Shown here: positions 1-64,000 of the stretch, piece after piece
How positions within the stretch are numbered: position 1 is the first letter of the stretch
How the letters are laid out: each line of letters opens with the position of its first letter
From: Marinobacter sediminum
GTDB lineage: Bacteria; Pseudomonadota; Gammaproteobacteria; Pseudomonadales; Oleiphilaceae
NCBI RefSeq assembly: GCF_016820575.1
Contig: NZ_JAEMQH010000001.1
Span: 1,302,001 to 1,366,000, forward strand
Length of the DNA: 64,000 nt
Direction: 5' to 3'
Translations under genes and position numbers: made by a program
Notes under the pieces: generated by a model
Told to the model about the DNA's origin: nothing
What the model saw: only the letters and a program-made list of their open reading frames with translations
Databases searched by the model: none

Positions 1-2
1 AT

Positions 3-377
3 CTGTTCCAGCCGTTGTTCGATAACCTGCGGGGGGCCTACAGCATTCTGGGCATGATGATCATCGGGATGAGCATCACCAGTTTCCGGGGACTGGCGGG
101 CAATCTCCGCTTCACCGGGTTGGCCTTCTTCGGAAAATTCGTGGTTTGGCCTGCCGTGGCCATCCTGTTCTGGTGGCTGGATGCCAACGTGCTGGGCATC
201 TACGAGCCTGCCGTCCACAAGGCCATTTTCCTGATTTCCATTACTCCGATTGCGGCCAACACAGTGGTCATTGCCACTCTGCTTGAGACCTCGCCGAGGC
301 AGGCGGCGGGCACGGTTCTGCTCACCACCCTGTTCGCACTCGCCTTCATCCCGGTGATGATTTCGTTCGCGTTCTAA
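3..377 (+). CDS. AEC-family permease, C-terminal part (5' end outside window)
   Basis: The reading frame is open from the window edge and ends with TAA at 375–377, so only about the last 124 residues are visible. They form about four hydrophobic segments with the glycine- and methionine-rich helix (GMMIIGMSI) and the ISITPIAANTVVIATL segment typical of the final half of auxin-efflux-carrier (AEC) permeases. Family members move small organic acids or similar solutes across the inner membrane. The substrate cannot be told from this piece. It converges on the CDF exporter gene, with the two stop regions overlapping by four bases. Confidence 0.7.
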   Translation: MFQPLFDNLRGAYSILGMMIIGMSITSFRGLAGNLRFTGLAFFGKFVVWPAVAILFWWLDANVLGIYEPAVHKAIFLISITPIAANTVVIATLLETSPRQAAGTVLLTTLFALAFIPVMISFAF

Positions 378-1027
378 TTGCTGCCAGTGCCCGCGGAGGC
401 TGGCTGGGGGCTGGTGGCACGAGCGGTTGCGATGTCACTGCGGGCGTGGCGCACCACGCTGATGCCCGCAGTCATGGCCAGGGTGCCCATGATGCCGGCG
501 ACCGCCAGATCGGGCCAGGCGGTGCCAGTGCCAAATACACCCAGGGCTGCGGCCATCACGGCGACGTTGCCTATGGCGTCGTTGCGGCTGCAGAGCCAGA
601 CCGAGCGCATGTCCGAATCGCCGCTTCGAAAACGGAACAGCATCAGGGCAACAACGACGTTGGCAATGAGGGCCAGGAAACCCACGGCGCCCATGGTCAG
701 GGGTTCAGGTGTCAGCCCGCTCTGGGCGACCCAGAGCGCCCGCAGCCAAACAACCAGGCCGAATGCGGCCATGGTCAGGCCCTTGATCATGGCCGCCCGC
801 CCGCGCCAGGCCAGGCCCATGGACAGCACGCTCAGCGACAGCAGGTAGTTGGCGCTGTCGCCAAAGAAGTCGATGGCATCGGCCATCAGCGATACGGAGC
901 CCGATTGGAAACTGGCCCATCCCTCGACAAGGAACATCGCCAGATTGATCCAGAGCGCGATCCACAAGGCTCGGCGGAAGCCGGGTGCGGGAGCTTGTGG
1001 GGTGGGGGCAGAGCAGCCACAGGCCAT
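374..1027 (-). CDS. Cation diffusion facilitator (CDF) family metal exporter
   Basis: This 217-residue membrane protein starts with a Cys-rich stretch (MACGCS) and has about five to six transmembrane segments. The second carries the acidic metal-binding pattern of CDF proteins (MADAIDFFGDSANY, about residues 48–61), and a later one has the NDAIGN pattern. It lacks the long cytoplasmic C-terminal domain of YiiP-type exporters, so it belongs to the short CDF group. CDF proteins export divalent ions such as Zn, Cd or Co by proton antiport. The start has a good AGGAGG ribosome site. The MerR-type promoter just upstream and the cadR-like gene before it point to heavy-metal-induced expression. The exact metal is inferred, not shown. 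Confidence 0.85.
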   Translation of the reverse strand: MACGCSAPTPQAPAPGFRRALWIALWINLAMFLVEGWASFQSGSVSLMADAIDFFGDSANYLLSLSVLSMGLAWRGRAAMIKGLTMAAFGLVVWLRALWVAQSGLTPEPLTMGAVGFLALIANVVVALMLFRFRSGDSDMRSVWLCSRNDAIGNVAVMAAALGVFGTGTAWPDLAVAGIMGTLAMTAGISVVRHARSDIATARATSPQPASAGTGSN

Positions 1028-1056
1028 AAATAATCCTCCTGTTGTGTGATGCTCTC

Positions 1057-1087
1057 AGTAAAAACCCTGTAGTTGCTACAGAGTCAA
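1057..1087 (-). promoter_or_regulatory. MerR-type promoter/operator of the CDF gene
   Basis: Reading the minus strand, a -35 box TTGACT (1087–1082) and a -10 box TTTACT (1062–1057) are separated by 19 bp, the over-long spacer typical of MerR-activated promoters. The spacer holds the dyad ACTCTGTAG-CAA-CTACAGGGT (1084–1064; one mismatch), which closely resembles known CadR/PbrR/ZntR operators. It lies between the regulator gene and the exporter start. Confidence 0.88.
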
Positions 1088-1106
1088 GCCGTGACAACGG
1101 GAGTGT

Positions 1107-1571
1107 TTAAACACCCTGGCCTTTGCCGTGGGTACCAGGGACGTGATTGTGCCCGGCTGGAGCGGCCGGGGTTTCCAGATCGTGGCTTAAGCTGCCAAGA
1201 ATTCCGCAGTCCCGCACTCTACCGCCGTCAGAACAGGCCTGCTGCAACTGCTCCAGTGTCTGCTCCAGGCTGGTCAGTTCCTGCAGCCGCTCCCGCACAT
1301 GGCGCAGGTGCCGTGCCAGCAAAGCATCGACATCATGACAGTCGGCGTCGGGTTGCTCGGTCAGGCGGATGAGCTCCCGGATTTCGTCCTGGGCCATGTC
1401 GAGGGTCCGGCAACGTTTGATAAACAGCAGGCGGTCCAAATGGGCCTGCCGGTACGCGCGGTACCCACTGGCATCGCGGTCAGGTTCGGGCAGCAGGCCA
1501 ATTTTCTCGTAATAGCGAACCGTTTCCACCACGATGTCGGCACGTTTCGATATTTCACCAATTCTCATCAT
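1107..1571 (-). CDS. cadR: MerR-family heavy-metal-responsive regulator (CadR/PbrR-like)
   Basis: The 154-residue protein has the N-terminal MerR winged helix (RIGEISKRADIVVETVRYYEKIGLL), a dimerisation helix, and metal-ligand cysteines in the CadR/PbrR arrangement: one in DADCHDVD and two in the C-terminal ACSDGG...DCGIL loop. The tail is His-rich (GHNHVPGTHGKG), as in several CadR proteins. Such regulators bind Cd(II) or Pb(II) and untwist a 19-bp-spaced promoter; one lies directly downstream, before the CDF exporter. Of the adjacent possible starts, ATG at 1571 has an AGGAG site seven bases upstream; ATG 1568 is also possible. Zn-responsive behaviour is an alternative. Confidence 0.85.
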   Translation of the reverse strand: MMRIGEISKRADIVVETVRYYEKIGLLPEPDRDASGYRAYRQAHLDRLLFIKRCRTLDMAQDEIRELIRLTEQPDADCHDVDALLARHLRHVRERLQELTSLEQTLEQLQQACSDGGRVRDCGILGSLSHDLETPAAPAGHNHVPGTHGKGQGV

Positions 1572-1590
1572 CAACGCACTCCTACCGTCG

Positions 1591-1816
1591 CTAAAGGCAT
1601 TTGTTCTGGCGTTCCAGTCGGTCGGTTTCGCGTTTTACTTCGGCATAGCATTCGCGGCTTATGGTTTCGAGCCGGTCAAGCGCCAGAAGCAGCCAGCGGC
1701 ACAACTGCTGGTCAATGTGATGATGCCCGTTTCAACGAGGTAAACACCTCGGCCTTCAGGCATTCTGGGAGCGCCGCATGCAGGTGGTTCTGTTGCCGAC
1801 CGGGCTGTTTAGTCAT
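1591..1816 (-). pseudogene. Decayed Crp/Fnr-family regulator remnant
   Basis: An ATG at 1816–1814 opens MTKQPGRQQNHLHAALPE, which looks like the N terminus of Crp/Fnr regulators of the RQNHLLAALP type. In another frame follows IDQQLCRWLLLALDRLE, the start of the DNA-binding domain. Joined to it is ISRECYAEVKRETDRLERQ, matching the extreme C terminus of the same family (ECYxVVKxExDRL), ending at TAG 1593–1591. The cNMP-binding domain and the helix-turn-helix core are missing, so at least two internal deletions and a frameshift have occurred. It lies just upstream of the cadR-like gene on the same strand. Assignment rests on remembered family signatures. Confidence 0.7.
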
Positions 1817-1892
1817 TCAAGATTCTGTCGAGAGACGCGAGTTGATTTCGCTACTCCGAGAAGATTAGCACAGGCGGGATGCCTCGGGTGTT

Positions 1893-1922
1893 AAGTGACC
1901 GGAGGGCGGGCTCCGGTCACTT
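1893..1922 (-). terminator. Hairpin after the outer-membrane barrel gene
   Basis: A perfect 12-bp inverted repeat (AAGTGACCGGAG / CTCCGGTCACTT) with a 6-base loop starts 12 bases past the stop of the minus-strand barrel gene. No clear T-run follows, so it may act as an mRNA 3' end stabiliser or a weak terminator. Confidence 0.6.
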
Positions 1923-1933
1923 CCAGGCAATGA

Positions 1934-2482
1934 TCAGAAGTTAAATCCGACACCGACGGTGTAAGCCCAGGCGCCATCGTCGAATGTGTCGTCGGCATCG
2001 CTGGAGTTATCGAAGAACCACTGATATTCCATACGTCCGAGCAAATAGGTCTTGGGTAGGACGTAATACTTGGCGCCCGCCTCCAGTCCGGCGAACGCAC
2101 TGTCTTTAACGGCATCGCCGTAAACCGCGCCCAGGCTGGCGCCCACGAGCGGCCTGAATTTATGGTGTCCGAACTGGTAATCGGCGTAACCACGGGTTGA
2201 TCCGTTCCAGAAATCATCGCTGGCGGATTGGCCTTCGATGTCGGCGTAGTTAACGCTCTGACGAATACCGACCACCACGTTGGGCTGGAGATACCAGCCG
2301 AGATCACCGGTGAGGCCGATGCTGCTGTTGTCAAAATCCCGGTCACTGCCGCCGGTTCCCGCTAGCGAGAACTCCCGGTCTCCGGTGTCGGGGCCAAACC
2401 CGGATGAGGCTCCTGATTGAGCGGTTGCCACCAGGGGCAGGACGGATAGAAAGCCAACGAAAATGAATGTTGAACGCTTCAT
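1934..2482 (-). CDS. Small outer-membrane beta-barrel protein
   Basis: The 182-residue product has a Sec signal peptide (MKRSTFIFVGFLSVLPLVATAQS) and a mature part of alternating amphipathic strands (GLTGDLGWYLQPNVVVGIRQSVNYAD, GYADYQFGHHKFRPLVGASL and so on). It ends in a C-terminal aromatic strand (YTVGVGFNF), the signal for BAM-dependent insertion. Size and pattern fit an eight-stranded OmpA/OmpW-like barrel. No specific function can be read from the sequence. It has its own ribosome site (AGGAGG-like, 2487–2495) and a 3' hairpin, so it is probably monocistronic. Confidence 0.7.
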   Translation of the reverse strand: MKRSTFIFVGFLSVLPLVATAQSGASSGFGPDTGDREFSLAGTGGSDRDFDNSSIGLTGDLGWYLQPNVVVGIRQSVNYADIEGQSASDDFWNGSTRGYADYQFGHHKFRPLVGASLGAVYGDAVKDSAFAGLEAGAKYYVLPKTYLLGRMEYQWFFDNSSDADDTFDDGAWAYTVGVGFNF

Positions 2483-2704
2483 GGCACATTACCTCCTGAA
2501 GTGTCCCTGGTAATGCCCTCGGTAGCTGCCTGATGCTAGGGTAGAGAATTGCTTGGATGCGGCTCCGAACCAAGGTTACTCCCAATGCTGACAAACGCAT
2601 TGAAGGCCGTCTGTTCGCTGGCGTACACAAGAACGCGTTTTACCGTTTTTTTGTCGCCTGGCGGTGGGCCCGGTGCTTCGGGTATTGGGGTATACCGCGC
2701 GGGC

Positions 2705-4231
2705 TCACTCGTCGAACAGTGAAAATTGCGGGTTTGGGGGAGGCGGCTCTTTGCGGGTGCTCGGGCGCTTCTGAATGGGGCCTTTGCGACTGCCATGGCG
2801 TTGCAGTACCCGGGCCGTTTCCGTCCGGGATACGTGCTGCTGGCGAAATTCGCCAATGGCTTTTCGTGCTGCTCGCGCCGCCTGCTCGTGGTCGCACACC
2901 GGCAGGGTATAGTTGTTGCCGCCGTAGCGCGCTTTCTGGGCTGGCGTCATCAGCCAGGGGGTGTGGACCAGATCCACCGGAACGCCCTGCAGTTCCGGCA
3001 GCCAACGCCGGATGAATTCACCGTCCGGGTCGAGCTTCTGGCTCTGCAGGACCGGGTTGTAGATGCGAAGGGCGTTGATGCCGGTGAGTCCGGACTGCAT
3101 CTGAACCTGCGGGTAATGAATCCCCGGTTCGAAATCGGTGAACTGGCGGGCCAGGTGCAGGGCCGGATCGCGCCAGTGCAGCCAGAGTTGGTAGCTGGCA
3201 ACGGCCATCAACATGGCGCGCATGCGAAAGTTGATCCAGCCGGTGTGGTGCAGCGCGCGCATGCAGGCGTCCACCAGGGGCCAGCCGGTCTGACCTTCCT
3301 GCCAACGCTGAAGACGCTCCGATTCGCCGGGGCCAGTTTTCAGGCCTTCCAGCTCGCGGTGCATGGCACGAAATTCCAGTTCCGGTTCGTCTTCCAGTTT
3401 CTGGATGAAATGGCAGTGCCAGTGAAGTCGTGAGCGGAAGCTGGTCAGGCTGCGCTGCTTTCGGGGCAGGCTGCCGGGGTGTTGGCCGGTTTGTTTCGCT
3501 CCTTGGTAAATCTCCCGCAGGCTGACCGTGCCGTAGGCGATGTGCGGGCTTAAACGGGAACAGGCGCGCACGGCACTGACCGGGCTGGAGATGTTGTATT
3601 GGTAGCCGACGCAGCGACGTTCCAGAAAGGAGGCCAGCAGTTTCTCGCCGCGCTGGCTGCCACCGGCCTGCCGGTCCGGGCAAGGACTGGAGTCCGCCAG
3701 GGACATGTCACTGGGCGTGCTGGCGAGACCGGTCAGATCATCCGGCACCTGCAGGCCAGCCGGTGCGGGTGTTGGTTGCTGCCGCATCAACTGCGACCAG
3801 GCCTTGTCCCATAGATCCCGATCCCGCAGGCGGCGAACCACGCCGAATTGCTGCCACTCCCGGAACTCAATGCTGTGCTCCTGGCACCAGCCGATGAGGT
3901 GCTGGTCGCGGTCGAATGTCCACTGACCGCCGGTTTCCTGGTGACAGAACACTCGCCGGATGCCAATGACGGAATTCAGGCGCTCCAGGGCCTGCGTGAC
4001 CGGTCCGGTCATCACCAGAAGGTCGGCGCCGAGGTGCCGGAGCTGGCGGCGCAGATCGGCCAGCGACTCCTCGATAAACGCCCACTGGCGCGCGGAGGTG
4101 TCGGGCAGTTGCCAGTAATCGGGCTCAATCACGTACAGTGGGACGACCGGTTCACCGAGCGCCGCAGCGGCTGCTAATGGGGCATGATCGCGGGTGCGAA
4201 GGTCGCGCTTGAACCACACCACCGTGGTCAT
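2705..4231 (-). CDS. Cryptochrome/DNA photolyase family protein
   Basis: The 508-residue flavoprotein has the N-terminal photolyase domain ([13 protein letters not shown] at residues 4–16) binding an antenna chromophore, and a C-terminal FAD domain with the WINFRMRAM motif near residue 331 and [10 protein letters not shown] further on. The family repairs UV-induced pyrimidine dimers with blue light or acts as a photosensor. The last ~35 residues form a charged, proline-rich tail ending in QFSLFDE, which resembles a DNA sliding-clamp-binding motif. Its ATG overlaps the stop of the DUF2256 gene (ATGA), so the two are co-translated. A repair role is likely; whether it acts on CPD or is a cryptochrome is not settled. 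Confidence 0.88.
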
Positions 4232-4371
4232 TGGCCCTGACTCCGGCTGCGCCGGCAGCGCTCACTGCAATAACGTACATTGGCCCAGTCCCGGGCCCAC
4301 TTCTTGCGCCAGGCAAAGGGGCGTTGGCACACCGGGCAGGTTTTGGTTGGTAGGTTCGGTTTCTTGTGCAC
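4228..4371 (-). CDS. DUF2256 zinc-ribbon small protein
   Basis: This 47-residue protein has four cysteines arranged CPVC (12, 15) and CSERC (35, 39), around the conserved [11 protein letters not shown] block of the DUF2256 family. This is a small zinc ribbon of unknown role that often sits next to or is fused with photolyase/cryptochrome genes. The GTG start (4371) gives the usual family N terminus [10 protein letters not shown]. The frame is open further upstream and an AGGAG lies 18 bases away, too far for a normal site, so the start is not certain. The stop overlaps the photolyase ATG. A helper role for the photolyase is inference. Confidence 0.85.
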
Positions 4372-4446
4372 GAGGGTGGTCCAGATCTCCTGACAGTAGA
4401 CAACAGATACGTGACTACTGCCGCTGGAGATTGGTCCGGCGCTTGC

Positions 4447-5058
4447 TCAGGACGGCGATGACTCGGCCGCCAGCGTGGTCAGGTCTTCACTGATCTGCTG
4501 GGCACTCAGCCCGGGCCGGAGCAGCAGGCGTGCTTCGCCGTCGCCATCGAACACATAAACGGCGGCACTGTGGGAAACCTGATAATTACCCTCGGCATCC
4601 GGTTGGTCGTAGCCGAAGGTAGTGCGGTAACGCTTGGCGAATGTCCGGAGTGCGGCTTCCTCGCCGGTCAGTCCGACTATCCCCTCGCCGAAGAATTGAA
4701 CGTAGCTGCCGATTCGCTCCGGAGTGTCGCGATTCGGATCAACGCTGACAAACAAGGTGGTGACTTCATCTTGCAGGTTGTCGGGCATTTTTTTGATGGC
4801 GGTTCGCAGACTGCTCAGGGTGGCAGGGCAAACATCCGGGCAGGAGGTAAAGCCAAAGTACACCAGGCGAATCTGGCCCGAGGAATCGGCTTCGGTCACC
4901 GGCTTTCCGGAAGTGCCGGTCAAGGTGAACGCCAGCTCCGGCATTAGCCCGCTGATGTCTTTGCCGTGCCAGTTTTCCGCATCGCCCAGGCAACCAGTCA
5001 ATGCCAGCGACAGCAGCACGATCGCAACTCGGGCCAGGGGCAAATTCATTGGCGTCAT
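4447..5058 (-). CDS. SCO1/SenC family copper chaperone lipoprotein
   Basis: The 203-residue protein has a lipoprotein signal (LALTGC, Cys23) and a thioredoxin-like fold with the copper-binding CPDVC pair (Cys73, Cys77). A conserved histidine lies in the SHSAAVYVF segment (near 162). SCO proteins deliver copper or reduce the CuA site of cytochrome c oxidase on the periplasmic side. The start overlaps the stop of the upstream CtaG gene (ATGA), so the two form an oxidase-assembly operon, although no oxidase subunits are in the window. The in-frame ATG three codons later is an alternative start. Confidence 0.9.
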   Translation of the reverse strand: MTPMNLPLARVAIVLLSLALTGCLGDAENWHGKDISGLMPELAFTLTGTSGKPVTEADSSGQIRLVYFGFTSCPDVCPATLSSLRTAIKKMPDNLQDEVTTLFVSVDPNRDTPERIGSYVQFFGEGIVGLTGEEAALRTFAKRYRTTFGYDQPDAEGNYQVSHSAAVYVFDGDGEARLLLRPGLSAQQISEDLTTLAAESSPS

Positions 5059-5897
5059 GGGGCTGATCCTTCCGCTAGTGGTTGGCTTTGGGCGCGCGCG
5101 CCGTCCGCATGCATGGCGCGCCGCAGAATAATCAGGATGCCGACGATGCTCATCATGGCCGGTGGGATCCAGGTCAGCAGTCCGCCCAGCAGTTGGTCGG
5201 TTTCCGGGGGCATGGGCCAGGCTCGGCCGCAGACCTCGTAAACGTCATACACCATGCCCCGGGAGAACACGATCCAGGCTCCGAGAATCATCTGGGGAAT
5301 CGCCACCAGCGCCAACAACAGAATACGCTTGCCATAACCAAGCGCATTACTGACCGCCGGCGAGCGCGAGTCCAAGATCAGCCACCAGAACAGCAGGCCA
5401 TCAAGCAACATGCTCCAGTTCATCAGCCAGTAAAGTTGCCGGCTGAGCATGGCGTCGAAATGGATGGGTGGCCAAAGCCAGAAAAAGATCAGGCCGACAA
5501 ACAGAAACGCAGCAATGGCCGGTTGCTGCAGCAGACGGTACAGCCAGCCCAGTGGGGCAAGCAGGCGGCGGCTGCCGGGTCCGGCGAGGCCATACCAGTA
5601 CCGGACAATGGGTAGGGGGTTGGACAGGGCGATCAGCAATGGTCCCAGGTGGTGAAGAATGAGGTGCTGGCCGCGGTGCACGAAGAACATGTACTGGGAA
5701 TAGTAGTCGAACCGGGTCTGCATCACCGCGTAGCAGAGCATCACCCCGAGCACGAAGGTGACGATGCGAACCGGGCCGGGTCGATCGGCTGCCGGCATCC
5801 GGAGCAGGCCAATACTGTAAAGCCCAAGCATGGCCGCGAAGCTGAACACGGTCAGTGGTGAAAAATCGTAGGGCAGTAAATAGCCGGCGGCAGACAT
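5055..5897 (-). CDS. caa3-type CtaG cytochrome c oxidase assembly factor
   Basis: A polytopic membrane protein of about 280 residues with seven or so hydrophobic segments and the family pattern YSQYMFFVHRGQHLILHHLGPLLIAL, rich in His. It fits the CtaG family (PF09678) needed for assembly or copper loading of heme-copper oxidases, and not the unrelated Cox11-type CtaG. The ATG at 5897 (MSAAGYLLPYDFSP) with GAGAG nine bases upstream is preferred; a TTG 33 bases further upstream is possible. It is translationally coupled to the downstream SCO gene. Confidence 0.82.
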   Translation of the reverse strand: MSAAGYLLPYDFSPLTVFSFAAMLGLYSIGLLRMPAADRPGPVRIVTFVLGVMLCYAVMQTRFDYYSQYMFFVHRGQHLILHHLGPLLIALSNPLPIVRYWYGLAGPGSRRLLAPLGWLYRLLQQPAIAAFLFVGLIFFWLWPPIHFDAMLSRQLYWLMNWSMLLDGLLFWWLILDSRSPAVSNALGYGKRILLLALVAIPQMILGAWIVFSRGMVYDVYEVCGRAWPMPPETDQLLGGLLTWIPPAMMSIVGILIILRRAMHADGARAQSQPLAEGSAP

Positions 5898-6034
5898 AGA
5901 GCGCACTCTCAGTGGGCAAGTAGTGTGCAAGTTTCCCTGGCACGGGTTATCTTTTTTGTCAGAGCCCCCCGAGTCTTACCGTCATGTGGACGGATTTCAA
6001 GGCCGGTTCAGGCAGTTTCCGACGGAGAGAGTGT

Positions 6035-7723
6035 ATGGCCCGATACAGCGATTCCCTCGCGGCACCCTCGGTGTTGATCTTTGACTGGCACGGCACTTTA
6101 GTGGATACCCACGACGCCATGTTCAGCGCGATGGAGGAAATGCTGCCGCAGCTGGAAGATCTAAATCTGGTGGAGCGGCTGTTGCCCGAGGCGAAATGCC
6201 GGACCCCCGATGATGCCAAATTGGTTCGCTACATCCGTATTTTTCGCCGGCTGCACCCACGAATTCTGGCCGAGCGCCGGGTCTCCCGCACCGATATTTT
6301 CAATGCCATCTTCGGCGAGGATCGTGACGCCAAGCTGATCGCTCACAAGGCCTACAACGAGGCCTATCGCCGCCACTTCGGTAAGGTGAAACCGTTTCAG
6401 CCGGGAGCATACGAGTACCTGACTGCACTCAAGGCCATGGGGATCAAGCTGGCGGTTTCCACCAACCGGAACCGGGAGTTTCTGGATAAAGAACTGGTGA
6501 CCGTGGACGAGGGCCGGTGGCTGCATCTGTTTGATGCCACCGTGTGCGCCGATGACGTTACCGAGTACAAGCCGGACCCTGAAGTCATTTTGAAAACCCT
6601 GGAAAAACTGGGGCTGCCGGCCGATAGCCGCGCCTGGTACGTGGGCGACAGCTACGTCGACATGCTGACTGCAAACCGCGCCGGAGTCGCCGGCGTGTTT
6701 TATAACGGCTCTGGCTGGGAGCCGCAGCGCATCGATAGCTGGTTTTCCCACCGTGATGCACCCTTGGCCATTCTCGACAGTTTCGAGGATTTGCTGGACC
6801 TGCTAGCGCTGCTGGAACGGAGTCAGCCCAAGGCCTTTCGCCAGGCCCCGGCCGAAGTGCGCCCGAAACCCTTTCCGCCACCGGAGCGGCCGGAGCCTCG
6901 GGTGGAGGCCGACTGGCATCCGGCGGTGGTCAAACTCATCCGGCCGCAGGTGGTGCTGTTCGACTGGCACGCTACCCTGGTGGATACCCTGGATGCCATG
7001 TACCACGCCGTCGATGACATGCTGCCGGATTTTCACAAGCTGGACCTGATGGCGCGCATGGTTTCCCCCGAAGACAGCAAGACTCCGGAGGATGCGCGGC
7101 TGGTGGCATACGTTCGTGAGTTTGCTCGCCTGCACCCGAAGGTAAAAGCGGACCGAAAAATCTCCCGAACGGATATTTTCGAAGTGCTGTTTGGTGACGA
7201 TCAGGAAGCTAAGCAGATTGCCCATCAGGCCTTCAATTTCCACTACCGCACCCACTACGGCACGGTGAAGGCGTTCGAGCCTAAGGTGCGGGAGGTGCTC
7301 GAAGGGCTGCGTCGGCTGCACCGGCAGGTTGGTGTGATTACCAACCGGGACCGGGAGTTCTTTGAGCACGAGCTGGCGGCGGTTGAGGAAACTGGCTGGA
7401 CCCATTTGTTCGATGTCGATGTCTGCGGTGACGACACCCCACTACGCAAACCCCACCCGGACCAGCTGCTGCTGGCGGTGCAAAAGCTGGATTATCCGCC
7501 GGATCCCAGTGTCTGGTATGTGGGTGACAGCACCACCGATGTGATCGCGGCGAAACGGGCCGGCATGACCTCGGTGTTTTTCAACGGGGCCCAGTGGGAT
7601 CAGCCCTGGCTCAATCGCATATTTCCCGGCACCCACAAGCACCCCGACAAACCCGACGTGGTGGTGAATGACTTTTCGGAATTTTGGGCCCTGGTGCTGG
7701 CCTGCGAAATCGGACCTCCCTAA
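6035..7723 (+). CDS. Tandem HAD-superfamily hydrolase-like protein
   Basis: The 562-residue protein consists of two homologous HAD domains (about 12–265 and 305–555) joined by a proline-rich linker. Each keeps motif I aspartate (Asp17, Asp310), motif II (STNRN, ITNRD), motif III lysine (YKPDPE, RKPHPD) and motif IV (WYVGDSxxD). In both, however, the second Asp of the DxD signature is His: FDWHGTLVD and FDWHATLVD. The cap region is conserved between halves (RRLHPRI.AERRVSRTDIF / ARLHPKVKADRKISRTDIF). HAD phosphatases use that residue as acid/base, so activity is probably altered. The substrate is unknown. ATG 6035 has GGAG seven bases upstream; a start 51 bases earlier has no good site. Confidence 0.85.
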   Translation: MARYSDSLAAPSVLIFDWHGTLVDTHDAMFSAMEEMLPQLEDLNLVERLLPEAKCRTPDDAKLVRYIRIFRRLHPRILAERRVSRTDIFNAIFGEDRDAKLIAHKAYNEAYRRHFGKVKPFQPGAYEYLTALKAMGIKLAVSTNRNREFLDKELVTVDEGRWLHLFDATVCADDVTEYKPDPEVILKTLEKLGLPADSRAWYVGDSYVDMLTANRAGVAGVFYNGSGWEPQRIDSWFSHRDAPLAILDSFEDLLDLLALLERSQPKAFRQAPAEVRPKPFPPPERPEPRVEADWHPAVVKLIRPQVVLFDWHATLVDTLDAMYHAVDDMLPDFHKLDLMARMVSPEDSKTPEDARLVAYVREFARLHPKVKADRKISRTDIFEVLFGDDQEAKQIAHQAFNFHYRTHYGTVKAFEPKVREVLEGLRRLHRQVGVITNRDREFFEHELAAVEETGWTHLFDVDVCGDDTPLRKPHPDQLLLAVQKLDYPPDPSVWYVGDSTTDVIAAKRAGMTSVFFNGAQWDQPWLNRIFPGTHKHPDKPDVVVNDFSEFWALVLACEIGPP

Positions 7724-7840
7724 ACCGGGCTCTCCAAACCCAAAAAACTAAGTCAGCAGAGCCCCTATCCGGTGGCAGTTTCGGGCTGAAAATCAGACCA
7801 ACCGAAGTAGAGATCTGCTAAGGTAGCGCACACCCCAACG

Positions 7841-7851
7841 ACAACAACAAA
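7841..7851 (+). promoter_or_regulatory. A-rich leader motif (Hfq/Crc-type) before the response regulator
   Basis: ACAACAACAAA lies 10 bases before the ATG in a leader with no good Shine-Dalgarno. It fits the AAnAAnAA repeats recognised by Hfq with Crc in pseudomonads. Function here is inferred from the motif and the matching copy before the transporter's first gene. Confidence 0.45.
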
Positions 7852-7861
7852 CGACCAGACC

Positions 7862-8578
7862 ATGACCGACACCAAAGCATCTATTCTCGTGGTCGATGAT
7901 GACGCCTCCATTCGGGAACTCCTGCACGAGCATCTGTCCCGGGTTGGCTACGACATCCATACCGCGGAAGACGGCGACCAGATGCGGGCGCACCTCAAAA
8001 CCTTTTCGATCGACCTGATTGTGCTGGACGTGATGATGCCCGGTGACGATGGCTTCACCTTGTGCCGGGAGGTTCGTGAACATTCCCAGGTGCCCATCAT
8101 CATGCTCACCGCCAGTTCCGATGAGACCGACCGAGTGGTCGGGCTCGAGATCGGCGCCGACGACTACCTGGCCAAACCGTTCAGCGCCCGGGAACTGCAG
8201 GCCCGGATCAAGGCGTTACTGCGCCGGGCCCAGTTTGCCCGGGTCGAGAACCCGAGATACGTGGTGTTCGACCGCTGGCGCCTGGATACCCTGACCCACG
8301 ACCTGATCGACGAGCAGGGCAGCAAGGTGTCCATTTCCGGTGCCGATTTCGCGCTGTTGCAGCTGTTTCTGAGGCATCCGAACGAGGTGCTGGACCGTGA
8401 CACCATCTCTGGCGTTACCCGTGGTCGCGAATCCACGCCGCTGGACCGGGTGGTTGACGTTGCCGTCAGCCGGTTGCGGCAAAAGCTGGGTGACCAGGGC
8501 AAAGATCCGAAATTGATCAAGACGGTGCGCGGTGCAGGGTACCTGTTGGCGGCCACGGTGAATCATGCCTTCGAGTGA
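7862..8578 (+). CDS. gltR: OmpR-family response regulator (GltR-like)
   Basis: The 238-residue protein has a receiver domain (acidic pocket VVDDD at 10–14, phospho-acceptor Asp56 in VLDVMMP, Lys in AKPFS) and a C-terminal OmpR winged helix (VSRLRQKLGD...IKTVRGAGYLL). Its stop overlaps the start of the sensor kinase, and a complete sugar ABC transporter follows. This order matches the Pseudomonas GltR/GtrS system, which senses glucose-derived 2-ketogluconate and controls glucose uptake. The family assignment is firm; the glucose role is inferred from context. Confidence 0.85.
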   Translation: MTDTKASILVVDDDASIRELLHEHLSRVGYDIHTAEDGDQMRAHLKTFSIDLIVLDVMMPGDDGFTLCREVREHSQVPIIMLTASSDETDRVVGLEIGADDYLAKPFSARELQARIKALLRRAQFARVENPRYVVFDRWRLDTLTHDLIDEQGSKVSISGADFALLQLFLRHPNEVLDRDTISGVTRGRESTPLDRVVDVAVSRLRQKLGDQGKDPKLIKTVRGAGYLLAATVNHAFE

Positions 8579-10028
8579 ATTCTCACTCAGGCGTAAACCC
8601 CGGCGCTGGATTCCGTCGTCGTTACTTGGCCGGGTGTTGTTGTTAACCCTGCTGGCCATGGCCACGGCCCAGGTCATTTCCAGCATGGCTTGGGTTGGTG
8701 CGTTTAAAACCCAGCGGGAAGAAGGCCTGGTGGTGACCACCCGTAATCTGGCGCAATCGGCCGCGGCCACGGCTCAGTTCTTTAATTCGCTGCCGTTGGA
8801 ATACCGGCACATCGTGCTGGACCAGCTGCGTAACATGGGTGGAAGCCGTTTCTTCGTGTCGCTGAATAACAAACGCATCGATATGAAGTCGTTGCCGGAG
8901 ACCGAGCTGAAACAGCTGGCCACCGACGAAGTCCGTTCCGTTCTGCGGCGTCGTTTGGGCAGGGACAGCAACCTGCACGTCGAGTTCGTGAGCCCGGATG
9001 ACCTGCGCATTCTCAATACCGAACTTCCGCTCGACGCCTTGCCTCCATCCTGGGCCCATTATTCGCTGACTCTTGAACCCCTGAATCCACCGGTACTGGT
9101 GATGCAGATTGAGGTGGCCGAGGATGACTGGCTGTACCTGGCGTCGCCGCTACCAGCGCCCTATGTGTCACTGGAGGATGAGGGCGTGCCGGGGCAGCAG
9201 GTGTTTTTCCTGGCCGTCATGATCGGGGTGTTGTTCCCGGTACTGGCGTGGCTGATTCGTCAGCAAACACGACCGCTGCGCAAGCTGGCGAAGGCCACAC
9301 GGGATCTGCCTCTGGATGACGAACAGGGGGCGCTGAAGGAGCAGGGCAGTGCCGAGATTGTCGCCGTCACCCGCAGTTTCAATACCATGCGCCGGCGCCT
9401 GCAAAATTACCTCAGTGACCGGGAGCAGTTGTTTCGCGCCATCTCCCACGATCTGAAAACACCGATTACCCGCCTGCGCCTGCGCATCGACCTGATTGAT
9501 GACGAGCCCATGCGGGAGCGACTGGAAGCCGACCTGTTGGAGCTGGAACTGTTGGTGAAAGGCGCCTTGCAGTCCCTCAAGGACACCGACATTCATGAGA
9601 ACGTGGAGCCGGTGGATATCCGGCGGATGCTGGACCGGATGGCGGAGGCCTACCGCACCAATGGCACCGAATTACTGAAAGTCAGTGGCGAATGCCAGCC
9701 TTACCGGGGCAAGCCCCTGGCCCTGAGCCGCTGCCTGGGCAACCTGGTGGACAACGCCATTAAATACGGTGAACGGGCGCAGGTGCAGCTCGATGACTTA
9801 GCGGAGCAACTGGTGATTCGGGTGGATGATCACGGACCCGGTATTCCGGAGGCTGAACTCCAGCGCATTTTCGAACCCTATTACCGTTTGGATCAGGCCC
9901 ATCGCCAGGGCCACGGTCTGGGGCTGGGCATCGCCCGCAACATTGCGCAGAACCATGGCGGTGACCTGAACATCAGCAATCGGCCCACGGGTGGCCTGCA
10001 AGTGGTGCTGTCACTGCCGCGCCATTAA
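8565..10028 (+). CDS. gtrS: Sensor histidine kinase (GtrS-like)
   Basis: A 487-residue inner-membrane kinase with one transmembrane helix near residues 22–45, a periplasmic domain of about 170 residues, and a second helix near 210–228. HAMP follows, then the HisKA box AISHDLKTPITRLR (His about 295) and the HATPase domain with N box (NLVDNAIKYGE), G1 (DDHGPGIPE) and G2 (GHGLGLGIA). It overlaps the response-regulator gene by 14 bases, so the pair is co-translated. Position next to the sugar transporter suggests sensing of glucose or its oxidation products; the ligand is not visible in the sequence. Confidence 0.88.
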   Translation: MPSSEFSLRRKPRRWIPSSLLGRVLLLTLLAMATAQVISSMAWVGAFKTQREEGLVVTTRNLAQSAAATAQFFNSLPLEYRHIVLDQLRNMGGSRFFVSLNNKRIDMKSLPETELKQLATDEVRSVLRRRLGRDSNLHVEFVSPDDLRILNTELPLDALPPSWAHYSLTLEPLNPPVLVMQIEVAEDDWLYLASPLPAPYVSLEDEGVPGQQVFFLAVMIGVLFPVLAWLIRQQTRPLRKLAKATRDLPLDDEQGALKEQGSAEIVAVTRSFNTMRRRLQNYLSDREQLFRAISHDLKTPITRLRLRIDLIDDEPMRERLEADLLELELLVKGALQSLKDTDIHENVEPVDIRRMLDRMAEAYRTNGTELLKVSGECQPYRGKPLALSRCLGNLVDNAIKYGERAQVQLDDLAEQLVIRVDDHGPGIPEAELQRIFEPYYRLDQAHRQGHGLGLGIARNIAQNHGGDLNISNRPTGGLQVVLSLPRH

Positions 10029-10056
10029 ACGGCCGCCCATCTGCCCACGCCTCACG

Positions 10057-10089
10057 AACCCATGTAACAACCTTGTTACATGGGTTTTT
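10057..10089 (+). terminator. Intrinsic terminator after the sensor kinase
   Basis: A 14-base perfect inverted repeat (AACCCATGTAACAA / TTGTTACATGGGTT) with a minimal loop is followed by a T-run. It separates the two-component genes from the transporter operon. The strong dyad could also be a protein-binding site. Confidence 0.75.
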
Positions 10090-10180
10090 CAGTTTGATAC
10101 GTTCCCTCTGATCGCCTTGCCCTAGACTTGCCCCCAGACCTTCGGCCATCCAGCCGCTGGTAAATGATTTGATGTCCTCG

Positions 10181-10197
10181 ACAACAACAACAAGGAG
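10181..10197 (+). promoter_or_regulatory. A-rich Hfq/Crc-type motif abutting the ribosome site of the sugar-binding protein gene
   Basis: ACAACAACAACAAGGAG places four ACA/CAA repeats directly against the AAGGAG ribosome site, five bases before ATG. Such AACAACAA motifs are Hfq/Crc targets for translational catabolite repression in Pseudomonas. Whether Crc exists here is not visible in this window. Confidence 0.55.
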
Positions 10198-10202
10198 TCA
10201 TT

Positions 10203-11462
10203 ATGACCGCCTTCAAGCGTACCCTTTCCGCCCTTGCCGTATCTGCCTGCCTGGTGCCTGCCGCTGCTACCCAAGCCGGCGAGGTTGAGGTTCTGCATTG
10301 GTGGACCGCCGGTGGCGAAGCCCGCGCTGCCGCTGCCTTGAAAGAGATGATGGAAGAGCAGGGTCATACCTGGAAAGACTTCGCGGTCGCCGGTGGCGGC
10401 GGTGAAGCAGCCATGACCGTTCTGAAAACCCGTGCCGTATCTGGCAATCCTCCCGCTGCCGCCCAGATCAAGGGCCTGGATATCCGTGAGTGGGCCAAGC
10501 TGGGTTTCCTGACCAGTCTGGACGACGTGGCCGCTTCTGAAGGCTGGGGCCAGCTGGTGCCGCCGATGATCTCGGACGTGATGCAGTACGAAGGTGAGTA
10601 CGTGGCAGTGCCGGTGAACGTACACCGGGTCAACTGGCTCTGGGTTAACCCGGATGTGATGGAAAAAGTGGGCGTTGACGTTCCCAACACCCTGGATGAA
10701 TTCTTTACCGTAGCCGACAAACTCAAGGCCGCCGGTTACATTCCGCTGGCTCACGGTGGTCAGCCCTGGCAGGACGCCACTGTGTTCGAAGCTGTCGCCC
10801 TGGCGGTGATGGACAGCGACACCTACCGCAAAGCCTTTGTTGAGCACGATATGGATGTGATCAACAGCGCGGTGATGGAAGAGGTGTTTACCAAGTTTGC
10901 CAAGGTCATGAGCTACGTTGACGACAACGCCGCCGGCCGCGACTGGAACACCGCAACTGGCATGGTTATCCGTGGCGAAGCTGCCATGCAGATTATGGGT
11001 GACTGGGCCAAGGGCGAATTCACGGCCGCCGGCCTGACGCCGGGTGAAGACTATCTGTGTGCCGCCGCACCGGGCACCGCCGGTGAATTCACCTTCAACG
11101 TCGATTCCTTTGCCATGTTCGACCTGAGTGAAGAGGAAGACGTAGCAGCCCAGAAGGACCTTGCCCGTACCATTCTCGAGCCGAAATTCCAGACCGTGTT
11201 CAACCAGAACAAGGGCTCTATTCCGGTTCGTACCGACATGGACATGTCCGAGTTTGATGCCTGTGCCCAGGCATCAATGGAGACCTTCAAGAGCAGCGCC
11301 GATACCGGCGAGCTGGTGCCAAGCCTGGCCCACGGTTTGGCAACGACCAGTTACGTCCAGGGGCAGGTCTTTGATGTGGTCACCAACTTCGTGAACTCCA
11401 ACGACAAGGATCCGGTGAAAGCCACGGATCAGTTGGCCACCGCCATCCAGGCCGCGAAGTAA
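10203..11462 (+). CDS. gtsA: Sugar ABC transporter substrate-binding protein (GtsA-like)
   Basis: The 419-residue protein has a Sec signal peptide (MTAFKRTLSALAVSACLVPAAATQA) and a mature part typical of family-1 carbohydrate-binding proteins (VEVLHWWTAGGEARAAAALKEMM; NVHRVNWLWVNPDVMEKVGVD; AMQIMGDWAKGEF). It would bind glucose or a similar sugar in the periplasm and hand it to the downstream permeases. It resembles the Pseudomonas glucose-binding protein GtsA/GltB. It is the first gene of a four-gene operon and is followed by a hairpin that may favour its higher expression. Confidence 0.88.
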   Translation: MTAFKRTLSALAVSACLVPAAATQAGEVEVLHWWTAGGEARAAAALKEMMEEQGHTWKDFAVAGGGGEAAMTVLKTRAVSGNPPAAAQIKGLDIREWAKLGFLTSLDDVAASEGWGQLVPPMISDVMQYEGEYVAVPVNVHRVNWLWVNPDVMEKVGVDVPNTLDEFFTVADKLKAAGYIPLAHGGQPWQDATVFEAVALAVMDSDTYRKAFVEHDMDVINSAVMEEVFTKFAKVMSYVDDNAAGRDWNTATGMVIRGEAAMQIMGDWAKGEFTAAGLTPGEDYLCAAAPGTAGEFTFNVDSFAMFDLSEEEDVAAQKDLARTILEPKFQTVFNQNKGSIPVRTDMDMSEFDACAQASMETFKSSADTGELVPSLAHGLATTSYVQGQVFDVVTNFVNSNDKDPVKATDQLATAIQAAK

Positions 11463-11470
11463 AGAAGCCA

Positions 11471-11494
11471 AGAGCCACCCGCCCGGGTGGCTCT
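11471..11494 (+). terminator. Hairpin between binding-protein and permease genes
   Basis: AGAGCCACCCG / CGGGTGGCTCT, 11 bp around a 2-base loop, eight bases after the stop and without a T-run. Such stem-loops often protect the mRNA of the abundant binding protein and reduce read-through to the permeases. Confidence 0.65.
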
Positions 11495-11517
11495 CCGATT
11501 CATTCGGGAGAATTCTC

Positions 11518-12444
11518 ATGGAACAAACTCAGCGGCGCCCCGCCGGGGTGGTCAGCGCACCGTCACGACTGCTGGACGGCCTGCAGCGCTGGTTGCCGAA
11601 GCTGGTGATTGCCCCAACCTTTGTGTTGATCGGCATCGGTATCTACGGCTACATGCTGTGGACCGGGATCCTGTCGTTCACCAGCTCCAGCTTCTTGCCC
11701 ACCTACGACTTTGTCGGCTTCGATCAGTACGCCAAATTGATGGCTAACGACCGATGGCTGACCGCCTCCAAAAACCTCGCGATATTTGGTGGGCTGTTCA
11801 TCTTCGCCTGCTTGTTCATCGGTGTGGTGCTGGCCATTTTTCTGGACCAGCGAATCCGCCAGGAAGGCGCGATCCGAACCATTTATCTGTACCCGATGGC
11901 GCTGTCGATGATCGTCACCGGTACCGTCTGGAAGTGGATTCTCAACCCGAGTCTGGGCATTGAAAAACTGATGCACGACTGGGGCTGGACCTCGTTCAGT
12001 TTTGACTGGCTGGTGAATTCCGACCTGGCCATCTACACCATCGTGATGGCGGCGGTCTGGCAGGCCTCTGGCTTCGTCATGGCGCTGTTCCTGGCGGGCC
12101 TGCGCGGTGTCGACTCCTCCATCATTCGGGCGGCCCGGGTCGACGGTGCCAGCCTGCCACTGATCTACTGGAAGATCATCCTGCCGTCACTGCGGCCGGT
12201 GTTCTTTAGCGCGGTGATGGTGCTGGCTCACATCGCCATCAAGAGCTTTGATCTGGTCATGGCCATGACGGCCGGTGGTCCCGGTTACTCCACCGACCTG
12301 CCAGCGGTGTTCATGTACGCCCACACCTTTACCCGCGGCCAGATGGGCCTGGGCTCGGCCAGTGCCATGCTGATGCTGGGTGCCATCCTGGCTTTGATCG
12401 TGCCTTACCTGTACTCGGAACTGAGGGGGAAGCGCCATGACTGA
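11518..12444 (+). CDS. gtsB: Sugar ABC transporter permease (GtsB/MalF-like)
   Basis: The 308-residue membrane protein has six predicted helices and the binding-protein-dependent transport signature EAA-type loop (AARVDGASLPLIYWKIILPSLRP, about residues 201–223) that contacts the ATPase. It is the MalF-like partner of the sugar transporter. Its end overlaps the next permease by eight bases, showing translational coupling. Ribosome site GGGAG lies shortly before the ATG. Confidence 0.88.
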   Translation: MEQTQRRPAGVVSAPSRLLDGLQRWLPKLVIAPTFVLIGIGIYGYMLWTGILSFTSSSFLPTYDFVGFDQYAKLMANDRWLTASKNLAIFGGLFIFACLFIGVVLAIFLDQRIRQEGAIRTIYLYPMALSMIVTGTVWKWILNPSLGIEKLMHDWGWTSFSFDWLVNSDLAIYTIVMAAVWQASGFVMALFLAGLRGVDSSIIRAARVDGASLPLIYWKIILPSLRPVFFSAVMVLAHIAIKSFDLVMAMTAGGPGYSTDLPAVFMYAHTFTRGQMGLGSASAMLMLGAILALIVPYLYSELRGKRHD

Positions 12445-13306
12445 TATGACTCGTCCCGGGCTTCGCCCCAGCCGTATTGCTATCTACGGCCTGCTGATTC
12501 TGGCGTGCCTGGTGTACCTGGTGCCGCTGTTCATCATGCTGGTGACCAGCTTCAAGACACCCATGGACATCCGTACCGGCAACCTGGTGGCACTACCCAC
12601 CGAATGGACCACCATCGGCTGGACCAAAGCCTGGTCTGAAGCCTGCACCGGCGTGCAGTGCGAGGGCATCAGCGGCTACTTCTGGAACTCCTTCAAGATG
12701 ACCGTCCCGGCGGTGATGATTTCCACGCTGCTGGGCGCCTTCAACGGTTACGTATTGGCGAAGTGGAAATTCCGCGGTTCAGACCTGCTGTTCGGCCTGT
12801 TGCTGTTTGGCTGCTTCGTGCCGTTTCAGGTGGTGCTGCTGCCGATGGCGGCAACCCTGGGCCAGCTCGGGCTGGCCAACACCACACCCGGTCTGGTGCT
12901 GGTGCACGTGATCTACGGGGTGGCATTCACCACGCTGTTCTTCCGGAACTACTACGTGGCCATCCCTGATGCACTGATCAAGGCGGCCCGCCTGGATGGC
13001 GCCGGCTTCTTCACCATCTTTTTCCGCATTCTGTTGCCCATGTCGACACCCATTTTCATGGTGTCGCTGATCTGGCAGTTCACCCAGATCTGGAATGACT
13101 TCCTGTTCGGGGTGGTGTTCGCCAGTGGCGACAGCCAGCCCATCACCGTTGCGCTTAACAACCTGGTTAACACCAGCACCGGCGTGAAGGAATACAACGT
13201 GGATATGGCAGCGGCCATGATTGCGGCACTACCAACGCTGGTGGTGTACATCGTGGCGGGTAAATACTTCATCCGGGGCCTGACCGCCGGCTCTGTCAAA
13301 GGCTGA
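12437..13306 (+). CDS. gtsC: Sugar ABC transporter permease (GtsC/MalG-like)
   Basis: The 289-residue permease has six helices and the conserved EAA loop (AARLDGAGFFTIFFRILLPMSTP). It ends in the MalG-type tail (YFIRGLTAGSVKG). It pairs with the upstream permease to form the membrane channel. The start overlaps the previous gene by eight bases, and the ATPase gene follows 18 bases after the stop. Confidence 0.88.
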   Translation: MTDMTRPGLRPSRIAIYGLLILACLVYLVPLFIMLVTSFKTPMDIRTGNLVALPTEWTTIGWTKAWSEACTGVQCEGISGYFWNSFKMTVPAVMISTLLGAFNGYVLAKWKFRGSDLLFGLLLFGCFVPFQVVLLPMAATLGQLGLANTTPGLVLVHVIYGVAFTTLFFRNYYVAIPDALIKAARLDGAGFFTIFFRILLPMSTPIFMVSLIWQFTQIWNDFLFGVVFASGDSQPITVALNNLVNTSTGVKEYNVDMAAAMIAALPTLVVYIVAGKYFIRGLTAGSVKG

Positions 13307-13324
13307 CCTGAGAGGAAAACAACA

Positions 13325-14440
13325 ATGTCTCAACTGGAACTGCGTAAAATTCGCAAAACCTATCCCGGAGCGGCCGAGGAGACCCTCAAAGGTATCGATA
13401 TCGATATTGCCTCGGGCGAATTCCTGATTCTGGTCGGTCCGTCCGGCTGCGGTAAATCCACCCTGATGAACACCATCGCCGGGCTGGAATCCATTTCCGA
13501 TGGCGAAATTGTGCTCGACGGCAAGGACGTCTCCGGCGTGGAGCCCAAAGACCGGGATATCGCCATGGTGTTTCAGTCCTACGCCTTGTATCCGACCATG
13601 TCGGTGCGCGAGAACATCGCCTTTGGCCTGAAGATCCGCGGCATGCCGAAAGAACAGATCGAGCAGGAAGTGGAGCGGGTTGCCGACCTGTTGCAGATCT
13701 CGCACTTGCTGGACAAGAAGCCGTCACGGCTGTCCGGTGGCCAGCAGCAGCGGGTCGCCATGGGCCGCGCCCTGGCACGCCGCCCGCGCATCTATCTGTT
13801 CGATGAGCCGCTGTCGAACCTGGACGCCAAGCTGCGTGTGGAAATGCGCACCGAGATCAAGAAGCTGCACCAGCGCCTGCAGACCACCATCGTCTACGTC
13901 ACCCACGATCAGATCGAGGCTATGACCCTGGCCGACCGCATCGCGGTGCTGAAAGACGGTGAGCTGCAGCAGCTGGGCACGCCCAAGCAGGTCTATGATT
14001 CGCCGCAGAACATGTTCGTGGCAGGTTTTATGGGATCACCGGCGATGAGCTTCGTGCACGTGAATGTCGAGCAGGGCGAGCAAGGCCTGCAGGCCGAAGT
14101 GCAGGGTGGCGACGGCCGCTCGCTGAAGCTGCCGCTGCCAGAATACCTGGCCGATCGTGTCGGCAAAAAAGTGGTGCTGGGCATTCGTCCGGAGCACATC
14201 ACCCAGCCCCAGGACCAGAAAAGCGATCAGGCCCTGGTCACCACCGGCGAGTTCACGATTGAGGTGACCGAGCCGACTGGCCCGGACGTGATTGCCCTGA
14301 TCCGCCTGAACGACACCAACGTGCACTGCCGGATCGATCCGGAGCACCCGGTAACGTGGGGTGAAACGGCCGAGCTGATGTTCGATATGAAGAAAGTGGT
14401 GTTTTTCGATCCGGAAACCGAAAAACGCATCACTGGCTAA
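13325..14440 (+). CDS. gtsD: Sugar ABC transporter ATP-binding protein (GtsD/UgpC/MsmX-like)
   Basis: The 371-residue ATPase has Walker A (GPSGCGKST, about 38–46), the Q-loop, the ABC signature ([16 protein letters not shown]), Walker B (IYLFDEPLSNLD), the H-loop (THDQIEA) and a C-terminal MOI/TOBE domain (GIRPEHI, EPTGPDV). This is the MalK/UgpC arrangement used for carbohydrate importers. It closes the operon. The leader reads GAGGAAAACAACA before ATG, again A-rich next to the ribosome site. Sugar identity (glucose, mannose) is inferred from the regulator pair upstream. Confidence 0.9.
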   Translation: MSQLELRKIRKTYPGAAEETLKGIDIDIASGEFLILVGPSGCGKSTLMNTIAGLESISDGEIVLDGKDVSGVEPKDRDIAMVFQSYALYPTMSVRENIAFGLKIRGMPKEQIEQEVERVADLLQISHLLDKKPSRLSGGQQQRVAMGRALARRPRIYLFDEPLSNLDAKLRVEMRTEIKKLHQRLQTTIVYVTHDQIEAMTLADRIAVLKDGELQQLGTPKQVYDSPQNMFVAGFMGSPAMSFVHVNVEQGEQGLQAEVQGGDGRSLKLPLPEYLADRVGKKVVLGIRPEHITQPQDQKSDQALVTTGEFTIEVTEPTGPDVIALIRLNDTNVHCRIDPEHPVTWGETAELMFDMKKVVFFDPETEKRITG

Positions 14441-14445
14441 AGGCT

Positions 14446-15978
14446 TTAAAGCTGCTCGATCTGGTCCAGCAACTTGTTGGCCCGGTTGAGCAGCGCCTCC
14501 TTCCTTTCCGGTTTCTGCTTGTCCCAGTTGCGATACATCATGCCCATGCGTGGGTTCTTGGCGAAGTCGTCCCGATGACGGTCGATGAAGTGCCAGTAAA
14601 GCGCGTTGAACGGGCAGGCATCCTCTTCCGTGCTCTTGTTGACGTTGTAGTGGCAGTTGGCGCAGTGGTCTGACTGGCGCTGAATGTATTTGCCGCTGGC
14701 GGCATAGGGTTTGGAGCCCAGGTAGCCGCCATCGGCGTGCATCACCATGCCCAGCACATTCGGTAGCTCCACCCAGTCGTAGGCGTCGGCGTAGACCCCA
14801 AGATACCAGTCACAGATTTCCTCGGGTTTGATCCCGGCCAGCAGCGCGAAGTTGCCAGTGACCATCAGGCGCTGGATGTGGTGGGCGTAGGCGTTGCGGC
14901 GGGTGTTGTCGATAGCCTTGTGCATACAGCGCATCTTGGTGTCACCGGTCCAGTAAAACCAGGGCAGGGAGCGGGTATTGCCCAGCCGGTTTTCCTCGGC
15001 GTAGCCCGGCATGTTCATCCAGTAGATACCGCGCACAAACTCCCGCCAGCCCAGAATCTGTCGAACGAAGCCTTCCACCGCATTGATCGGTGCCTGGCCG
15101 GCATACCAGGCCTGGGTGGCGGCCTCGCACACGGTGAGCGGGTCCAGCAGGCCGCTGTTGATATAGGGCGACAGGATGGCGTGGAACAGCCAGTCCTCGT
15201 GATCCGACATGGCGTCCTGGAAGTCACCAAAGCAGGGCAGGGCGTAATCGATGAAATGCGCCAATGCCTGCTGTGCGTCCTCGGCGGTGACGGCAAAATG
15301 GAAGTCGTCGGTGGTGCCGAAGTGATCCGCGAAATGCTCGTTGACCAGATCGATCACTGCCTGGGTGGTGTCATCCGGCTCCACTCGAAACGTCGCTGGG
15401 GCCGCGGGTTTGCCGGTCCATTTGCGCCGGTTGTCGGCGTCGTAATTCCACTCTCCGCCTTCGGGCTTGCCGCCCGGGTCCATCAGCAAGCCGGTCTTGC
15501 GGCGCATCTCCCGGTAGAAAAACTCCATTCGGAGCTGCTTGCGGCCTTCGGCCCAGTCCTGGAACTCCTGTTTGGTGGCGATAAACCGGGTGTCCGGCCG
15601 AATTTCCACCGGCAGGTCCAGTTCCTTGTGCCACTCGCTGATTTGCGCATGCAGGCGCCATTCGCCGCATTCAGTGGTGATGATTCGTTCCGGCTTCAGG
15701 TCTTTGGCCTGGGCGGCGACCACGGCTTCAAGGCTTTGATGCTCGTTATCTGGATGATAGCGCTGGTAATGCACCTGCCAGCCCTCTTGCTCAAGCTGCT
15801 GGGCGAAGTGGCGCATGGCGCTGAACAGCAGCACCAGTTTTTTCTTGTGGTGATTGGTGTAGCTGGCTTCGTCATGGACTTCGGCCATCACGATCCGGTC
15901 GTGCTGTTTGTCGGCGCCGTCCAGTGCACTGATGTCCGGTGTGAGCTGGTCGCCCAGGATCAAGATTAGGTTGGCCAT
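14446..15978 (-). CDS. Iron-sulfur bacterial cryptochrome/photolyase ((6-4)-type, PhrB-like)
   Basis: The 510-residue protein begins with the family motif LILGDQLTPDISAL and has the FAD-binding region with WREFVRGIYW. Four cysteines at 351, 439, 442 and 455 (MRCMHKAID, DHCANCHYN, EDACPFN) match, one position offset, the [4Fe-4S] ligands of Agrobacterium PhrB as I recall them. That group repairs (6-4) photoproducts and binds a lumazine antenna. ATG 15978 has GGAG nine bases upstream; longer in-frame starts lack support. It converges on the sugar operon with five bases between stops. It is the second photolyase-family gene in the window. Confidence 0.9.
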   Translation of the reverse strand: MANLILILGDQLTPDISALDGADKQHDRIVMAEVHDEASYTNHHKKKLVLLFSAMRHFAQQLEQEGWQVHYQRYHPDNEHQSLEAVVAAQAKDLKPERIITTECGEWRLHAQISEWHKELDLPVEIRPDTRFIATKQEFQDWAEGRKQLRMEFFYREMRRKTGLLMDPGGKPEGGEWNYDADNRRKWTGKPAAPATFRVEPDDTTQAVIDLVNEHFADHFGTTDDFHFAVTAEDAQQALAHFIDYALPCFGDFQDAMSDHEDWLFHAILSPYINSGLLDPLTVCEAATQAWYAGQAPINAVEGFVRQILGWREFVRGIYWMNMPGYAEENRLGNTRSLPWFYWTGDTKMRCMHKAIDNTRRNAYAHHIQRLMVTGNFALLAGIKPEEICDWYLGVYADAYDWVELPNVLGMVMHADGGYLGSKPYAASGKYIQRQSDHCANCHYNVNKSTEEDACPFNALYWHFIDRHRDDFAKNPRMGMMYRNWDKQKPERKEALLNRANKLLDQIEQL

Positions 15979-16509
15979 GGTGCGATGCTCCGGGTGGCTG
16001 CGATAGTTTGGAAAAGATCTCAACGTTACGCAGCAGGTACAAGCCTGGTTCAGAGGAAAATTCCACGGCAGCCGGACAGGGGCAGCATCGCTCGATTAGA
16101 TAATCGCACACTAATATTAAGTGGTCTAAAAACTGGACTGTCTCATTCTACTTGCGTAGAGTCTTGTAGCGCCGCATCCGGGTGTTCGGATGATTAACCA
16201 TTAAAATGAGCCAGTTATAGACTTTCGGAAACACCGTCGGCACTGACCGTAAGCTCCGAAATGCACTTTGGCCTCGCCTGATCTCTGGTTAATGGGACCT
16301 ATTAAACTAATGACATCAAAATATTTTTCGGAGCTACTGGCGCACCTGATTTTTCCTTAGCCAGTTTCGACTCCGGGGCTTGCACGCCCCTCGCCGCCCT
16401 GCGGCCTCCCAGCCCAAAGAGGCTTTCCTGACACGCCCTTTCCGGTTCACGGGTTTTTACGTCCGTGCCACCCGCCGGCGTGCTGTCGATACAAAAGAGA
16501 GGTAACGAT
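15979..16509. other. Intergenic region without a recognised gene
   Basis: About 530 bases between the divergent iron-sulfur photolyase and symporter genes. It is more AT-rich than its flanks from about 16100 to 16340, consistent with promoters. Short GC hairpins occur at 16375–16390 (GGGGC/GCCCC) and 16393–16405 (GCCGC/GCGGC). A 75-codon open frame on the minus strand (16302–16529) overlaps the symporter start and shows no family features. I see no RNA gene or repeat here. Confidence 0.5.
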
Positions 16510-18186
16510 TTGAACGAGAACGGATTCACTCAGTTTTCTACCCTGACGGTACTGTTATTGCTCGCCGCCTTCTATGGCGGCACCTACCTTCTGACTCTGC
16601 TGATCCGAAAGGACAAAGAGGATACTTCCGGTTTCATGGTAGCCGGGCACCATGTCGGTTTTGGCATGGGTGCGGCCAGCATGACCGCGACCTGGATCTG
16701 GGCTGCATCATTCTACGCAGCCGCCACTTCCGGCTATACCTATGGCGTCTCAGGGCCTATCCATTACGGTCTCTGGGGAGCCCTCATGATTCTCTTTATC
16801 TATCCGTTTGGTCGCCGGTTTCGTAAGCTGGCGCCCAATGGTCACACCCTGGGTGAATTGATTCATGCGCGCCATGGCGCCTCCAGCCAGATGATTCTGG
16901 CGATTTCCAACATCCTCGGTAGCGTTATCAGCCTGATGGTTAACTTCACCGCGGCAGGTGCTCTGGTGTCGGTATTGTCGCCGCTCTCGTTTGAGGCCGG
17001 TGTCTTGATCGCCGGGGTAGGGGTGCTGGCGTATACCCTGACCTCTGGCTTCCGGGCCTCAGTATTTACCGACTTTGCCCAACTGGTGGCGCTGATGGCT
17101 ATTGCCATCATCATTATTCCGGCCGTGCTGTTTTCCGCAGGTGGGCCCGAAGTCATGGTTCAAGGTCTTGAACTAATGACTGACGAGCAAGCTGATCTGT
17201 TCTCAATGGACGCCATCCTTAACCAGGGCGCGCCTTTCTTTGTGGCGGTGTTGGCCTATGCGATCGGCAACCAGACTATTTCCCAACGACTGTTCGCCGT
17301 GCGTGAGAGTCATATCAAGTCGACTTTCGTGACCGCCACTCTAGGCTATGGTGCGATTGTGATCGGTCTGGGCATGATTGGCCTGATGGCGCTGTCGGTA
17401 GGTATGGAGCCGATAGACGGTAAAATGAACAACCTGATCCCGCAGATGGTGTCCACCTATCTGTCGCCAGTCTTCGTGGCGCTGTTCTTTGTACTGGTGA
17501 TTGGTTCGCTGTCGTCCACTGCCGACTCCGACCTCTCCGCTCTGTCCACCATCATGATGGCGGACGTGTACGGCAAGAACATTGCCCGTAACAACCCGAA
17601 TCCGAAAGTGATGATGCTGGTTGGTCGAATCACCATGATTGTGGCGACGGTAGCCGGGCTCATCTTCGCCAGCTTTTCGCTGGATATTCTGGTCATGCTG
17701 GTATTTGTGGGTGCGCTTTGGGGCGCCATCGTGTTCCCGGTGATTGTCAGTTGCTACTGGGATCGGGTGACCAATGCCGCCTTTACCTGGTCGGTGGTGG
17801 TTGCTATGGCGCTGTTCTGCATTGCCCGCTTCGAGTTGCTGGAGATGACCGGTGCAACCGTGCTGGTTTTTGAAGTGCTCGCCTCAGTGGGTGGGGCTGT
17901 TGTGATCGGGCTGATGGTGTTCGGATTCCTCGGCCGCGCAGCCGGCCTTGTGGCCGCTGCGTTGACGTTGGTTGCCATGCTGATCTTCGCGACCGGTTTC
18001 CTGCGCGATTACATGGTGCTGGTGGCATCGCTCACCGCGTACGGTGCAAGTGCGGCGGTTTGCACGGCAATGACGCTGATGAGCAACGAGCGTTTCGATT
18101 TTGATCTGATCAAGCGGCGTGTCGGTGACTACGACGATGCCGAATTCGAAGATAGCGGTAGCCTGGTAGCGGAGGGTGCAAAATGA
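16510..18186 (+). CDS. Sodium:solute symporter family transporter
   Basis: The 558-residue protein has about 14 hydrophobic helices and SSS-family patterns (SMTATWIWAASFYAAATSGYTYG, near 54–76; GNQTISQRLFAVRES; VIGSLSSTADSDLSALSTI). It would import an organic solute such as urea, a carboxylate or an amino acid with sodium. The TTG start at 16510 (MNENGFTQFS) has GAGAGGT upstream; the frame is open to an earlier GTG but that adds no conserved residues. It overlaps a tiny membrane protein gene at its 3' end. The substrate is not identifiable. Confidence 0.85.
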   Translation: MNENGFTQFSTLTVLLLLAAFYGGTYLLTLLIRKDKEDTSGFMVAGHHVGFGMGAASMTATWIWAASFYAAATSGYTYGVSGPIHYGLWGALMILFIYPFGRRFRKLAPNGHTLGELIHARHGASSQMILAISNILGSVISLMVNFTAAGALVSVLSPLSFEAGVLIAGVGVLAYTLTSGFRASVFTDFAQLVALMAIAIIIIPAVLFSAGGPEVMVQGLELMTDEQADLFSMDAILNQGAPFFVAVLAYAIGNQTISQRLFAVRESHIKSTFVTATLGYGAIVIGLGMIGLMALSVGMEPIDGKMNNLIPQMVSTYLSPVFVALFFVLVIGSLSSTADSDLSALSTIMMADVYGKNIARNNPNPKVMMLVGRITMIVATVAGLIFASFSLDILVMLVFVGALWGAIVFPVIVSCYWDRVTNAAFTWSVVVAMALFCIARFELLEMTGATVLVFEVLASVGGAVVIGLMVFGFLGRAAGLVAAALTLVAMLIFATGFLRDYMVLVASLTAYGASAAVCTAMTLMSNERFDFDLIKRRVGDYDDAEFEDSGSLVAEGAK

Positions 18187-18317
18187 GCAATGAACTGATT
18201 TACGGAGCTTACATTCTGATTTGGCCGGCACTCACTCTCGGAGTGCTGACAGTGATCTGCGGAGCGGTGGTGCGGGATGCGCGCAACGCTCGCGATTCGG
18301 ATGAGGATCTTATCTGA
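18183..18317 (+). CDS. Putative transporter small subunit (44 residues)
   Basis: A 44-residue peptide, MSNELIYGAYILIWPALTLG at its start, with one long hydrophobic helix and a basic-acidic tail (RDARNARDSDEDLI). Its ATG overlaps the symporter stop (ATGA), so the two are translationally coupled. Small proteins of this pattern (YxLIWP, then VRDxRxAR...DLI) are found after sodium:solute symporters and are described only as putative small subunits. A structural or stabilising role for the symporter is inferred. Confidence 0.8.
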   Translation: MSNELIYGAYILIWPALTLGVLTVICGAVVRDARNARDSDEDLI

Positions 18318-18333
18318 ATTGAGTAACGAAGAG

Positions 18334-18360
18334 CCGGGGGCGGCAGGACTCAGCCCCCGG
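18334..18360. terminator. Hairpin between the transporter small subunit and moaA
   Basis: CCGGGGGC (18334–18341) pairs with GCCCCCGG (18353–18360). It lies between convergent genes and covers the last codons of moaA, so it could serve as a weak two-way terminator. No strong T-run is present. Confidence 0.45.
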
Positions 18361-19342
18361 TCATATTCATGAAACGCAGGATCTGGACATCGCCTTCGCT
18401 GGAAAAGTGGTGGCGCTCGGGTTTCAGGTCCATCGCGTTGATGATGGTTTCCCGCAATTTCTCATCGCTCTCCGGATGGCTGCGCAGCACGTGGCGCAGG
18501 TCTACCGAATGCTCGTTGCCCAGGCACAGCAGCAGCCGGCCTTCCACGGTGACCCGTACCCGGTTACAGGTGGAGCAGAAGTTGTGGGAGTGGGGTGAGA
18601 TGAAGCCCACCTTGGTGTTGCTGTCCGGCATCCGGAAGTAGCGCGCCGGGCCGCCGGAATCCTCCGGTGTTGGCATCAGTTCGTGGTGCTGGCGAATAAT
18701 GTCGCGCACCTCATCGCTGGTGCACAGCGCTTCGCCGCGATCGTGCTCGGAAATCTCCCCGAGAGGCATCTCTTCAATGAAGGTGATGTCGATGTTTTTC
18801 CGGCGGGCGAAGTCTACCAGTGCCGGCACTTCTTCATCGTTACCGCCTTTCATCACCACGGTGTTTAGCTTAATCCCTTCAAACCCGGCTTCCCGGGCCG
18901 CGTCGACACCTTCGAGCACCTGGTTCAGTCGGCCGGTGCGGGTTATGCGATGAAACTTGTCCGGATCGAGGGAGTCGAGACTGATGTTCAGGCGCTTCAA
19001 GCCAGCCTTGCGCAATGGCTCGGCCATGGTAGTGAGCTTGCTGCCGTTGGTGGTCATGGCGAAATCCCGCAGGCCAAGGGAGCCGATGTCCTTGACCAGT
19101 TCGAGAATGTCCTTCCGGACCAGGGGTTCACCGCCGGTCAGTCGGATCTTCTCGGTGCCCAGATCCACAAAGGTTCTCGCCACTTGCGCCAGCTCTTCCA
19201 GGGACAGTATCTGCTGGCGGGGCAAAAAGGTCATTTCTTCCGCCATGCAGTAAACACAGCGGAAGTCGCAGCGGTCGGTCACGGACAGGCGTACGTAGTC
19301 CACTGTGCGACCAAAGCGATCTGTCAGCTTGCTGCGGGCCAT
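18350..19342 (-). CDS. moaA: GTP 3',8-cyclase MoaA (molybdopterin synthesis)
   Basis: This 330-residue radical SAM enzyme makes the first step of molybdenum cofactor synthesis from GTP with MoaC. The SAM cluster motif is CDFRCVYC (about 24–31). The C-terminal second [4Fe-4S] cluster ligands lie in [10 protein letters not shown] and LLCLG. The protein ends in the conserved double glycine (NMTGG) required for activity. The start at 19342 ([12 protein letters not shown]) fits the family; the open frame extends 62 codons upstream without similarity. It is divergent from the nsrR-like gene. Confidence 0.95.
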
Positions 19343-19594
19343 TGGTTTTGCTTCCTGCCGGCTGAGTGAAAATTGAGATACGTTAATTCGAGTATCGCAG
19401 ATTAACTCCCGGAATCCGATCCCCCCGCGTGAGTCCGGTGGTTTGAGTACGTCGATTGTGCAAACCCTTAAACAGGATATTGCTCTGGGCGGGGATGCAA
19501 GGTGCGGTCTGTCTGTGTTGGCGGACAAAACCGGTTATTGGCTTTCTCCGTATATATCGATCCTTATCAATGCAAAGCAGACCTGGAGTACCGA

Positions 19595-20032
19595 ATGCAC
19601 ATCACCCGTTACACTGACTACTCTCTGCGAGTGCTGATTTATCTTGCGGTGCAGGGTGATCGCCTGGCTACCATCCAGGAAATTGCCGACAGTTATGAAA
19701 TTTCCAAGAATCATTTGATGAAGGTGGTGCACCAGCTCAACAAGAAGGGCTACATCGAGACCATTCGCGGAAAGAAAGGCGGTATGCGCCTGCTGATGGC
19801 GCCGACCGAAATCCGAGTGGGGGTTCTGGTGCGGGAAACCGAACAGGACCTCAGCATCGTCGAGTGCTTTACCTCGAAAAACGCCTGTAAGATCGCGCCG
19901 GTATGCGGTATGAAAGGCATGTTTGGTGAAGCGCTGGAGGCATTTCTGGGGGTGCTGGATAACTACACCCTGGCCGATGTGATTCAGGATCAACACCGGC
20001 CTCAGTTGTTGCGACTGCTTCAGGTCGCCTGA
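19595..20032 (+). CDS. nsrR: Rrf2-family regulator NsrR
   Basis: The 145-residue protein has the Rrf2 winged helix (MHITRYTDYSLRVLIYLAVQ; EISKNHLMKVVHQLNKKGYI) and three cysteines at 91, 98 and 104 in the NsrR spacing (ECFTSKNACKIAPVC) for an [Fe-S] cluster. NsrR is a nitric-oxide-sensing repressor of NO detoxification genes. None of its usual targets is in the window. The start at 19595 has GGAG nearby. Its last bases overlap the convergent desaturase gene by 13 bp. Confidence 0.88.
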   Translation: MHITRYTDYSLRVLIYLAVQGDRLATIQEIADSYEISKNHLMKVVHQLNKKGYIETIRGKKGGMRLLMAPTEIRVGVLVRETEQDLSIVECFTSKNACKIAPVCGMKGMFGEALEAFLGVLDNYTLADVIQDQHRPQLLRLLQVA

Positions 20033-21123
20033 CCCACATTCAGCGCGGGCAGCCTTGCCCGCAGCCGGTCTGGTAGTGAAAAAGCAGCGATGCGTTTAAG
20101 CACAGTGCCGTACTGCCGGGCAAAGTTGCCGGTGTTGTAGTGAATGCCGTGCTTGTCACACACCGCTTTTACCCGCTCGGAAATTTCCGGGTAGCGGTGC
20201 GCGGGCAAATCCGGGAATACATGATGCTCTACCTGGAAACTCAGGTGCCCGCTCAGCAAATGAACCCATCGGCTACCGGTGAAGTTGGATGAGCCGGAGA
20301 GCTGGCGCAGGTACCAATGGCCTTTGCTCTCACTCTTGCCATTGCCCCAGCATTCTTCTTCGGTAAAGGTCTCGGCATCCTGGGTGAAATGGCCGCAAAA
20401 AATTACGGTGGACGACCACAGGTTGCGGATCAGATTTGCGCCGATGTTGCCTGCCAGCACGATGGGCGCGACCGGTAAGGTCAGCAGCGGAAAAAACACA
20501 TAATCCTTAAAGGCCTGACGCCCACCCTTCCTGAAAAATTCCTTCAAGAACGGCAGCTTCGATTTCAATGTGATTTCCCGGCGGTGCAGTCGTTCGATTT
20601 CCAGTTCGTGCAGGCCCACACCCCATTGAAAGAAGGTGCTCAGCAGAATGTAGTTAATAAACTGCAGACTGTGCCTGGGCCGCCACGCTTCGTCGTCGCT
20701 CAGGCGCAGCACGGCATAGCCGTAGTCCCGATCCTTGCCGATGATGTTGGTGTAGGTGTGGTGCTCGTAATTGTGGGTGCGGCGCCAGGATTCACTGGAG
20801 CAGGCGGTGTCCCACTCGTAGGTTTGTGAGTGCAGGCTGGGATCGTTCATCCAGTCGTACTGGCCATGCATCACATTGTGGCCGATCTCCATGTTCTCAA
20901 TGATCTTGGACAGACCCAGAGCCGCAGTAGCCGCTACAAACACCGGTGGAATGAAGCCGAAGGGCATCATAACCCGGCCGCCCACCTCAAGGGTGCGGTG
21001 CAGGCGGACTATGCGGCGGATGTAGCGGGCGTCGCGTTCGCCGAGATCAGCCAGGACGTCATTCCGGATAGCGTTGAGATCCTGTTCCAGCTCTGAAAGC
21101 TGGGCTTCGGTCATCTGTTTCAT
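20020..21123 (-). CDS. Fatty acid desaturase (acyl-CoA delta-9 type)
   Basis: The 367-residue membrane di-iron enzyme has the three histidine boxes: GHNVMHGQ (82–86), HNYEHHTYTN (117–122) and QVEHHVFPD (near 298). The hydrophobic stretches between them fit an inner-membrane desaturase. Box patterns and the adjacent ferredoxin reductase match the Pseudomonas DesB/DesC acyl-CoA delta-9 pair. ATG 21123 has AAGGAG six bases upstream. It lies 53 bases after the reductase gene and is probably in its operon, controlled by the TetR regulator beyond. Confidence 0.9.
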   Translation of the reverse strand: MKQMTEAQLSELEQDLNAIRNDVLADLGERDARYIRRIVRLHRTLEVGGRVMMPFGFIPPVFVAATAALGLSKIIENMEIGHNVMHGQYDWMNDPSLHSQTYEWDTACSSESWRRTHNYEHHTYTNIIGKDRDYGYAVLRLSDDEAWRPRHSLQFINYILLSTFFQWGVGLHELEIERLHRREITLKSKLPFLKEFFRKGGRQAFKDYVFFPLLTLPVAPIVLAGNIGANLIRNLWSSTVIFCGHFTQDAETFTEEECWGNGKSESKGHWYLRQLSGSSNFTGSRWVHLLSGHLSFQVEHHVFPDLPAHRYPEISERVKAVCDKHGIHYNTGNFARQYGTVLKRIAAFSLPDRLRARLPALNVGQAT

Positions 21124-21176
21124 GGTGTGCTCCTTGCCATGCTCTGAGGCACGGCCATTCTGTTCGAATAAAGCCG

Positions 21177-22280
21177 TTAAATATCCAGGGCCACTGGCCC
21201 CTGAGGGATGGAAATGCACAGTTGGATGGTGTCCTCTCCCGGGCCGGATGCTTGGCCGGTCAGGCGGTTGACGACGGTGCCGCTGGTTTTCCGGCAACTG
21301 CATTGGTGGCAGATGCCCATGCGGCAGCCATGTTGTGGCGTCAGGCCTGCCGCTTCTGCAATCTCCAGCAGCGGGGCGTCTCCGGTGGAGTCAACGTCCA
21401 GGTTGCTCCGGGCAAACCGCACCTTGCCGCCCAGATCCTGGCTGCAGAGGTCTGTTTGTGGCGCAGCAAAATAGGTGCTGTGGATTTTTTCACGCTCCAC
21501 GCCCCGGGCATCAAGCAGCTCACCTGCCAACGTCATCAATCCCTGTGGGCCGCACAGGTAAACATCGCGGCTTCTGAGATCGGTGATCGCGCCGAGATCG
21601 GCATCGGTCAGATAGCGTGGTTCGCTGGAGCCCTGAGTCGTGATGACCTTCACCGAAAGCAGGTCATGGCTGGCTGCCAGGTTTTCCAAATGTTCACCGG
21701 CGATCGCATGGTCGTGGTCACGAACGAAATACAGCAGTGTCACCGGGGCGCGGAAACCCTGGACCGCCATCGTTTTGAGTTGGCTCAGGATCGGGGTAAT
21801 GCCACTACCACCGGCGATGAACAGGATGGGGCGGATCGGCTCGGGCAGCAGGAAGTCGCCAAATGCCTCGCTGAGGCCTACTACGGCACCGGCTTTCAGC
21901 TGGTCGTGCAGCCAGTTGGTCACCCGGCCGCCAGGTAGTCGTTTAATGGTCAGGGTAACCAGTCCCTGCTCGTGCCAGAGTGTGGTTGAGCTGGATAGGC
22001 TAAAGGTGCGTTGGTGTCGAACACCGTCTATCTCGACACAGATGTTCACGTGTTGCCCGGCGGCAAACCCCTGCCAGCGGCGAGCCGGCTTCAAGACGAA
22101 GGTCCGGGTGTCAGCTGTGTCCCGAATAATCCTCTGGACTCGTGCCGGTGTGTACTCTTGTACCCACATTGGATTGATGCGCTCGAGTAACGGATCAAAG
22201 AACGCGACCCCATCATCTCGGTTAAATAGCTGTCTGCCGAGCCATTGAAGTGGTGCTCTGTGCTTCTGTAGTGCCAGCAT
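21177..22280 (-). CDS. Ferredoxin reductase with 2Fe-2S domain, desaturase partner
   Basis: The 367-residue flavoprotein has an FAD domain (RTFSLSSS), an NAD(P)-binding domain (FIAGGSGITPILSQL; YLCGPQGLM) and a C-terminal plant-type [2Fe-2S] domain (CRMGICHQCSC, with a final Cys in IQLCIS). It would pass electrons from NAD(P)H to the desaturase encoded next. ATG 22280 has GGAGAA upstream; the frame extends further but runs through the operator region. Homologous order in Pseudomonas is desT, reductase (desC), desB. Confidence 0.9.
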   Translation of the reverse strand: MLALQKHRAPLQWLGRQLFNRDDGVAFFDPLLERINPMWVQEYTPARVQRIIRDTADTRTFVLKPARRWQGFAAGQHVNICVEIDGVRHQRTFSLSSSTTLWHEQGLVTLTIKRLPGGRVTNWLHDQLKAGAVVGLSEAFGDFLLPEPIRPILFIAGGSGITPILSQLKTMAVQGFRAPVTLLYFVRDHDHAIAGEHLENLAASHDLLSVKVITTQGSSEPRYLTDADLGAITDLRSRDVYLCGPQGLMTLAGELLDARGVEREKIHSTYFAAPQTDLCSQDLGGKVRFARSNLDVDSTGDAPLLEIAEAAGLTPQHGCRMGICHQCSCRKTSGTVVNRLTGQASGPGEDTIQLCISIPQGPVALDI

Positions 22281-22302
22281 GATCTGTTCTCCGCAATTCA
22301 TT

Positions 22303-22433
22303 CTGTACTGTGTGTACAGTTGTTCACTAATGTGTACGACTGTACACCTGAGCTTGAAGGCACACAATGAGGAGTTCATTTCTGGCGCAAAATGACTTGC
22401 TTTGGGTACCTTAAATTTTTCGGGTGTGTACAC
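22303..22433. promoter_or_regulatory. Cluster of TGTAC palindromes between the reductase and TetR genes
   Basis: Three dyads share the GTAC core: CTGTAC-N5-GTACAG (22303–22319), GTGTAC-GACT-GTACAC (22333–22348) and GTGTACAC (22426–22433). They lie in the divergent promoter region of a FabR/DesT-like TetR regulator, whose relatives recognise TGTAC-type palindromes. They are likely operators for both directions; binding is inferred. Confidence 0.6.
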
Positions 22434-22470
22434 TTGTCACCAACGCTTCAACTGCAATGGCTACGGGTAA

Positions 22471-23103
22471 ATGATGGCGGAAAGACAACGCAGAAAGCCG
22501 GGTGAAACCCGTGAAAAGCTGATGAGTGCGGCGCTTACCCTGGTGGGCAAGGGCCGGCATTTTGCCAGTCTCGGCATCCGGGAAGTCACCCGACAGGCGG
22601 GTGTGGTGCCTACCTCGTTCTATCGCAACTTCCGCAATATGGACGATCTGGGCTTGCAGCTGGTGGACGAGTTAGGTTTGGTGCTGCGTCGAATGATGCG
22701 GGAAGCCCGTGAGCATGTGTCGCAGGCGGATAAGTTGATTGAGGAATCAGTGGACATCTTTATCAGCCACGCCCAGGCCAACCGCAGTTTCTTTCTGTTT
22801 ATGGCGCAAGGATTGGCGGGTGAGAGCAGGGCTGTTCAGGAGGGGATCCGCAGTGAGATGCGCTTCTTTGCCAGCGAGCTGGCAAACGACTTGCGACGGT
22901 TGCGTCTGGTGGATCACCTCAGCGACAGCGATCTGGACATGACCAGTGATCTGGTGGTGCGCAGTGTTGCCTTCAGTCTGACCGACCTGTTGGGGGTGTC
23001 TGCCGGCGATGACTACCAGATCGACCAGATCCGGAAGCGGACCATCCGCTTCCTTCAACTGATCTTTGTCGGTGCCGCCAACTGGAACAGCGTTAGCCAG
23101 TAA
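22471..23103 (+). CDS. TetR-family regulator (FabR/DesT-like)
   Basis: The 210-residue protein has an N-terminal TetR helix-turn-helix (SLGIREVTRQAGVVPTSFYRNF) with the FabR/DesT-type lead sequence (RRKPGETREKLMSAALTLV) and an all-helical ligand domain. DesT and FabR sense the ratio of unsaturated to saturated acyl-CoA and control desaturase or fab genes. It is divergent from the reductase–desaturase pair with palindromic sites between. Its 3' end overlaps the convergent WS/DGAT gene by 11 bp. ATG 22471 or 22474 are equally possible starts. Confidence 0.88.
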   Translation: MMAERQRRKPGETREKLMSAALTLVGKGRHFASLGIREVTRQAGVVPTSFYRNFRNMDDLGLQLVDELGLVLRRMMREAREHVSQADKLIEESVDIFISHAQANRSFFLFMAQGLAGESRAVQEGIRSEMRFFASELANDLRRLRLVDHLSDSDLDMTSDLVVRSVAFSLTDLLGVSAGDDYQIDQIRKRTIRFLQLIFVGAANWNSVSQ

Positions 23104-24535
23104 CCTTCTTCTTGGTCGCGCGCCGGGTCGTTTTCGGTTTCGGCGGAATCACCAGGCTCTCCAATTCATCCAGTGCTTCACCGGTATAAACGGCCAGCTT
23201 CTGCATGCTGGGCAAGGTATCCCGACAACCGGTATAACCGAAGTTAAGTGAGCCGTCGTAGCTCAGGCAGGTGATGTTGAGTGCACCACCGTGGGCGATC
23301 AGCGACACCGGGTACATGGCCTCAAGTTTCGCACCTTCGTAGTAAAGCGTGCGCTGAGGGCCTGGCACATTGGAAATGGTGACGTTGAACACCGGCCGCA
23401 TGCGGCCGCCCAGCCCGGACATCAGCTGCAGGATGTAGGGCGACATCAGCAGCATGGTGTACTGAGTCAGCGCACTTTTCGGCAGCTTCTGCAAATGTTC
23501 CTTGGCGCGACGGGTGGAGGATTTGATCTCCTGCAGACGGTTTAGCGGATCGGCTTCGTTGGTCGCCAGGGAGGCAATCATGAAGCTGATCTGAGTGCCG
23601 GTGCCTTCGTCATCCGCCGGGCGAATGTTAACCGGAATACCGGCCGTCATGGCGGTATCTGGCAGGTCATCCTGCTCCAGCAAGAACCGGCGCAGGGCAG
23701 TGCCGCACAGGTAGAGCACGATGTCGTTCAGTGAGCCGCCGGTTTCGTGGGCCACGGCCTTGATCCGGTCCAGCTGGTAGTGCTGGGTGGCGAATCGCCG
23801 CTGGCCAGTAACCCGGTGGTTGATCTTGGAGACCGGCCCCATGAAGGGCGCCGCCAGCCCATCCTCAGGGTGGCGCACGGAGTGCAGCAGGCGATTACCC
23901 GCTTGCCACAGCCGTGGCGCCATATCGGCCTGCAGCTTGAGGGCATCTTTGGCCTGGGCAATGGCTGCGGGGATACTCGCGTCGGCGTCGGTTTTGCTGG
24001 CGCGCCGATGTTCAGGTTGCACTGACCAGGGCGGCAGCATGTCGCGCTTGTCCGGATCTGTGGTCAGTACCCGCTGCAACAGGCGCACACCACTGATGCC
24101 ATCAATCATGGAATGATGCATCTTTGTATAGAGCGCAAAGCGGTTGTTTTCCAGGCCCTCAATCACGTGGCATTCCCACAGCGGCCGGGCAAAATCCAGC
24201 GGGTTGGAATGCAGGCGGGACACCAGAATACCCAGCTCACGCTCACCGCCGGGGCGGGGCAGCGCGGAATGGCGGACGTGATAATCCAGATCGATGTTCT
24301 TGTCGATCTTCCAGCCAGGCGCAACCAGTCGCCCCAGCATTCCAGACCAAGCCAGCTTGTAGCTCCAGGGCGGAGCAACCTCACCGGTTTCTTTCATCCG
24401 AGTGACGAGGTCGCGCAAGAAGGTTTCGGGAGCGCCTTCTGGCAGTGAAAAGATTTGCAGGTTCCCCACATGCATCGGGGTGTCCTCAGACTCCACGGCC
24501 AGCCAGGAGGCATCCAATGTTCCCAGGCGTTTCAT
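23093..24535 (-). CDS. Wax ester synthase/diacylglycerol acyltransferase (WS/DGAT)
   Basis: The 480-residue protein has the catalytic HHxxxDG motif as HHSMIDG (140–146), the PLWE motif (118–121) and the C-terminal SNVPGP segment of bacterial WS/DGATs. These enzymes esterify acyl-CoA to fatty alcohols or diacylglycerol to make storage lipids, as known from Marinobacter and Acinetobacter. The tail is basic (KPKTTRRATKKK). ATG 24535 (MKRLGTLDASWLAVES) is the family start; 16 extra codons upstream are open but unlike the family. It is convergent with the TetR gene, placing storage lipid and desaturation genes together. Confidence 0.92.
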   Translation of the reverse strand: MKRLGTLDASWLAVESEDTPMHVGNLQIFSLPEGAPETFLRDLVTRMKETGEVAPPWSYKLAWSGMLGRLVAPGWKIDKNIDLDYHVRHSALPRPGGERELGILVSRLHSNPLDFARPLWECHVIEGLENNRFALYTKMHHSMIDGISGVRLLQRVLTTDPDKRDMLPPWSVQPEHRRASKTDADASIPAAIAQAKDALKLQADMAPRLWQAGNRLLHSVRHPEDGLAAPFMGPVSKINHRVTGQRRFATQHYQLDRIKAVAHETGGSLNDIVLYLCGTALRRFLLEQDDLPDTAMTAGIPVNIRPADDEGTGTQISFMIASLATNEADPLNRLQEIKSSTRRAKEHLQKLPKSALTQYTMLLMSPYILQLMSGLGGRMRPVFNVTISNVPGPQRTLYYEGAKLEAMYPVSLIAHGGALNITCLSYDGSLNFGYTGCRDTLPSMQKLAVYTGEALDELESLVIPPKPKTTRRATKKKVTG

Positions 24536-24734
24536 TCCTTGTTGTACTCCACGAGTTAAAAAAGTTTTACTTGTTGGCTGCAAGTATACTGATAACGAAT
24601 TAAGTTCACGATCCTCGCGCTACTAAAGTTCCGTTTTTTGAATTATTTCTCGTTCGACTTCCGTTGAGTGTTCAGCACAAGGTTAACTGACTATGCTCTG
24701 AGGATATCCGTATTCGCCGGCCGGAGCCCTTGCC

Positions 24735-25118
24735 ATGCAGTTTCTCAATGGAATAACGCTGTTGCTGGTGTACCAGCTGCTTGGTGAGATCACCGTGCGC
24801 CTGGCGGGCGTGCCTATACCAGGGCCGGTCCTGGGAATGGTGATGCTGTTTATCACCCTGTGGATTCGGGGCCGGACACCGGAATCGGTTGAGCAGGCGT
24901 CGTCCGCATTGCTGGCCCATCTGTCACTGCTGTTTGTGCCAGCCGGTGTTGGCATGATGGCACACTTCGATCGCATCGCTGATGAGTGGCTGCCTATCGT
25001 TCTTGCGTTGTTGCTGAGCACCGTGATCACCATGATCGCAACGGCACTGATCATGCAGCTGACCACGCGCTGGCTGGTCAAGCCCGACAGCTCTGCACAG
25101 GGAGGGTCGGAGCAATGA
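24735..25118 (+). CDS. CidA/LrgA family membrane protein
   Basis: The 127-residue protein has four hydrophobic helices and family patterns (GVPIPGPVLGMVMLF; LLFVPAGVGMM). CidA/LrgA proteins are holin-like and work with LrgB/CidB partners, and are linked to cell lysis control or to pyruvate and overflow-metabolite transport. The stop overlaps the start of the LrgB-type gene (ATGA), a typical two-gene operon. Confidence 0.88.
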   Translation: MQFLNGITLLLVYQLLGEITVRLAGVPIPGPVLGMVMLFITLWIRGRTPESVEQASSALLAHLSLLFVPAGVGMMAHFDRIADEWLPIVLALLLSTVITMIATALIMQLTTRWLVKPDSSAQGGSEQ

Positions 25119-25846
25119 ACGAGCCTGGTCTGAAGGATATTTGGGTTTACCTGTCGGCGTCGCCTCTGCTGGGACTGACTATCACCCTGGTGGCCTACGG
25201 CCTGGCCTACCGCTTGTACCTTCGCACCAGCTCCAACCCGCTGGCCAACCCGGTGGTGACCTCGGTGGCCATGTTGATTGGTCTGCTGCTGCTCACCGAC
25301 ACCTCCTACAACGACTATTTCGAAGGCGGTCAGTTTGTGCATTTCCTGTTGGGCCCAGCCACCGTGGCCCTGGCGGTGCCGCTATACCAGCAGTTCTCCC
25401 GGCTGCGTCAGCTCTGGCTGCCGGTGACCATTTCCTTGATCTGCGGCGTGTTGATCGCCGCTGGCAGTTCCATCGGTCTGGCCTGGCTGTTGGGAGGTTC
25501 GCTGGAAATCCAGATGTCGCTGGCGCCGAAATCGGCCACGGCACCGGTGGCCATGGGTATTTCTGAAAAAATCGGCGGGCTGCCATCGCTGACGGCCGTA
25601 CTGACGGTCGCGACCGGTATTACCGGCGCGGTGCTGGGCACCAAGTTGTTTGACTGGTTCCGGGTGAAAGACGATGCCGCCCGCGGTATTGCCATGGGCG
25701 TTGCCGCCCACGGCATTGGGACTGCAAGGGCGTTTCAGGTCAGCCGTCAGATGGGGGCGTTTTCAGGACTGGCGATGGCGTTGTCGGCCTTCGCCACGGC
25801 TCTTATAGTGCCGTGGCTGGTGGACTGGATGCAGATGCTGCTCTGA
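25115..25846 (+). CDS. LrgB/CidB family membrane protein
   Basis: The 243-residue membrane protein carries the LrgB signature with KSATAPVAMGISEKIGG and AAHGIGTARAFQ. It is translationally coupled to the CidA-type gene just upstream, with GGAGGG before its start. Together they form the antiholin-like pair. Seven to eight hydrophobic segments are visible. It converges with the spoVR gene. Confidence 0.88.
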   Translation: MNEPGLKDIWVYLSASPLLGLTITLVAYGLAYRLYLRTSSNPLANPVVTSVAMLIGLLLLTDTSYNDYFEGGQFVHFLLGPATVALAVPLYQQFSRLRQLWLPVTISLICGVLIAAGSSIGLAWLLGGSLEIQMSLAPKSATAPVAMGISEKIGGLPSLTAVLTVATGITGAVLGTKLFDWFRVKDDAARGIAMGVAAHGIGTARAFQVSRQMGAFSGLAMALSAFATALIVPWLVDWMQMLL

Positions 25847-25872
25847 CCCATGGTCCTTTCGCGCCTATTACC

Positions 25873-27438
25873 TTAATCGTCGTCTTCATCAAGGGAATGC
25901 CTGGGGCAGTGATACTCCTCCACCACAGTGCCTTCGTCGACACTCTCCAGATGCACATCAAAGCCCCAGAGCCGGTGTACATGGCGGAGTACTTCCTCGG
26001 TTTCATCCCCTAGCGGCACCCGGTCCACCGGGACATGCCTCAGGGTCAGTGAGCGGTCGCCGCGCACATCCACGTTCCAGACCTGGATGTTGGGTTCGCG
26101 GTAACTGAGGTTATACTGGCGCGCCAGTTTTTCCCGCAGGATGCGGTAGCCGGGTTCGTCGTGGATGGCGGTTACCCGGTAGACGTCTTCCTGATCGTCA
26201 TTCTGGATAGAGAACAGCTTAAGGTCGCGCATCACCTTGGGTGACAGGAACTGCTGGATGAAACTCTCATCCTTGAAATTGGCCATGGCGAAATGCAGGG
26301 TTTTGACCCAGTCGGTACCGGCGATGTCCGGGAACCACTGCCGGTCTTCTTCGGTGGGATGCTCGCAGATCCGCCGCAGATCGGTGTAGATCGAAAAGCC
26401 CAGGGTGTAGGGGTTCAGGCCTGAATACCAGGGGCTATTAAAAGGCGGTTGGTAAACCACAGCGGTGTGGCTCTGGAGGAATTCCAGCATGAAGCCGTCG
26501 TTCACCAAGCCCTTCTCGTACAGGGCATGCAGCAGGGTGTAATGCCAGAACGAGGCCCAGCCTTCGTTCATCACCTGGGTCTGGCGTTGAGGATAGAAGT
26601 ACTGGCCCAGCTTGCGCACGATGCGCACGATCTCCCGCTGCCAGGTTTCAAGCAGAGGCGCGTTCTTCTCAATAAAGTAGAGAATGTTTTCCTGGGGCTC
26701 CTCGGGGAAGCGAATCTTCTTGTTTACCGCATCGTCGTCATCGTTGAGCCGGGGAATGGTGCGCCACAGATCGTTGATGCGTCGCTGCTGATATTCTTCC
26801 CGCTCCTGTTGCCGGCGCTGCTCTTCGGAGGCTGAAATCGGGGCAGGGCGCTTGTAGCGGTCGACCCCGTAATTCATCAGGGCGTGGCAGGAGTCGAGAA
26901 TCTGCTCCACCGCATCCACCCCGTGCCGTTCCTCGCATTCCGCCACGTAATTGCGGGCGAACACCAGGTAATCGATGATCGCGCTGGCGTCAGTCCAGGT
27001 TCGGAACAGGTAGTTACCCTTGAAGAAGGAATTATGGCCATAACTGGCGTGAGCGATGACCAGCGCCTGCATGGGCAGGGTGTTCTCTTCCATCAGGTAG
27101 GCAATGCAGGGATTGGAATTGATCACGATCTCGTAAGCAAGCCCCATCTGGCCGCGCTGATAGCCCTTGGAGGTGCTCAAGAACTGCTTGCCGAACGACC
27201 AGTGATGATACCCTACCGGCATGCCCACTGAACTGTAGGCATCCATCATCTGCTCGGCGCTGATGACTTCGATCTGGTTGGGATAGGTGTCGAGTCCGAA
27301 CTCCGCCGCGCATTTGGCTATCTCTTCGTCGTACTTGCGGATCAGATCGAAGGTCCATTCCGAACTGGTGGAAATGGGCTGACGGTCTCTGTCTTGCCCA
27401 TTTTCTGGAAGGTTGGGACGATCCATGGTGTCGGTCAT
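25873..27438 (-). CDS. SpoVR family protein
   Basis: The 521-residue protein contains the SpoVR/YcgB family blocks: [48 protein letters not shown] and [16 protein letters not shown]. It is soluble and of unclear molecular role. In Escherichia coli its homologue YcgB is part of the stationary-phase and nitrogen-starvation response with YeaG (PrkA) and YeaH, and the same three genes are consecutive here. Its start overlaps the YeaH stop. It ends in an acidic tail (DEDDD). Confidence 0.93.
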
Positions 27439-28730
27439 GCGGCTTTCCTCTCAAACAGCTGTCGGAATACCGGATAGATCTCGCCCGGATCGGCGATCTG
27501 TTGCATGGCGAAGCTATTGGGAAAGCGCTCCATGATTTTTTCGTACTCGTACCACAGCATCTGATGATCCTGGGGTGTGATCTCGGTGTAAGCGTAATAT
27601 TGCACCAGAGGCAGGATGCCCTCGGCCAGTATTTTGCTGCACACCGGTGAGTCATCGTTCCAGTTGTCGCCATCCGAGGCCTGGGCGGCGTAGATGTTCC
27701 ACTCCGACGGCGGGTACCGGGACTCAACAATCTTTTTCATCAGCTTAAGGGCGCTGGAGACGATGGTGCCGCCGGTTTCCCGGGAGTAGAAGAACTCTTC
27801 CTCATCCACTTCTTTGGCGCTGGTGTGGTGCCGGATGAACACCACCTCGATCTTCTTGTAGTTCTTCTTCAGGAACAGGTACAGCAGGATGAAGAAGCGT
27901 TTGGCGATGTCCTTGTGCATCTGGGTCATCGAGCCTGACACGTCCATCAGGCAGAACATCACGGCACTGGTGGCCGGCTGCGGGTGTTTCTGGTGTTGGC
28001 GGTAGCGCAGGTCGATTTCGTCGATGAAGGGAATGCGCCGGATGTTGGCTTTCAGGCGGGCAATTTCCTCCTCCAGGACCTGGATCTGGTCTTCATGGCT
28101 GAAGGCCGGGTCGAGATCCTTCGGCGCCATTTTCAGCGCCTCGAGCTGCTCTTCCAGATCACGGATCTTCTTCTTGCGCGCGCCACCCAGGCCCAGCCGG
28201 CGGGCATGAGCACCCCGGAGTGAGCGCACTACATCGAGTTTGGCTGGGACACCTTCGGTGGTGAAGCCGGAGCGGACGTACTTGAAGGATTCCGTGTCTT
28301 TCAGTTTCTTGCGAGCCAGGTTGGGCAGTTCGAGGTCGTCGAACAGAAAGTCGAGAAACTCCTCCTGGGTGATCTGGAAGGCGAATTCATCCATGCCCTC
28401 GCCATCCGGGCTGGCTTTGCCGTGGCCCTGCCCACCGCCACCGCCGCCGGGCGGCTTCGGGATGGTGTCGCCGGCGACAAACTCCTGGTTGCCCGGGTGC
28501 ACCATTTCGCGTTTGCCACCCTGGCCATGGTGGAATATCGGCTCTTCGATATCCTGGCTTGGAATACTGACGCTCTCGCCCCGCTCAATGTCGGTGATCG
28601 AGCGTCGTTGCACCGCATCGGCCACGGCTTTCTTGATGTGGTGACGGTACCGGCGCAGGAACCGTTCCCGGTTCACCGCGCTTTTGTTCTTGCCGTTCAG
28701 TCGCCGGTCGACGACGTGGGTCATACCCAT
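27435..28730 (-). CDS. yeaH: YeaH/YhbH family protein (DUF444)
   Basis: The 431-residue protein has a Gly-rich loop ([14 protein letters not shown]) and a von Willebrand A-like C-terminal domain with a MIDAS-type DVSGSM motif and downstream [10 protein letters not shown]. It acts in the PrkA–YeaH–SpoVR stress module, probably as a partner of the kinase. It follows prkA by 33 bases and overlaps spoVR by four, forming one operon. Confidence 0.92.
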
Positions 28731-28763
28731 AGCGCTACTCCAGTTCAGCGGTTGGACGCTGAC

Positions 28764-30686
28764 TTAGTGAGACTTACGAACCCGCAGGTACCACTCTGCA
28801 AGCAGGCGAACCTGTTTCTCCGTGTAGCCTCTATCGACCATACGCTCGACGAACTGCTTGTGTTTCTTCTGATCTTCCTGACTGGCTTTCGGGTTGAAGG
28901 AAATAACTGGCAGCAGATCCTCGGTGTTCGAGAACATCTTCTTCTCGATCACGCTGCGGAGCTTCTCGTAACTGAGCCAGGACGGGTTGCGGCCCTGGTT
29001 GTTGGCCCGCGCCCGCAGGACAAAATTGACCACCTCGTTGCGGAAGTCTTTCGGGTTGCTGATGCCCGCCGGTTTCTCGATTTTCTCCAGCTCATCGTTG
29101 ATGGACGAGCGGTCGAGAATCTCGCCGGTTTCGGGATCCCGGTATTCTTGGTCCTGAATCCAGAAGTCGGCATAGGTGACGTAGCGATCGAACAGGTTCT
29201 GGCCGTATTCGCTGTAGCTCTCCAGGTACGCGGTCTGGATCTCTTTGCCGATGAACTGGACGTAGTGCGGTGCCAGGAATTCCTTGATGAACCGCAGGTA
29301 GCGCTCCTGAACCTCGGGCGGGTACTGCTCCTGCTCAATCTGTTTCTCGATCACGTACAGCAGGTGCACGGGGTTGGCCGCCACTTCAGCGGTATCAAAG
29401 TTGAACACTTTTGACAGGATCTTGAACGCGAAGCGGGTGGACAGGCCGTCCATGCCCTCGTTTACGCCTGCGGCATCCCGATACTCCTGAATCGACTTGG
29501 CCTTCGGATCGGTATCCTTGATGTTCTGGCCGTCGTACACGCGCATCTTGGAGAAGATGCTGGAGTTTTCCGGTTCCTTGATCCGGGACAGCACCGAGAA
29601 CTGGGCCAGCATGTCGAGGGTGTCGGGGGCGCAGGGGGCACCGGACAGCGAGCTGTTCTTCAATAGCTTCTTGTAGATCTCAATCTCTTCGGTGACCCGG
29701 ACACAGTAGGGCACCTTCACGATGTAGACCCGGTCCAGAAACGCCTCGTTGTGCTTGTTGTTGCGGAAAGTCTGCCACTCCGATTCGTTGGAGTGGGCCA
29801 GAATCACGCCGTCAAAGGGCACCGAGCCCATGCCTTCGGTGGTGTTGTAGTTGCCTTCCTGAGTCGCGGTCAGCAGCGGGTGCAGCACTTTGATCGGTGC
29901 CTTGAACATCTCGACGAATTCCAGCAGGCCCTGGTTGGCTTTGCACAGGCCACCGCTGAAGCTGTAGGCGTCGGCGTCGTCTTGGGAGAAGTCCTCCAGC
30001 ATTCGGATGTTGACCTTGCCCACCAGGGCAGAGATATCCTGGTTGTTGTCGTCACCGGGCTCGGTCTTGGAGACCCCAACCTGGTCCAGAACGGAGGGGT
30101 ATTTCTTCACCACCTTGAACTGGCTGATATCGCCGCCGTATTCATGCAGCCGTTTGACCGCCCAGGGCGAAATGATGGATTGCAGGTACCGGGAGGGAAT
30201 GCCGTATTCCTCTTCGAGGATCTGGGCGTCCTCCGAGGGGTCAAACAGCCCAAGCGGCGATTCGTTCACCGGTGAGCCTTTGATGGCGTAAAAGGGCACC
30301 TTTTGCATCAGGGCCTTGAGCTTTTCCGCCAGGGACGATTTACCGCCGCCAACCGGGCCGAGCAGGTACAGGATCTGTTTCTTTTCTTCCAGGCCTTGGG
30401 CGGCATGGCGGAAGAAGGACACGATGTTTTCCACGGCTTCTTCCATGCCGTAGAACTCGCAAAATTCAGGGTATCGCTTGATAACCTTGTTGGAGAAGAT
30501 GCGTGACAGGCGATGGTCACGGGAGGTGTCGACAAGTTCTGGCTCGCCAATGGCAATTAACATTCGTTCAGCGGCCGTGGCATAGGCCGTTGGGTCCTTT
30601 TTGCAGATCTCCAGGTATTCCTCCAGGGTGAATTCTTCTTCCTGGGTACTCTCATACCTGTCTTTAAAGTGCTGCATGATGGTCAT
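28764..30686 (-). CDS. prkA: PrkA family serine protein kinase
   Basis: The 640-residue protein has an AAA+-like N-terminal domain with Walker A GPVGGGKSS (110–118) and the C-terminal PrkA kinase-like region. The family phosphorylates targets in stress and stationary phase (YeaG in Escherichia coli). ATG 30686 (MTIMQHFKDRYES) has GAGGGG upstream and matches the family N terminus; 39 upstream codons are open but unlike it. It is the first gene of the prkA–yeaH–spoVR operon. Confidence 0.93.
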   Translation of the reverse strand: MTIMQHFKDRYESTQEEEFTLEEYLEICKKDPTAYATAAERMLIAIGEPELVDTSRDHRLSRIFSNKVIKRYPEFCEFYGMEEAVENIVSFFRHAAQGLEEKKQILYLLGPVGGGKSSLAEKLKALMQKVPFYAIKGSPVNESPLGLFDPSEDAQILEEEYGIPSRYLQSIISPWAVKRLHEYGGDISQFKVVKKYPSVLDQVGVSKTEPGDDNNQDISALVGKVNIRMLEDFSQDDADAYSFSGGLCKANQGLLEFVEMFKAPIKVLHPLLTATQEGNYNTTEGMGSVPFDGVILAHSNESEWQTFRNNKHNEAFLDRVYIVKVPYCVRVTEEIEIYKKLLKNSSLSGAPCAPDTLDMLAQFSVLSRIKEPENSSIFSKMRVYDGQNIKDTDPKAKSIQEYRDAAGVNEGMDGLSTRFAFKILSKVFNFDTAEVAANPVHLLYVIEKQIEQEQYPPEVQERYLRFIKEFLAPHYVQFIGKEIQTAYLESYSEYGQNLFDRYVTYADFWIQDQEYRDPETGEILDRSSINDELEKIEKPAGISNPKDFRNEVVNFVLRARANNQGRNPSWLSYEKLRSVIEKKMFSNTEDLLPVISFNPKASQEDQKKHKQFVERMVDRGYTEKQVRLLAEWYLRVRKSH

Positions 30687-31074
30687 AGATGGCCCCTCGC
30701 TTGCTCTCTTATAATCGACACTCAGTTCACGCAATATCCCCGTTGCATCGGTTCCGCCTGATAGGGCGGTTTGTGTAGTTATGGGTGGAAGAAATGGATA
30801 CATACAAGCTGCCCGGCAAATACGAAGCTGCGGCTGCCTGCTTAATTTGAGCTTAGTTCACGCTCGAAAAATAGGACAGTGAGTAAGCCGTTAAGGTTCA
30901 TTAAATTGTGTTACGGGGTGGGGGGCTTACTGCCGGCAGGGTGGGGCTGGAGCGCAAGGGGTGTCTTTCCAGAACAGCTTGTTGAAACTCGCTTTGCTCA
31001 GACAAACAAGCTGTTCTGGAAAGACACCCCTTACACTCCGATCCGGGCTTTAGGAACTTCTTTCCGGTGGCGTT
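30687..31074. other. Intergenic region holding the prkA promoter side and a long inverted repeat
   Basis: About 390 bases between tpm and prkA, both on the minus strand. The only clear structure is the 28-bp perfect inverted repeat at 30956–31032, listed separately. A 71-codon open frame on the plus strand (30879–31094) passes straight through the repeat and is not considered a gene. No RNA gene was recognised. Confidence 0.5.
30956..31032 (-). repeat. 28-bp perfect inverted repeat downstream of tpm
   Basis: Arms 30956–30983 and 31005–31032 are perfectly complementary over 28 bases around a 21-base loop. It starts 43 bases after the tpm stop, in the position of a terminator. The loop (minus strand TGTCTGAGCAAAGCGAGTTT) is itself the kind of motif seen at gammaproteobacterial terminators. 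It does not share the core of the two 100-base elements elsewhere in the window. Confidence 0.85.
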
Positions 31075-31728
31075 TTATTTTTTTGTTAACCTGAACACGC
31101 TTTCGGTGGCACCGGCCAGGCCTTTGCGTTTGGTGAACGGGTGGTCTTTGGCCAGGGTGTTGGTGACGATGTGTTCGACGGTGTAGTCCGCCGAGTAGAG
31201 TTCCATCACTTCCTCATCGCTGACGTTAAACGGTGGGCCTTTGATGTCGGTGTCGTAGTCGAGGGTGATCAGCAGTATCTTGGTGTCATCCGGGATGATT
31301 GCGGTCAGGTGTTCCACGTAGCTCTTGCGCATGTGGGGTGGCAGGGCAATCAGGGCGGCCCGGTCGTAAACCAGACGGATGTGTTTCAGGTCGGCCGGAA
31401 CCAGCTGAAAAAAGTCGCCGCACCAGAGTTCCAGGTTATCATGCTTGAAGGTTATGAACGGCTCGCCAGGGTGCACTTTGGCTTTTTCGCCGCCTTCCTC
31501 GAAGAAGTCCTTGCAGGCTACTTCGCTCAGCTCGACGCCGATCACCGGGTGCCCGCGGTCGTGCAGCCACCACATGTCGTGGGCTTTACCGCACAGTGGG
31601 ACAAAAACGGCGCTGGCGGCCTTACCGGCCAGTTCTGGCCAGTGGTCGTGGAGGTACTGGTTAACGGTGCCCTCGTGAAAGCCGATTTCCTTTTTGGCCC
31701 AGCGTTCGTGCCAGAACTCGTGATCCAT
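31075..31728 (-). CDS. tpm: Thiopurine S-methyltransferase
   Basis: The 217-residue SAM-dependent methyltransferase has the family start HEFWHERWAKKEIGFHEG and the SAM-binding block VFVPLCGKAHDMWWLHDRGHPVIGVELSE. Bacterial TPMT homologues methylate selenium and tellurium compounds and thiopurines, giving metalloid resistance. ATG 31728 fits the family, with a GGGAG upstream. It is divergent from the 2-hydroxyacid dehydrogenase gene with about 77 bases between starts. Confidence 0.92.
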   Translation of the reverse strand: MDHEFWHERWAKKEIGFHEGTVNQYLHDHWPELAGKAASAVFVPLCGKAHDMWWLHDRGHPVIGVELSEVACKDFFEEGGEKAKVHPGEPFITFKHDNLELWCGDFFQLVPADLKHIRLVYDRAALIALPPHMRKSYVEHLTAIIPDDTKILLITLDYDTDIKGPPFNVSDEEVMELYSADYTVEHIVTNTLAKDHPFTKRKGLAGATESVFRLTKK

Positions 31729-31805
31729 GGTTTTCCACTCCCTCTGGTTTGGACGTATGCTCAAGTCTACCCTAATCTTTGCCTGTCTTGATTCAGGAGA
31801 AAAGC

Positions 31806-32741
31806 ATGAAAGCAGTATTCCTCGATGCCAATACACTCGGCAACGATGTCGATCTCGCTCCCATTGAGCGTATCACCGGCGATCTGGTTAAACACGGTAA
31901 AACGGCGCCCGATGAGGTAGTTGGCCGCATTCAGGGCTTCGATACGGTGATCGTCAACAAGGTAGTGCTTACGCGAGAGCATTTTGAAGCCAGCCCTGAG
32001 CTGACCACCATTGCGGTAGTGGCCACCGGGATTAACAACATCGATAAAGACGCAGCTCGCGATCATGGTATTCGGGTGCTCAATGTGACTAATTACGGCC
32101 GCTCAACGGTCGCCCAGCACACCCTGGCGTTGATTCTGGCGCTGGCCACACGGTTGCTGGATTACGATCGCGATGTGCGTGCCGGTCGCTGGGGCAAGAG
32201 CGATATGTTCTGCCTGATGGACCATCCGATCATGGAGCTGGAGGGCCGTACACTGGGTATCGTGGGGTATGGTGATCTCGGCAAGGGGGTTATTGAGAGG
32301 GCCGAAGCCTTTGGGATGAAAGTCCTGTTGGGCGCACGGCCGGGCCAGTCGGCCTCGGAGGTGGATGGCTATCCGCGCATGCCCCTTGACGAACTGCTGC
32401 CACAGGTGGATGTGCTGTCACTGCACTGCCTGCTCACCGACGAAACCCGTAACCTGATCGGTGCCCGTGAGTTGAAGATGATGAAAAACGACGCCTTGCT
32501 GATCAACACCAGCCGCGGCGGACTGGTGGACGAACAGGCGCTGGCGGATGCCCTGAGGTCGGGCGAGATCGGTGGTGCCGGTTTTGATGTGTTGACCGAA
32601 GAGCCGCCCCGGAACGGTAACCCATTGCTGGCAGGCGATATCCCCAATTTGATCGTGACCCCTCATTCGGCCTGGGCAAGTCGTGAGGCGCGGCAGAGGA
32701 TTGTCGATATTACGGCGCGTAATTTGTCAGCCCCGGCATAA
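31806..32741 (+). CDS. D-2-hydroxyacid dehydrogenase (glycerate dehydrogenase-like)
   Basis: The 311-residue enzyme has a Rossmann NAD motif (LGIVGYGDLGKGV, about 147–159) and catalytic Arg, Glu and His positions in NTSRGGLVDE, TEEPPRNGNP and VTPHSAWAS. It reduces a 2-keto acid such as hydroxypyruvate; HprA-like glycerate dehydrogenase is the best guess. The start has AGGAGA seven bases upstream. A clean terminator overlaps the stop. Confidence 0.87.
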   Translation: MKAVFLDANTLGNDVDLAPIERITGDLVKHGKTAPDEVVGRIQGFDTVIVNKVVLTREHFEASPELTTIAVVATGINNIDKDAARDHGIRVLNVTNYGRSTVAQHTLALILALATRLLDYDRDVRAGRWGKSDMFCLMDHPIMELEGRTLGIVGYGDLGKGVIERAEAFGMKVLLGARPGQSASEVDGYPRMPLDELLPQVDVLSLHCLLTDETRNLIGARELKMMKNDALLINTSRGGLVDEQALADALRSGEIGGAGFDVLTEEPPRNGNPLLAGDIPNLIVTPHSAWASREARQRIVDITARNLSAPA

Positions 32742-32754
32742 CCGGGGCTTTTTG
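32729..32754 (+). terminator. Intrinsic terminator after the hydroxyacid dehydrogenase
   Basis: AGCCCCGG / CCGGGGCT with a 5-base loop followed by TTTTT. The left arm overlaps the last codons of the gene. Confidence 0.85.
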
Positions 32755-32772
32755 CAATCTAAGCGGCGTGGT

Positions 32773-34020
32773 TTAGTACTTCCAGCCGATGCTGGCTGAG
32801 GCACCGACCTGGTACATCTCCAGGGTAATCGTCTGGTCGGCCGCCAGTGGGTTGGGGCCGGAGACTTCTTTCGTCGGCGAGAAGAACGCCATTCCGGAAA
32901 GCTCCAGGTTTTCGCTGAAGTTGTGGGTGAAACCGCCGGTGAAGTGCCATTCCTGCAGTCCCGGAGCGAGGATGTTGAACAGCACGTCCTCATCAGAAAT
33001 CGGGCTTTCGCCGTAGCTTACGCCTGCTCGCCACGCATTTTTCTGGTTCTGTTGCCACTGCCAGCCCAGCTTGACGATGGTCATGTCATCCCAGCCAAAA
33101 CCAGCGCCCTGGTCGGCACCCAGCGGTGCTGTCATCAGGTTCGGCAACAGTGGGTTGCCGACGCTGTTCACTTCGCTGTATTTGATATGCTGCACGTCCA
33201 GAACGATCCAGTGATCCTGAATGCCGGACCAGGCGATGCCGGCGTTGAACATCTGCGGGATGTCGAAGTCACCCTGTTCGGCAAACAGGCCCTGGTATTG
33301 GTCGAATTCTTCCATTTCCAGGATATTGCGCCAGCTTACGCCGCCTCTGAGGGTGTCGGTGATCTTGCCCTGCCAGCCAATCTGAAAGCCGTAGCCCCAG
33401 GCGTCATCGTCGCCGTTGTTCGATACGGCACTTGGATCGGAGGAGAAGTCGCCGAAGCCCTGCAGGCCTCTCGCCTCGAAGCGCTGGTAAGCAATGACAG
33501 GCGAAATGCCGAAGGCCTGGTTTTCGGAGAATTCCCAGGACCAGGTAGGTGCGATGAACAGCTGTTCCAGGTTTACGCCGGTGCGGCCACCGTAGAACGG
33601 GCCACCTTCTTCGCCGGGGTATTCGGTGTTCATGCCGCCGTTGGCGAAGACCGAGACGCCAAAGGCGGTGGTGTCGGACAGCTTGCGGTTAAAGCCGAGG
33701 TGCGGGATGACAAAACCATCGCGGCTGCTCTGGTAGTTACCCGGGGCCAGCGGAAACATGTCGTCCTGCTGTGGGTTGCCTTCTACTGAGTATTCCCGCC
33801 GGGGCGAAAACGCCTCAAGGCCACCGTCAATGCGGTTGCCGATGAAGGCCATGCCAGCAGGGTTGGTGGCTGCTGCAATGCTGTCCTGAGACAGGGCGCT
33901 TCCGGCGCCGGCCATACCTTTATTGATGGTGCCGTATCCATGGCTGAAATACCCGTTAGTCGCTAATGCTGTTGCTGGAACGAAAGCCGTAATCGCGGCC
34001 ACTGCAAGGCTCAAACGCAT
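32773..34020 (-). CDS. FadL/TodX-type outer-membrane transport protein
   Basis: The 415-residue protein has a signal peptide cleaved near ALATNGYFSHGYG, the FadL-family N-terminal hatch segment NPAGMAFIGNRIDGG, and many amphipathic strands ending in an aromatic residue (ASIGWKY). FadL porins import long-chain fatty acids and other hydrophobic compounds, which fits the lipid-storing lifestyle suggested elsewhere in the window. It is divergent from yihY. The exact ligand is not visible. Confidence 0.9.
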   Translation of the reverse strand: MRLSLAVAAITAFVPATALATNGYFSHGYGTINKGMAGAGSALSQDSIAAATNPAGMAFIGNRIDGGLEAFSPRREYSVEGNPQQDDMFPLAPGNYQSSRDGFVIPHLGFNRKLSDTTAFGVSVFANGGMNTEYPGEEGGPFYGGRTGVNLEQLFIAPTWSWEFSENQAFGISPVIAYQRFEARGLQGFGDFSSDPSAVSNNGDDDAWGYGFQIGWQGKITDTLRGGVSWRNILEMEEFDQYQGLFAEQGDFDIPQMFNAGIAWSGIQDHWIVLDVQHIKYSEVNSVGNPLLPNLMTAPLGADQGAGFGWDDMTIVKLGWQWQQNQKNAWRAGVSYGESPISDEDVLFNILAPGLQEWHFTGGFTHNFSENLELSGMAFFSPTKEVSGPNPLAADQTITLEMYQVGASASIGWKY

Positions 34021-34220
34021 AGATGAACACCTGGTCGTTAATTTTCGTCAATTTCGTGGCCGCGTTTGTACCGAAATCCGGATATAAGTGAAAGTGATAA
34101 AAGTTTATATGGTTATAATTCCGGGTTAAGGCCTCGCAAATGTCCGGTAATCGGCCATACTCTGTTACGGCAGGTATCTGCCTGATAACCTGTATAAAAC
34201 TTTCCATCGCAGGACATTGA

Positions 34221-35582
34221 GTGGCTTCTTTCCAATTCAAAGAACGGCTTCAGGCGGCAGAAGACTGGATTCTCGCTAACCCCAACCCGCCGCGTACCTG
34301 GCCCTGGACCTGGCTTTACAAGGCAGGCCGCTCGGTTTATGCGCTGGCCCGGGATGTCATCAGTGGCCAGCTAACCCTGCACGCCATGAGTCTGGTATAC
34401 ACCACGCTGCTCAGTATCGTGCCGTTGCTGGCGCTCAGTTTCTCGGTACTGAAGGCGCTGGGAGTGCATCAGCGCATGGAGCCCTTCCTTTATCAGTTTT
34501 TTCAGCCCTTGGGGCCGCAGGGTATCGAGCTGGCAGAGAAGATCCTCGGCTTCGTCGACAATATGAAAGTGGGCGTGCTGGGGTCTGTTGGGTTGGCACT
34601 GCTGGTCTACACGGTGGTTTCGTTGCTGCAGAAGATCGAGCGCTCGTTCAACATGATCTGGCGGGTGCCCGACATGCGTTCGATGGCGCAGCGCTTCAGT
34701 AACTACCTCAGTGTGATTATGGTGGGGCCCGTGCTGATGGTGTCCGCTATCGGTGTCAGTGCCACCATATTTTCCTCCACCTTTGTCCAGACCTTGATGG
34801 AGATTGAGCCGTTTGGCTCTCTGATCCTGATTGCCAGCCGATTTATGCCTTTCTTCCTGGTGGTCGGTGCCTTCACCTTTGTCTACATCTTCATGCCGAA
34901 CACCCGCGTGAAGCTCCGCTACGCCTTTATCGGTGGACTGGTTGCCGGTGTGTCCTGGCAGGCAGCGGGTATGCTGTTTGCGTCGTTCGTGGCCGGTTCT
35001 GCCAAGTACGCAGCTATCTACTCCAGCTTCGCCATTGGTATCATCCTGCTGATCTGGACTTACCTGAGCTGGATGATCCTGCTGCTGGGCGCCAGTCTGG
35101 CGTTTTACCTGCAGAACCCAAGCTCCGTTGCCAAGCGCCGGCAGGTTCAGCTGGCGCCTGAGCTGCAGGAGAAGGTGGCTTTAGCGTTGATGTGGATGGT
35201 TGCGAAACCCTTCACAGAGGGTGAACCCGCACCTCAACAGGAGGTGCTTGAGCATCGCTTGAGTGTGCCTGGCGAGGTGACTCGGGGCGTGAGTGACAAG
35301 CTGATTCGAGCCGGGTTGTTGTCGCTGGCGGGGCGCCAGGGTGACCAGCTGGTTCCTGGCCGGTCGCTGGATGGAATTTCGATTGCCGACGTGCTCAGGG
35401 TGGTTCGTCGCGACGAAGATCGGGTGGTGGACAGGTTGCCGTTTGACCTGCCTTTCGACCTGCTGCATGGCGAGGAAGATCGATTGAGCAAGTCCTTCTC
35501 CGAGCTTCTGAGAAACGGTAAGACGATTCAGCAATCCGTTAAAGAAGCAGGGCAGGATCCGGTGTCACAGTCGGGCGGGTGA
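34221..35582 (+). CDS. YihY/BrkB family inner-membrane protein
   Basis: The 453-residue protein has six hydrophobic helices in the first 300 residues with the YihY patterns (LTLHAMSLVYTTLLSIVPLLALSFS; TYLSWMILLLGASLAFYLQ). A C-terminal cytoplasmic domain of about 150 residues looks like a winged helix (QEVLEHRLSVPGEVTRGVSDKLIRAGLL). Function is unsettled. The start is GTG with AGGA seven bases upstream. Its end overlaps the convergent HDOD gene by 18 bases. Confidence 0.87.
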   Translation: MASFQFKERLQAAEDWILANPNPPRTWPWTWLYKAGRSVYALARDVISGQLTLHAMSLVYTTLLSIVPLLALSFSVLKALGVHQRMEPFLYQFFQPLGPQGIELAEKILGFVDNMKVGVLGSVGLALLVYTVVSLLQKIERSFNMIWRVPDMRSMAQRFSNYLSVIMVGPVLMVSAIGVSATIFSSTFVQTLMEIEPFGSLILIASRFMPFFLVVGAFTFVYIFMPNTRVKLRYAFIGGLVAGVSWQAAGMLFASFVAGSAKYAAIYSSFAIGIILLIWTYLSWMILLLGASLAFYLQNPSSVAKRRQVQLAPELQEKVALALMWMVAKPFTEGEPAPQQEVLEHRLSVPGEVTRGVSDKLIRAGLLSLAGRQGDQLVPGRSLDGISIADVLRVVRRDEDRVVDRLPFDLPFDLLHGEEDRLSKSFSELLRNGKTIQQSVKEAGQDPVSQSGG

Positions 35583-36614
35583 GCGCCCCTCATCACGCAG
35601 CATGGCCAGCAGTGATTCCCGAACCAGTTTGATTTGCTGCGGGCTCAGCTGCACCACGTTGGGCAGGTCGTCCTCTGCCAGGTTGCGCTGGTTGGCGTGG
35701 TGAAGCACCTCGCGAGTGCCGATGATGATGCCGTCGTTTAACGGAGTCTGATCCTGTCTCGGGGCTGGCCGCTCAGCGGCCAGCAGCAGCGCGCTGAACC
35801 GTGGCGGAAGATTCCAGGCCTTGGCCAGCAGCTGGCTGGTGGACCATTGGTAACGGGTCATGGCCTGCCGGATCAACGCCGGCGGCGGGGCGCTGTTCTG
35901 TTGCGCGCGGCAGATCCGTTGCAACTCCCTGAACAGGGTGATGTAGGCCAGGGCTGGCAGAAGTCCTGCCATGAAGTGGGCACTGGTGTCTGCGTTATGG
36001 AGCTTGGCAATCTGCTCGGAGGCTCGTGCGCACGAAAGTCCCCAGCGCCAAACCCGCTTGGCAAACAGTGCTTCGCCACTGTTACGGGCGGCCATCATGG
36101 GCCGCATCACCGCCGCGGACACCACATTCCGGATACCATCGATACCCAGCAGGAAGACCGCTTGATCTACCGATTCGATGGTCTTGTCGCCATTGCGGAA
36201 GAAGGGGCTGTTGGCTACTTGCAGCAACTGATCGGTCAGGGCCGGATCCCTGAGAATGATGTCGGTCACACTCTGACGATCGGTGGATTCATCGGCCAGG
36301 GCCCTGAGCAGCATCGGGAGGCTGAGTGGTTGCCTTGGAAGCTCGTCTAGCCGGCCTTCGCTGAGGCGATTCTCCAGTTCTCCAAGAATCTCCGGGGCAG
36401 GCAGTAACTCTCCGGCCAGTGCAGAGGGCTTGGCATCCAGCAGCCAGCAAAACAGGTTCTCCTCCAGCTGGCGGGTCAGTTCTAACCCGTTCTCAAGGTC
36501 GTCGTCGCTCGTTTGCTCTTTGGCTGGGTTTATCAGCCGCGCTTCCGGTAACACTGGAGTTGGCGGTTGTGACGATGAGAATAAACTCGTAATCCAGGAT
36601 AGAAAGCCTGGCAT
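35565..36614 (-). CDS. HDOD domain protein
   Basis: The 349-residue protein has an HDOD domain (about 95–290; LPMLLRALADES, VTDIILRDPALTDQLLQVANSPFF, ESVDQAVFLLGIDGIRNVV), a non-catalytic relative of HD phosphohydrolases found in signalling proteins. The N terminus is a short hydrophobic stretch followed by a low-complexity linker. No catalytic HD pair is apparent. The partner is unknown. It stands alone on the minus strand. Confidence 0.85.
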   Translation of the reverse strand: MPGFLSWITSLFSSSQPPTPVLPEARLINPAKEQTSDDDLENGLELTRQLEENLFCWLLDAKPSALAGELLPAPEILGELENRLSEGRLDELPRQPLSLPMLLRALADESTDRQSVTDIILRDPALTDQLLQVANSPFFRNGDKTIESVDQAVFLLGIDGIRNVVSAAVMRPMMAARNSGEALFAKRVWRWGLSCARASEQIAKLHNADTSAHFMAGLLPALAYITLFRELQRICRAQQNSAPPPALIRQAMTRYQWSTSQLLAKAWNLPPRFSALLLAAERPAPRQDQTPLNDGIIIGTREVLHHANQRNLAEDDLPNVVQLSPQQIKLVRESLLAMLRDEGRSPARL

Positions 36615-36724
36615 CCGTTGCCTCCGAGCCGTCAGGTCGTAAAAATTAAATATCCTTTACGCCGCAGTATAGTCTTTGGCTCAGTGGCTTGCACAGCGCA
36701 AGATGAATTGAAGTTGGCGCTCCA

Positions 36725-37954
36725 TTACAGCACGGACTGGCCAAATACGAACACCAGCTGGCAGAAACCGGCAGCCATGCCCAGAAAGGCGCCAACGAGG
36801 ATTAGCTTGATTTCGTCTTCCTGGAAGCAGGGCCTGAGTAAGTCCTGAAACTCTTCCGAGGACAGGGCGATCATCCGCTCCACCATGATCGATTCGACCG
36901 CTCGGGCCCGGTCCTGTTCGAACACCGGGTTGTCGAATGAGGTCTGGGAGATCTCGATGGCTTTTTCCCCAACCTGCTTTTTCAGGGTGGCGAAGCCAGT
37001 AGGCCCAAAGGCGACCTGGGTCAGCGCTTTGCCCATGCCGGCGGTTTCGTCCACCAGTGGCTTGATGTGTTTTTTCACCATGTTGCGGGCGCGGTCGCCC
37101 TTGGGGCCGTTCAGAATGGCATTGATGATGTTTCCGACGGTCAGGATTTCGTGTGTGACGATGTGGCAGAAGGATTCGGCCACCGCCGGTTGGCGCTTGA
37201 GGAAGAGTCCCTGTATCCGGAACGGGCCCACTTTCTTTGGCTGCAGCGGTCGGAAGATGACGTTCAGGGCGATCCAGTTGGTGGCCCAGCCCACCAGCAG
37301 GCCGAAGAACGGCAGCACCCACCAGCTCTGATAGAAGTACCAGACGGTCATCTGGATCAGGCCGAACAGGAAGCCAAAGTAGAAGCCGGAGTTGACGATA
37401 AAGCGGAATTCGACCTCCCCGCATTCCAGGAAGATCCGATTCAGCAGCCGCTTGTCGCTGGCCAGTCGCTCGATGACCATGCCTTTGATGTCGAGCAGGT
37501 CTTCGATGTTCGCCGAGATATCCTCCACGAGGTTGTCGACCAGCTGGGGTGTCGATTTTCGAACCCGGTCATACACCATGTTGCGGGCCGAGGCAGGCAG
37601 GTTTTCCCAGAAGGTGGGGTATTCCCGCAGCATCATTTCGTCCACGTATTCTTCGATGCGGCTGTCTACCGTATGAACGATGTGGGTGGCGAGGACTTTC
37701 GGGTCAATCTGCTGGAAAATTTCGTTAACGGTGCCGATCTTGGAAATGGTGGCATCGACGCTGATGGCGGCCATTTTGCGGGCTTTTGAGGGGATGATGC
37801 CCTGCCAGCCCAACAGCGGAGGCTTGCCGATAAATTCCAGCGGGAAGAACGTCATCTTGATGGCGAGCCAGTTGGTGGTCCAGCCAATCAGCGCCGCGAT
37901 GACGGGAATGCTGAGGTATTGCCAGAATTCAGGGGTGGTGAACAAGCTTGTCAT
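36725..37954 (-). CDS. DUF445 family membrane protein
   Basis: The 409-residue protein has hydrophobic segments at each end (YLSIPVIAALIGWTTNWLAIKM and LVGAFLGMAAGFCQLVFVFG) and the twice-occurring GWxTNWxAxxxxFxP motif (near 24 and 216) that marks DUF445/YheB proteins. Function is unknown. The N- and C-terminal helices flank an amphipathic helical middle. The gene lies downstream of rsmE and of a 100-base structured element. Confidence 0.87.
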   Translation of the reverse strand: MTSLFTTPEFWQYLSIPVIAALIGWTTNWLAIKMTFFPLEFIGKPPLLGWQGIIPSKARKMAAISVDATISKIGTVNEIFQQIDPKVLATHIVHTVDSRIEEYVDEMMLREYPTFWENLPASARNMVYDRVRKSTPQLVDNLVEDISANIEDLLDIKGMVIERLASDKRLLNRIFLECGEVEFRFIVNSGFYFGFLFGLIQMTVWYFYQSWWVLPFFGLLVGWATNWIALNVIFRPLQPKKVGPFRIQGLFLKRQPAVAESFCHIVTHEILTVGNIINAILNGPKGDRARNMVKKHIKPLVDETAGMGKALTQVAFGPTGFATLKKQVGEKAIEISQTSFDNPVFEQDRARAVESIMVERMIALSSEEFQDLLRPCFQEDEIKLILVGAFLGMAAGFCQLVFVFGQSVL

Positions 37955-38000
37955 CCGCTACTCGCTGTTGTCCTTGGTGGCTGCTTGTGAGCAAGCAACC

Positions 38001-38100
38001 CTGCGAAAAGCCTTCTCCAAAACCCGCTCAAGCACATCCATGTGGCGCTTGAGCTTCGCCATCCATGGCTCCGCACAGTTTTGGAGAAGGCTTTCCACAG
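38001..38100 (-). repeat. 100-base structured intergenic element, copy 1
   Basis: Arms of 23 bases (38078–38100 and 38001–38023) are complementary throughout if two G·U pairs are allowed, around a 54-base loop. In the minus orientation the loop carries GGATGGC, then AAGCGC, ACATGGATGTGCTTG and AGCGG, shared with the element at 52697–52796. An inner hairpin GCTCAAGC/GCTTGAGC also forms. It lies about 100 bases after the rsmE stop, in the same orientation relative to the upstream gene as the other copy. Confidence 0.85.
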
Positions 38101-38204
38101 GGTCGCCCAGGCTAGGGGGTAAGGCCCTCCAGTCAGCGATAATGTTGTTCGCAGCGAGTACTGTCAATGACTTGGCTGCCGAAAGGCGGCGGGCATTGGA
38201 GTCG

Positions 38205-38945
38205 TCAGGCTTCGTTTCCAATATCGCCCCATAACCACTGGCACAGGGCCATGGCGGCAACCGGGGCCGTTTCGGTGCGCAAAACCCTGGGGCCGAGAGC
38301 TACCGGCAGGAAGCCGTCTTGTTCGGCGAGGGCAATTTCATCCGCGGACAAACCGCCTTCCGGGCCGATCATCAGGGCAACGCGGCCGGGCTTGGTCATG
38401 GCGCTCAGAGATTGTTCGGTGCGGTGATGCAGAACCAGCCGGGCGTCGCAGTCGCGGCTGTGGTCCAGCCACTGCTGAATCGTCATTACCGGCAGGATCT
38501 CAGGCACCCGGGCCCGGCCGCATTGCTCGGCCGCGCTGACGGCCACGGATTGCCAGTGGCGCAGGCGCTTGTCCTCCCGGTCGCCTTTGAGTTTTACATC
38601 ACAGCGTTCGGTGGTCAGGGGCACAATGCGGGTAACCCCCATTTCCACGGCTTTCTGCACCGCATAATCCATGCGGTCGCCCTTGGAGAGGGTTTGGCCC
38701 AGTACGATTTCCAGGGGCGATTCGGTGGCGTTGGGTTCCGGGGTGCCCACCACTACTTCCACCTGTTTTTTGCCAGCGGTTGTAATGGTGGCCGGGTAGT
38801 CCTGGCCGTCGCCATTGAACAGGCGCAATTCCTGGCCTGGCTGCATGCGCAGCACCCTTCCGACATGCTGGGCAGCGTTGTCGTCCAGGTCGGTTGTCAC
38901 GCCTTCACTGAGTGGCGAGTCGGTATAGATTCTGGGGATGCGCAT
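38205..38945 (-). CDS. rsmE: 16S rRNA m3U1498 methyltransferase RsmE
   Basis: The 246-residue SPOUT-fold enzyme has the N-terminal PUA-like part (RIYTDSPLSEG, HVGRVLRMQPGQEL) and the C-terminal knot motif MIGPEGGLSADEIALAEQDGF with LGPRVLRTETAPVAA. It methylates U1498 of 16S rRNA. It follows bioA by 15 bases and is probably co-transcribed with it. Confidence 0.93.
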   Translation of the reverse strand: MRIPRIYTDSPLSEGVTTDLDDNAAQHVGRVLRMQPGQELRLFNGDGQDYPATITTAGKKQVEVVVGTPEPNATESPLEIVLGQTLSKGDRMDYAVQKAVEMGVTRIVPLTTERCDVKLKGDREDKRLRHWQSVAVSAAEQCGRARVPEILPVMTIQQWLDHSRDCDARLVLHHRTEQSLSAMTKPGRVALMIGPEGGLSADEIALAEQDGFLPVALGPRVLRTETAPVAAMALCQWLWGDIGNEA

Positions 38946-38960
38946 GCCTGTCTTTCCTGG

Positions 38961-40310
38961 TCAGTCCCTAACGGCGATATCGATGCCCTCGGTCGCGACC
39001 TGGGCCAGATGGCGAATCTGGTCTTCGGTGATGACGTAAGGCGGCATGAAGTAAACCACATTACCCAGGGGGCGAAGCAAGGCTTCACGGGTCAGTGAAT
39101 GCTGATATACCCGCAGGCCGCGCCGTTCCTGCCAGGCGAAAGGGGTTTTCGAGGCTTTATCCTTGACCATTTCCACAGCCAGGGTCATGCCGTGTTGGCG
39201 GATGTCGCCCACGTTAGGGTGGTCGGCCAGGTGCGCTACCGATTCGGCCATGCAGGCGGAAAGTCGGCGATTGTGCTCAATCACGTTGTCGTCCCGGAAG
39301 ATGTCCAGTGTGGCCAGTGCCACGGCGCAGCCGATCGGGTTGCCGGTGTAGCTGTGTGAATGCAGGAAGGCTTTCAGGGTTTCGTAGTCGTCGTAAAAGG
39401 CGTTGTAGACGTTGTCCGTGGTCAGCACTACCGACAGTGGCAGGTAACCTGCCGTCAGGCCTTTCGACAGGCACATGAAGTCCGGTGTGATGCCGGACTG
39501 CTCGCAGGCGAACAGGGTTCCGGTACGGCCGAAGCCAACGGCGATTTCGTCCGCGATCAGGTGCACACCGTAGCGGTCACAGGCTTCGCGCAGTTTGGTG
39601 TGGTAGATCGGGTGGTGCATGCGCATGCCGCCGGCGCACTGGATCAGCGGTTCCACCACCACCGCGCAGATTTCGTCGTGTTTCTCGGCCAGCAGCTTTT
39701 CCATGGCCTCGAACTGGCGCAGGGCATAGGCTTCGTCGGTTTCACCAGCTTCCTTATTGAAGGCATCCGGGGAGGGCGCGGTCAGCACTTCCATCAGCAA
39801 CGGCTGGTAGGTGTCCTTGTACAGCGCCACGTCGCCCAGCGCCAGCGCGCCCAGGGTTTCACCGTGGTAGCTGTTGCTCAGGTTGACGAAGTTCTTCTTG
39901 CCCGGTTTGCCGTGATTCTTCCAGTAGTGAAAGCTCATCTTCAGCGCCGCCTCAATGGCAGAAGAACCGTTATCGGCGTAGAAGCATTTGTTCAGGCCTT
40001 CAGGGGTTACTTCAATCAGTCGCTCGGACAGGTTCACCACCGGCTCGTGGGTGAAGCCCGCCAGGATCACGTGCTCCAGCTGGCTGATCTGGTCCTGGAT
40101 GGCGGCGTTGATGCGCGGATTGGCGTGGCCGAACAGGTTTACCCACCAGGAGCTGACCGCGTCGATGTAGCGGTTGTTCTCGAAATCTTCCAGCCAGACG
40201 CCTTCGCCCCGCTTGATGGGGACCAACGGCAGGGTCTCATGGTCTTTCATCTGGGTGCAGGGGTGCCACACGGATTTGAGGCCGCGGGCGACGAGATCGG
40301 CGTTGCGCAT
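38961..40310 (-). CDS. bioA: Adenosylmethionine-8-amino-7-oxononanoate aminotransferase
   Basis: The 449-residue PLP enzyme converts KAPA to DAPA in biotin synthesis, using SAM as amino donor. Visible are the start WHPCTQMKDHETLPLVPIKRGEG, the PLP-binding aspartate region LIADEIAVGFGRTG and the Schiff-base lysine in CLSKGLTAGYLPLS. Other biotin genes are not in the window. It heads a bioA–rsmE pair. The gene is close to the SAM-synthesis region but not linked to it by operon. Confidence 0.94.
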   Translation of the reverse strand: MRNADLVARGLKSVWHPCTQMKDHETLPLVPIKRGEGVWLEDFENNRYIDAVSSWWVNLFGHANPRINAAIQDQISQLEHVILAGFTHEPVVNLSERLIEVTPEGLNKCFYADNGSSAIEAALKMSFHYWKNHGKPGKKNFVNLSNSYHGETLGALALGDVALYKDTYQPLLMEVLTAPSPDAFNKEAGETDEAYALRQFEAMEKLLAEKHDEICAVVVEPLIQCAGGMRMHHPIYHTKLREACDRYGVHLIADEIAVGFGRTGTLFACEQSGITPDFMCLSKGLTAGYLPLSVVLTTDNVYNAFYDDYETLKAFLHSHSYTGNPIGCAVALATLDIFRDDNVIEHNRRLSACMAESVAHLADHPNVGDIRQHGMTLAVEMVKDKASKTPFAWQERRGLRVYQHSLTREALLRPLGNVVYFMPPYVITEDQIRHLAQVATEGIDIAVRD

Positions 40311-40480
40311 GGAGTATCTCCGGTCAGACTGTCAGGTTTGGATTAATCGGCTGTTAACCCCGGCGAATATTACAGTTAACGGCGCCGGCTGACCACCTTG
40401 CCAGGCTCCTTCGACCTGCCGGCCAATGCGGCTGTTCCGATGGCACAGGACAATCCGGTAAATCTTAATAGGAGGTTGTT

Positions 40481-40978
40481 ATGGAGCTTGAGTTAACACA
40501 CCCATACGACGCGGGTTTGAGCGACGTGCTGGGCACGTTTTTCAGTCGGGACCGGATTCTGGAAAAGAACACGCGGGACGGGTCTCGCAACGTGAAGGTC
40601 CGGGAGCTGATTCTCGATGAAGCCTCGGCGCGGATAGTCATCGAACGGGAGGTCACCAGTTCCACTGACGTTCCGTCGATTCTGGCCAGCTTTCATCGGG
40701 AGTGGAACGAGGTCAGCCAGGATGAGCACTGGTTCCGAAAGAGTGAAGACGAGTGGCATTGCGAGTTCCGGGTTCGCATCGACGGAGTGCCGGCCAAAAT
40801 CCGGGGCATTATGAAGCTCAAGGGTGATGGCCAGTCCTGCACCAATCAGGTCAATCTGAAGGTGCGCAGTGATCTGCCATTGATAGGTAAGAAGCTTGCC
40901 AAATTTCTGGCCGAGGATTCCCTTATCAAGATTGAGGAGGAGTACCAGGCCACGCGCCGGCTGCTGCAGCAGGATTGA
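40481..40978 (+). CDS. DUF2505 domain protein
   Basis: The 165-residue soluble protein fits the DUF2505 family, with a START/SRPBCC-like alternation (ELTHPYDAGLSDVLGTFFSRDRIL; FRVRIDGVPAKIRGIMKLKGDG). A hydrophobic-ligand role is suggested by the fold type only. It has a strong AGGAGG ribosome site and a shared terminator with the amino-acid ABC genes on the other strand. Confidence 0.75.
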   Translation: MELELTHPYDAGLSDVLGTFFSRDRILEKNTRDGSRNVKVRELILDEASARIVIEREVTSSTDVPSILASFHREWNEVSQDEHWFRKSEDEWHCEFRVRIDGVPAKIRGIMKLKGDGQSCTNQVNLKVRSDLPLIGKKLAKFLAEDSLIKIEEEYQATRRLLQQD

Positions 40979-40991
40979 ACGGCGCCCATAA

Positions 40992-41020
40992 AAAAGCCCC
41001 ACCAATGAGGCAGGGCTTTT
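40992..41020. terminator. Two-way terminator between DUF2505 and the amino-acid ABC genes
   Basis: AAAAGCCC (40992–40999) pairs with GGGCTTTT (41013–41020), giving A/T tails on both sides for convergent genes. Confidence 0.8.
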
Positions 41021-41042
41021 AAGCGAGCGTTGAACGCTGGCG

Positions 41043-41789
41043 TCAGTGCGCCAGCACCCGCGACAGGAACGCCTGAGTGCGTTCGTTCTGGGGGTTGTCG
41101 AACACATCGTCCGGCTTGCCCTGTTCCACAATCTGGCCTTCGTGGATGTAGATCACGCGGTCGGCCACTTCCCGGGCGAAGCCCATTTCGTGGGTGACGA
41201 CCATCATGGTCATGCCTTCTTTGGCCAGTTCACGCATCACGTCCAGCACTTCACCGATCATTTCCGGGTCCAGTGCCGAGGTAGGTTCATCGAACAGCAT
41301 CAGTCGCGGTTCCATGGCCAGGGCACGGGCAATGGCCACCCGCTGTTGCTGGCCGCCGGAGAGCTGGCTCGGGTATTTGTCGGCCTGGTTGCCAATGCCT
41401 ACCCGGTTCAGTAGCCGCTCGGCGGTGGCATTAGCCACGGTTTCCGAAGTGTCCTTGACCTTTTTGGGGGCCAGCATGATGTTCTTCTTCACCGTCAGGT
41501 GCGGGAACAGATTGAATTGCTGGAACACCATGCCGACTTCCTTGCGGATCTCGGCCAGGGATTTCGGGTTGCCGCTCTTCGGAGCGAGCGGATGTCCGTC
41601 CACGGTCAGATGGCCGGATTCGAACTCTTCCAGACCATTCACGCAGCGAATCAGGGTCGACTTGCCGGAGCCACTGGCCCCGATGATGACCACCACTTCG
41701 CCCTTGGCAACGGTCAGGTCGATGTCTTTCAGGACATGCAGCTTGCCGAAGTACTTGTTCATGCCCTTCATTTGTACGATATCAGTCAT
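41043..41789 (-). CDS. glnQ: Polar amino-acid ABC transporter ATPase (GlnQ-like)
   Basis: The 248-residue ATPase has Walker A (GASGSGKST), signature [16 protein letters not shown], Walker B ([14 protein letters not shown]) and the H-loop ([15 protein letters not shown]), all typical of the GlnQ/HisP group. It follows the permease by 13 bases and completes the binding protein–permease–ATPase operon. Start ATG 41789 has AAGGAA upstream. Confidence 0.92.
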
Positions 41790-41802
41790 GATCAGCGTTC
41801 CT

Positions 41803-42489
41803 TCAGACAGAGGCCAGTCCACGCCGCTCAATCAGGCGCAGGATCAGGGATAGCGACAGGGTAATGCCGAGATACATGATCGCGACCACGAAATACACCT
41901 CAAACGCCGTGAAGGTGTTGGCAATGTAGATCTGACCCTGGCGTACCAGCTCGCCGACACCAATTACCGAGAACAGCGAGGTGTCCTTGATGCTGACGAT
42001 GGCCTGGTTGCCCAGTGGCGGGATCATCCGGCGCAGAGCCTGGGGCCACACAATAGACCAGAAGGTCTGGCTACGGGACAGGCCAAGTGACAGGCCGGCT
42101 TCGGTCTGGCCTTTGGCGATGGATTGCACGCCGCCACGAACCACTTCCGAAATGTAGGCGCCGGAGTTCAGGGCGATAGCCGCAATACCCGCAACCAGCG
42201 GGTCGATGGGGCCACCGATCAGGTCGGGCAAACCGTAGAAAATAAACAGAACCTGCACCAGGATCGGGGTGCCCCGAAAAATCTCGATGTAGGCGGTGGC
42301 CGGCCAGCGCAGGAACCATCTCTTGTTGATGCTGAGCAAGCCAAAGAGAATGCCCAGTAAAAAACCAATCAGCAGACCGCCGAAAGAAATCAGCAGGGTA
42401 TAGGGGATCCCTTTAATCAAAAACGGAATGGAGTCGATGGCGGCTTGCCAGTCGAACTCAAACTGGAACTCCACAGTGGTATTCTCCAA
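41803..42489 (-). CDS. glnP: Polar amino-acid ABC transporter permease (GlnP-like)
   Basis: The 228-residue permease has five helices and the family signature [44 protein letters not shown], the EAA loop. It forms the channel for a polar amino acid such as glutamine or glutamate. It lies between the binding-protein gene (after a hairpin) and the ATPase gene. Confidence 0.91.
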
Positions 42490-42506
42490 TCAATGAGAAG
42501 GGAATC

Positions 42507-42529
42507 ACCGGCCTGCGTATCAGGCCGGT
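42507..42529 (-). terminator. Hairpin between the binding protein and permease genes
   Basis: ACCGGCCTG / CAGGCCGGT around a 5-base loop, in the 53-base gap after the binding-protein stop. As in the sugar operon, it likely stabilises the binding-protein message and lets only part of transcription through. Confidence 0.7.
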
Positions 42530-42542
42530 GGTGGTCGCAGGT

Positions 42543-43301
42543 TTACTTGCCTTCGGGCAGGGTGCCGAACCACTTCTCATAGATGGATTTGTAGGTGCCG
42601 TCTTCCATCATCGACGCCAGTGCGGCGTTGACTTCGTCCAGCCACTCGCTGCCGGCTTTCAGAGCAATGCCGTATTGCTGGCCTTCGTACATCGGGCCAA
42701 CGGTTTCAACTTTGCCACTGCCCTTGGTACGGGCGAAGTAGCCAACGTTCGGGGCATCGTAGAATACGGCGTCAACGGCGCCAGACATCAGGGCCAGGTA
42801 CATGTCGGCACTGCCCGGATATGGGGTGACGCCAGAGTTGTCGTCCAGGTTCTTCATCAGGAAGTCATAGCTCGTGCTGCCAATCTTGGAGCCGATTTTC
42901 TTGCCTTCCAGGTCTTCCAGCACCTTGATGTCGTCGTTGCCCTTGGGGACCAGCAGGCGCAGGCCCGAATCGTAGTAAGGGTTGGAGAAATCAACGATCT
43001 CTTCGCGGGCTTCGGTGATGGTCATGCCGGCGATGGCGATATCGACGTTACCCGTTTGCAGGGCCGGGATAATGCCGTTGAAGTCCATGGTGTTCAGGTC
43101 GTATTCGAAACCGGATCGCTTTGCGACTTCGGCAATGATGTCCATGTCAAAACCGATCATTTCGCCGGTTTCCTGGTCCATCATCTCGAAGGGTACGAAG
43201 CTCGGGTCGGTGACGACGCGCAGGGTTTCTGCACTTGCGGTTCCAGCGGCCAGGGTAAGTGCCAGGCTAGCGCCAATTGTTTTCAGCCATTTCGTGTTCA
43301 T
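42543..43301 (-). CDS. glnH: Polar amino-acid ABC transporter substrate-binding protein (GlnH-like)
   Basis: The 252-residue periplasmic protein has a signal peptide (MNTKWLKTIGASLALTLAAGTASA) and the family-3 signature GFDMDIIAEVAKRSG and GNVDIAIAGMTITEAREEIVDFS. It binds a polar amino acid. It is the first gene of the operon. ATG 43301 fits the signal peptide; the frame is open 20 codons further upstream without signal-like sequence. Confidence 0.91.
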   Translation of the reverse strand: MNTKWLKTIGASLALTLAAGTASAETLRVVTDPSFVPFEMMDQETGEMIGFDMDIIAEVAKRSGFEYDLNTMDFNGIIPALQTGNVDIAIAGMTITEAREEIVDFSNPYYDSGLRLLVPKGNDDIKVLEDLEGKKIGSKIGSTSYDFLMKNLDDNSGVTPYPGSADMYLALMSGAVDAVFYDAPNVGYFARTKGSGKVETVGPMYEGQQYGIALKAGSEWLDEVNAALASMMEDGTYKSIYEKWFGTLPEGK

Positions 43302-43494
43302 GCTTTCTCCTGTTTCTTTTATTGGTGCTCCGTCCGCCGGGTAAGGCAGTCCGAACAGCACGGCTGGTGACCGTGAATTCCGGGGAGCGTTTTGGGAACT
43401 GCGTCCCGTACACCTTAGCGTAATGCCAAAGGAATTTCAGGAAATCAAATGCTTGGAGGATTTGGAGACAGCGTCGGGTAGAAATGGAAAGCAA

Positions 43495-43512
43495 TCGGGG
43501 CAGACGCCCCGA
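43495..43512 (-). terminator. Hairpin after metF
   Basis: TCGGGGC / GCCCCGA around a 4-base loop, 14 bases after the metF stop. The following minus-strand bases are only partly T-rich, so efficiency is uncertain. Confidence 0.65.
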
Positions 43513-43526
43513 CCGCTAACCGGAAT

Positions 43527-44396
43527 TCAGAAGGAGATTTTTTCCTGCTCGCTGATCCCGAGGTTCTTCCAGATGCTGAGGCTGGGCTCGGCCTGATTCA
43601 GGGTGTAAAAATGCAGCCCTGGCGCGCCGGCCTTGAGCAGCTTTTCACACATGTCAGTTACCACTTCTTCGCCAAACTTGCGGATGCTGTCGCTGTCATC
43701 GCCGTAAGCTTCCAGCTGCTTGCGAATCCAGCGTGGGATCTCGGCACCGCACATGTCTGAGAACCGCACCAGGTTGGAGAAGTTGATGATGGGCATGATG
43801 CCCGGCACCACCGGAATGGTGACGTCCATCTTCTCCAGACGGTCGATAAAGTAGAAGTAACTGTCCGCATTGAAGAAATACTGCGTGATGGCGCTGTTGG
43901 CGCCAGCCTTCACCTTGCGGGCAAAGTTCTGCAGATCATCTTCGGCACTGCGGGCCTGAGGATGAAACTCCGGGTAGGCGGCCACCTCCAGGTTGAAGGT
44001 GTCGCCACTGTGCTCGCGGATAAACTCCACCAGTTCATTGGCGTAGCGCATCTCGCCGGCCGCACCCATGCCCGAGGGCATGTCGCCCCGCAGGGCGACG
44101 ATGCGGTTGATGCCGTTTTCCTTATACACATCCAGCAGTTCGCCGATCTCCTGGCGGGTTCCGCCCACGCAGGAAAGGTGAGGCGCTGTGGAGATGCCCT
44201 GCTTGTGCAGGTTGACCACGGTCTCAATGGTGCGGTCTCGGGTGGAACCGCCGGCACCAAAGGTGACCGAGAAGAAATCCGGGTTCACCTCGGCCAGCTT
44301 GTTACGCACAGTTTGCAGCTTTTCCTTGCCCTGGTCAGTCTTGGGCGGGAAGAACTCGAAACTGAAGCGACGCTTGAACTGTTTCTGACTTTCCAT
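43527..44396 (-). CDS. metF: 5,10-methylenetetrahydrofolate reductase
   Basis: The 289-residue flavoenzyme makes 5-methyl-THF for methionine synthesis. Visible are RFSFEFFPPKTDQGKEKL (N-terminal strand with catalytic Glu), SVTFGAGGSTRDRT and the GDMPSG loop. It is the last gene of metK–ahcY–metF, 12 bases after ahcY, closing the methyl cycle in one operon. The ATG is preceded by a weak ribosome site near the ahcY stop. Confidence 0.95.
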   Translation of the reverse strand: MESQKQFKRRFSFEFFPPKTDQGKEKLQTVRNKLAEVNPDFFSVTFGAGGSTRDRTIETVVNLHKQGISTAPHLSCVGGTRQEIGELLDVYKENGINRIVALRGDMPSGMGAAGEMRYANELVEFIREHSGDTFNLEVAAYPEFHPQARSAEDDLQNFARKVKAGANSAITQYFFNADSYFYFIDRLEKMDVTIPVVPGIMPIINFSNLVRFSDMCGAEIPRWIRKQLEAYGDDSDSIRKFGEEVVTDMCEKLLKAGAPGLHFYTLNQAEPSLSIWKNLGISEQEKISF

Positions 44397-44408
44397 GCTG
44401 CCGTCCGA

Positions 44409-45803
44409 TCAGTACTTGTAGCTTTCTGGCTTGTACGGGCCTTCGACCGGTACACCGATGTATTTGGCCTGCTCCGGGGTCATCTTGGTGATCACGCCAC
44501 CAAAGCCTTCGACCATTGCACGGGCCACTTCTTCGTCAAGATGCTTGGGCAGAACCTGTACATACACGCCCTTTTCACGGGCATCTTCCGGCAGGTCGGC
44601 GAACTTGCGCTCGAACAGGTAGATCTGCGCCAGAACCTGGTTGGCGAAAGAGCCATCCATGATCCGCGACGGGTGGCCAGTGGCGTTGCCCAGGTTCACC
44701 AGGCGACCCTCAGACAGCAGGATCAGGTGATCGTTGGCGGCCTTGTCGCGATACACCACGTGTACCTGCGGCTTCACTTCGTCCCACTCCCAGTTCTTGC
44801 GCATGTAGGCAGTATCGATCTCGTTGTCGAAGTGACCGATGTTGCACACGACAGCACCAGACTTCAGGGCCTTGAGCATGTGCGAGTCGCACACGTTCAT
44901 GTTGCCGGTAGTGGTGACCAACAGGTCGGTGTTCTGCAGCAGGTCGCGGTTAACGCCGGCTTCGGTCCCGGTGTTCACGCCATTGATGTACGGCGAGACC
45001 AGCTCGAAGCCGTCCATGCACGCCTGCATGGCGCAGATCGGATCCGCTTCGGTGACTTTCACGATCATGCCTTCCTGGCGCAGGGAAGCGGCGGAGCCTT
45101 TGCCCACGTCACCGTAGCCAATCACCAGCGCTTTCTTGCCGGCCATCAGGTGGTCGGTGCCGCGCTTGATGGCGTCGTTCAGGCTGTGACGGCAACCGTA
45201 TTTGTTGTCGTTCTTGGCCTTGGTGACGGCATCGTTGACGTTGATGGCCGGCACTTTCAGGGTGCCGTCGCGCAGCATTTCCTGAAGGCGGTGCACACCG
45301 GTGGTGGTTTCTTCGGTAACGCCGTGGCAGTTAGCCAGGATTTCCGGGTATTTCTCGTGGAGCAGGGCAGTCAGGTCGCCGCCGTCATCCAAGATCATGT
45401 TCGGCTGCCAGCCATCCACGTCAGCACCGACAGTGCGCTCGAGGCACCAGTCGTATTCTTCATCGGTTTCGCCTTTCCAGGCAAAGACCGGAATGCCCCG
45501 GGCAGCGATGGCTGCGGCAGCCTGGTCCTGGGTGGAAAAGATGTTGCAGGATGACCAGCGAACATCCGCGCCCAACTCAACCAGCGTCTCAATCAGCACG
45601 GCGGTCTGGATGGTCATGTGGATGCAGCCCATGATGTTGGCGCCTTTCAGTGGCTGCTCGGCCTTATATTTCTCTCGCAGGGCGATCAGGGCGGGCATTT
45701 CGCCTTCGGCGATCTTGATTTCCTTACGGCCCCAGTCGGCCAGGGAAATATCACGGACTTTGTAGTCGTCGAAATTCTTCAGTTGTTCTGCGGGAGTGCT
45801 CAT
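44409..45803 (-). CDS. ahcY: Adenosylhomocysteinase
   Basis: The 464-residue enzyme hydrolyses S-adenosylhomocysteine to adenosine and homocysteine. Recognisable parts are the N-terminal [18 protein letters not shown], the NAD-binding segment [15 protein letters not shown] and the C-terminal [10 protein letters not shown]. The insertion-containing length is typical of proteobacterial AhcY. It lies between metK and metF. The 65-base gap to metK holds a hairpin but no SAH riboswitch that I could recognise. Confidence 0.96.
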
Positions 45804-45834
45804 GGTGTTCTCCTGTCAGTCGTGTCTTAACTTG

Positions 45835-45858
45835 GGCGTATGCCGTCTGACATACGCC
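45835..45858 (-). other. Hairpin between metK and ahcY
   Basis: GGCGTATG / CATACGCC with an 8-base loop, 10 bases after the metK stop. No T-run follows, so it may be a processing or stabilising element within the operon. Confidence 0.6.
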
Positions 45859-45868
45859 TGAAATTGGT

Positions 45869-47059
45869 TTAGATACCAGCGGCATCTTTCAGTGCGGCTG
45901 CGCGGTCGGTCTTCTCCCACGGGAACGCGGTAAAGGTCTTGCCGCCCACGGTCATCTCGTATGGCTCGCGACCAAAGTGGCCATAGGCCGCAGTGGCGCG
46001 GTACATCGGGTGCAGCAGATCCAGCATGTTGGTGATCGCATAGGGGCGCAGGTCAAAGTGCTCGCGCACCAACTGAATGATCTTGTCGTCGCTGATCTTG
46101 CCGGTACCAAAGGTGTTGAGGGAGATAGAGGTAGGCTGTGCCACACCGATGGCGTAGGACACCTGAATCTCACACTTGTCGGCCAGCCCGGCGGCCACGA
46201 TGTTCTTGGCAACGTAACGGCCAGCGTAGGCGGCGGAGCGGTCAACCTTGGACGGGTCCTTGCCCGAGAATGCGCCGCCACCGTGACGGGCCATGCCGCC
46301 GTAAGTGTCGACAATGATCTTGCGTCCGGTCAGGCCGCAGTCGCCCACCGGGCCGCCAATCACAAACTTGCCGGTCGGGTTAATGTGGAACTGGGTGTCC
46401 TCGTGCAGCAGTTCGGCCGGCAGGGTGTGCTTGACCACCAGCTCCATGATCGCTTCTTTCAGGTCCGCCTGGCTGACGTCTTCGTCGTGCTGGGTGGACA
46501 GAACCACGGCATCGATACCCGTTACCCGGCCGTTCTCATAGCGGCAGGTAACCTGGCTCTTGGCGTCGGGGCGCAGCCACGGCAGCAGACCGCTCTTGCG
46601 GGCTTCGGCCTGGCGCTCAACCAAACGGTGAGCAAAGGTGATCGGTGCCGGCATCAGCACGCTGGTTTCGTTGCTGGCGTAGCCGAACATCAGGCCCTGG
46701 TCGCCGGCGCCCTGATCTTCAGGCTTTTTACGGTCAACGCCCTGGGCGATGTCGACGGACTGCTTGCCGATGATGTTGATAACGCCACAGGTGTCGCCGT
46801 CGTAGCCTACGTCGGAGGAGGTGTAGCCAATGTCCTTGATTACGCCACGCACCAGATCTTCCAGGTCGACCCAGGCGCTGGTGGTGATTTCACCACCGAC
46901 GATGGCCACGCCGGTTTTGACCATGGTTTCGCAGGCAACGCGGGCATGGGGGTCTTCGGTCAGGATGGCGTCCAGTACCGCATCGGAAATCTGGTCGGCC
47001 AGTTTGTCCGGATGGCCTTCGGAGACCGACTCGGAAGTAAAGATGCTGTAATCAGACAT
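45869..47059 (-). CDS. metK: S-adenosylmethionine synthetase
   Basis: The 396-residue enzyme makes SAM from methionine and ATP. It has the SEGHPDK motif near the start, the [12 protein letters not shown] loop and the [12 protein letters not shown] terminus. ATG 47059 has a GGAGC-like site upstream; the frame opens 39 codons further but includes operator DNA. The gene follows a SahR-type regulator and has a copy of the ATATCAAA palindrome in front. Confidence 0.96.
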
Positions 47060-47169
47060 AAAGTTGCTCCTCTGTGAGCGATTCATATTCGTGCCGGTGC
47101 GTGTCGCGCGACCAATACCGGCGGTCGTGTTGTTGATCTTGCTTGGTGTACGTAATACTACGTACGACC

Positions 47170-47189
47170 ATATCAAAGTTTTTTGATAT
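47170..47189. promoter_or_regulatory. SahR-type operator before metK
   Basis: ATATCAAA-GTTT-TTTGATAT, a perfect 8-bp dyad with a 4-base spacer. The same half-sites occur at 48253–48272. It lies between the regulator gene and metK, 111 bases before the metK start. Confidence 0.8.
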
Positions 47190-47214
47190 TCACTGATGTG
47201 GACGCGGGTTTCTG

Positions 47215-48210
47215 TCAGTCCGTGGTCTTCCAGAACTCCCGAACCTGTATCTGAAATCCGTTCCGAAGGCCGATGAACAGTTGTTCGCCTGCCTTTAATC
47301 CTGCCTCCGACGCCCAGGCGGTCAGCTCTTCCGGCTCAAAGCCGAGCCAGAGGTCACCGCAGTTTTCCTTGGCCCAGTCCTGGTCGTGGCTGCACAGTTC
47401 GCTAATCACCAAGCAGCCGCTGTTATTCATCAGTGCCGCCGCGTCCAGAAAAATATCCGCCGGGCTGGGCACGTGGTGCAGCACCATGTTGGCGACCACC
47501 AGATCAAAGGCATCGCCCCGGGCCAGCAGGGTATCGGTGACGCCCTCAATCAGGTCGACGTTATTAAGTCGCTGATCGATGCAGGTACGGGTGGCCTTGG
47601 CCAGCATGTCCCGGCTGTTATCCAGTGCAACGACATGACCGGACAGCTCCGACAGCACCTTCAGGAAGGCGCCTTCACCCGGGCCTATTTCCAGGGTGGT
47701 TTGCCACGGCTGCCGGGTGGCGCGCTTGCGCAGCAGTTCCGCTACCGGCTCGGCGTACAGGTCGAAGGCCGCAATCAGTTCCTGTTGCTCGCGGAATTGA
47801 TCCGAATGCCGGGCAAAAAACACCTGCGACTGATCCGCCCGCTGGGTGCGGATGGCATCGATCTTCGCCTGCAGGTGCACCGGCAGAGGCACCTTGTCGA
47901 CGGTTTCAAAGATCTGGCGGATGGTGTGATCCGTCAGCTTGTCGCTGTCCAGGTGTAGGGGGCGACGGTAAAAAATGGCGTTGCCTTCCCGCTGGGGCTC
48001 CAGCAGGCCAGCCTTGTGCATCACCTTTAAGTGGTGGCTCATGCCGGACTGGCGCATATCGAATAGCTGGCTCAGCTCCAGCACGCCAAAGGTGTCCCGG
48101 CGCAGCACGCGCAGAATCTCCAGGCGCAATGGATCCCCGCTTGCTTTGAAGATCGGGGCCAGGGCGTCCACAGAGGACTTTTCGTTCGCGTGCGTGTTCA
48201 TGGATGTCAT
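47215..48210 (-). CDS. ArsR-family regulator fused to a methyltransferase domain (SahR-like)
   Basis: An N-terminal ArsR winged helix ([49 protein letters not shown]) is joined to a SAM-methyltransferase-like domain ([41 protein letters not shown]). SahR regulators of this build bind S-adenosylhomocysteine and control SAM-cycle genes. Position next to metK–ahcY–metF and the paired operators support that. Start choice is unclear: ATG at 48243, 48210 or 48201 all fit; 48243 would leave only nine bases to the operator. Confidence 0.87.
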
Positions 48211-48252
48211 GGCTGCGAAGTGTAGGTGGCTTCGGGTGGTCATTCAATAGCC

Positions 48253-48272
48253 ATATCAAAAAATTTTGATAT
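48253..48272. promoter_or_regulatory. SahR-type operator between the regulator and tkt
   Basis: ATATCAAA-AAAT-TTTGATAT, with the same half-sites as the site before metK. It sits in the divergent region between the regulator and tkt, close to the regulator's start, so autoregulation is likely; an effect on tkt is possible. Confidence 0.8.
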
Positions 48273-48435
48273 AGATTTATCATTCTTTGAAATCAGTCCG
48301 TTTCGGGAATCCACAGCCGTAGTTTTCAACAATAGGGGTATGCCGATTTGCCCCGGCACACAGTAATCGGCGAAAATACGCGCCTCTTTTTTGAGCAGTT
48401 CGAATTCTTTCCTGAAAAATACTGGAGAAACGTCA

Positions 48436-50436
48436 ATGCCGTCTCGTAAAGATCTCGCCAACGCCATTCGCGCGCTGAGCATGGATGCGGTTCAGAAAGC
48501 CAAGTCCGGCCACCCGGGTGCGCCCATGGGTATGGCGGATATCGCCGAGGTGCTGTGGAACGATTACCTGAGCCACAACCCGGCCAACCCTCAGTGGGCC
48601 AACCGTGACCGCTTCGTGCTGTCCAACGGGCATGGCTCCATGCTGCAGTATTCGCTGCTGCACCTGAGCGGTTATGACGTTTCCATCGAGGATCTGAAGA
48701 ACTTCCGTCAACTGCACTCCAAGACCCCGGGGCACCCGGAGTACGGCTACACGCCGGGTGTTGAGACGACCACCGGGCCGCTGGGCCAGGGCATTGCCAA
48801 CGCAGTTGGTTTTGCGATTGCTGAAAAGGCCATGGCCGCGCAATTTAACCGTCCGGGCCATGACATCGTGGACCACTACACCTATGCGTTCCTGGGCGAT
48901 GGCTGCCTGATGGAAGGTATCTCCCACGAAGTCTCCTCGCTGGCAGGCACCCTGGGGCTTGGCAAGTTGATCATGTTCTACGATGACAACGGCATCTCCA
49001 TCGACGGTGAAGTGGACGGCTGGTTCACCGACAATACCCCGCAGCGTTTCGAATCCTACGGCTGGCAAGTCATTCCGGCCGTTGATGGCCACGATGCCGA
49101 CGCCATCCGCGCCGCCATCGAAGCTGGCCGTGCCAACACCGAGCAGCCAACACTGATCTGCTGCAAGACCGTGATTGGTTTCGGCTCTCCGAACAAACAG
49201 GGTAAAGAAAGCTGCCACGGCGCTCCGCTGGGCGAAGACGAAATCGCCCTGACCCGCGAGCAACTGGGCTGGGAACACGGCGCCTTCGAAATTCCGTCTG
49301 ACATTGCTGCCGCCTGGAACGCCCGCGAGAAAGGTCAGGCTGTCCAGTCCGAGTGGGAACAGAAGTTTGCCGCTTACGAGCAGGCTGAGCCAGAGCTGGC
49401 GGCTGAGTTCAAGCGCCGGATGGCCGGCGAGCTGCCTGCCGATTTCTCAGAAAAAGCCCAGGCGTACATCCAGGAGTGCCAAGACAAGGGCGAGACCATC
49501 GCCAGCCGTAAGGCCTCCCAGAACACCCTGAACGCCTACGGGCCGCTGCTGCCGGAACTGCTGGGCGGTTCCGCCGACCTGGCCGGTTCCAACCTGACTA
49601 TCTGGAGTGGCGTCGAAGGTCTGACCAAAGAAGACGCCAGCGGCAACTACATCTATTACGGTGTGCGTGAGTTTGGCATGGCCGCCATCATGAACGGCAT
49701 CGCCCTGCACGGTGGCTTTGTGCCCTATGGCGCCACCTTCCTGATCTTCATGGAATACTGCCGCAACGCCGTGCGTATGGCGGCCCTGATGAAGCAGCGT
49801 TCGATCTTTGTCTTCACCCACGACTCCATCGGCCTGGGCGAAGATGGCCCCACGCACCAGCCGGTTGAGCAGCTCGCCAGCCTGCGTACCACGCCGAACA
49901 TGAGCACCTGGCGCCCGGCCGACACCGTTGAATCTGCGGTCGCCTGGAAAGCAGCACTGGAGCGCAACGATGGCCCGACCGCCATGGTGTTCTCACGCCA
50001 GGGTTTGCCGGCCCAGGCACGTGATGCCCAGCAGCTGGCCGATGTGGCCAAGGGCGGTTACATCCTGTCCGACAGCGAAGGCAGCCCCGAGCTGATCCTG
50101 ATCGCCACCGGTTCTGAAGTAGGCCTGGCACAGGATGCTGCCGCCAAGCTGCGGGAGCAGGGCAAGAGCATTCGTGTGGTTTCCATGCCCTCCACCGACG
50201 TATTCGATGCCCAGAGCGCCGAGTACAAGCAAAAGGTTCTGCCGCTGGATGTCACCAATCGCGTTGCCATCGAAGCCTCCATTGCTGACTACTGGTACAA
50301 GTACGTGGGTCTGGACGGACGCATTGTGGGCATGACCACCTTCGGCGAATCTGCGCCGGCCGGTGAGCTGTTCAAAGAGTTCGGCTTCACCGTCGACAAC
50401 GTGCTGGAAGTGGCCTCAGAACTGCTGGAAGCCTGA
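48436..50436 (+). CDS. tkt: Transketolase
   Basis: The 666-residue thiamine diphosphate enzyme has the family start [28 protein letters not shown], the TPP motif [12 protein letters not shown] and the pyrimidine domain with [11 protein letters not shown] and [15 protein letters not shown]. It moves two-carbon units in the pentose phosphate pathway. ATG 48436 has GGAGAA seven bases upstream. Its stop overlaps the start of epd, so the two are coupled in a carbon-metabolism operon with pgk. Confidence 0.96.
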
Positions 50437-51467
50437 TGACCAAGTCCGCGCCGTTTCGAATTGCCATCAACGGGTACGGCCGCATTGGTCAGTGCGTGTT
50501 GCGTGCGCTTTATGAAAACGGTTTTCGCGATCACCTGCGGGTGGTCGCGATCAACGAACTCTCGGACATCGACACCATCGCCCACCTGACCCGTTATGAT
50601 TCCACTCATGGCCGGTTTCGGGGCGAGATCGAGGTGCAAGGCCAGGACCTGATCGTCAATGGCGATCCCATTCGGGTGCTCAGCCACACGGAACCGGCCG
50701 AGCTGCCGTGGGATCAGCTCGATGTCGATCTGGTCCTCGAATGCTCCGGTGCATACTCCGACCGGGCCACAGCCGAGCGTCACCTGGATGCCGGCGCCAA
50801 GCGCCTGCTGTTTTCACAGCCCGCGGAATCAGACGTCGATCGCACCGTGGTCTTCGGCATCAACCAAGACCAGATCGCCGCGACCGACCGGATAGTGGCT
50901 GCTGGTTCCTGCACCACTAACTGCCTGGTGCCGGTCATTCAGGTGTTGGATGAGGCCTTTGGTGTCGAGCATGGCACCACGACAACCATCCATGCGGCGA
51001 TGAACGACCAGCCGGTTATCGATGCCTACCATCACCAGGATTTGCGACGAACCCGTAGCGCCCTGCATAACATCGTGCCGGTCGATACCGGGCTTGCCCG
51101 GGGCATAGAGCGATTGCTGCCGCACATGCACGGCCGGTTCAGTTCTGTAGCCATGCGGGTCCCTACCCTGAATGTCTCCGCCATTGATATGGTAGTGAGC
51201 GTTGCTCAGGCCACCGACGTGACAGCCGTCAATGAGCTGCTGAAGAAGACAGCGGCCGGCTCACTGAAGGGTATTCTGGGATACACCGACGAACTGCTGG
51301 CCAGCTCCGATTTCAACCACGATGCCCATTCCGGCGTGGTGGATGGCGGCCAGACCCGCGTCACGGGCGGAACCATGGTGAAAGTATTGTGCTGGTTCGA
51401 CAATGAGTGGGGCTTTGCGAACCGTATGCTCGACGTCAGCAAGAGCTGGTTAACCCATCATTCTTAA
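50436..51467 (+). CDS. epd: Erythrose-4-phosphate dehydrogenase
   Basis: The 343-residue GAPDH-family enzyme has the Rossmann motif NGYGRIGQ, the catalytic Cys159 in AGSCTTNC and WFDNEWGFANRM near the end. The coenzyme-binding loop reads INELSD (Glu41) where GAPDH has INDP, which favours Epd, an enzyme of pyridoxal phosphate synthesis. The position between tkt and pgk matches Epd in other gammaproteobacteria. It could retain some GAPDH activity. Confidence 0.9.
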   Translation: MTKSAPFRIAINGYGRIGQCVLRALYENGFRDHLRVVAINELSDIDTIAHLTRYDSTHGRFRGEIEVQGQDLIVNGDPIRVLSHTEPAELPWDQLDVDLVLECSGAYSDRATAERHLDAGAKRLLFSQPAESDVDRTVVFGINQDQIAATDRIVAAGSCTTNCLVPVIQVLDEAFGVEHGTTTTIHAAMNDQPVIDAYHHQDLRRTRSALHNIVPVDTGLARGIERLLPHMHGRFSSVAMRVPTLNVSAIDMVVSVAQATDVTAVNELLKKTAAGSLKGILGYTDELLASSDFNHDAHSGVVDGGQTRVTGGTMVKVLCWFDNEWGFANRMLDVSKSWLTHHS

Positions 51468-51496
51468 TCTGAAATTTTGTTGAAGGGACGAACACT

Positions 51497-52660
51497 ATGG
51501 CCATTAAGAAAATGACCGACCTGAACCTTGCCGGCAAGCGGGTTCTGATTCGCGAAGACCTGAACGTGCCAGTCAAAGACGGCAAGGTGTCCAGCGACGC
51601 CCGTATCCGCGCGTCACTGCCCACCATCAAGGCGGCCATGGAGGCAGGTGCCAAGGTCATGCTGATGTCCCATCTGGGTCGTCCGGAAGAAGGCGTGTAC
51701 GACGAAGCCTCTTCCATGAAGCCGGTTGCGGATCATCTTTCCGGTGTTCTTGGTCAGGACGTTCGCCTGATCAAAGATTACCTGAACGGTGTTGAAGTCG
51801 CTGACGGCGAAGTGGTGCTGTTTGAGAACGTCCGCTTCAACAAAGGCGAAAAGAAAGACGACGAAGCACTGGCCAAGCAATACGCCGCCCTGTGCGATGT
51901 CTATGTAATGGACGCCTTCGGCACCGCCCACCGTGCCCAGGCGTCTACCCACGGTGTTGCCCGGTTCGCGCCGGAAGCTTGTGCCGGTCCGCTACTGGCC
52001 GCCGAGCTCGAAGCCCTGGAAAAGGCCCTGGACAAACCGGCCAAGCCAGTAGTCGCCATTGTTGGCGGTTCCAAGGTGTCTACCAAGCTGGACGTACTGA
52101 ATGCCCTTGAGAAAGTGTGCGACCAGATCATCGTCGGTGGCGGCATCGCCAACACCTTCCTGGCCGCGGCTGGTCATCCGGTTGGCAAGTCCCTGTGCGA
52201 GCACGACCTGATCGACACCGCCAAGGACATCGCCGCCCGGGTCGAAATCCCGTTGCCGGTTGATGTCGTGGTTGCCAGCGAGTTCGCCGAAACAGCGACC
52301 GCAACCACCAAGAACATCGAAGACGTGACCGAAGACGACATGATCCTCGACGTTGGCCCGGTCACTGCCGGTCGCTTCGCCAAGGTTCTGAAAGATGCCA
52401 AGACCATCCTCTGGAATGGTCCGGTTGGCGTCTTTGAATTCGATCAGTTCGGTAACGGCACCAAGGCCCTGGCCAACGCCATTGCCCACAGCGACGCCTT
52501 CTCACTGGCCGGCGGTGGCGACACGGTGGCGGCCGTTGACAAATACGGCGTAGCTGACAAGATTTCGTACATTTCCACCGGTGGCGGTGCCTTCCTGGAG
52601 TTCGTAGAGGGCAAAACCCTGCCGGCAGTCGCTGTACTGGAAGAACGCGGCGCCGAGTAA
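51497..52660 (+). CDS. pgk: Phosphoglycerate kinase
   Basis: The 387-residue enzyme has the family start with [16 protein letters not shown], the RASLPTI and MSHLGRP motifs, and the C-terminal nucleotide loop [13 protein letters not shown] with [10 protein letters not shown]. It makes ATP from 1,3-bisphosphoglycerate. It follows epd by 29 bases with its own ribosome site (AGGGAC). A 100-base structured element comes 36 bases after its stop. Confidence 0.96.
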
Positions 52661-52696
52661 TAATCGGTTAAACCGAAAAGCAAGAATCGCAAGGAG

Positions 52697-52796
52697 GGTG
52701 GGGCTACAAGCTCGTGGAATCTCGGAGGCCAAGGATGGCCGGAGAGAAGCGCACATGGACGTGCTCGTAGCGGTTCCGCGAGCTTGTAGCCCCACC
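52697..52796 (+). repeat. 100-base structured intergenic element, copy 2
   Basis: Arms of 23 bases (52697–52719 and 52774–52796) pair fully with one G·U pair around a 54-base loop, the same dimensions as at 38001–38100. The loop shares GGATGGC, AAGCGC, ACATGGACGTGCTCG and AGCGG with that copy, while the arms are unrelated in sequence. It lies between pgk and fba in the transcribed direction, so it may end, process or protect the pgk message. Confidence 0.87.
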
Positions 52797-52865
52797 GTCC
52801 GCAGCAGACTCCCAAGTCTGCAAAACCAGTTTCTAAACCTGTAAATCCAAGCAAGGAGACAACCC

Positions 52866-53930
52866 ATGGCCCTGATTTCGTTGCGGCAAATGCTGGACCA
52901 CGCCGCCGAGCGTGGTTACGGTGTGCCAGCCTTTAACGTCAATAACCTCGAGCAGATGCGCGCCATCATGGAAGCGGCTGACAAGACCGACTCCCCGGTG
53001 ATTGTTCAGGCGTCTGCCGGTGCCCGCAAGTATGCCGGAGCGCCATTCCTGCGCCACCTGATCCTCGCGGCTATTGAAGAGTTCCCGCACATCCCGGTTG
53101 CCATGCACCAGGATCACGGCACCAGCCCAGCCGTTTGCCAGCGCTCCATCCAGCTGGGCTTCAGCTCCGTGATGATGGACGGCTCCCTGGGTGAAGACGG
53201 CAAGACCCCGACCGACTACGAGTACAACGTCGACGTTACTCGCCGCACCGTAGAAATGGCCCACGCTTGTGGCGTTTCTGTTGAAGGCGAGCTGGGCTGC
53301 CTGGGCTCACTGGAAACCGGTCAGGCCGGTGAAGAAGACGGTATCGGTGCAGAAGGCACCCTGGATCACAGCCAGATGCTGACGGATCCGGAAGAAGCCG
53401 CCGACTTCGTCAAGAAGACCCACGTTGATGCCCTGGCCATCGCCATTGGCACCAGCCACGGCGCCTACAAGTTCACCCGTCCGCCGACTGGTGACATCCT
53501 GGCCATCGACCAGATCAAGGCCATCCACGCCCGCATCCCGGACACCCACCTGGTTATGCACGGCTCAAGCTCCGTACCCCAGGAGTGGCTGAAGATCATC
53601 AACGAATACGGTGGTCAGATCCCGGAAACCTACGGCGTTCCGGTTGAGGAAATCGTGGAGGGTATCAAGCACGGCGTGCGTAAGGTCAACATCGACACCG
53701 ACCTGCGTCTGGCCAGCACTGGCGCGACCCGTCGCTTCCTGGCCGAAAACCCGGCCGAGTTCGATCCGCGCAAATTCCTGAAGGCCACCATGAAGGCCAT
53801 GACGGACGTGTGCATCGACCGGTACGAAGCCTTTGGCACTGCCGGTAACGCCAGCCGGATCAAGCCGATCAACCTTGAACGGATGTTCGAGCGTTACGCC
53901 TCCGGCGAGCTGGATCCGAAGGTCAAATAA
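52866..53930 (+). CDS. fba: Class II fructose-bisphosphate aldolase
   Basis: The 354-residue zinc enzyme of the Calvin-type class II group begins [29 protein letters not shown] and has the metal site MHQDHGTS and the phosphate/Na+ loop [11 protein letters not shown] and [11 protein letters not shown]. It cleaves fructose-1,6-bisphosphate in glycolysis or works in gluconeogenesis. It has its own ribosome site (AAGGAG) and a strong terminator. Confidence 0.95.
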
Positions 53931-53942
53931 GCTCGGCAGAGC

Positions 53943-55151
53943 TTAAGAGACCGACGTCTGATAGGCCTCCGCATTGCGGAGGCCTTTTTCGTTGTGGCGC
54001 CAGGCCGCCAGGAAAATAGCCAGGCCGATGGCCGCCGTGGTTGCTCCTACATAGCCGGTGGATGACCAGCCATAGCCGGCGGTGATCGCCATGCCGGCCA
54101 GCCAGGGCCCAAGGGCGTTGGCGAGATTGAAGGCGCCGTGGTGTGAGGCCGCCGCCAGGGTTTGCGCGCCATGGGCGACGTCCATCAGGTGAGTCTGCAA
54201 CGCCGGCCCCAGCGCGCCCATCATGGCTACCAGGAAACAGGCAGCCAGCAAGGCCGGCAGGGAACCTGTGGTGGACGGGAACGCCAGCAGGATGCAGGCG
54301 CTCAACAGCAGAATCACGCCCACCGCACGGAACCCCAGCCGGTCAAACAGCCAGCCCCCCAGCAGGTTGCCAATGAAGCCGCCGAGGCCAAACACTGCCA
54401 GACCGATAGGGATCCAGTATGGCGCCACCTCGGTAACCTCCAGCAGCGTGGGTGCCAGATAACTCAACACCGCGAACATGCCGGAAAAGCCGATGGCGCC
54501 GATGGCCAGTGCGAACCAGATGCCGGGCTTGTTGAACGCGCGGATCTCACTCAGGGAGCCCTGGCGCTGCTCGTTTGGATCCGGCGGCAGTACCGAGATC
54601 ACCATGGTGAGGGTAACCACCGCAATCAGTCCAACAAACCCGTACACGTAACGCCAGTCCAGGGACTGACCGAGCCATGCGGCCAGCGGATTACCCAACA
54701 GCAGTGCCAGGGTCAGGCCCATCATCACCCTGGCCACCGCTTTGGCTCGCTGATGGGCAGGAACCAGAGATGCCGCCACCAGGGACGCGATGCCAAAATA
54801 GGCGCCGTGGGGCAAACCGGCGACGAACCGGGCAATCATCACCCCGGTGTAATCGTCTGCCAGGGCGCTGGCTAGATTTCCTACCGCGTAGAACGCCATC
54901 AGCCAGATCAGCAACTGACGCCGGAAAAAGCGGGCGCCGATGATCGCCAGAACCGGGGCGCCGACCACCACACCCAGCGCGTAAGCACTGATGAGGTGAC
55001 CCACTTGTGGCTCTGTCACGCCGAGATCCTGGGACACGTTGGGCATCAGGCCCATGATGGCAAACTCCCCGGTGCCAATCGCAAAACCGCCTAGTGCCAA
55101 AGCGAATTCGATCAGAAAAATCTGGAGACGGGTCATCGATGCGCTGGTCAA
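53943..55151 (-). CDS. MFS transporter (AraJ-type efflux protein)
   Basis: About 400 residues with 12 predicted helices and the drug/sugar-efflux MFS patterns: GGFAIGTGEFAIMGLMPNVSQDLGV in helix 1, AYALGVVVGAPVLAIIGARFFRR, and RFVAGLPHGAYFGIASL in helix 4. These match the AraJ/NepI/YdhP group of exporters. The substrate is unknown. A TTG start at 55151 has GGGGAG five bases upstream; the ATG at 55136 has no clear ribosome site. It is divergent from cbpA. Confidence 0.83.
   Translation of the reverse strand: MTSASMTRLQIFLIEFALALGGFAIGTGEFAIMGLMPNVSQDLGVTEPQVGHLISAYALGVVVGAPVLAIIGARFFRRQLLIWLMAFYAVGNLASALADDYTGVMIARFVAGLPHGAYFGIASLVAASLVPAHQRAKAVARVMMGLTLALLLGNPLAAWLGQSLDWRYVYGFVGLIAVVTLTMVISVLPPDPNEQRQGSLSEIRAFNKPGIWFALAIGAIGFSGMFAVLSYLAPTLLEVTEVAPYWIPIGLAVFGLGGFIGNLLGGWLFDRLGFRAVGVILLLSACILLAFPSTTGSLPALLAACFLVAMMGALGPALQTHLMDVAHGAQTLAAASHHGAFNLANALGPWLAGMAITAGYGWSSTGYVGATTAAIGLAIFLAAWRHNEKGLRNAEAYQTSVS
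53963..53989 (+). terminator. Intrinsic terminator after fba
   Basis: AGGCCTCCGC / GCGGAGGCCT, 10 bp around ATT, then TTTT. It overlaps the 3' end of the convergent MFS gene. Confidence 0.88.
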
Positions 55152-55380
55152 AAAAACTCCCCTGTTACGGTCTGTCTGGCGAAACCCGACAGTTTGGCCC
55201 TTCAGGCCAGGAACGGCCATAAGGGCAACCACAGTGATACGCCGATTGATCCACCGCAAGTAACGCAAACCTGTTGCTTGTATTTCTGGAATCAACGACA
55301 ACTATAAGTATCAGGGACAGACCGCTCTCAAACGTTAATGGGTAAGAGAATTCAATCGTTGGTCGTGTTTGGGGAACAAT

Positions 55381-56358
55381 ATGGACTTCAAGGACTATTA
55401 CGCCGCGCTCGGTGTGAGTGAGTCTGCCTCCCCCGAGGAGATCAAAAAGGCCTATCGAAAACTGGCCCGCAAATACCATCCAGACGTCAGCAAAGAAGAC
55501 AAAGCCGCCGACAAGTTCAAGGATGTGGGCGAGGCCTACGAGGTTCTTAAAGACCCGGAAAAACGGGCGGAATACGACCAGCTTCGTCAATACGGCACCC
55601 GGGCCGATGGCTCCTTCCAGCCGCCGCCGGGCTGGCAAAGTGCCTCTGGCTTTGGCGGTGGTGGCTACACCGATGCGGATACCCGCGAGTTCAGCGACTT
55701 CTTCGAGCAGATCTTTGGCGGCGGTCGCCGTGGTGGTGGTTTCTCGGGCGCCGGTTTCGGTGGCGGCGGCTTTCAACGAGACATGCGCATGCGGGGTGAG
55801 GATGTGCACGCCCGGCTGGCCTTGTTCCTGGAGGAGGTTTTTCAGGGCTGTGAAAAGAAAGTGACGTTTACCGTGCACGAGGCGGATAAACAGGGGCGGG
55901 TAAGGCCGCGGCAAAAGACCCTGAACGTCAAGATTCCTGCTGGCATGCGCGAAGGCCAGCATTTGCGCCTGAAGGGGCAGGGCTCACCGGGCTTTGGCGG
56001 CGGCGAAGCCGGCGACTTGTTGCTGGAAATCGAGTTGGCGCCACATCCCACCTTCACCGTGGAGGGCCGGGATGTTTTGGTGACGGTTCCGGTGGCGCCC
56101 TGGGAAGCGGCTTTGGGGGCGAGCATTACCGTACCGACCGTAGGGTCCAGGGTCACGGTGAAAGTTCCGAAAAACTCGTCCAGCGGTCGCAAGTTGAGAC
56201 TCAAGGGTAAGGGGTTGCCCGGAAAACACCCTGGCGACCAGATCGTCACGCTTCAGATCGTGATGCCGGAGCAACACAGCAAGGAGGCGGAGCAGCTTTA
56301 CCAGAAGCTGGCGGACGCCGAACAACCGTTCAATCCACGCAGCAAGCTGCACCTGTAA
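55381..56358 (+). CDS. cbpA: DnaJ-type curved-DNA-binding co-chaperone CbpA
   Basis: The 325-residue protein has a J domain (residues 1–70, with the HPD triad in [13 protein letters not shown]), a Gly/Phe-rich linker ([19 protein letters not shown]) and two DnaJ C-terminal substrate domains. It lacks the zinc fingers of DnaJ, as expected for CbpA. It works with DnaK and binds DNA in stress or stationary phase. ATG 55381 has GGGGAAC upstream. It is followed by its modulator cbpM in 15 bases. Confidence 0.93.
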
Positions 56359-56373
56359 TCCAGGAGTGACAGC

Positions 56374-56733
56374 ATGGCCAGAAATGAGTCGGTGTTCACC
56401 ATAGATGTGACTGCATCCAGGGCAACATTTTCTCTCCGGGAGATGTGCGAGCGCGGAGAGTGTCACGCGGAGCTGGTCGTCAAAATGGTTAGCTACGGCA
56501 TTATTGAACCCATCGAATCCACGTCCGAGACACCGGAGCAGAGCTGGGAGTTTGATCTGGTGGCCCTGATGCGATTGCACAAGGCTATCCGCCTGCAGCG
56601 GGATCTGAAGCTGAACCTGCCAGGCCTGGCAATGTCGCTGGAGCTACTAGACGAGGTGGAATCCATGCGGCGCGACATCAGTCGCCTGCGTCAGCAACTG
56701 GCTGACCTGTCCACGGATCAGGGCGGCGGTTAA
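56374..56733 (+). CDS. cbpM: Chaperone modulator CbpM
   Basis: The 119-residue protein has a MerR-like helix-turn-helix region (TFSLREMCERGECHAELVVKMVSYGIIEP) and a C-terminal coiled coil (LLDEVESMRRDISRLRQQLADL). CbpM binds the J domain of CbpA and inhibits it. Adjacent position after cbpA is conserved. An AGGAG site precedes the ATG. Confidence 0.9.
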   Translation: MARNESVFTIDVTASRATFSLREMCERGECHAELVVKMVSYGIIEPIESTSETPEQSWEFDLVALMRLHKAIRLQRDLKLNLPGLAMSLELLDEVESMRRDISRLRQQLADLSTDQGGG

Positions 56734-56750
56734 CGGGCGAACGCCCTGAG

Positions 56751-56924
56751 TCACTTCTTGTTGGACAGCTGTTCAATTTCCGCGTAGATCTTCTCGGCCT
56801 CTTCCATCAGCGTCCCGTGAGTGCGGAGGTCTCCATTGCGTTGGGCATGCAGAGCCTTTTCCAGTTTCGCTTCATAGGCTTTCTGCAGCTTTTTCTTTGG
56901 ATCACCTTTCAAAAATCCCAGCAT
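56751..56924 (-). CDS. DUF6435 family small protein
   Basis: This 57-residue protein starts MLGFLKGDPKKKLQKAYEAK and ends with an acidic helix (EEAEKIYAEIEQLSNKK). The pattern GDPxKKLxKxYExKLExA...NGDLRTHGxLxEEAEKIxxEI is that of the DUF6435 family of marine gammaproteobacteria. The protein looks entirely helical and soluble, with many lysines and glutamates. No function is known to me. It is convergent with cbpM (17 bases between stops). Confidence 0.8.
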   Translation of the reverse strand: MLGFLKGDPKKKLQKAYEAKLEKALHAQRNGDLRTHGTLMEEAEKIYAEIEQLSNKK

Positions 56925-56960
56925 GATTTTCCGCCTGTATTGTGTGATTACTCATACATC

Positions 56961-56978
56961 TACGGCCGCACGGCCGTA
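56961..56978. other. TACGGCCG/CGGCCGTA palindrome
   Basis: A perfect 8-bp dyad with a two-base spacer upstream of the minus-strand DUF6435 gene and of the plus-strand DUF5666 gene. It may be an operator or a hairpin; nothing further supports either. Confidence 0.4.
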
Positions 56979-57024
56979 AAGATCACAAAAATTTCATGAT
57001 CAAAAACTGGACACCGACGAATAA

Positions 57025-57066
57025 TGGGATTAAATTCCCAAAAGATGGTTTGGGAAAATAATCCCA
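57025..57066. promoter_or_regulatory. Two TGGGA-N6-TCCCA palindromes before the first DUF5666 gene
   Basis: TGGGA-TTAAAT-TCCCA (57025–57040) and TGGGA-AAATAA-TCCCA (57051–57066) are 26 bp apart start to start. The whole 42-base block is also nearly palindromic (16 of 18 positions per arm around AGATGG). The AT-rich centres resemble -10 boxes. A third copy lies before the DUF6502 gene. Confidence 0.8.
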
Positions 57067-57126
57067 TTTTAGTGGTTGGTTTATCCCTGACTGCCTACCG
57101 TCGCCCGATAACACTGGAGAAGAACG

Positions 57127-58584
57127 ATGAAGCGCAAACCCTTAGCAATCGCAGTGAAACTGATCATGACCGGCTCCCTGGTTGGGGCCATTGCCGCGTG
57201 CGGCGGCGGTGGCGGCTCGGGGAGTTCCTCCGGTGGTGGCAGCTCTTCAGGCTCCAGTGTTGGCGCTGTCTCGGGTTTTGGCAGTGTTTATGTCAACGGC
57301 ACCCGGTTTGAAACCGACGGCAGTGTGGTGAGCAACGATGGCCTGAGCCGAGAAGACCAGCTTGAAAAAGGCATGATCCTCAAGATCGATGGAGACTGGG
57401 ACGATCGGGGCGAGGGCCGCGCGGACCAGATCACCTACGACGACACCCTCCGCGGCCCGGTTTCAGCGATGACTTGGGACGAATTGGCCAGTACCGGCAC
57501 CCTGACGCTGCTCGGCCAGACTGTCACTCTGGATAGCAAAACGGTGTTCCGTGGCGCCACGCCAACGGTCATTGCCGGCAACCCAACAGGCTACCGGGTC
57601 CGAATCAGTGGCTGGCGTATGGACGATGGCAGCTTCCGTGCGAGCTATGTTGGTGCTCGGGCGTTAGGAGACGACTTTGATGACGTCAATGAGGTCGAAA
57701 TCGAGGGTGTCGTCGCCAATCTGGACGCCAGCGCCGAAACCTTCACCATCAATGGCTTCCTGATTAATTACACCAGCGCGGTCGGCGATGACGACTTCTC
57801 CCTGGACGATCTGGCCAACGACATTGTCGTGGAAGTTGAAGGTTTCTTGGACGGCACCACCATCATAGCCGAGGAAATCGACGATGAGGACGATCTGTTT
57901 GATAACGATGACGACGTCGAGATCTCCGGAACCATCTACGACTTCGACGCCGCCAGCGGCCGGTTCTCCCTGAATGGGGTCCGGGTACAAATCAACGGCG
58001 ATACCGAATTCGACGATCTCGGGGCAGACAGCCTTGCCGATGGACTGTTCGTGAAAGTGGAAGGGGAAGCGGTCAACGGCGTTCTGGTTGCCGAAGAGAT
58101 CGAGGGCCGGGAGTCTGACGCCGAGCTGGATGGCCGTATTGAATCCATCGATCTGGACAACGAATCCATGATCGTGAGTGGGGTGCGCGTTCAGTTAACC
58201 GGCAATACCCTGATCGATGACGACGACAGCGGCGAGGATAGCCGCCGTAGCCGTGCCCAGGACATCGAGAGTCTGCAGGTGGGTGACTATCTGGAGGTTG
58301 AAGGCCGCCAGCAAGGCACTGAGGGTGGGTTCCTCGAAGCCATCAGCATCGAGCGCGAAGACAGCGATGAGGATGGCGATTTCGAACTCGAAGCCCGGGT
58401 AACCGTAATTGGCACCGATTCCATTACCATCATGAACCTTGAGGTGCTGCGCAGTAACTTCAGCCTGTCCGGGGCCCAGGTGGGTGATGAAGTGGAAATC
58501 GGCTATCGCCTGACCACTGGCGGGCAGTACGAACTGACCGGCAATGTCGAAGTCGATAGCAGTGGCGACAGCTCTGAGGGTTAA
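57127..58584 (+). CDS. DUF5666 repeat lipoprotein, first copy
   Basis: The 485-residue protein has a lipoprotein signal (GSLVGAIAAC, Cys24), a Gly/Ser linker, then VSGFGSVYVNGTRFETDGS and four to five tandem DUF5666-type repeats of about 70 residues. Each runs like EIEGVV...FTINGFLINYTS...VEVEGFLDGTTIIAEEIDDED. The protein is very acidic (runs of D and E), which could bind calcium; that is inference. It is probably anchored on the periplasmic side or outer membrane. It is paralogous to the protein at 59591–61105. Function is unknown. GGAGAAG precedes the ATG. Confidence 0.83.
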   Translation: MKRKPLAIAVKLIMTGSLVGAIAACGGGGGSGSSSGGGSSSGSSVGAVSGFGSVYVNGTRFETDGSVVSNDGLSREDQLEKGMILKIDGDWDDRGEGRADQITYDDTLRGPVSAMTWDELASTGTLTLLGQTVTLDSKTVFRGATPTVIAGNPTGYRVRISGWRMDDGSFRASYVGARALGDDFDDVNEVEIEGVVANLDASAETFTINGFLINYTSAVGDDDFSLDDLANDIVVEVEGFLDGTTIIAEEIDDEDDLFDNDDDVEISGTIYDFDAASGRFSLNGVRVQINGDTEFDDLGADSLADGLFVKVEGEAVNGVLVAEEIEGRESDAELDGRIESIDLDNESMIVSGVRVQLTGNTLIDDDDSGEDSRRSRAQDIESLQVGDYLEVEGRQQGTEGGFLEAISIEREDSDEDGDFELEARVTVIGTDSITIMNLEVLRSNFSLSGAQVGDEVEIGYRLTTGGQYELTGNVEVDSSGDSSEG

Positions 58585-58646
58585 GCAGCGAGTGCCAATC
58601 CTGGCCGGTATACGCCGGCCAGGATTTCTGGCTTTTCCAATCGCTA

Positions 58647-58662
58647 TGGGAATACAATCCCA
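58647..58662. promoter_or_regulatory. TGGGA-N6-TCCCA palindrome at the DUF6502 start
   Basis: TGGGA-ATACAA-TCCCA ends three bases before the ATG of the DUF6502 gene. A -10-like TACAAT (58653–58658) lies inside it, about seven bases before the ATG, and no Shine-Dalgarno is present. This suggests a leaderless transcript and direct control at this site. Confidence 0.75.
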
Positions 58663-58665
58663 AAT

Positions 58666-59514
58666 ATGAAAAAGACCACCCCCCTAAATCAAGCGCTCTA
58701 CCGCATTCTGCGTCCTCTGGCGAGGTTGCTGCTCAGGAACGGCATTCCCTTCGGGGAATTCTCAGAGCTGGTGAAGCGCGCCTACGTGGAGGCCGCCCTC
58801 GAGGATTTTGACGACGGCCGTCGCAAACCCACGGATTCCCGCGCGGCCGTGATGACCGGGCTGACCCGCAAGGAAGTAAAGCGTCAGCGGGAGATTCTGG
58901 TAGGGCAGAGCCCGGGAGCGGGCGATGGGCTGCATGCCAACCGGGCATCGCGGGTGGTGTCGGGCTGGGTCCACGATGCGGCCTTTCAGACCAAAGACGG
59001 AGAGCCAGCCATGCTGGCCTTCGACGGACAGCTGAGCTTCAGCGAACTGGTCAAACGGTTTAGCGGTGATATGCCACCCCGGGCCGTGCTCGATGAGCTG
59101 CTGCGGGTCGGCGTGGTTTCGGTGGATGCGGAATCGGGCAAGCTGGCGCTGCAACAGAGGGCGTATGTACCGGCCGGAGACAGCGAGGAAATGCTCCAGA
59201 TTTTCGGCGAGGACGTCTCCGATCTCATCGCAACCATTGATCACAACCTGGTTCGCGACGAATCCGGGCAGCCGCCACGGTTTCAGAGAACCCTGACCTA
59301 CAACAACATCCCGCCGGAAGTAATGGACCGCTGGCGCAAGCACGCCGCTGCCCAGTCCCAAGCATTGCTGGAACAGCTGGATAGATGGCTGGGGCCGCAC
59401 GATCGGGATATTTCCGGGCACAAGCCTGACAGCGAGTGCGTGGATTCCGTCCGCACCGGTGTCGGCATATTCATGTTCGAAGAACGCGCCGGCAAAGGCT
59501 CAAAACAGAAATAA
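58666..59514 (+). CDS. DUF6502 family protein, putative DNA-binding regulator
   Basis: The 282-residue soluble protein starts MKKTTPLNQALYRILRPLAR and matches the DUF6502 family, which has no described function. Residues 57–78 (TDSRAAVMTGLTRKEVKRQR) read like a helix-turn-helix: a short helix, GLT turn and a basic recognition helix. The remainder is mixed helix and strand. It is between two DUF5666 lipoprotein genes, with a palindrome at its start, so an autoregulatory role over the module is a reasonable guess. There is no signal peptide. Confidence 0.8.
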   Translation: MKKTTPLNQALYRILRPLARLLLRNGIPFGEFSELVKRAYVEAALEDFDDGRRKPTDSRAAVMTGLTRKEVKRQREILVGQSPGAGDGLHANRASRVVSGWVHDAAFQTKDGEPAMLAFDGQLSFSELVKRFSGDMPPRAVLDELLRVGVVSVDAESGKLALQQRAYVPAGDSEEMLQIFGEDVSDLIATIDHNLVRDESGQPPRFQRTLTYNNIPPEVMDRWRKHAAAQSQALLEQLDRWLGPHDRDISGHKPDSECVDSVRTGVGIFMFEERAGKGSKQK

Positions 59515-59515
59515 C

Positions 59516-59544
59516 GGCATTCACTACAGGGCTTGAGTGATGCC
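59516..59544 (+). other. Hairpin between DUF6502 and the second DUF5666 gene
   Basis: GGCATTCACT pairs with AGTGATGCC (one bulged base) around a 10-base loop, starting just after the DUF6502 stop. No T-run follows. It may tune expression within the operon. Confidence 0.45.
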
Positions 59545-59590
59545 ACTTAACAGTGACCGGCCAGTAACGCCGGGACGGGAGAGAACAGGT

Positions 59591-61105
59591 ATGAAACGGC
59601 AACTCCGCAACCGTATTTTCGGGCTGGCCGCCGGCACAGTCGCTTTCGGCGTGATCTCCGCCTGCGGAGGCGGTGGTGGCGGCCTGAGCGTTGCCGATGG
59701 TGGCATCCGGGGCACCGGCTCAAGCGTTGGGCCGGTTTCAGGATTCGGGAGCGTGTTCGTCAACGGGGTTAAGTTCAGCACCGACGGCATTCCGAACCAG
59801 ACGGTGGAAAGCGACGATGGCATTGAGTTTGAGACCGATCTCAGCAAGGGCATGATTCTCCGGATCGAAGGCCAGTGGCGCGATGATGGCACCGGCACTG
59901 CTGATCGGCTGATCTACGACGATACCCTGCGTGGCCCGGTGGATCAGGTGGATGCCGATCCAAGCGGTGCCGGTGAATTCGTAACCCTGACGGTCATGGG
60001 CCAGACGGTGCTGGTTGACCGTCAGACCGTGGTGCGCGGCACCACCTATGCCACCCTGCTCAGCGGTGCGGCCATCAGCGATCATGTGCGCGTAAGCGCT
60101 TGGCGCCAGCCTGATGGCTCCTACCGAGCCGGCTACATCGAAACGATCGCGGTGAATGCCACCGACGTGGAACTGGAGGGCAGGGTATCCGCAGTGGATA
60201 CCTCACAGAACCGGTTCACCATCGGCACCATCACCGTCGAGTACGATGAGTTGAGTGTTAACTTCGGTTCCGGGCTGACCGAATCGGATCTGACCACCAC
60301 CACCGTGCTCGAAGTCGAGGGCAGTCTGGCTGGCACCGTGTTGACCGCCAGTAGCATCGACCGGGACGACGCCCGCCGGTTCAGCCGCAATGCCGGCGAC
60401 GACATTCAATTGACCGCGACCATCGATACCTCCTATAGCCCGTCCGGGACCGCCGCACGGCCCGGAGAGTTCCGCATTGGGGAACTGACCGTCAGAGTGA
60501 CGGACGCCACCGAACTGGACGACGACCTGGAGGTCTCGGATCTGAACGAAGGGCTCTTGGTCCAGGTTGAGGGGCAGTTCCTGTCGGATACCGTGGTCGA
60601 GGCTGAGGAAATCGAGCTTCGGGACGGCAATGCCAAAGTTGAGGGCGTGATTACCTCGGCCGCAGACAACGCTTTCGTCATTGGCGGTGTCGAAGTGCGG
60701 GTGTTACCGACCACGGCGCTGACTGTTGAAGATGGCTCCGACATATCGTTCGAGACCTTGCCCATCGGCACCACGACCGTAGAAGTCGAGGGCGTCGAGA
60801 AGCAGCAGGGCACCGAGGTCTTTATCGAAGCGCTGAAAGTCGAGGTGGACGATGAACTCACCAGTCCCGCTGATCGAAACCAGTATGAGCTGGAGGGCAA
60901 GCTTGCCGCTATCTCCCCCAGCGCCATTACGATCCTCGGTGTGACCATCGACGCCACTTCCGCAAGCTATGCCGACAATTCTCAGGCCGACATCATTAGC
61001 CGTTTTGGCAATGGTGAGGTGCTGGTTCTGGAGGTCGAATATTCGCGGGACGGGAACAATTTCACGGCCGTCGAAATTGAGCTTGAGGAAAACGATGACG
61101 ACTGA
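59591..61105 (+). CDS. DUF5666 repeat lipoprotein, second copy
   Basis: The 504-residue lipoprotein has a lipobox (FGVISAC) and the same build as the protein at 57127–58584: VGPVSGFGSVFVNGVKFSTDG, then DTLRGPVDQ, then tandem DUF5666-like repeats (VELEGRVSAVDTSQNRFTIGTITVEYDEL; VEVEGVEKQQGTEVFIEALKVEVDD). It is acidic (ends EENDDD). It follows the DUF6502 gene by 76 bases on the same strand and is probably in its operon. ATG 59591 has GGGAGAGAAC upstream; an earlier in-frame start does not give a signal peptide at the N terminus. Function is unknown. Confidence 0.83.
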   Translation: MKRQLRNRIFGLAAGTVAFGVISACGGGGGGLSVADGGIRGTGSSVGPVSGFGSVFVNGVKFSTDGIPNQTVESDDGIEFETDLSKGMILRIEGQWRDDGTGTADRLIYDDTLRGPVDQVDADPSGAGEFVTLTVMGQTVLVDRQTVVRGTTYATLLSGAAISDHVRVSAWRQPDGSYRAGYIETIAVNATDVELEGRVSAVDTSQNRFTIGTITVEYDELSVNFGSGLTESDLTTTTVLEVEGSLAGTVLTASSIDRDDARRFSRNAGDDIQLTATIDTSYSPSGTAARPGEFRIGELTVRVTDATELDDDLEVSDLNEGLLVQVEGQFLSDTVVEAEEIELRDGNAKVEGVITSAADNAFVIGGVEVRVLPTTALTVEDGSDISFETLPIGTTTVEVEGVEKQQGTEVFIEALKVEVDDELTSPADRNQYELEGKLAAISPSAITILGVTIDATSASYADNSQADIISRFGNGEVLVLEVEYSRDGNNFTAVEIELEENDDD

Positions 61106-61109
61106 CTAC

Positions 61110-61150
61110 AAAACCCGTACATAAATACGGCCCAATCCGGCCCGGGTTTT
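61110..61150 (+). terminator. Possible terminator after the second DUF5666 gene
   Basis: AAAACCCG (61110–61117) pairs with CGGGTTTT (61143–61150) with a 25-base loop, ending in T's. The long loop makes it a modest candidate. Confidence 0.5.
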
Positions 61151-61235
61151 GCTATACATACGGAAAACAAGCACAGCAGGGATGCTTGTATCGGTTGCAG
61201 AGGAAGCACCAAGCACACACGCTAGCGGAGTCCGT

Positions 61236-63176
61236 ATGTCATTTCATTCCCTGCAGCGGCTGATCTCGAGCCGTCTGCTTCGGCCGGTGTTCATCGTTCT
61301 GGTGGTTGCCGGCCTGGTTCAGGTGGTCGTCAGCCAATGGCTGATTTCCAGTCAGGTCGAGCGTTTGGTCGACACCGCAGGGGCCGCCCTTGAGGCCAGC
61401 AGCCGGCAGGTCAGTGCCTCCTTCGGTAACACCCGCGAAGATGTCCGCTCCCGCCTGCAGACCATGCGGCAGACAACCACGGAGGAGCTGTCTGCCGAGC
61501 TCACCCGTCAGCAGACCGCTCAGCAGGAACGCGTTGCAGGGAATGTCCGTTCTGCCGTAATGGCGGAAGCTCAGGGGTTGGCCGACGTACTTGCGGCGGT
61601 TGCTGCCCCGCTGATCTGGGATCGCGATGTGCCCCGCCTGACCGATCTGGTAGAGCTGGCGGACGCCCGCGAATCGGTGTTGTTCGCGGTTTATTACGAC
61701 CAGTACGGCGATCGCCTGACCCGCTATGTGGACCGGACGGATGACCGAGTGCGCACCTTAATGGGGCAGGGTGAGGGCCGTGGTGCGGCAAATCGTGTCC
61801 TGGATGCGGCAAGTCGTGACCCCAATGTCGTGATCGTCACGGCCGACATTGCGCCTCAGGGGTCAGCAATTGGCCAGTTAAAACTGGGCTTATCGCTGGA
61901 GGGGATCAATCGAGACCTGACCGCTCTGGAGCAAGAATTCAGCGCCACCATCACCGGTAGTATCGATGCGTTGCGCGACACGCTGGAATCGGAGACCGAG
62001 CAGGTTAATCAGCGTCTTCAGCAGCAATTGTCCGGAATGGACGCGGACACCCAGTCCAGAATTCAAAGCACGGTAGAAGCCCTGAATGTCGAGGCTTCCA
62101 GTCTTGCGGCAAATCTTTCCCTGCTGGCTATCGGGTCGGTCGTGGTTCTGATCCTGCTGATGGCGCTGGTGTTGGGCGGCGGACTCTTGCCCCGGGTGTT
62201 TCGACTGAATACTGCGATCTGGGATATCGCCGACGGCGAGGCCGATCTGACCCGCCGGGTATCCCTCAAAGGCAAGGACGAGCTGACCGAAATGGCGCGC
62301 GGCATGAACCAGTTCATTGCCCGGATTCAGGAGTTGGTGTCCGATGTGAAGGCGTCTGCCGAATCTGCCGCCGGTCAGGCCCGGGAGCAGGGCGAGATCA
62401 GCCAGGACGCAGTTGCTGCGGTGAATCATCAGCAGCGGGAAGTGGCTGAGGTGTCCGAAACCATGGCCGCCATGTCACAGAGTATCTCGGAAGTGGCGGA
62501 CAGCATTCAGGAAGTAGCTGGCTCGGTGCAGACCATCGGCGCCGAGAGCGAGGCCACGGCCGAGATCTCCCGGGATGTGCGTGAGCGTCTGGATGCGGTG
62601 GTGCGACAGGTTGAGAAAGCGGTTGAGGCGGTGAACGCGCTCAACACTCAGAGCACCGAGATAACGTCGGTGCTGTCGGTGATTGGCGCGATTGCCGAAC
62701 AGACCAACCTGCTGGCACTAAACGCCGCAATAGAAGCGGCGCGGGCCGGGGAGTCCGGTCGCGGCTTTGCCGTGGTGGCGGATGAGGTGCGCACGCTGGC
62801 CAGCCGTACCCAGGAGTCCACCACGGAAATCGAAGGCATCATTGCGCGCCTGCAGCGTGGCAGCCATGAGGCAGTGTCGGTGATCGATCAGGTGTCGGGA
62901 CAGGTTGCCGATTCCTCAACCGAGTTCCGCAAGGCCGACGAGCACTTCGAGGAGATCAATCAGTTGCTGGGCAACCTACAGGAGCGGGCGCTGACTATCT
63001 CCTCAGTCGCCGAACAGGAAGGGCGTCATGCCGGCAAGGTCAGCGTCAGTGTCGAGGACATCGCCCGTTCGTCCGAAACCACCGTTGAAGCCATCCACCG
63101 GTCTGACAATGCCAGTCAGAAGATTGGTGAGTTGCTGGCAGCGCTTCAGGCTAAAGCTTCCCAGTTCCGGGTTTAA
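61236..63176 (+). CDS. Methyl-accepting chemotaxis protein
   Basis: The 646-residue receptor has a first transmembrane helix (about 16–38), a periplasmic region of about 240 residues including coiled coil, a second helix ([23 protein letters not shown], near 290–312), HAMP and the MCP signalling domain. The hairpin tip reads [38 protein letters not shown]. The ligand is unknown. ATG 61236 has GGAG five bases upstream; the frame extends 29 codons upstream without a membrane signal. The stop lies in a 16-base tandem duplication. Confidence 0.92.
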
Positions 63177-63192
63177 CCAGTTCCGGGTTTAA
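63161..63192 (+). repeat. 16-bp tandem duplication spanning the chemoreceptor stop codon
   Basis: CCAGTTCCGGGTTTAA occurs twice back to back (63161–63176 and 63177–63192). The first copy contains the last codons and TAA of the chemoreceptor gene; the second is just after it. It is a recent-looking slippage duplication. Confidence 0.9.
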
Positions 63193-63213
63193 CTCGGGCA
63201 GGGTGAACAAGAT

Positions 63214-63236
63214 CGGGCACTTTCGGGTGCCCGTTT
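63214..63236 (+). terminator. Terminator after the chemoreceptor
   Basis: CGGGCAC / GTGCCCG around a 6-base loop, followed by TTTCTGTT. It lies between the chemoreceptor and the convergent nitronate monooxygenase gene and could serve both. Confidence 0.75.
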
Positions 63237-63239
63237 CTG

Positions 63240-64000
63240 TTATTGGCTCAGGCGCGAATGGGCTTGGGCGTATTCCGCCTTCAGGCGATTAACCAGGGCC
63301 TGCACACTGACCACATCGTGAATCTGGCTCACGCCCTGGCCGGCGGACCAAACTGTTTTCCAGGCCTTGGCCTCATCGCTTACCGGTTTCAGCTTCTCAC
63401 CATAATTGATCTCACCGGCCTGGTTCAGTTTATCCATCGGGTAACCGGCGGCTTCCAGACTCTGGCGCATGAAGCTGGCGGGTATGCCCGAGACCACCGG
63501 GGTGTGGATGATGTCCGCCGACACCGCCTCAATAATCATGTTGCGGTAAGCGTCCTCAGCCTGGGACTCCTCGGTGTTGATGAACCGGGTGCCCAGGTAA
63601 GCCAGATCGGCACCCATGGCCTGCGCCGCCAACAGGTCTTCACCGTGGGACAGGCCGCCGGCCAGCAGGATGATGCCGTCGAACACCTCGCGGATCTCAT
63701 GCACCAGCACAAACGGGTTAATGGTGCCGGCATGGCCACCGGCCCCGGCTGCCACCGCAATAATGCCATCAACGCCGGCTTCCGCCGCCTTGCGGGCATG
63801 GTGCTGGTTGGTAACATCGTGGAACACTAACCCGCCATAGCTGTGCACCGCATCCACCACCTGGCTAGCCGCCCCGAGGGATGTGATCACGATGGGCACC
63901 TGGTGCTTCACGCATAACTCCAGGTCTGCCTGCCAGCGCGGGTTGGTGCGATGCACGATCAGGTTGACGGCATAAGGAGCTACTTGTGCCGATGGATTTT
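63240..64000 (-). CDS. Nitronate monooxygenase family protein, 5' end outside window
   Basis: At least 253 residues are visible; the frame is open to the window edge. The visible sequence starts NPSAQVAPYAVNLIVHRTNPRW and has the FMN-binding TIM-barrel pattern with VITSLGAAS, GVDGIIAVAAGAGGHAG, ILLAGGLSHGEDLLAAQAMGADLAYLGTRFINTEES. The histidine in the GAGGHAG loop is the class I type catalytic residue. The enzymes oxidise alkyl nitronates or related compounds with FMN. Because the first part is missing, subclass is uncertain. Confidence 0.88.
   Translation of the reverse strand, partial: NPSAQVAPYAVNLIVHRTNPRWQADLELCVKHQVPIVITSLGAASQVVDAVHSYGGLVFHDVTNQHHARKAAEAGVDGIIAVAAGAGGHAGTINPFVLVHEIREVFDGIILLAGGLSHGEDLLAAQAMGADLAYLGTRFINTEESQAEDAYRNMIIEAVSADIIHTPVVSGIPASFMRQSLEAAGYPMDKLNQAGEINYGEKLKPVSDEAKAWKTVWSAGQGVSQIHDVVSVQALVNRLKAEYAQAHSRLSQ

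Follow-up and report, generated by a model that had tools for sequence, protein, structure and literature searches.

A DUF5666–DUF6502–DUF5666 locus carries a repeated palindrome

The window analysed here is a 64,000-nucleotide stretch of the Marinobacter sediminum genome, in which a DUF6502 gene lies between two genes for DUF5666 lipoproteins (Table 1). This arrangement had been proposed from the DNA letters alone, and all three Pfam matches were indeed recovered, with lipoprotein-type signals apparent by direct reading in both flanking proteins (AIAAC and VISAC). The two DUF5666 proteins score 145.5 and 128.6 bits against PF18914, above the curated cut-off, in 5 and 6 stretches of a repeated domain, and the DUF6502 protein scores 216.8 bits against PF20112 (curated cut-off 27) across residues 8-274. 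The second DUF5666 gene is the next gene downstream of DUF6502, separated from it by 76 bp, and an in-frame GTG at 59537 provides an alternative start. Its product carries GIRGTG close to where the mature lipoprotein begins, whereas the first DUF5666 protein lacks a GIxGTG motif.

DUF6502 records come from Proteobacteria, Nitrospirota, Desulfuromonas-type bacteria, SAR324, Planctomycetota and others, as judged from record titles. The literature searched, as far as its accessible text goes, yielded no described function for either family: DUF6502 was not mentioned there, and DUF5666 was listed by name. An AlphaFold model of the DUF6502 protein (pLDDT 80.7) places helices at residues 57-64 and 68-80, in agreement with the helix-turn-helix-like segment originally predicted at residues 57–78. 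Within this segment, T64, G65 and R68 are invariant in 31 aligned sequences.

Table 1. Positions of genes, putative operators and protein features at the locus, numbered from the first letter of the window.
Feature	Position	Strand	Basis or remark
Operator 1 (putative), TGGGATTAAATTCCCA	57025..57040	.	exact match; upstream of first DUF5666 gene
Operator 2 (putative), TGGGAAAATAATCCCA	57051..57066	.	exact match; 26 bp from operator 1
First DUF5666 lipoprotein gene, 485 aa	57127..58584	+	Pfam PF18914, E 5.6e-43
Terminator-like hairpin between first DUF5666 gene and DUF6502	58597..58626	+	13-pair stem and T-rich tail; 5 terminator-like sites in the region versus 3.5 expected
Operator 3 (putative), TGGGAATACAATCCCA	58647..58662	.	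exact match; position conserved at other DUF6502 genes
DUF6502 gene, 282 aa	58666..59514	+	Pfam PF20112, E 3.3e-64
Helix-turn-helix of DUF6502, residues 57-80	58834..58905	+	alignment and model secondary structure
DUF6502 residues 178-182 (Q178, E182)	59197..59211	+	charges co-vary with motif residue x
Second DUF5666 lipoprotein gene, 504 aa	59591..61105	+	Pfam PF18914, E 1.1e-37
Motif GIRGTG, residues 38-43 of second DUF5666 protein	59702..59719	+	read from sequence

The locus also carries three exact copies of the palindrome TGGGA-N6-TCCCA, each where the original prediction had placed it, and an exact-match scan of the window found only these. Only 0.05 such sites are expected by chance, as estimated from 100 shuffled sequences, none of which reached three. 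Because matching with two mismatches produced no excess in the window (24 found versus 36 expected), exact sites were used there. In the whole genome (3.72 Mb) there are seven exact palindromes, three of them at the locus, and three matches to a reversed control pattern. With an A/T-rich core (WWNNWW), the genome count falls to four, of which three are at the locus and the fourth lies inside an ORF.

All three sites overlap promoter-like hexamers. Operator 1 overlaps a -35-like hexamer (TTCCCA, 57035) that pairs, across a 16-bp spacer, with the -10-like AATAAT (57057-57062) covered by operator 2. It also contains its own -10-like TAAATT (57031-57036), which a promoter scan pairs with TGGACA at 57008. 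Site pairs 25-27 bp apart occur among those listed for other Marinobacter genomes. Operator 3 covers the -10-like TACAAT (58653-58658), which ends seven bases before the DUF6502 ATG, and therefore the mRNA may be leaderless, with a probable leaderless start at this ATG. A consensus promoter scan of the region, which called three promoter-like sites versus 1.6 expected, did not call a DUF6502 promoter at operator 3. Our reading of this promoter is based instead on the conservation of the -10 position in other genomes.

The palindrome accompanies DUF6502 genes in other genomes

A set of 154 DUF6502 sequences plus that of the window was reduced to 115 non-redundant members, and the prediction that the palindrome would recur at other DUF6502 loci was checked on these. 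An exact copy lies near the gene start in 32 of 32 Marinobacter genes and in 41 of 83 genes from other genera and phyla, the latter count being a slight undercount as two loci (L224 and L225) have exact sites yet were scored without. Eleven more of the 83 carry the palindrome with one mismatch, and in the remaining 31 the best site has two or more; in-gene controls yielded exact palindromes in 0 of 83. When 5-bp inverted repeats with spacers of 0-12 were enumerated upstream of the 83 genes, TGGGA-N6-TCCCA ranked at the top with 41 regions, versus a best of 6 in controls. The palindrome is frequently missing from divergent DUF6502 genes (43 of 86 in a new locus set). This new set derives from a class-level search, from which 90 loci (L344-L433), a subset of the matches listed, were used; 5 of 91 DUF6502 sequences were dropped as redundant.

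The palindrome typically sits on the -10 box of the DUF6502 gene, with a TATAAT-like core inside it, and TTGAC is present at -17 in 19 of 49 sites. At three loci (L193, L202 and L214) the ATG is farther away, in the latter two with a Shine-Dalgarno-like sequence, and the palindrome core still resembles a -10 box. The palindrome thus appears to be a promoter element rather than a translational one. Among order genomes, sites with an A/T core are present in 25 of 46 with DUF6502 versus 30 of 247 without (Fisher p 1.7e-9, tallied by hand). The palindrome is also carried by upstream DUF5666 genes at five loci of other genera and, in one genome (G099), by a DUF5666 gene 72 kb away.

The presence of the site both at DUF6502 starts and at DUF5666 genes elsewhere supports, at the level of sequence, the earlier proposal that DUF6502 controls its own gene and lipoprotein genes. 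By all appearances DUF6502 is an autoregulator with DUF5666 genes among its further targets, and we propose the first DUF5666 gene of the window as a member of its regulon. Protein bound over -10 or -35 hexamers normally blocks RNA polymerase. Because the palindrome covers the -10 box of its target promoters, DUF6502 most likely represses them, and it is probably a repressor.

A putatively exported partner with a G-I-x-G-(T/S)-G motif

The gene directly downstream of DUF6502 usually encodes an exported-looking protein with the motif G-I-x-G-(T/S)-G. Using a crude hydrophobicity rule to call export, and omitting loci with less than 250 or 200 bp downstream as well as DUF6502 matches below 60 bits, we found the motif in 84 of 103 directly downstream genes versus 2 of 130 other exported-like ORFs. 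Both background carriers (L226 and L239) lie next to a DUF6502 gene in divergent orientation. In Marinobacter, GGIRGTG recurs in the proteins downstream of DUF6502. The motif directly follows the lipobox or signal peptide, near the mature N-terminus. Twelve precursors contain three to six copies, and DUF6502 and its partner gene often overlap by 4 bp.

DUF5666 itself was considered as the conserved partner and dropped, as genomes without a DUF5666 match retain the motif in other proteins. Thirteen genomes of the order have DUF6502 but no match to DUF5666, and in all 13 the ORF behind DUF6502 has the motif; six of them are from one genus and one fails the export rule. Of 24 DUF5666 loci, 10 have DUF6502 in the stretch examined, and 9 of these carry the motif; it was not seen in the N-termini read at the other 14. 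It is found in 0 of 37 DUF5666 paralogues upstream of DUF6502. DUF5666 is a frequent motif carrier, yet only one of several, and we propose that the second DUF5666 protein of the window carries the ligand motif.

Of the 83 loci that could be evaluated in the new locus set, 27 do not satisfy the motif rule in its strict form. Sixteen of these 27 have a close variant by eye (e.g. IGGTG, ISGSG, ETGTG), and several of the 16 failed solely through the start-codon or export heuristic.

Motif residue x co-varies with DUF6502 residues 178 and 182

Residues 178-182 lie in the first helix of the DUF6502 C-terminal region. Column 182 is the sole one of 282 that follows a charge-swap pattern, being acidic in 7 of 7 Marinobacter sequences (x=R; threshold 6/7) as well as L057 (x=K), but basic in 4 of 5 sequences of a clade whose partners carry Glu at x (threshold 3/5). 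Likewise, R178 is present in 5 of 5 sequences with x=E versus 1 of 61 with x=G, although both columns were picked by scanning all columns and the Marinobacter case represents one clade. Among the new loci, R178 occurs in 3 of 4 with acidic x versus 5 of 52 with other x (p 0.0075). Adding motifs read by hand changes the latter fraction to 7 of 68 (p 0.0074).

Several sequences run against a simple charge rule. In a GTDGTG clade (four sequences) neither position 178 nor position 182 is basic, L402 combines x=E with Glu178, and a basic residue 178 is also found with x=G, for example at L399 and L409, which have close-variant motifs. R178 is retained at L400 and L417 although the motif is absent or altered, and D182 accompanies a hydrophobic x (V or I) in four new loci. 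The E182 rule, which pairs a basic x with an acidic residue 182, found no confirmation among the 56 new partners with the motif, as R and K are absent at x from all of them. Charge co-variation of x with residues 178 and 182 is supported, and the new loci back residue 178.

Structural models of DUF6502 resemble HetR

When AlphaFold models of two DUF6502 proteins were compared with known structures by Foldseek and VIA-align, HetR, the heterocyst regulator of cyanobacteria, ranked first over full length for both (E 4.8e-4 and 4.2e-3). VIA-align superimposed 219 and 220 residues with Z scores of 8.6 and 8.2 and an rmsd of ~10 Å; by the tool's own note, a Z near 8 may be chance. The models support a HetR-like fold for DUF6502.

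Homology by sequence was unsupported by hmmsearch or by either HHalign comparison. The DUF6502 protein of the window has DUF6502 as its sole match at E up to 0.1 and does not match the HetR models Peptidase_S48 (PF03574) or HetR_C (PF18460), whereas a HetR chain used as a positive control matches both. HetR was absent at E up to 1 from a search of the PDB with a DUF6502 profile. HHalign against two HetR chains gave an E of 0.15, and among 572 targets (the two HetR chains, ORF decoys and 100 shuffles) these chains ranked 197 and 425, no better than decoys. The HetR_C model found nothing above cut-off in 100 genomes, and a HetR search of plasmids returned chance matches only. By eye, DUF6502 has no acidic counterparts of the HetR residues that contact PatS (Glu253, Glu254, Asp256, Asp270, Asp278), in an alignment whose register is not significant.

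A proposed mechanism and its alternatives

We propose that DUF6502 acts as a transcription factor of the helix-turn-helix type, probably as a dimer, with an architecture resembling that of cyanobacterial HetR. Its target would be TTGGGA-N6-TCCCAA, bound over the -10 box of the DUF6502 promoter itself, which is often a leaderless one, and also at the promoters that make up a small regulon, other DUF5666 lipoprotein genes included; the effect would most likely be repression. The gene directly downstream would supply an exported protein in which the G-I-x-G-(T/S)-G motif occurs once or several times close to the mature N-terminus. As a freed peptide or on the precursor, this motif would be the cognate ligand that the C-terminal helical region of DUF6502 recognises, and would change the regulator's hold on DNA, by analogy with RG(S/T)GR peptides and HetR. 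Charge co-variation bears on this step indirectly. The conserved palindrome, its place in the promoter, the gene pair and the motif are evident from sequence, whereas binding to DNA, repression, release of a peptide and the direction of any response are inferred here. Taken as a whole, we give this explanation a probability of roughly 55%.

An alternative that we consider unlikely but credible is that DUF6502 is a palindrome-binding autorepressor and the GIxGTG motif is unrelated to it, serving as a processing, sorting or anchoring signal. The motif does lie right behind the lipobox or signal peptide, where such signals occur, and DUF5666 is a frequent carrier. However, DUF5666 ORFs upstream of DUF6502 and the orphan DUF5666 loci inspected lack the motif, other exported proteins carry it when located behind DUF6502, and charge co-variation between the motif and DUF6502 would not be expected. 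Rather unlikely, in our estimation, is export sensing, in which the co-translated partner is bound by DUF6502 through the motif while still a cytoplasmic precursor, so that DUF6502 reads the status of secretion or lipoprotein maturation, the peptide being neither released nor re-imported. This scheme dispenses with a peptidase and an importer, and it suits both the frequent gene overlap and a motif that adjoins the signal peptide. Precursors with several motif copies, however, better fit the release of several peptides, and the PatX precursor of the HetR system is described as being exported and then cleaved (PMC12756182).

Other alternatives concern the palindrome rather than the motif. DUF6502 could activate its targets, as HetR, its best structural match, is described as doing (PMC4649674), but the sites cover a -10-like hexamer and, at the first DUF5666 gene, also a -35-like hexamer, and we regard activation as quite improbable. 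It is highly improbable that the palindrome is bound by another regulator, or forms an RNA hairpin or terminator, with DUF6502 as a passenger. A/T-core sites do exist in some genomes without DUF6502, and a terminator scan of the region (5 terminator-like sites found versus 3.5 expected) flags operator 2 on the + strand and operator 1 on the - strand. Against this, the palindrome tracks DUF6502 across phyla and genomes, keeps its -10-like position when the leader length changes, and would lie upstream of the RNA if the message is leaderless.

Significance and comparison with known systems

Peptide signalling of this kind would be unusual in Gram-negative bacteria. The interpretation that accompanied the original prediction missed the resemblance of the fold to HetR, the exported partner with its motif, and the status of DUF5666 as one carrier among several. 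These features raise the prospect, which we hold tentatively and at somewhat less than even odds, of a HetR-PatX-like module far outside cyanobacteria, in which autoregulated DUF6502 recognises a GI(x)G(T/S)G peptide whose exported precursor is encoded next to it. If true, bacteria would possess a widespread family of peptide signals that has gone undescribed, and heterocyst patterning would seem to descend from a regulator and peptide that were paired much earlier. The literature places the origin of HetR-PatX within filamentous cyanobacteria (PMC12756182). Should the HetR resemblance hold, that origin becomes a testable question, and one of the best-studied bacterial patterning switches has relatives in ordinary single-celled bacteria. 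DUF6502 also gains a candidate operator, regulon and ligand, all directly testable.

Where Pfam lists DUF6502 as a family of unknown function, we propose a regulatory role and an operator; for DUF5666, only the copies downstream of DUF6502 carry GIxGTG among the loci inspected. Autoregulation and a palindromic target with G- and C-triplet half-sites would be shared with HetR, but the HetR consensus is GGG-N5-CCC (PMC4649674) and the DUF6502-associated site is GGG-N8-CCC. HetR has three domains (HTH DNA-binding, flap and hood), and the two DUF6502 models rank it first over full length, at Z scores near the level of chance arrangements. As with PatS, PatX and HetN, the regulator is linked to an exported precursor that contains a G-(S/T)-G core, and IRGTGS of Marinobacter resembles HRGTGR, which is yielded by Nostoc PatX (PMC12756182, PMC7761841). 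However, RG(S/T)GR itself is not matched: the window has GIRGTGS and most other loci have GIGGTG, the two arginines are not shared together, and the flanking arginines are missing in most lineages of DUF6502 partners. The partner is, moreover, often a large DUF5666 lipoprotein, and DUF6502 is non-cyanobacterial, with no multicellular development implied. In RRNPP-type regulators of Gram-positive bacteria, an exported precursor is likewise encoded beside a cytoplasmic DNA-binding receptor, but the fold and the precursors are different.

Association of a palindrome with DUF6502 genes

The original prediction described three exact TGGGA-N6-TCCCA palindromes around a DUF5666, DUF6502, DUF5666 gene series. 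All three are present at the positions claimed (see table), where 0.05 would be expected in the window, and Pfam matches corroborate the gene order. The whole genome carries seven exact copies, including these three, and no DUF6502 or DUF5666 matches are found in it beyond the module (E up to 0.001). A chemotaxis gene follows the module, and such a gene is likewise found downstream on plasmids of Rhizobium leguminosarum WSM1325 (L339) and Azospirillum lipoferum 4B (L340).

Coordinates of features in and next to the module
Feature	Position in window	Context
Operator 1	57025-57040	upstream of first DUF5666 gene, over a -35-like hexamer
Operator 2	57051-57066	upstream of first DUF5666 gene, over a -10-like hexamer
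Operator 3	58647-58662	at DUF6502 start
-10-like hexamer TACAAT	58653-58658	within operator 3, DUF6502 promoter
Methyl-accepting chemotaxis gene	61239-63176	after the module

We predict, with a probability of roughly 0.9, that DUF6502 is an autoregulator that binds this palindrome. The 32 named loci that best match the DUF6502 protein of the window are all from Marinobacter, which marks the window as coming from a Marinobacter-type genome. A non-redundant set of 115 DUF6502 genes comprises 32 from Marinobacter and 83 from elsewhere. In the interval from -250 to +90 relative to the start, the exact palindrome occurs in 32/32 Marinobacter genes and in 41/83 others, mostly at -19 or -20, as the original prediction anticipated for DUF6502 genes of other genomes. 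Eleven more of the 83 have a one-mismatch palindrome, some far upstream, and equal-length stretches from within genes of the same 83 yield 0/83 exact and 1/83 one-mismatch sites. When 5-bp inverted repeats with spacers of 0-12 were enumerated in the upstream regions of the 83 loci and in controls, without a preset motif, TGGGA with a spacer of 6 ranked first (41/83 loci), and the best control palindrome reached 6. A later, separate class-level set of 86 non-redundant genes gives 29 exact and 14 one-mismatch sites, an uncontrolled count.

Co-occurrence across genomes points the same way. Among 61 genomes of the genus, 37 encode full-length DUF6502 and 39 DUF5666, the latter comprising all 37 plus G056 and G060 (a weak single match); a 9-kb stretch around the DUF5666 gene of G056 contains no palindrome. 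Among 293 genomes of the order, sites with an A/T core (WWNNWW) occur in 25/46 with DUF6502 versus 30/247 without (hand tally; Fisher odds ratio 8.6, p 1.7e-9, kinship ignored), and DUF5666 in 33/46 versus 18/247 (hand tally; p 2.5e-20, kinship ignored). Titles of named-locus records include Nitrospirota, Burkholderiales, Desulfuromonas, SAR324 and Planctomycetota, where single placements could be contaminants because many records are metagenome bins. From these sequence comparisons, the palindrome appears to belong to DUF6502.

Several variant loci were also observed. Some divergent lineages (L319-L324 and L244) have a one-base-shorter TGGGA-N5-TCCCA beside DUF6502. Two Marinobacter loci (L262 of G034 and L265 of G027) have lost most of the module, and the palindrome and DUF6502 remnants remain between cbpA/MerR-like and chemotaxis or nitronate monooxygenase-like genes. 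One 7.2-Mb genome of the order-level sample, G199, carries eight DUF6502 matches and seven A/T-core palindromes, and may allow receptor-ligand pairs to be compared inside one cell.

Promoter overlap and candidate regulon

Across 49 sites carrying no more than one mismatch, the commonest position of TTGAC is 17 bases before the palindrome (19/49), and the core resembles TATAAT, as expected if the palindrome lies on the -10 box of a sigma-70-type promoter, which is how we read the site. Many DUF6502 genes have an ATG only a few bases 3′ of the palindrome, leaving no room for a Shine-Dalgarno sequence, and thus the message is probably leaderless. Loci L193, L202 and L214 have a leader, yet their palindrome core is still -10-like. 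Site pairs spaced 25-27 bp, like operators 1 and 2, occur in other Marinobacter genomes. A scan of the region adds little alone, since its counts are near expectation (3 promoter-like sites versus 1.6 expected; 5 terminator-like sites versus 3.5) and operators 1 and 2 themselves account for two of the terminator-like sites. A terminator-like hairpin of 13 pairs lies between the first DUF5666 gene and DUF6502. Judging from the position of the sites on promoter hexamers, occlusion of the promoter would be the simplest reading, and DUF6502 probably acts mainly as a repressor.

The upstream DUF5666 gene also carries a site in five loci of other genera (L197, L211, L218, L222 and L227). In G099 (L278), a DUF5666 gene with a site lies 72 kb away from DUF6502, which suggests that the predicted action of DUF6502 extends in trans. 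The 48 non-Marinobacter named loci hold 55 exact sites, 33 of them assigned automatically to a DUF6502 start; of the remaining 22, several are DUF6502 sites missed through ORF choice. Exported and redox-type proteins, read by eye, are among the products of further genes that have a site close by.

Gene identities at two individual sites were likewise read by eye. In L277 (G276), the site at 1518 precedes a cytochrome c and flavoprotein-like gene pair by 44 bp and lies a few kilobases away from the DUF6502-DUF5666 operon. In L287 (G190), the site at 145 is ~47 bp upstream of a DUF4382-resembling lipoprotein gene, suggesting further lipoprotein targets.

An exported-looking partner with a GIxGTG motif

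In 94/103 non-redundant, non-Marinobacter loci, the gene directly downstream of DUF6502, frequently with a 4-bp overlap, has a product that looks exported. The motif G[ILMVFT]xG[TS]G, sought in the first 160 residues, is carried by this gene in 84/103 loci versus 2/130 other exported-looking ORFs (p 9e-42), and both exceptions (L226 and L239) adjoin a divergently oriented DUF6502 gene. In 80 named loci (redundancy kept), G[IVLT]xGTG is found near the mature N-terminus of 54/71 downstream DUF5666 ORFs and of 0/37 upstream ones. Of 24 DUF5666 loci in the order sample, 9/10 showing DUF6502 in the fetched stretch have the motif, and the visible N-termini of the 14 without DUF6502 in the stretch lack it.

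The motif is not tied to DUF5666. In order genomes with DUF6502 and no DUF5666 match, the downstream ORF carries it in 13/13 cases (six belong to one genus, and L329 fails the export rule), including the tiny carriers L325, L327 and L329 of 96-133 residues; second DUF6502 copies in DUF5666-bearing genomes also precede tiny carriers (L334, L336 and L337). Twelve precursors have three to six motif copies within the first 200 residues. In the later set, 56/83 evaluable loci satisfy the strict rule, and 16/27 failures show close variants by eye. The gene after DUF6502 in L428 (G865) encodes an exported-looking protein whose GISVGD repeats may mark it as a variant peptide precursor.

Marinobacter loci often have a short DUF6502-like ORF in between, and the DUF5666 protein after it has GGIRGTG. 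This ORF of 131-152 aa overlaps the DUF6502 stop by 1-4 bp in many loci (L161-L164, L168, L169, L175, L179, L180, L183-L185, L188, L189, L191 and L192), resembles mainly profile positions 89-173 of DUF6502, and is absent from the window locus.

The variable residue x co-varies with DUF6502 residues 178 and 182, which lie one turn apart in the first helix of the C-terminal region of the AlphaFold model. Residue 182 is Glu in 7/7 Marinobacter loci with x = Arg and in L057 with x = Lys, Arg in 4/5 with x = Glu, and Glu in 1/61 with x = Gly; Arg178 is present in 5/5 with x = Glu versus 1/61 with x = Gly. Of 282 columns, 182 alone is acidic in at least 6/7 Marinobacter plus L057 and basic in at least 3/5 of the Glu-partner clade. 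When residues 174-186 are left out of the tree, L057 groups as the sister of that clade and not of Marinobacter (support 0.97, group of six), which implies at least two origins for the pairing of acidic 182 with basic x. Among new loci, Arg178 occurs in 3/4 with acidic x versus 5/52 with other x (p 0.0075), and inclusion of 16 partners read by hand turns the latter count into 7/68 (p 0.0074). These three loci are not sisters, and two (L370 and L397) fall within one 31-member clade (support 0.87) where basic 178 also accompanies other or unknown x. A four-member GTDGTG clade runs against a charge rule, as do L402 (Glu178, Lys182), four loci that combine Asp182 with a hydrophobic x, and a few where a basic residue 178 accompanies x = Gly. 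On balance, we marginally favor the GIxGTG motif as a candidate ligand of DUF6502.

Comparison with HetR

AlphaFold models were built for the DUF6502 protein of the window (31 sequences, pLDDT 80.7) and for a homologue from Nitrospirota (92 sequences, pLDDT 89.9). For both, HetR, the cyanobacterial heterocyst regulator, is the top Foldseek match (E 4.8e-4 and 4.2e-3, respectively). VIA-align also ranks it first for both, in a co-linear alignment along the full length (Z 8.6 and 8.2, where by the tool's note values near 8 can be chance), over 219 and 220 residues at an rmsd of ~10 Å. More HetR entries appear within the next five rows, and most other rows match one small HTH/winged-helix domain. 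Sequence profile comparisons of DUF6502 with HetR lend no support to a relationship. Given this and the weak rmsd and Z values, we take the likeness, which exists at the level of structure models and not of sequence profiles, as structural resemblance and not family membership. A shared architecture is somewhat more likely than not, and by order along the chain the C-terminal region bearing residues 178 and 182 would correspond to the HetR hood.

Among the titles listed from the literature searched, many subscription journals and all bioRxiv preprints aside, none concerns HetR relatives outside cyanobacteria. Within the same limits no paper names DUF6502 and four name DUF5666, which the passages retrieved list without a function; GIGGTG appears in one paper, on antifungal peptides. 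The entire chain of palindrome-binding autoregulation, repression, GIxGTG ligand and HetR architecture is a tentative proposal, to which we assign somewhat less than even odds. HetR itself depends on a central GGG-N5-CCC, and RGSGR-type peptides that bind its hood release it from DNA (PMC4649674). In a module described as cyanobacterial, exported PatX is processed by PatP to HRGTGR, an inhibitor of HetR (PMC12756182).
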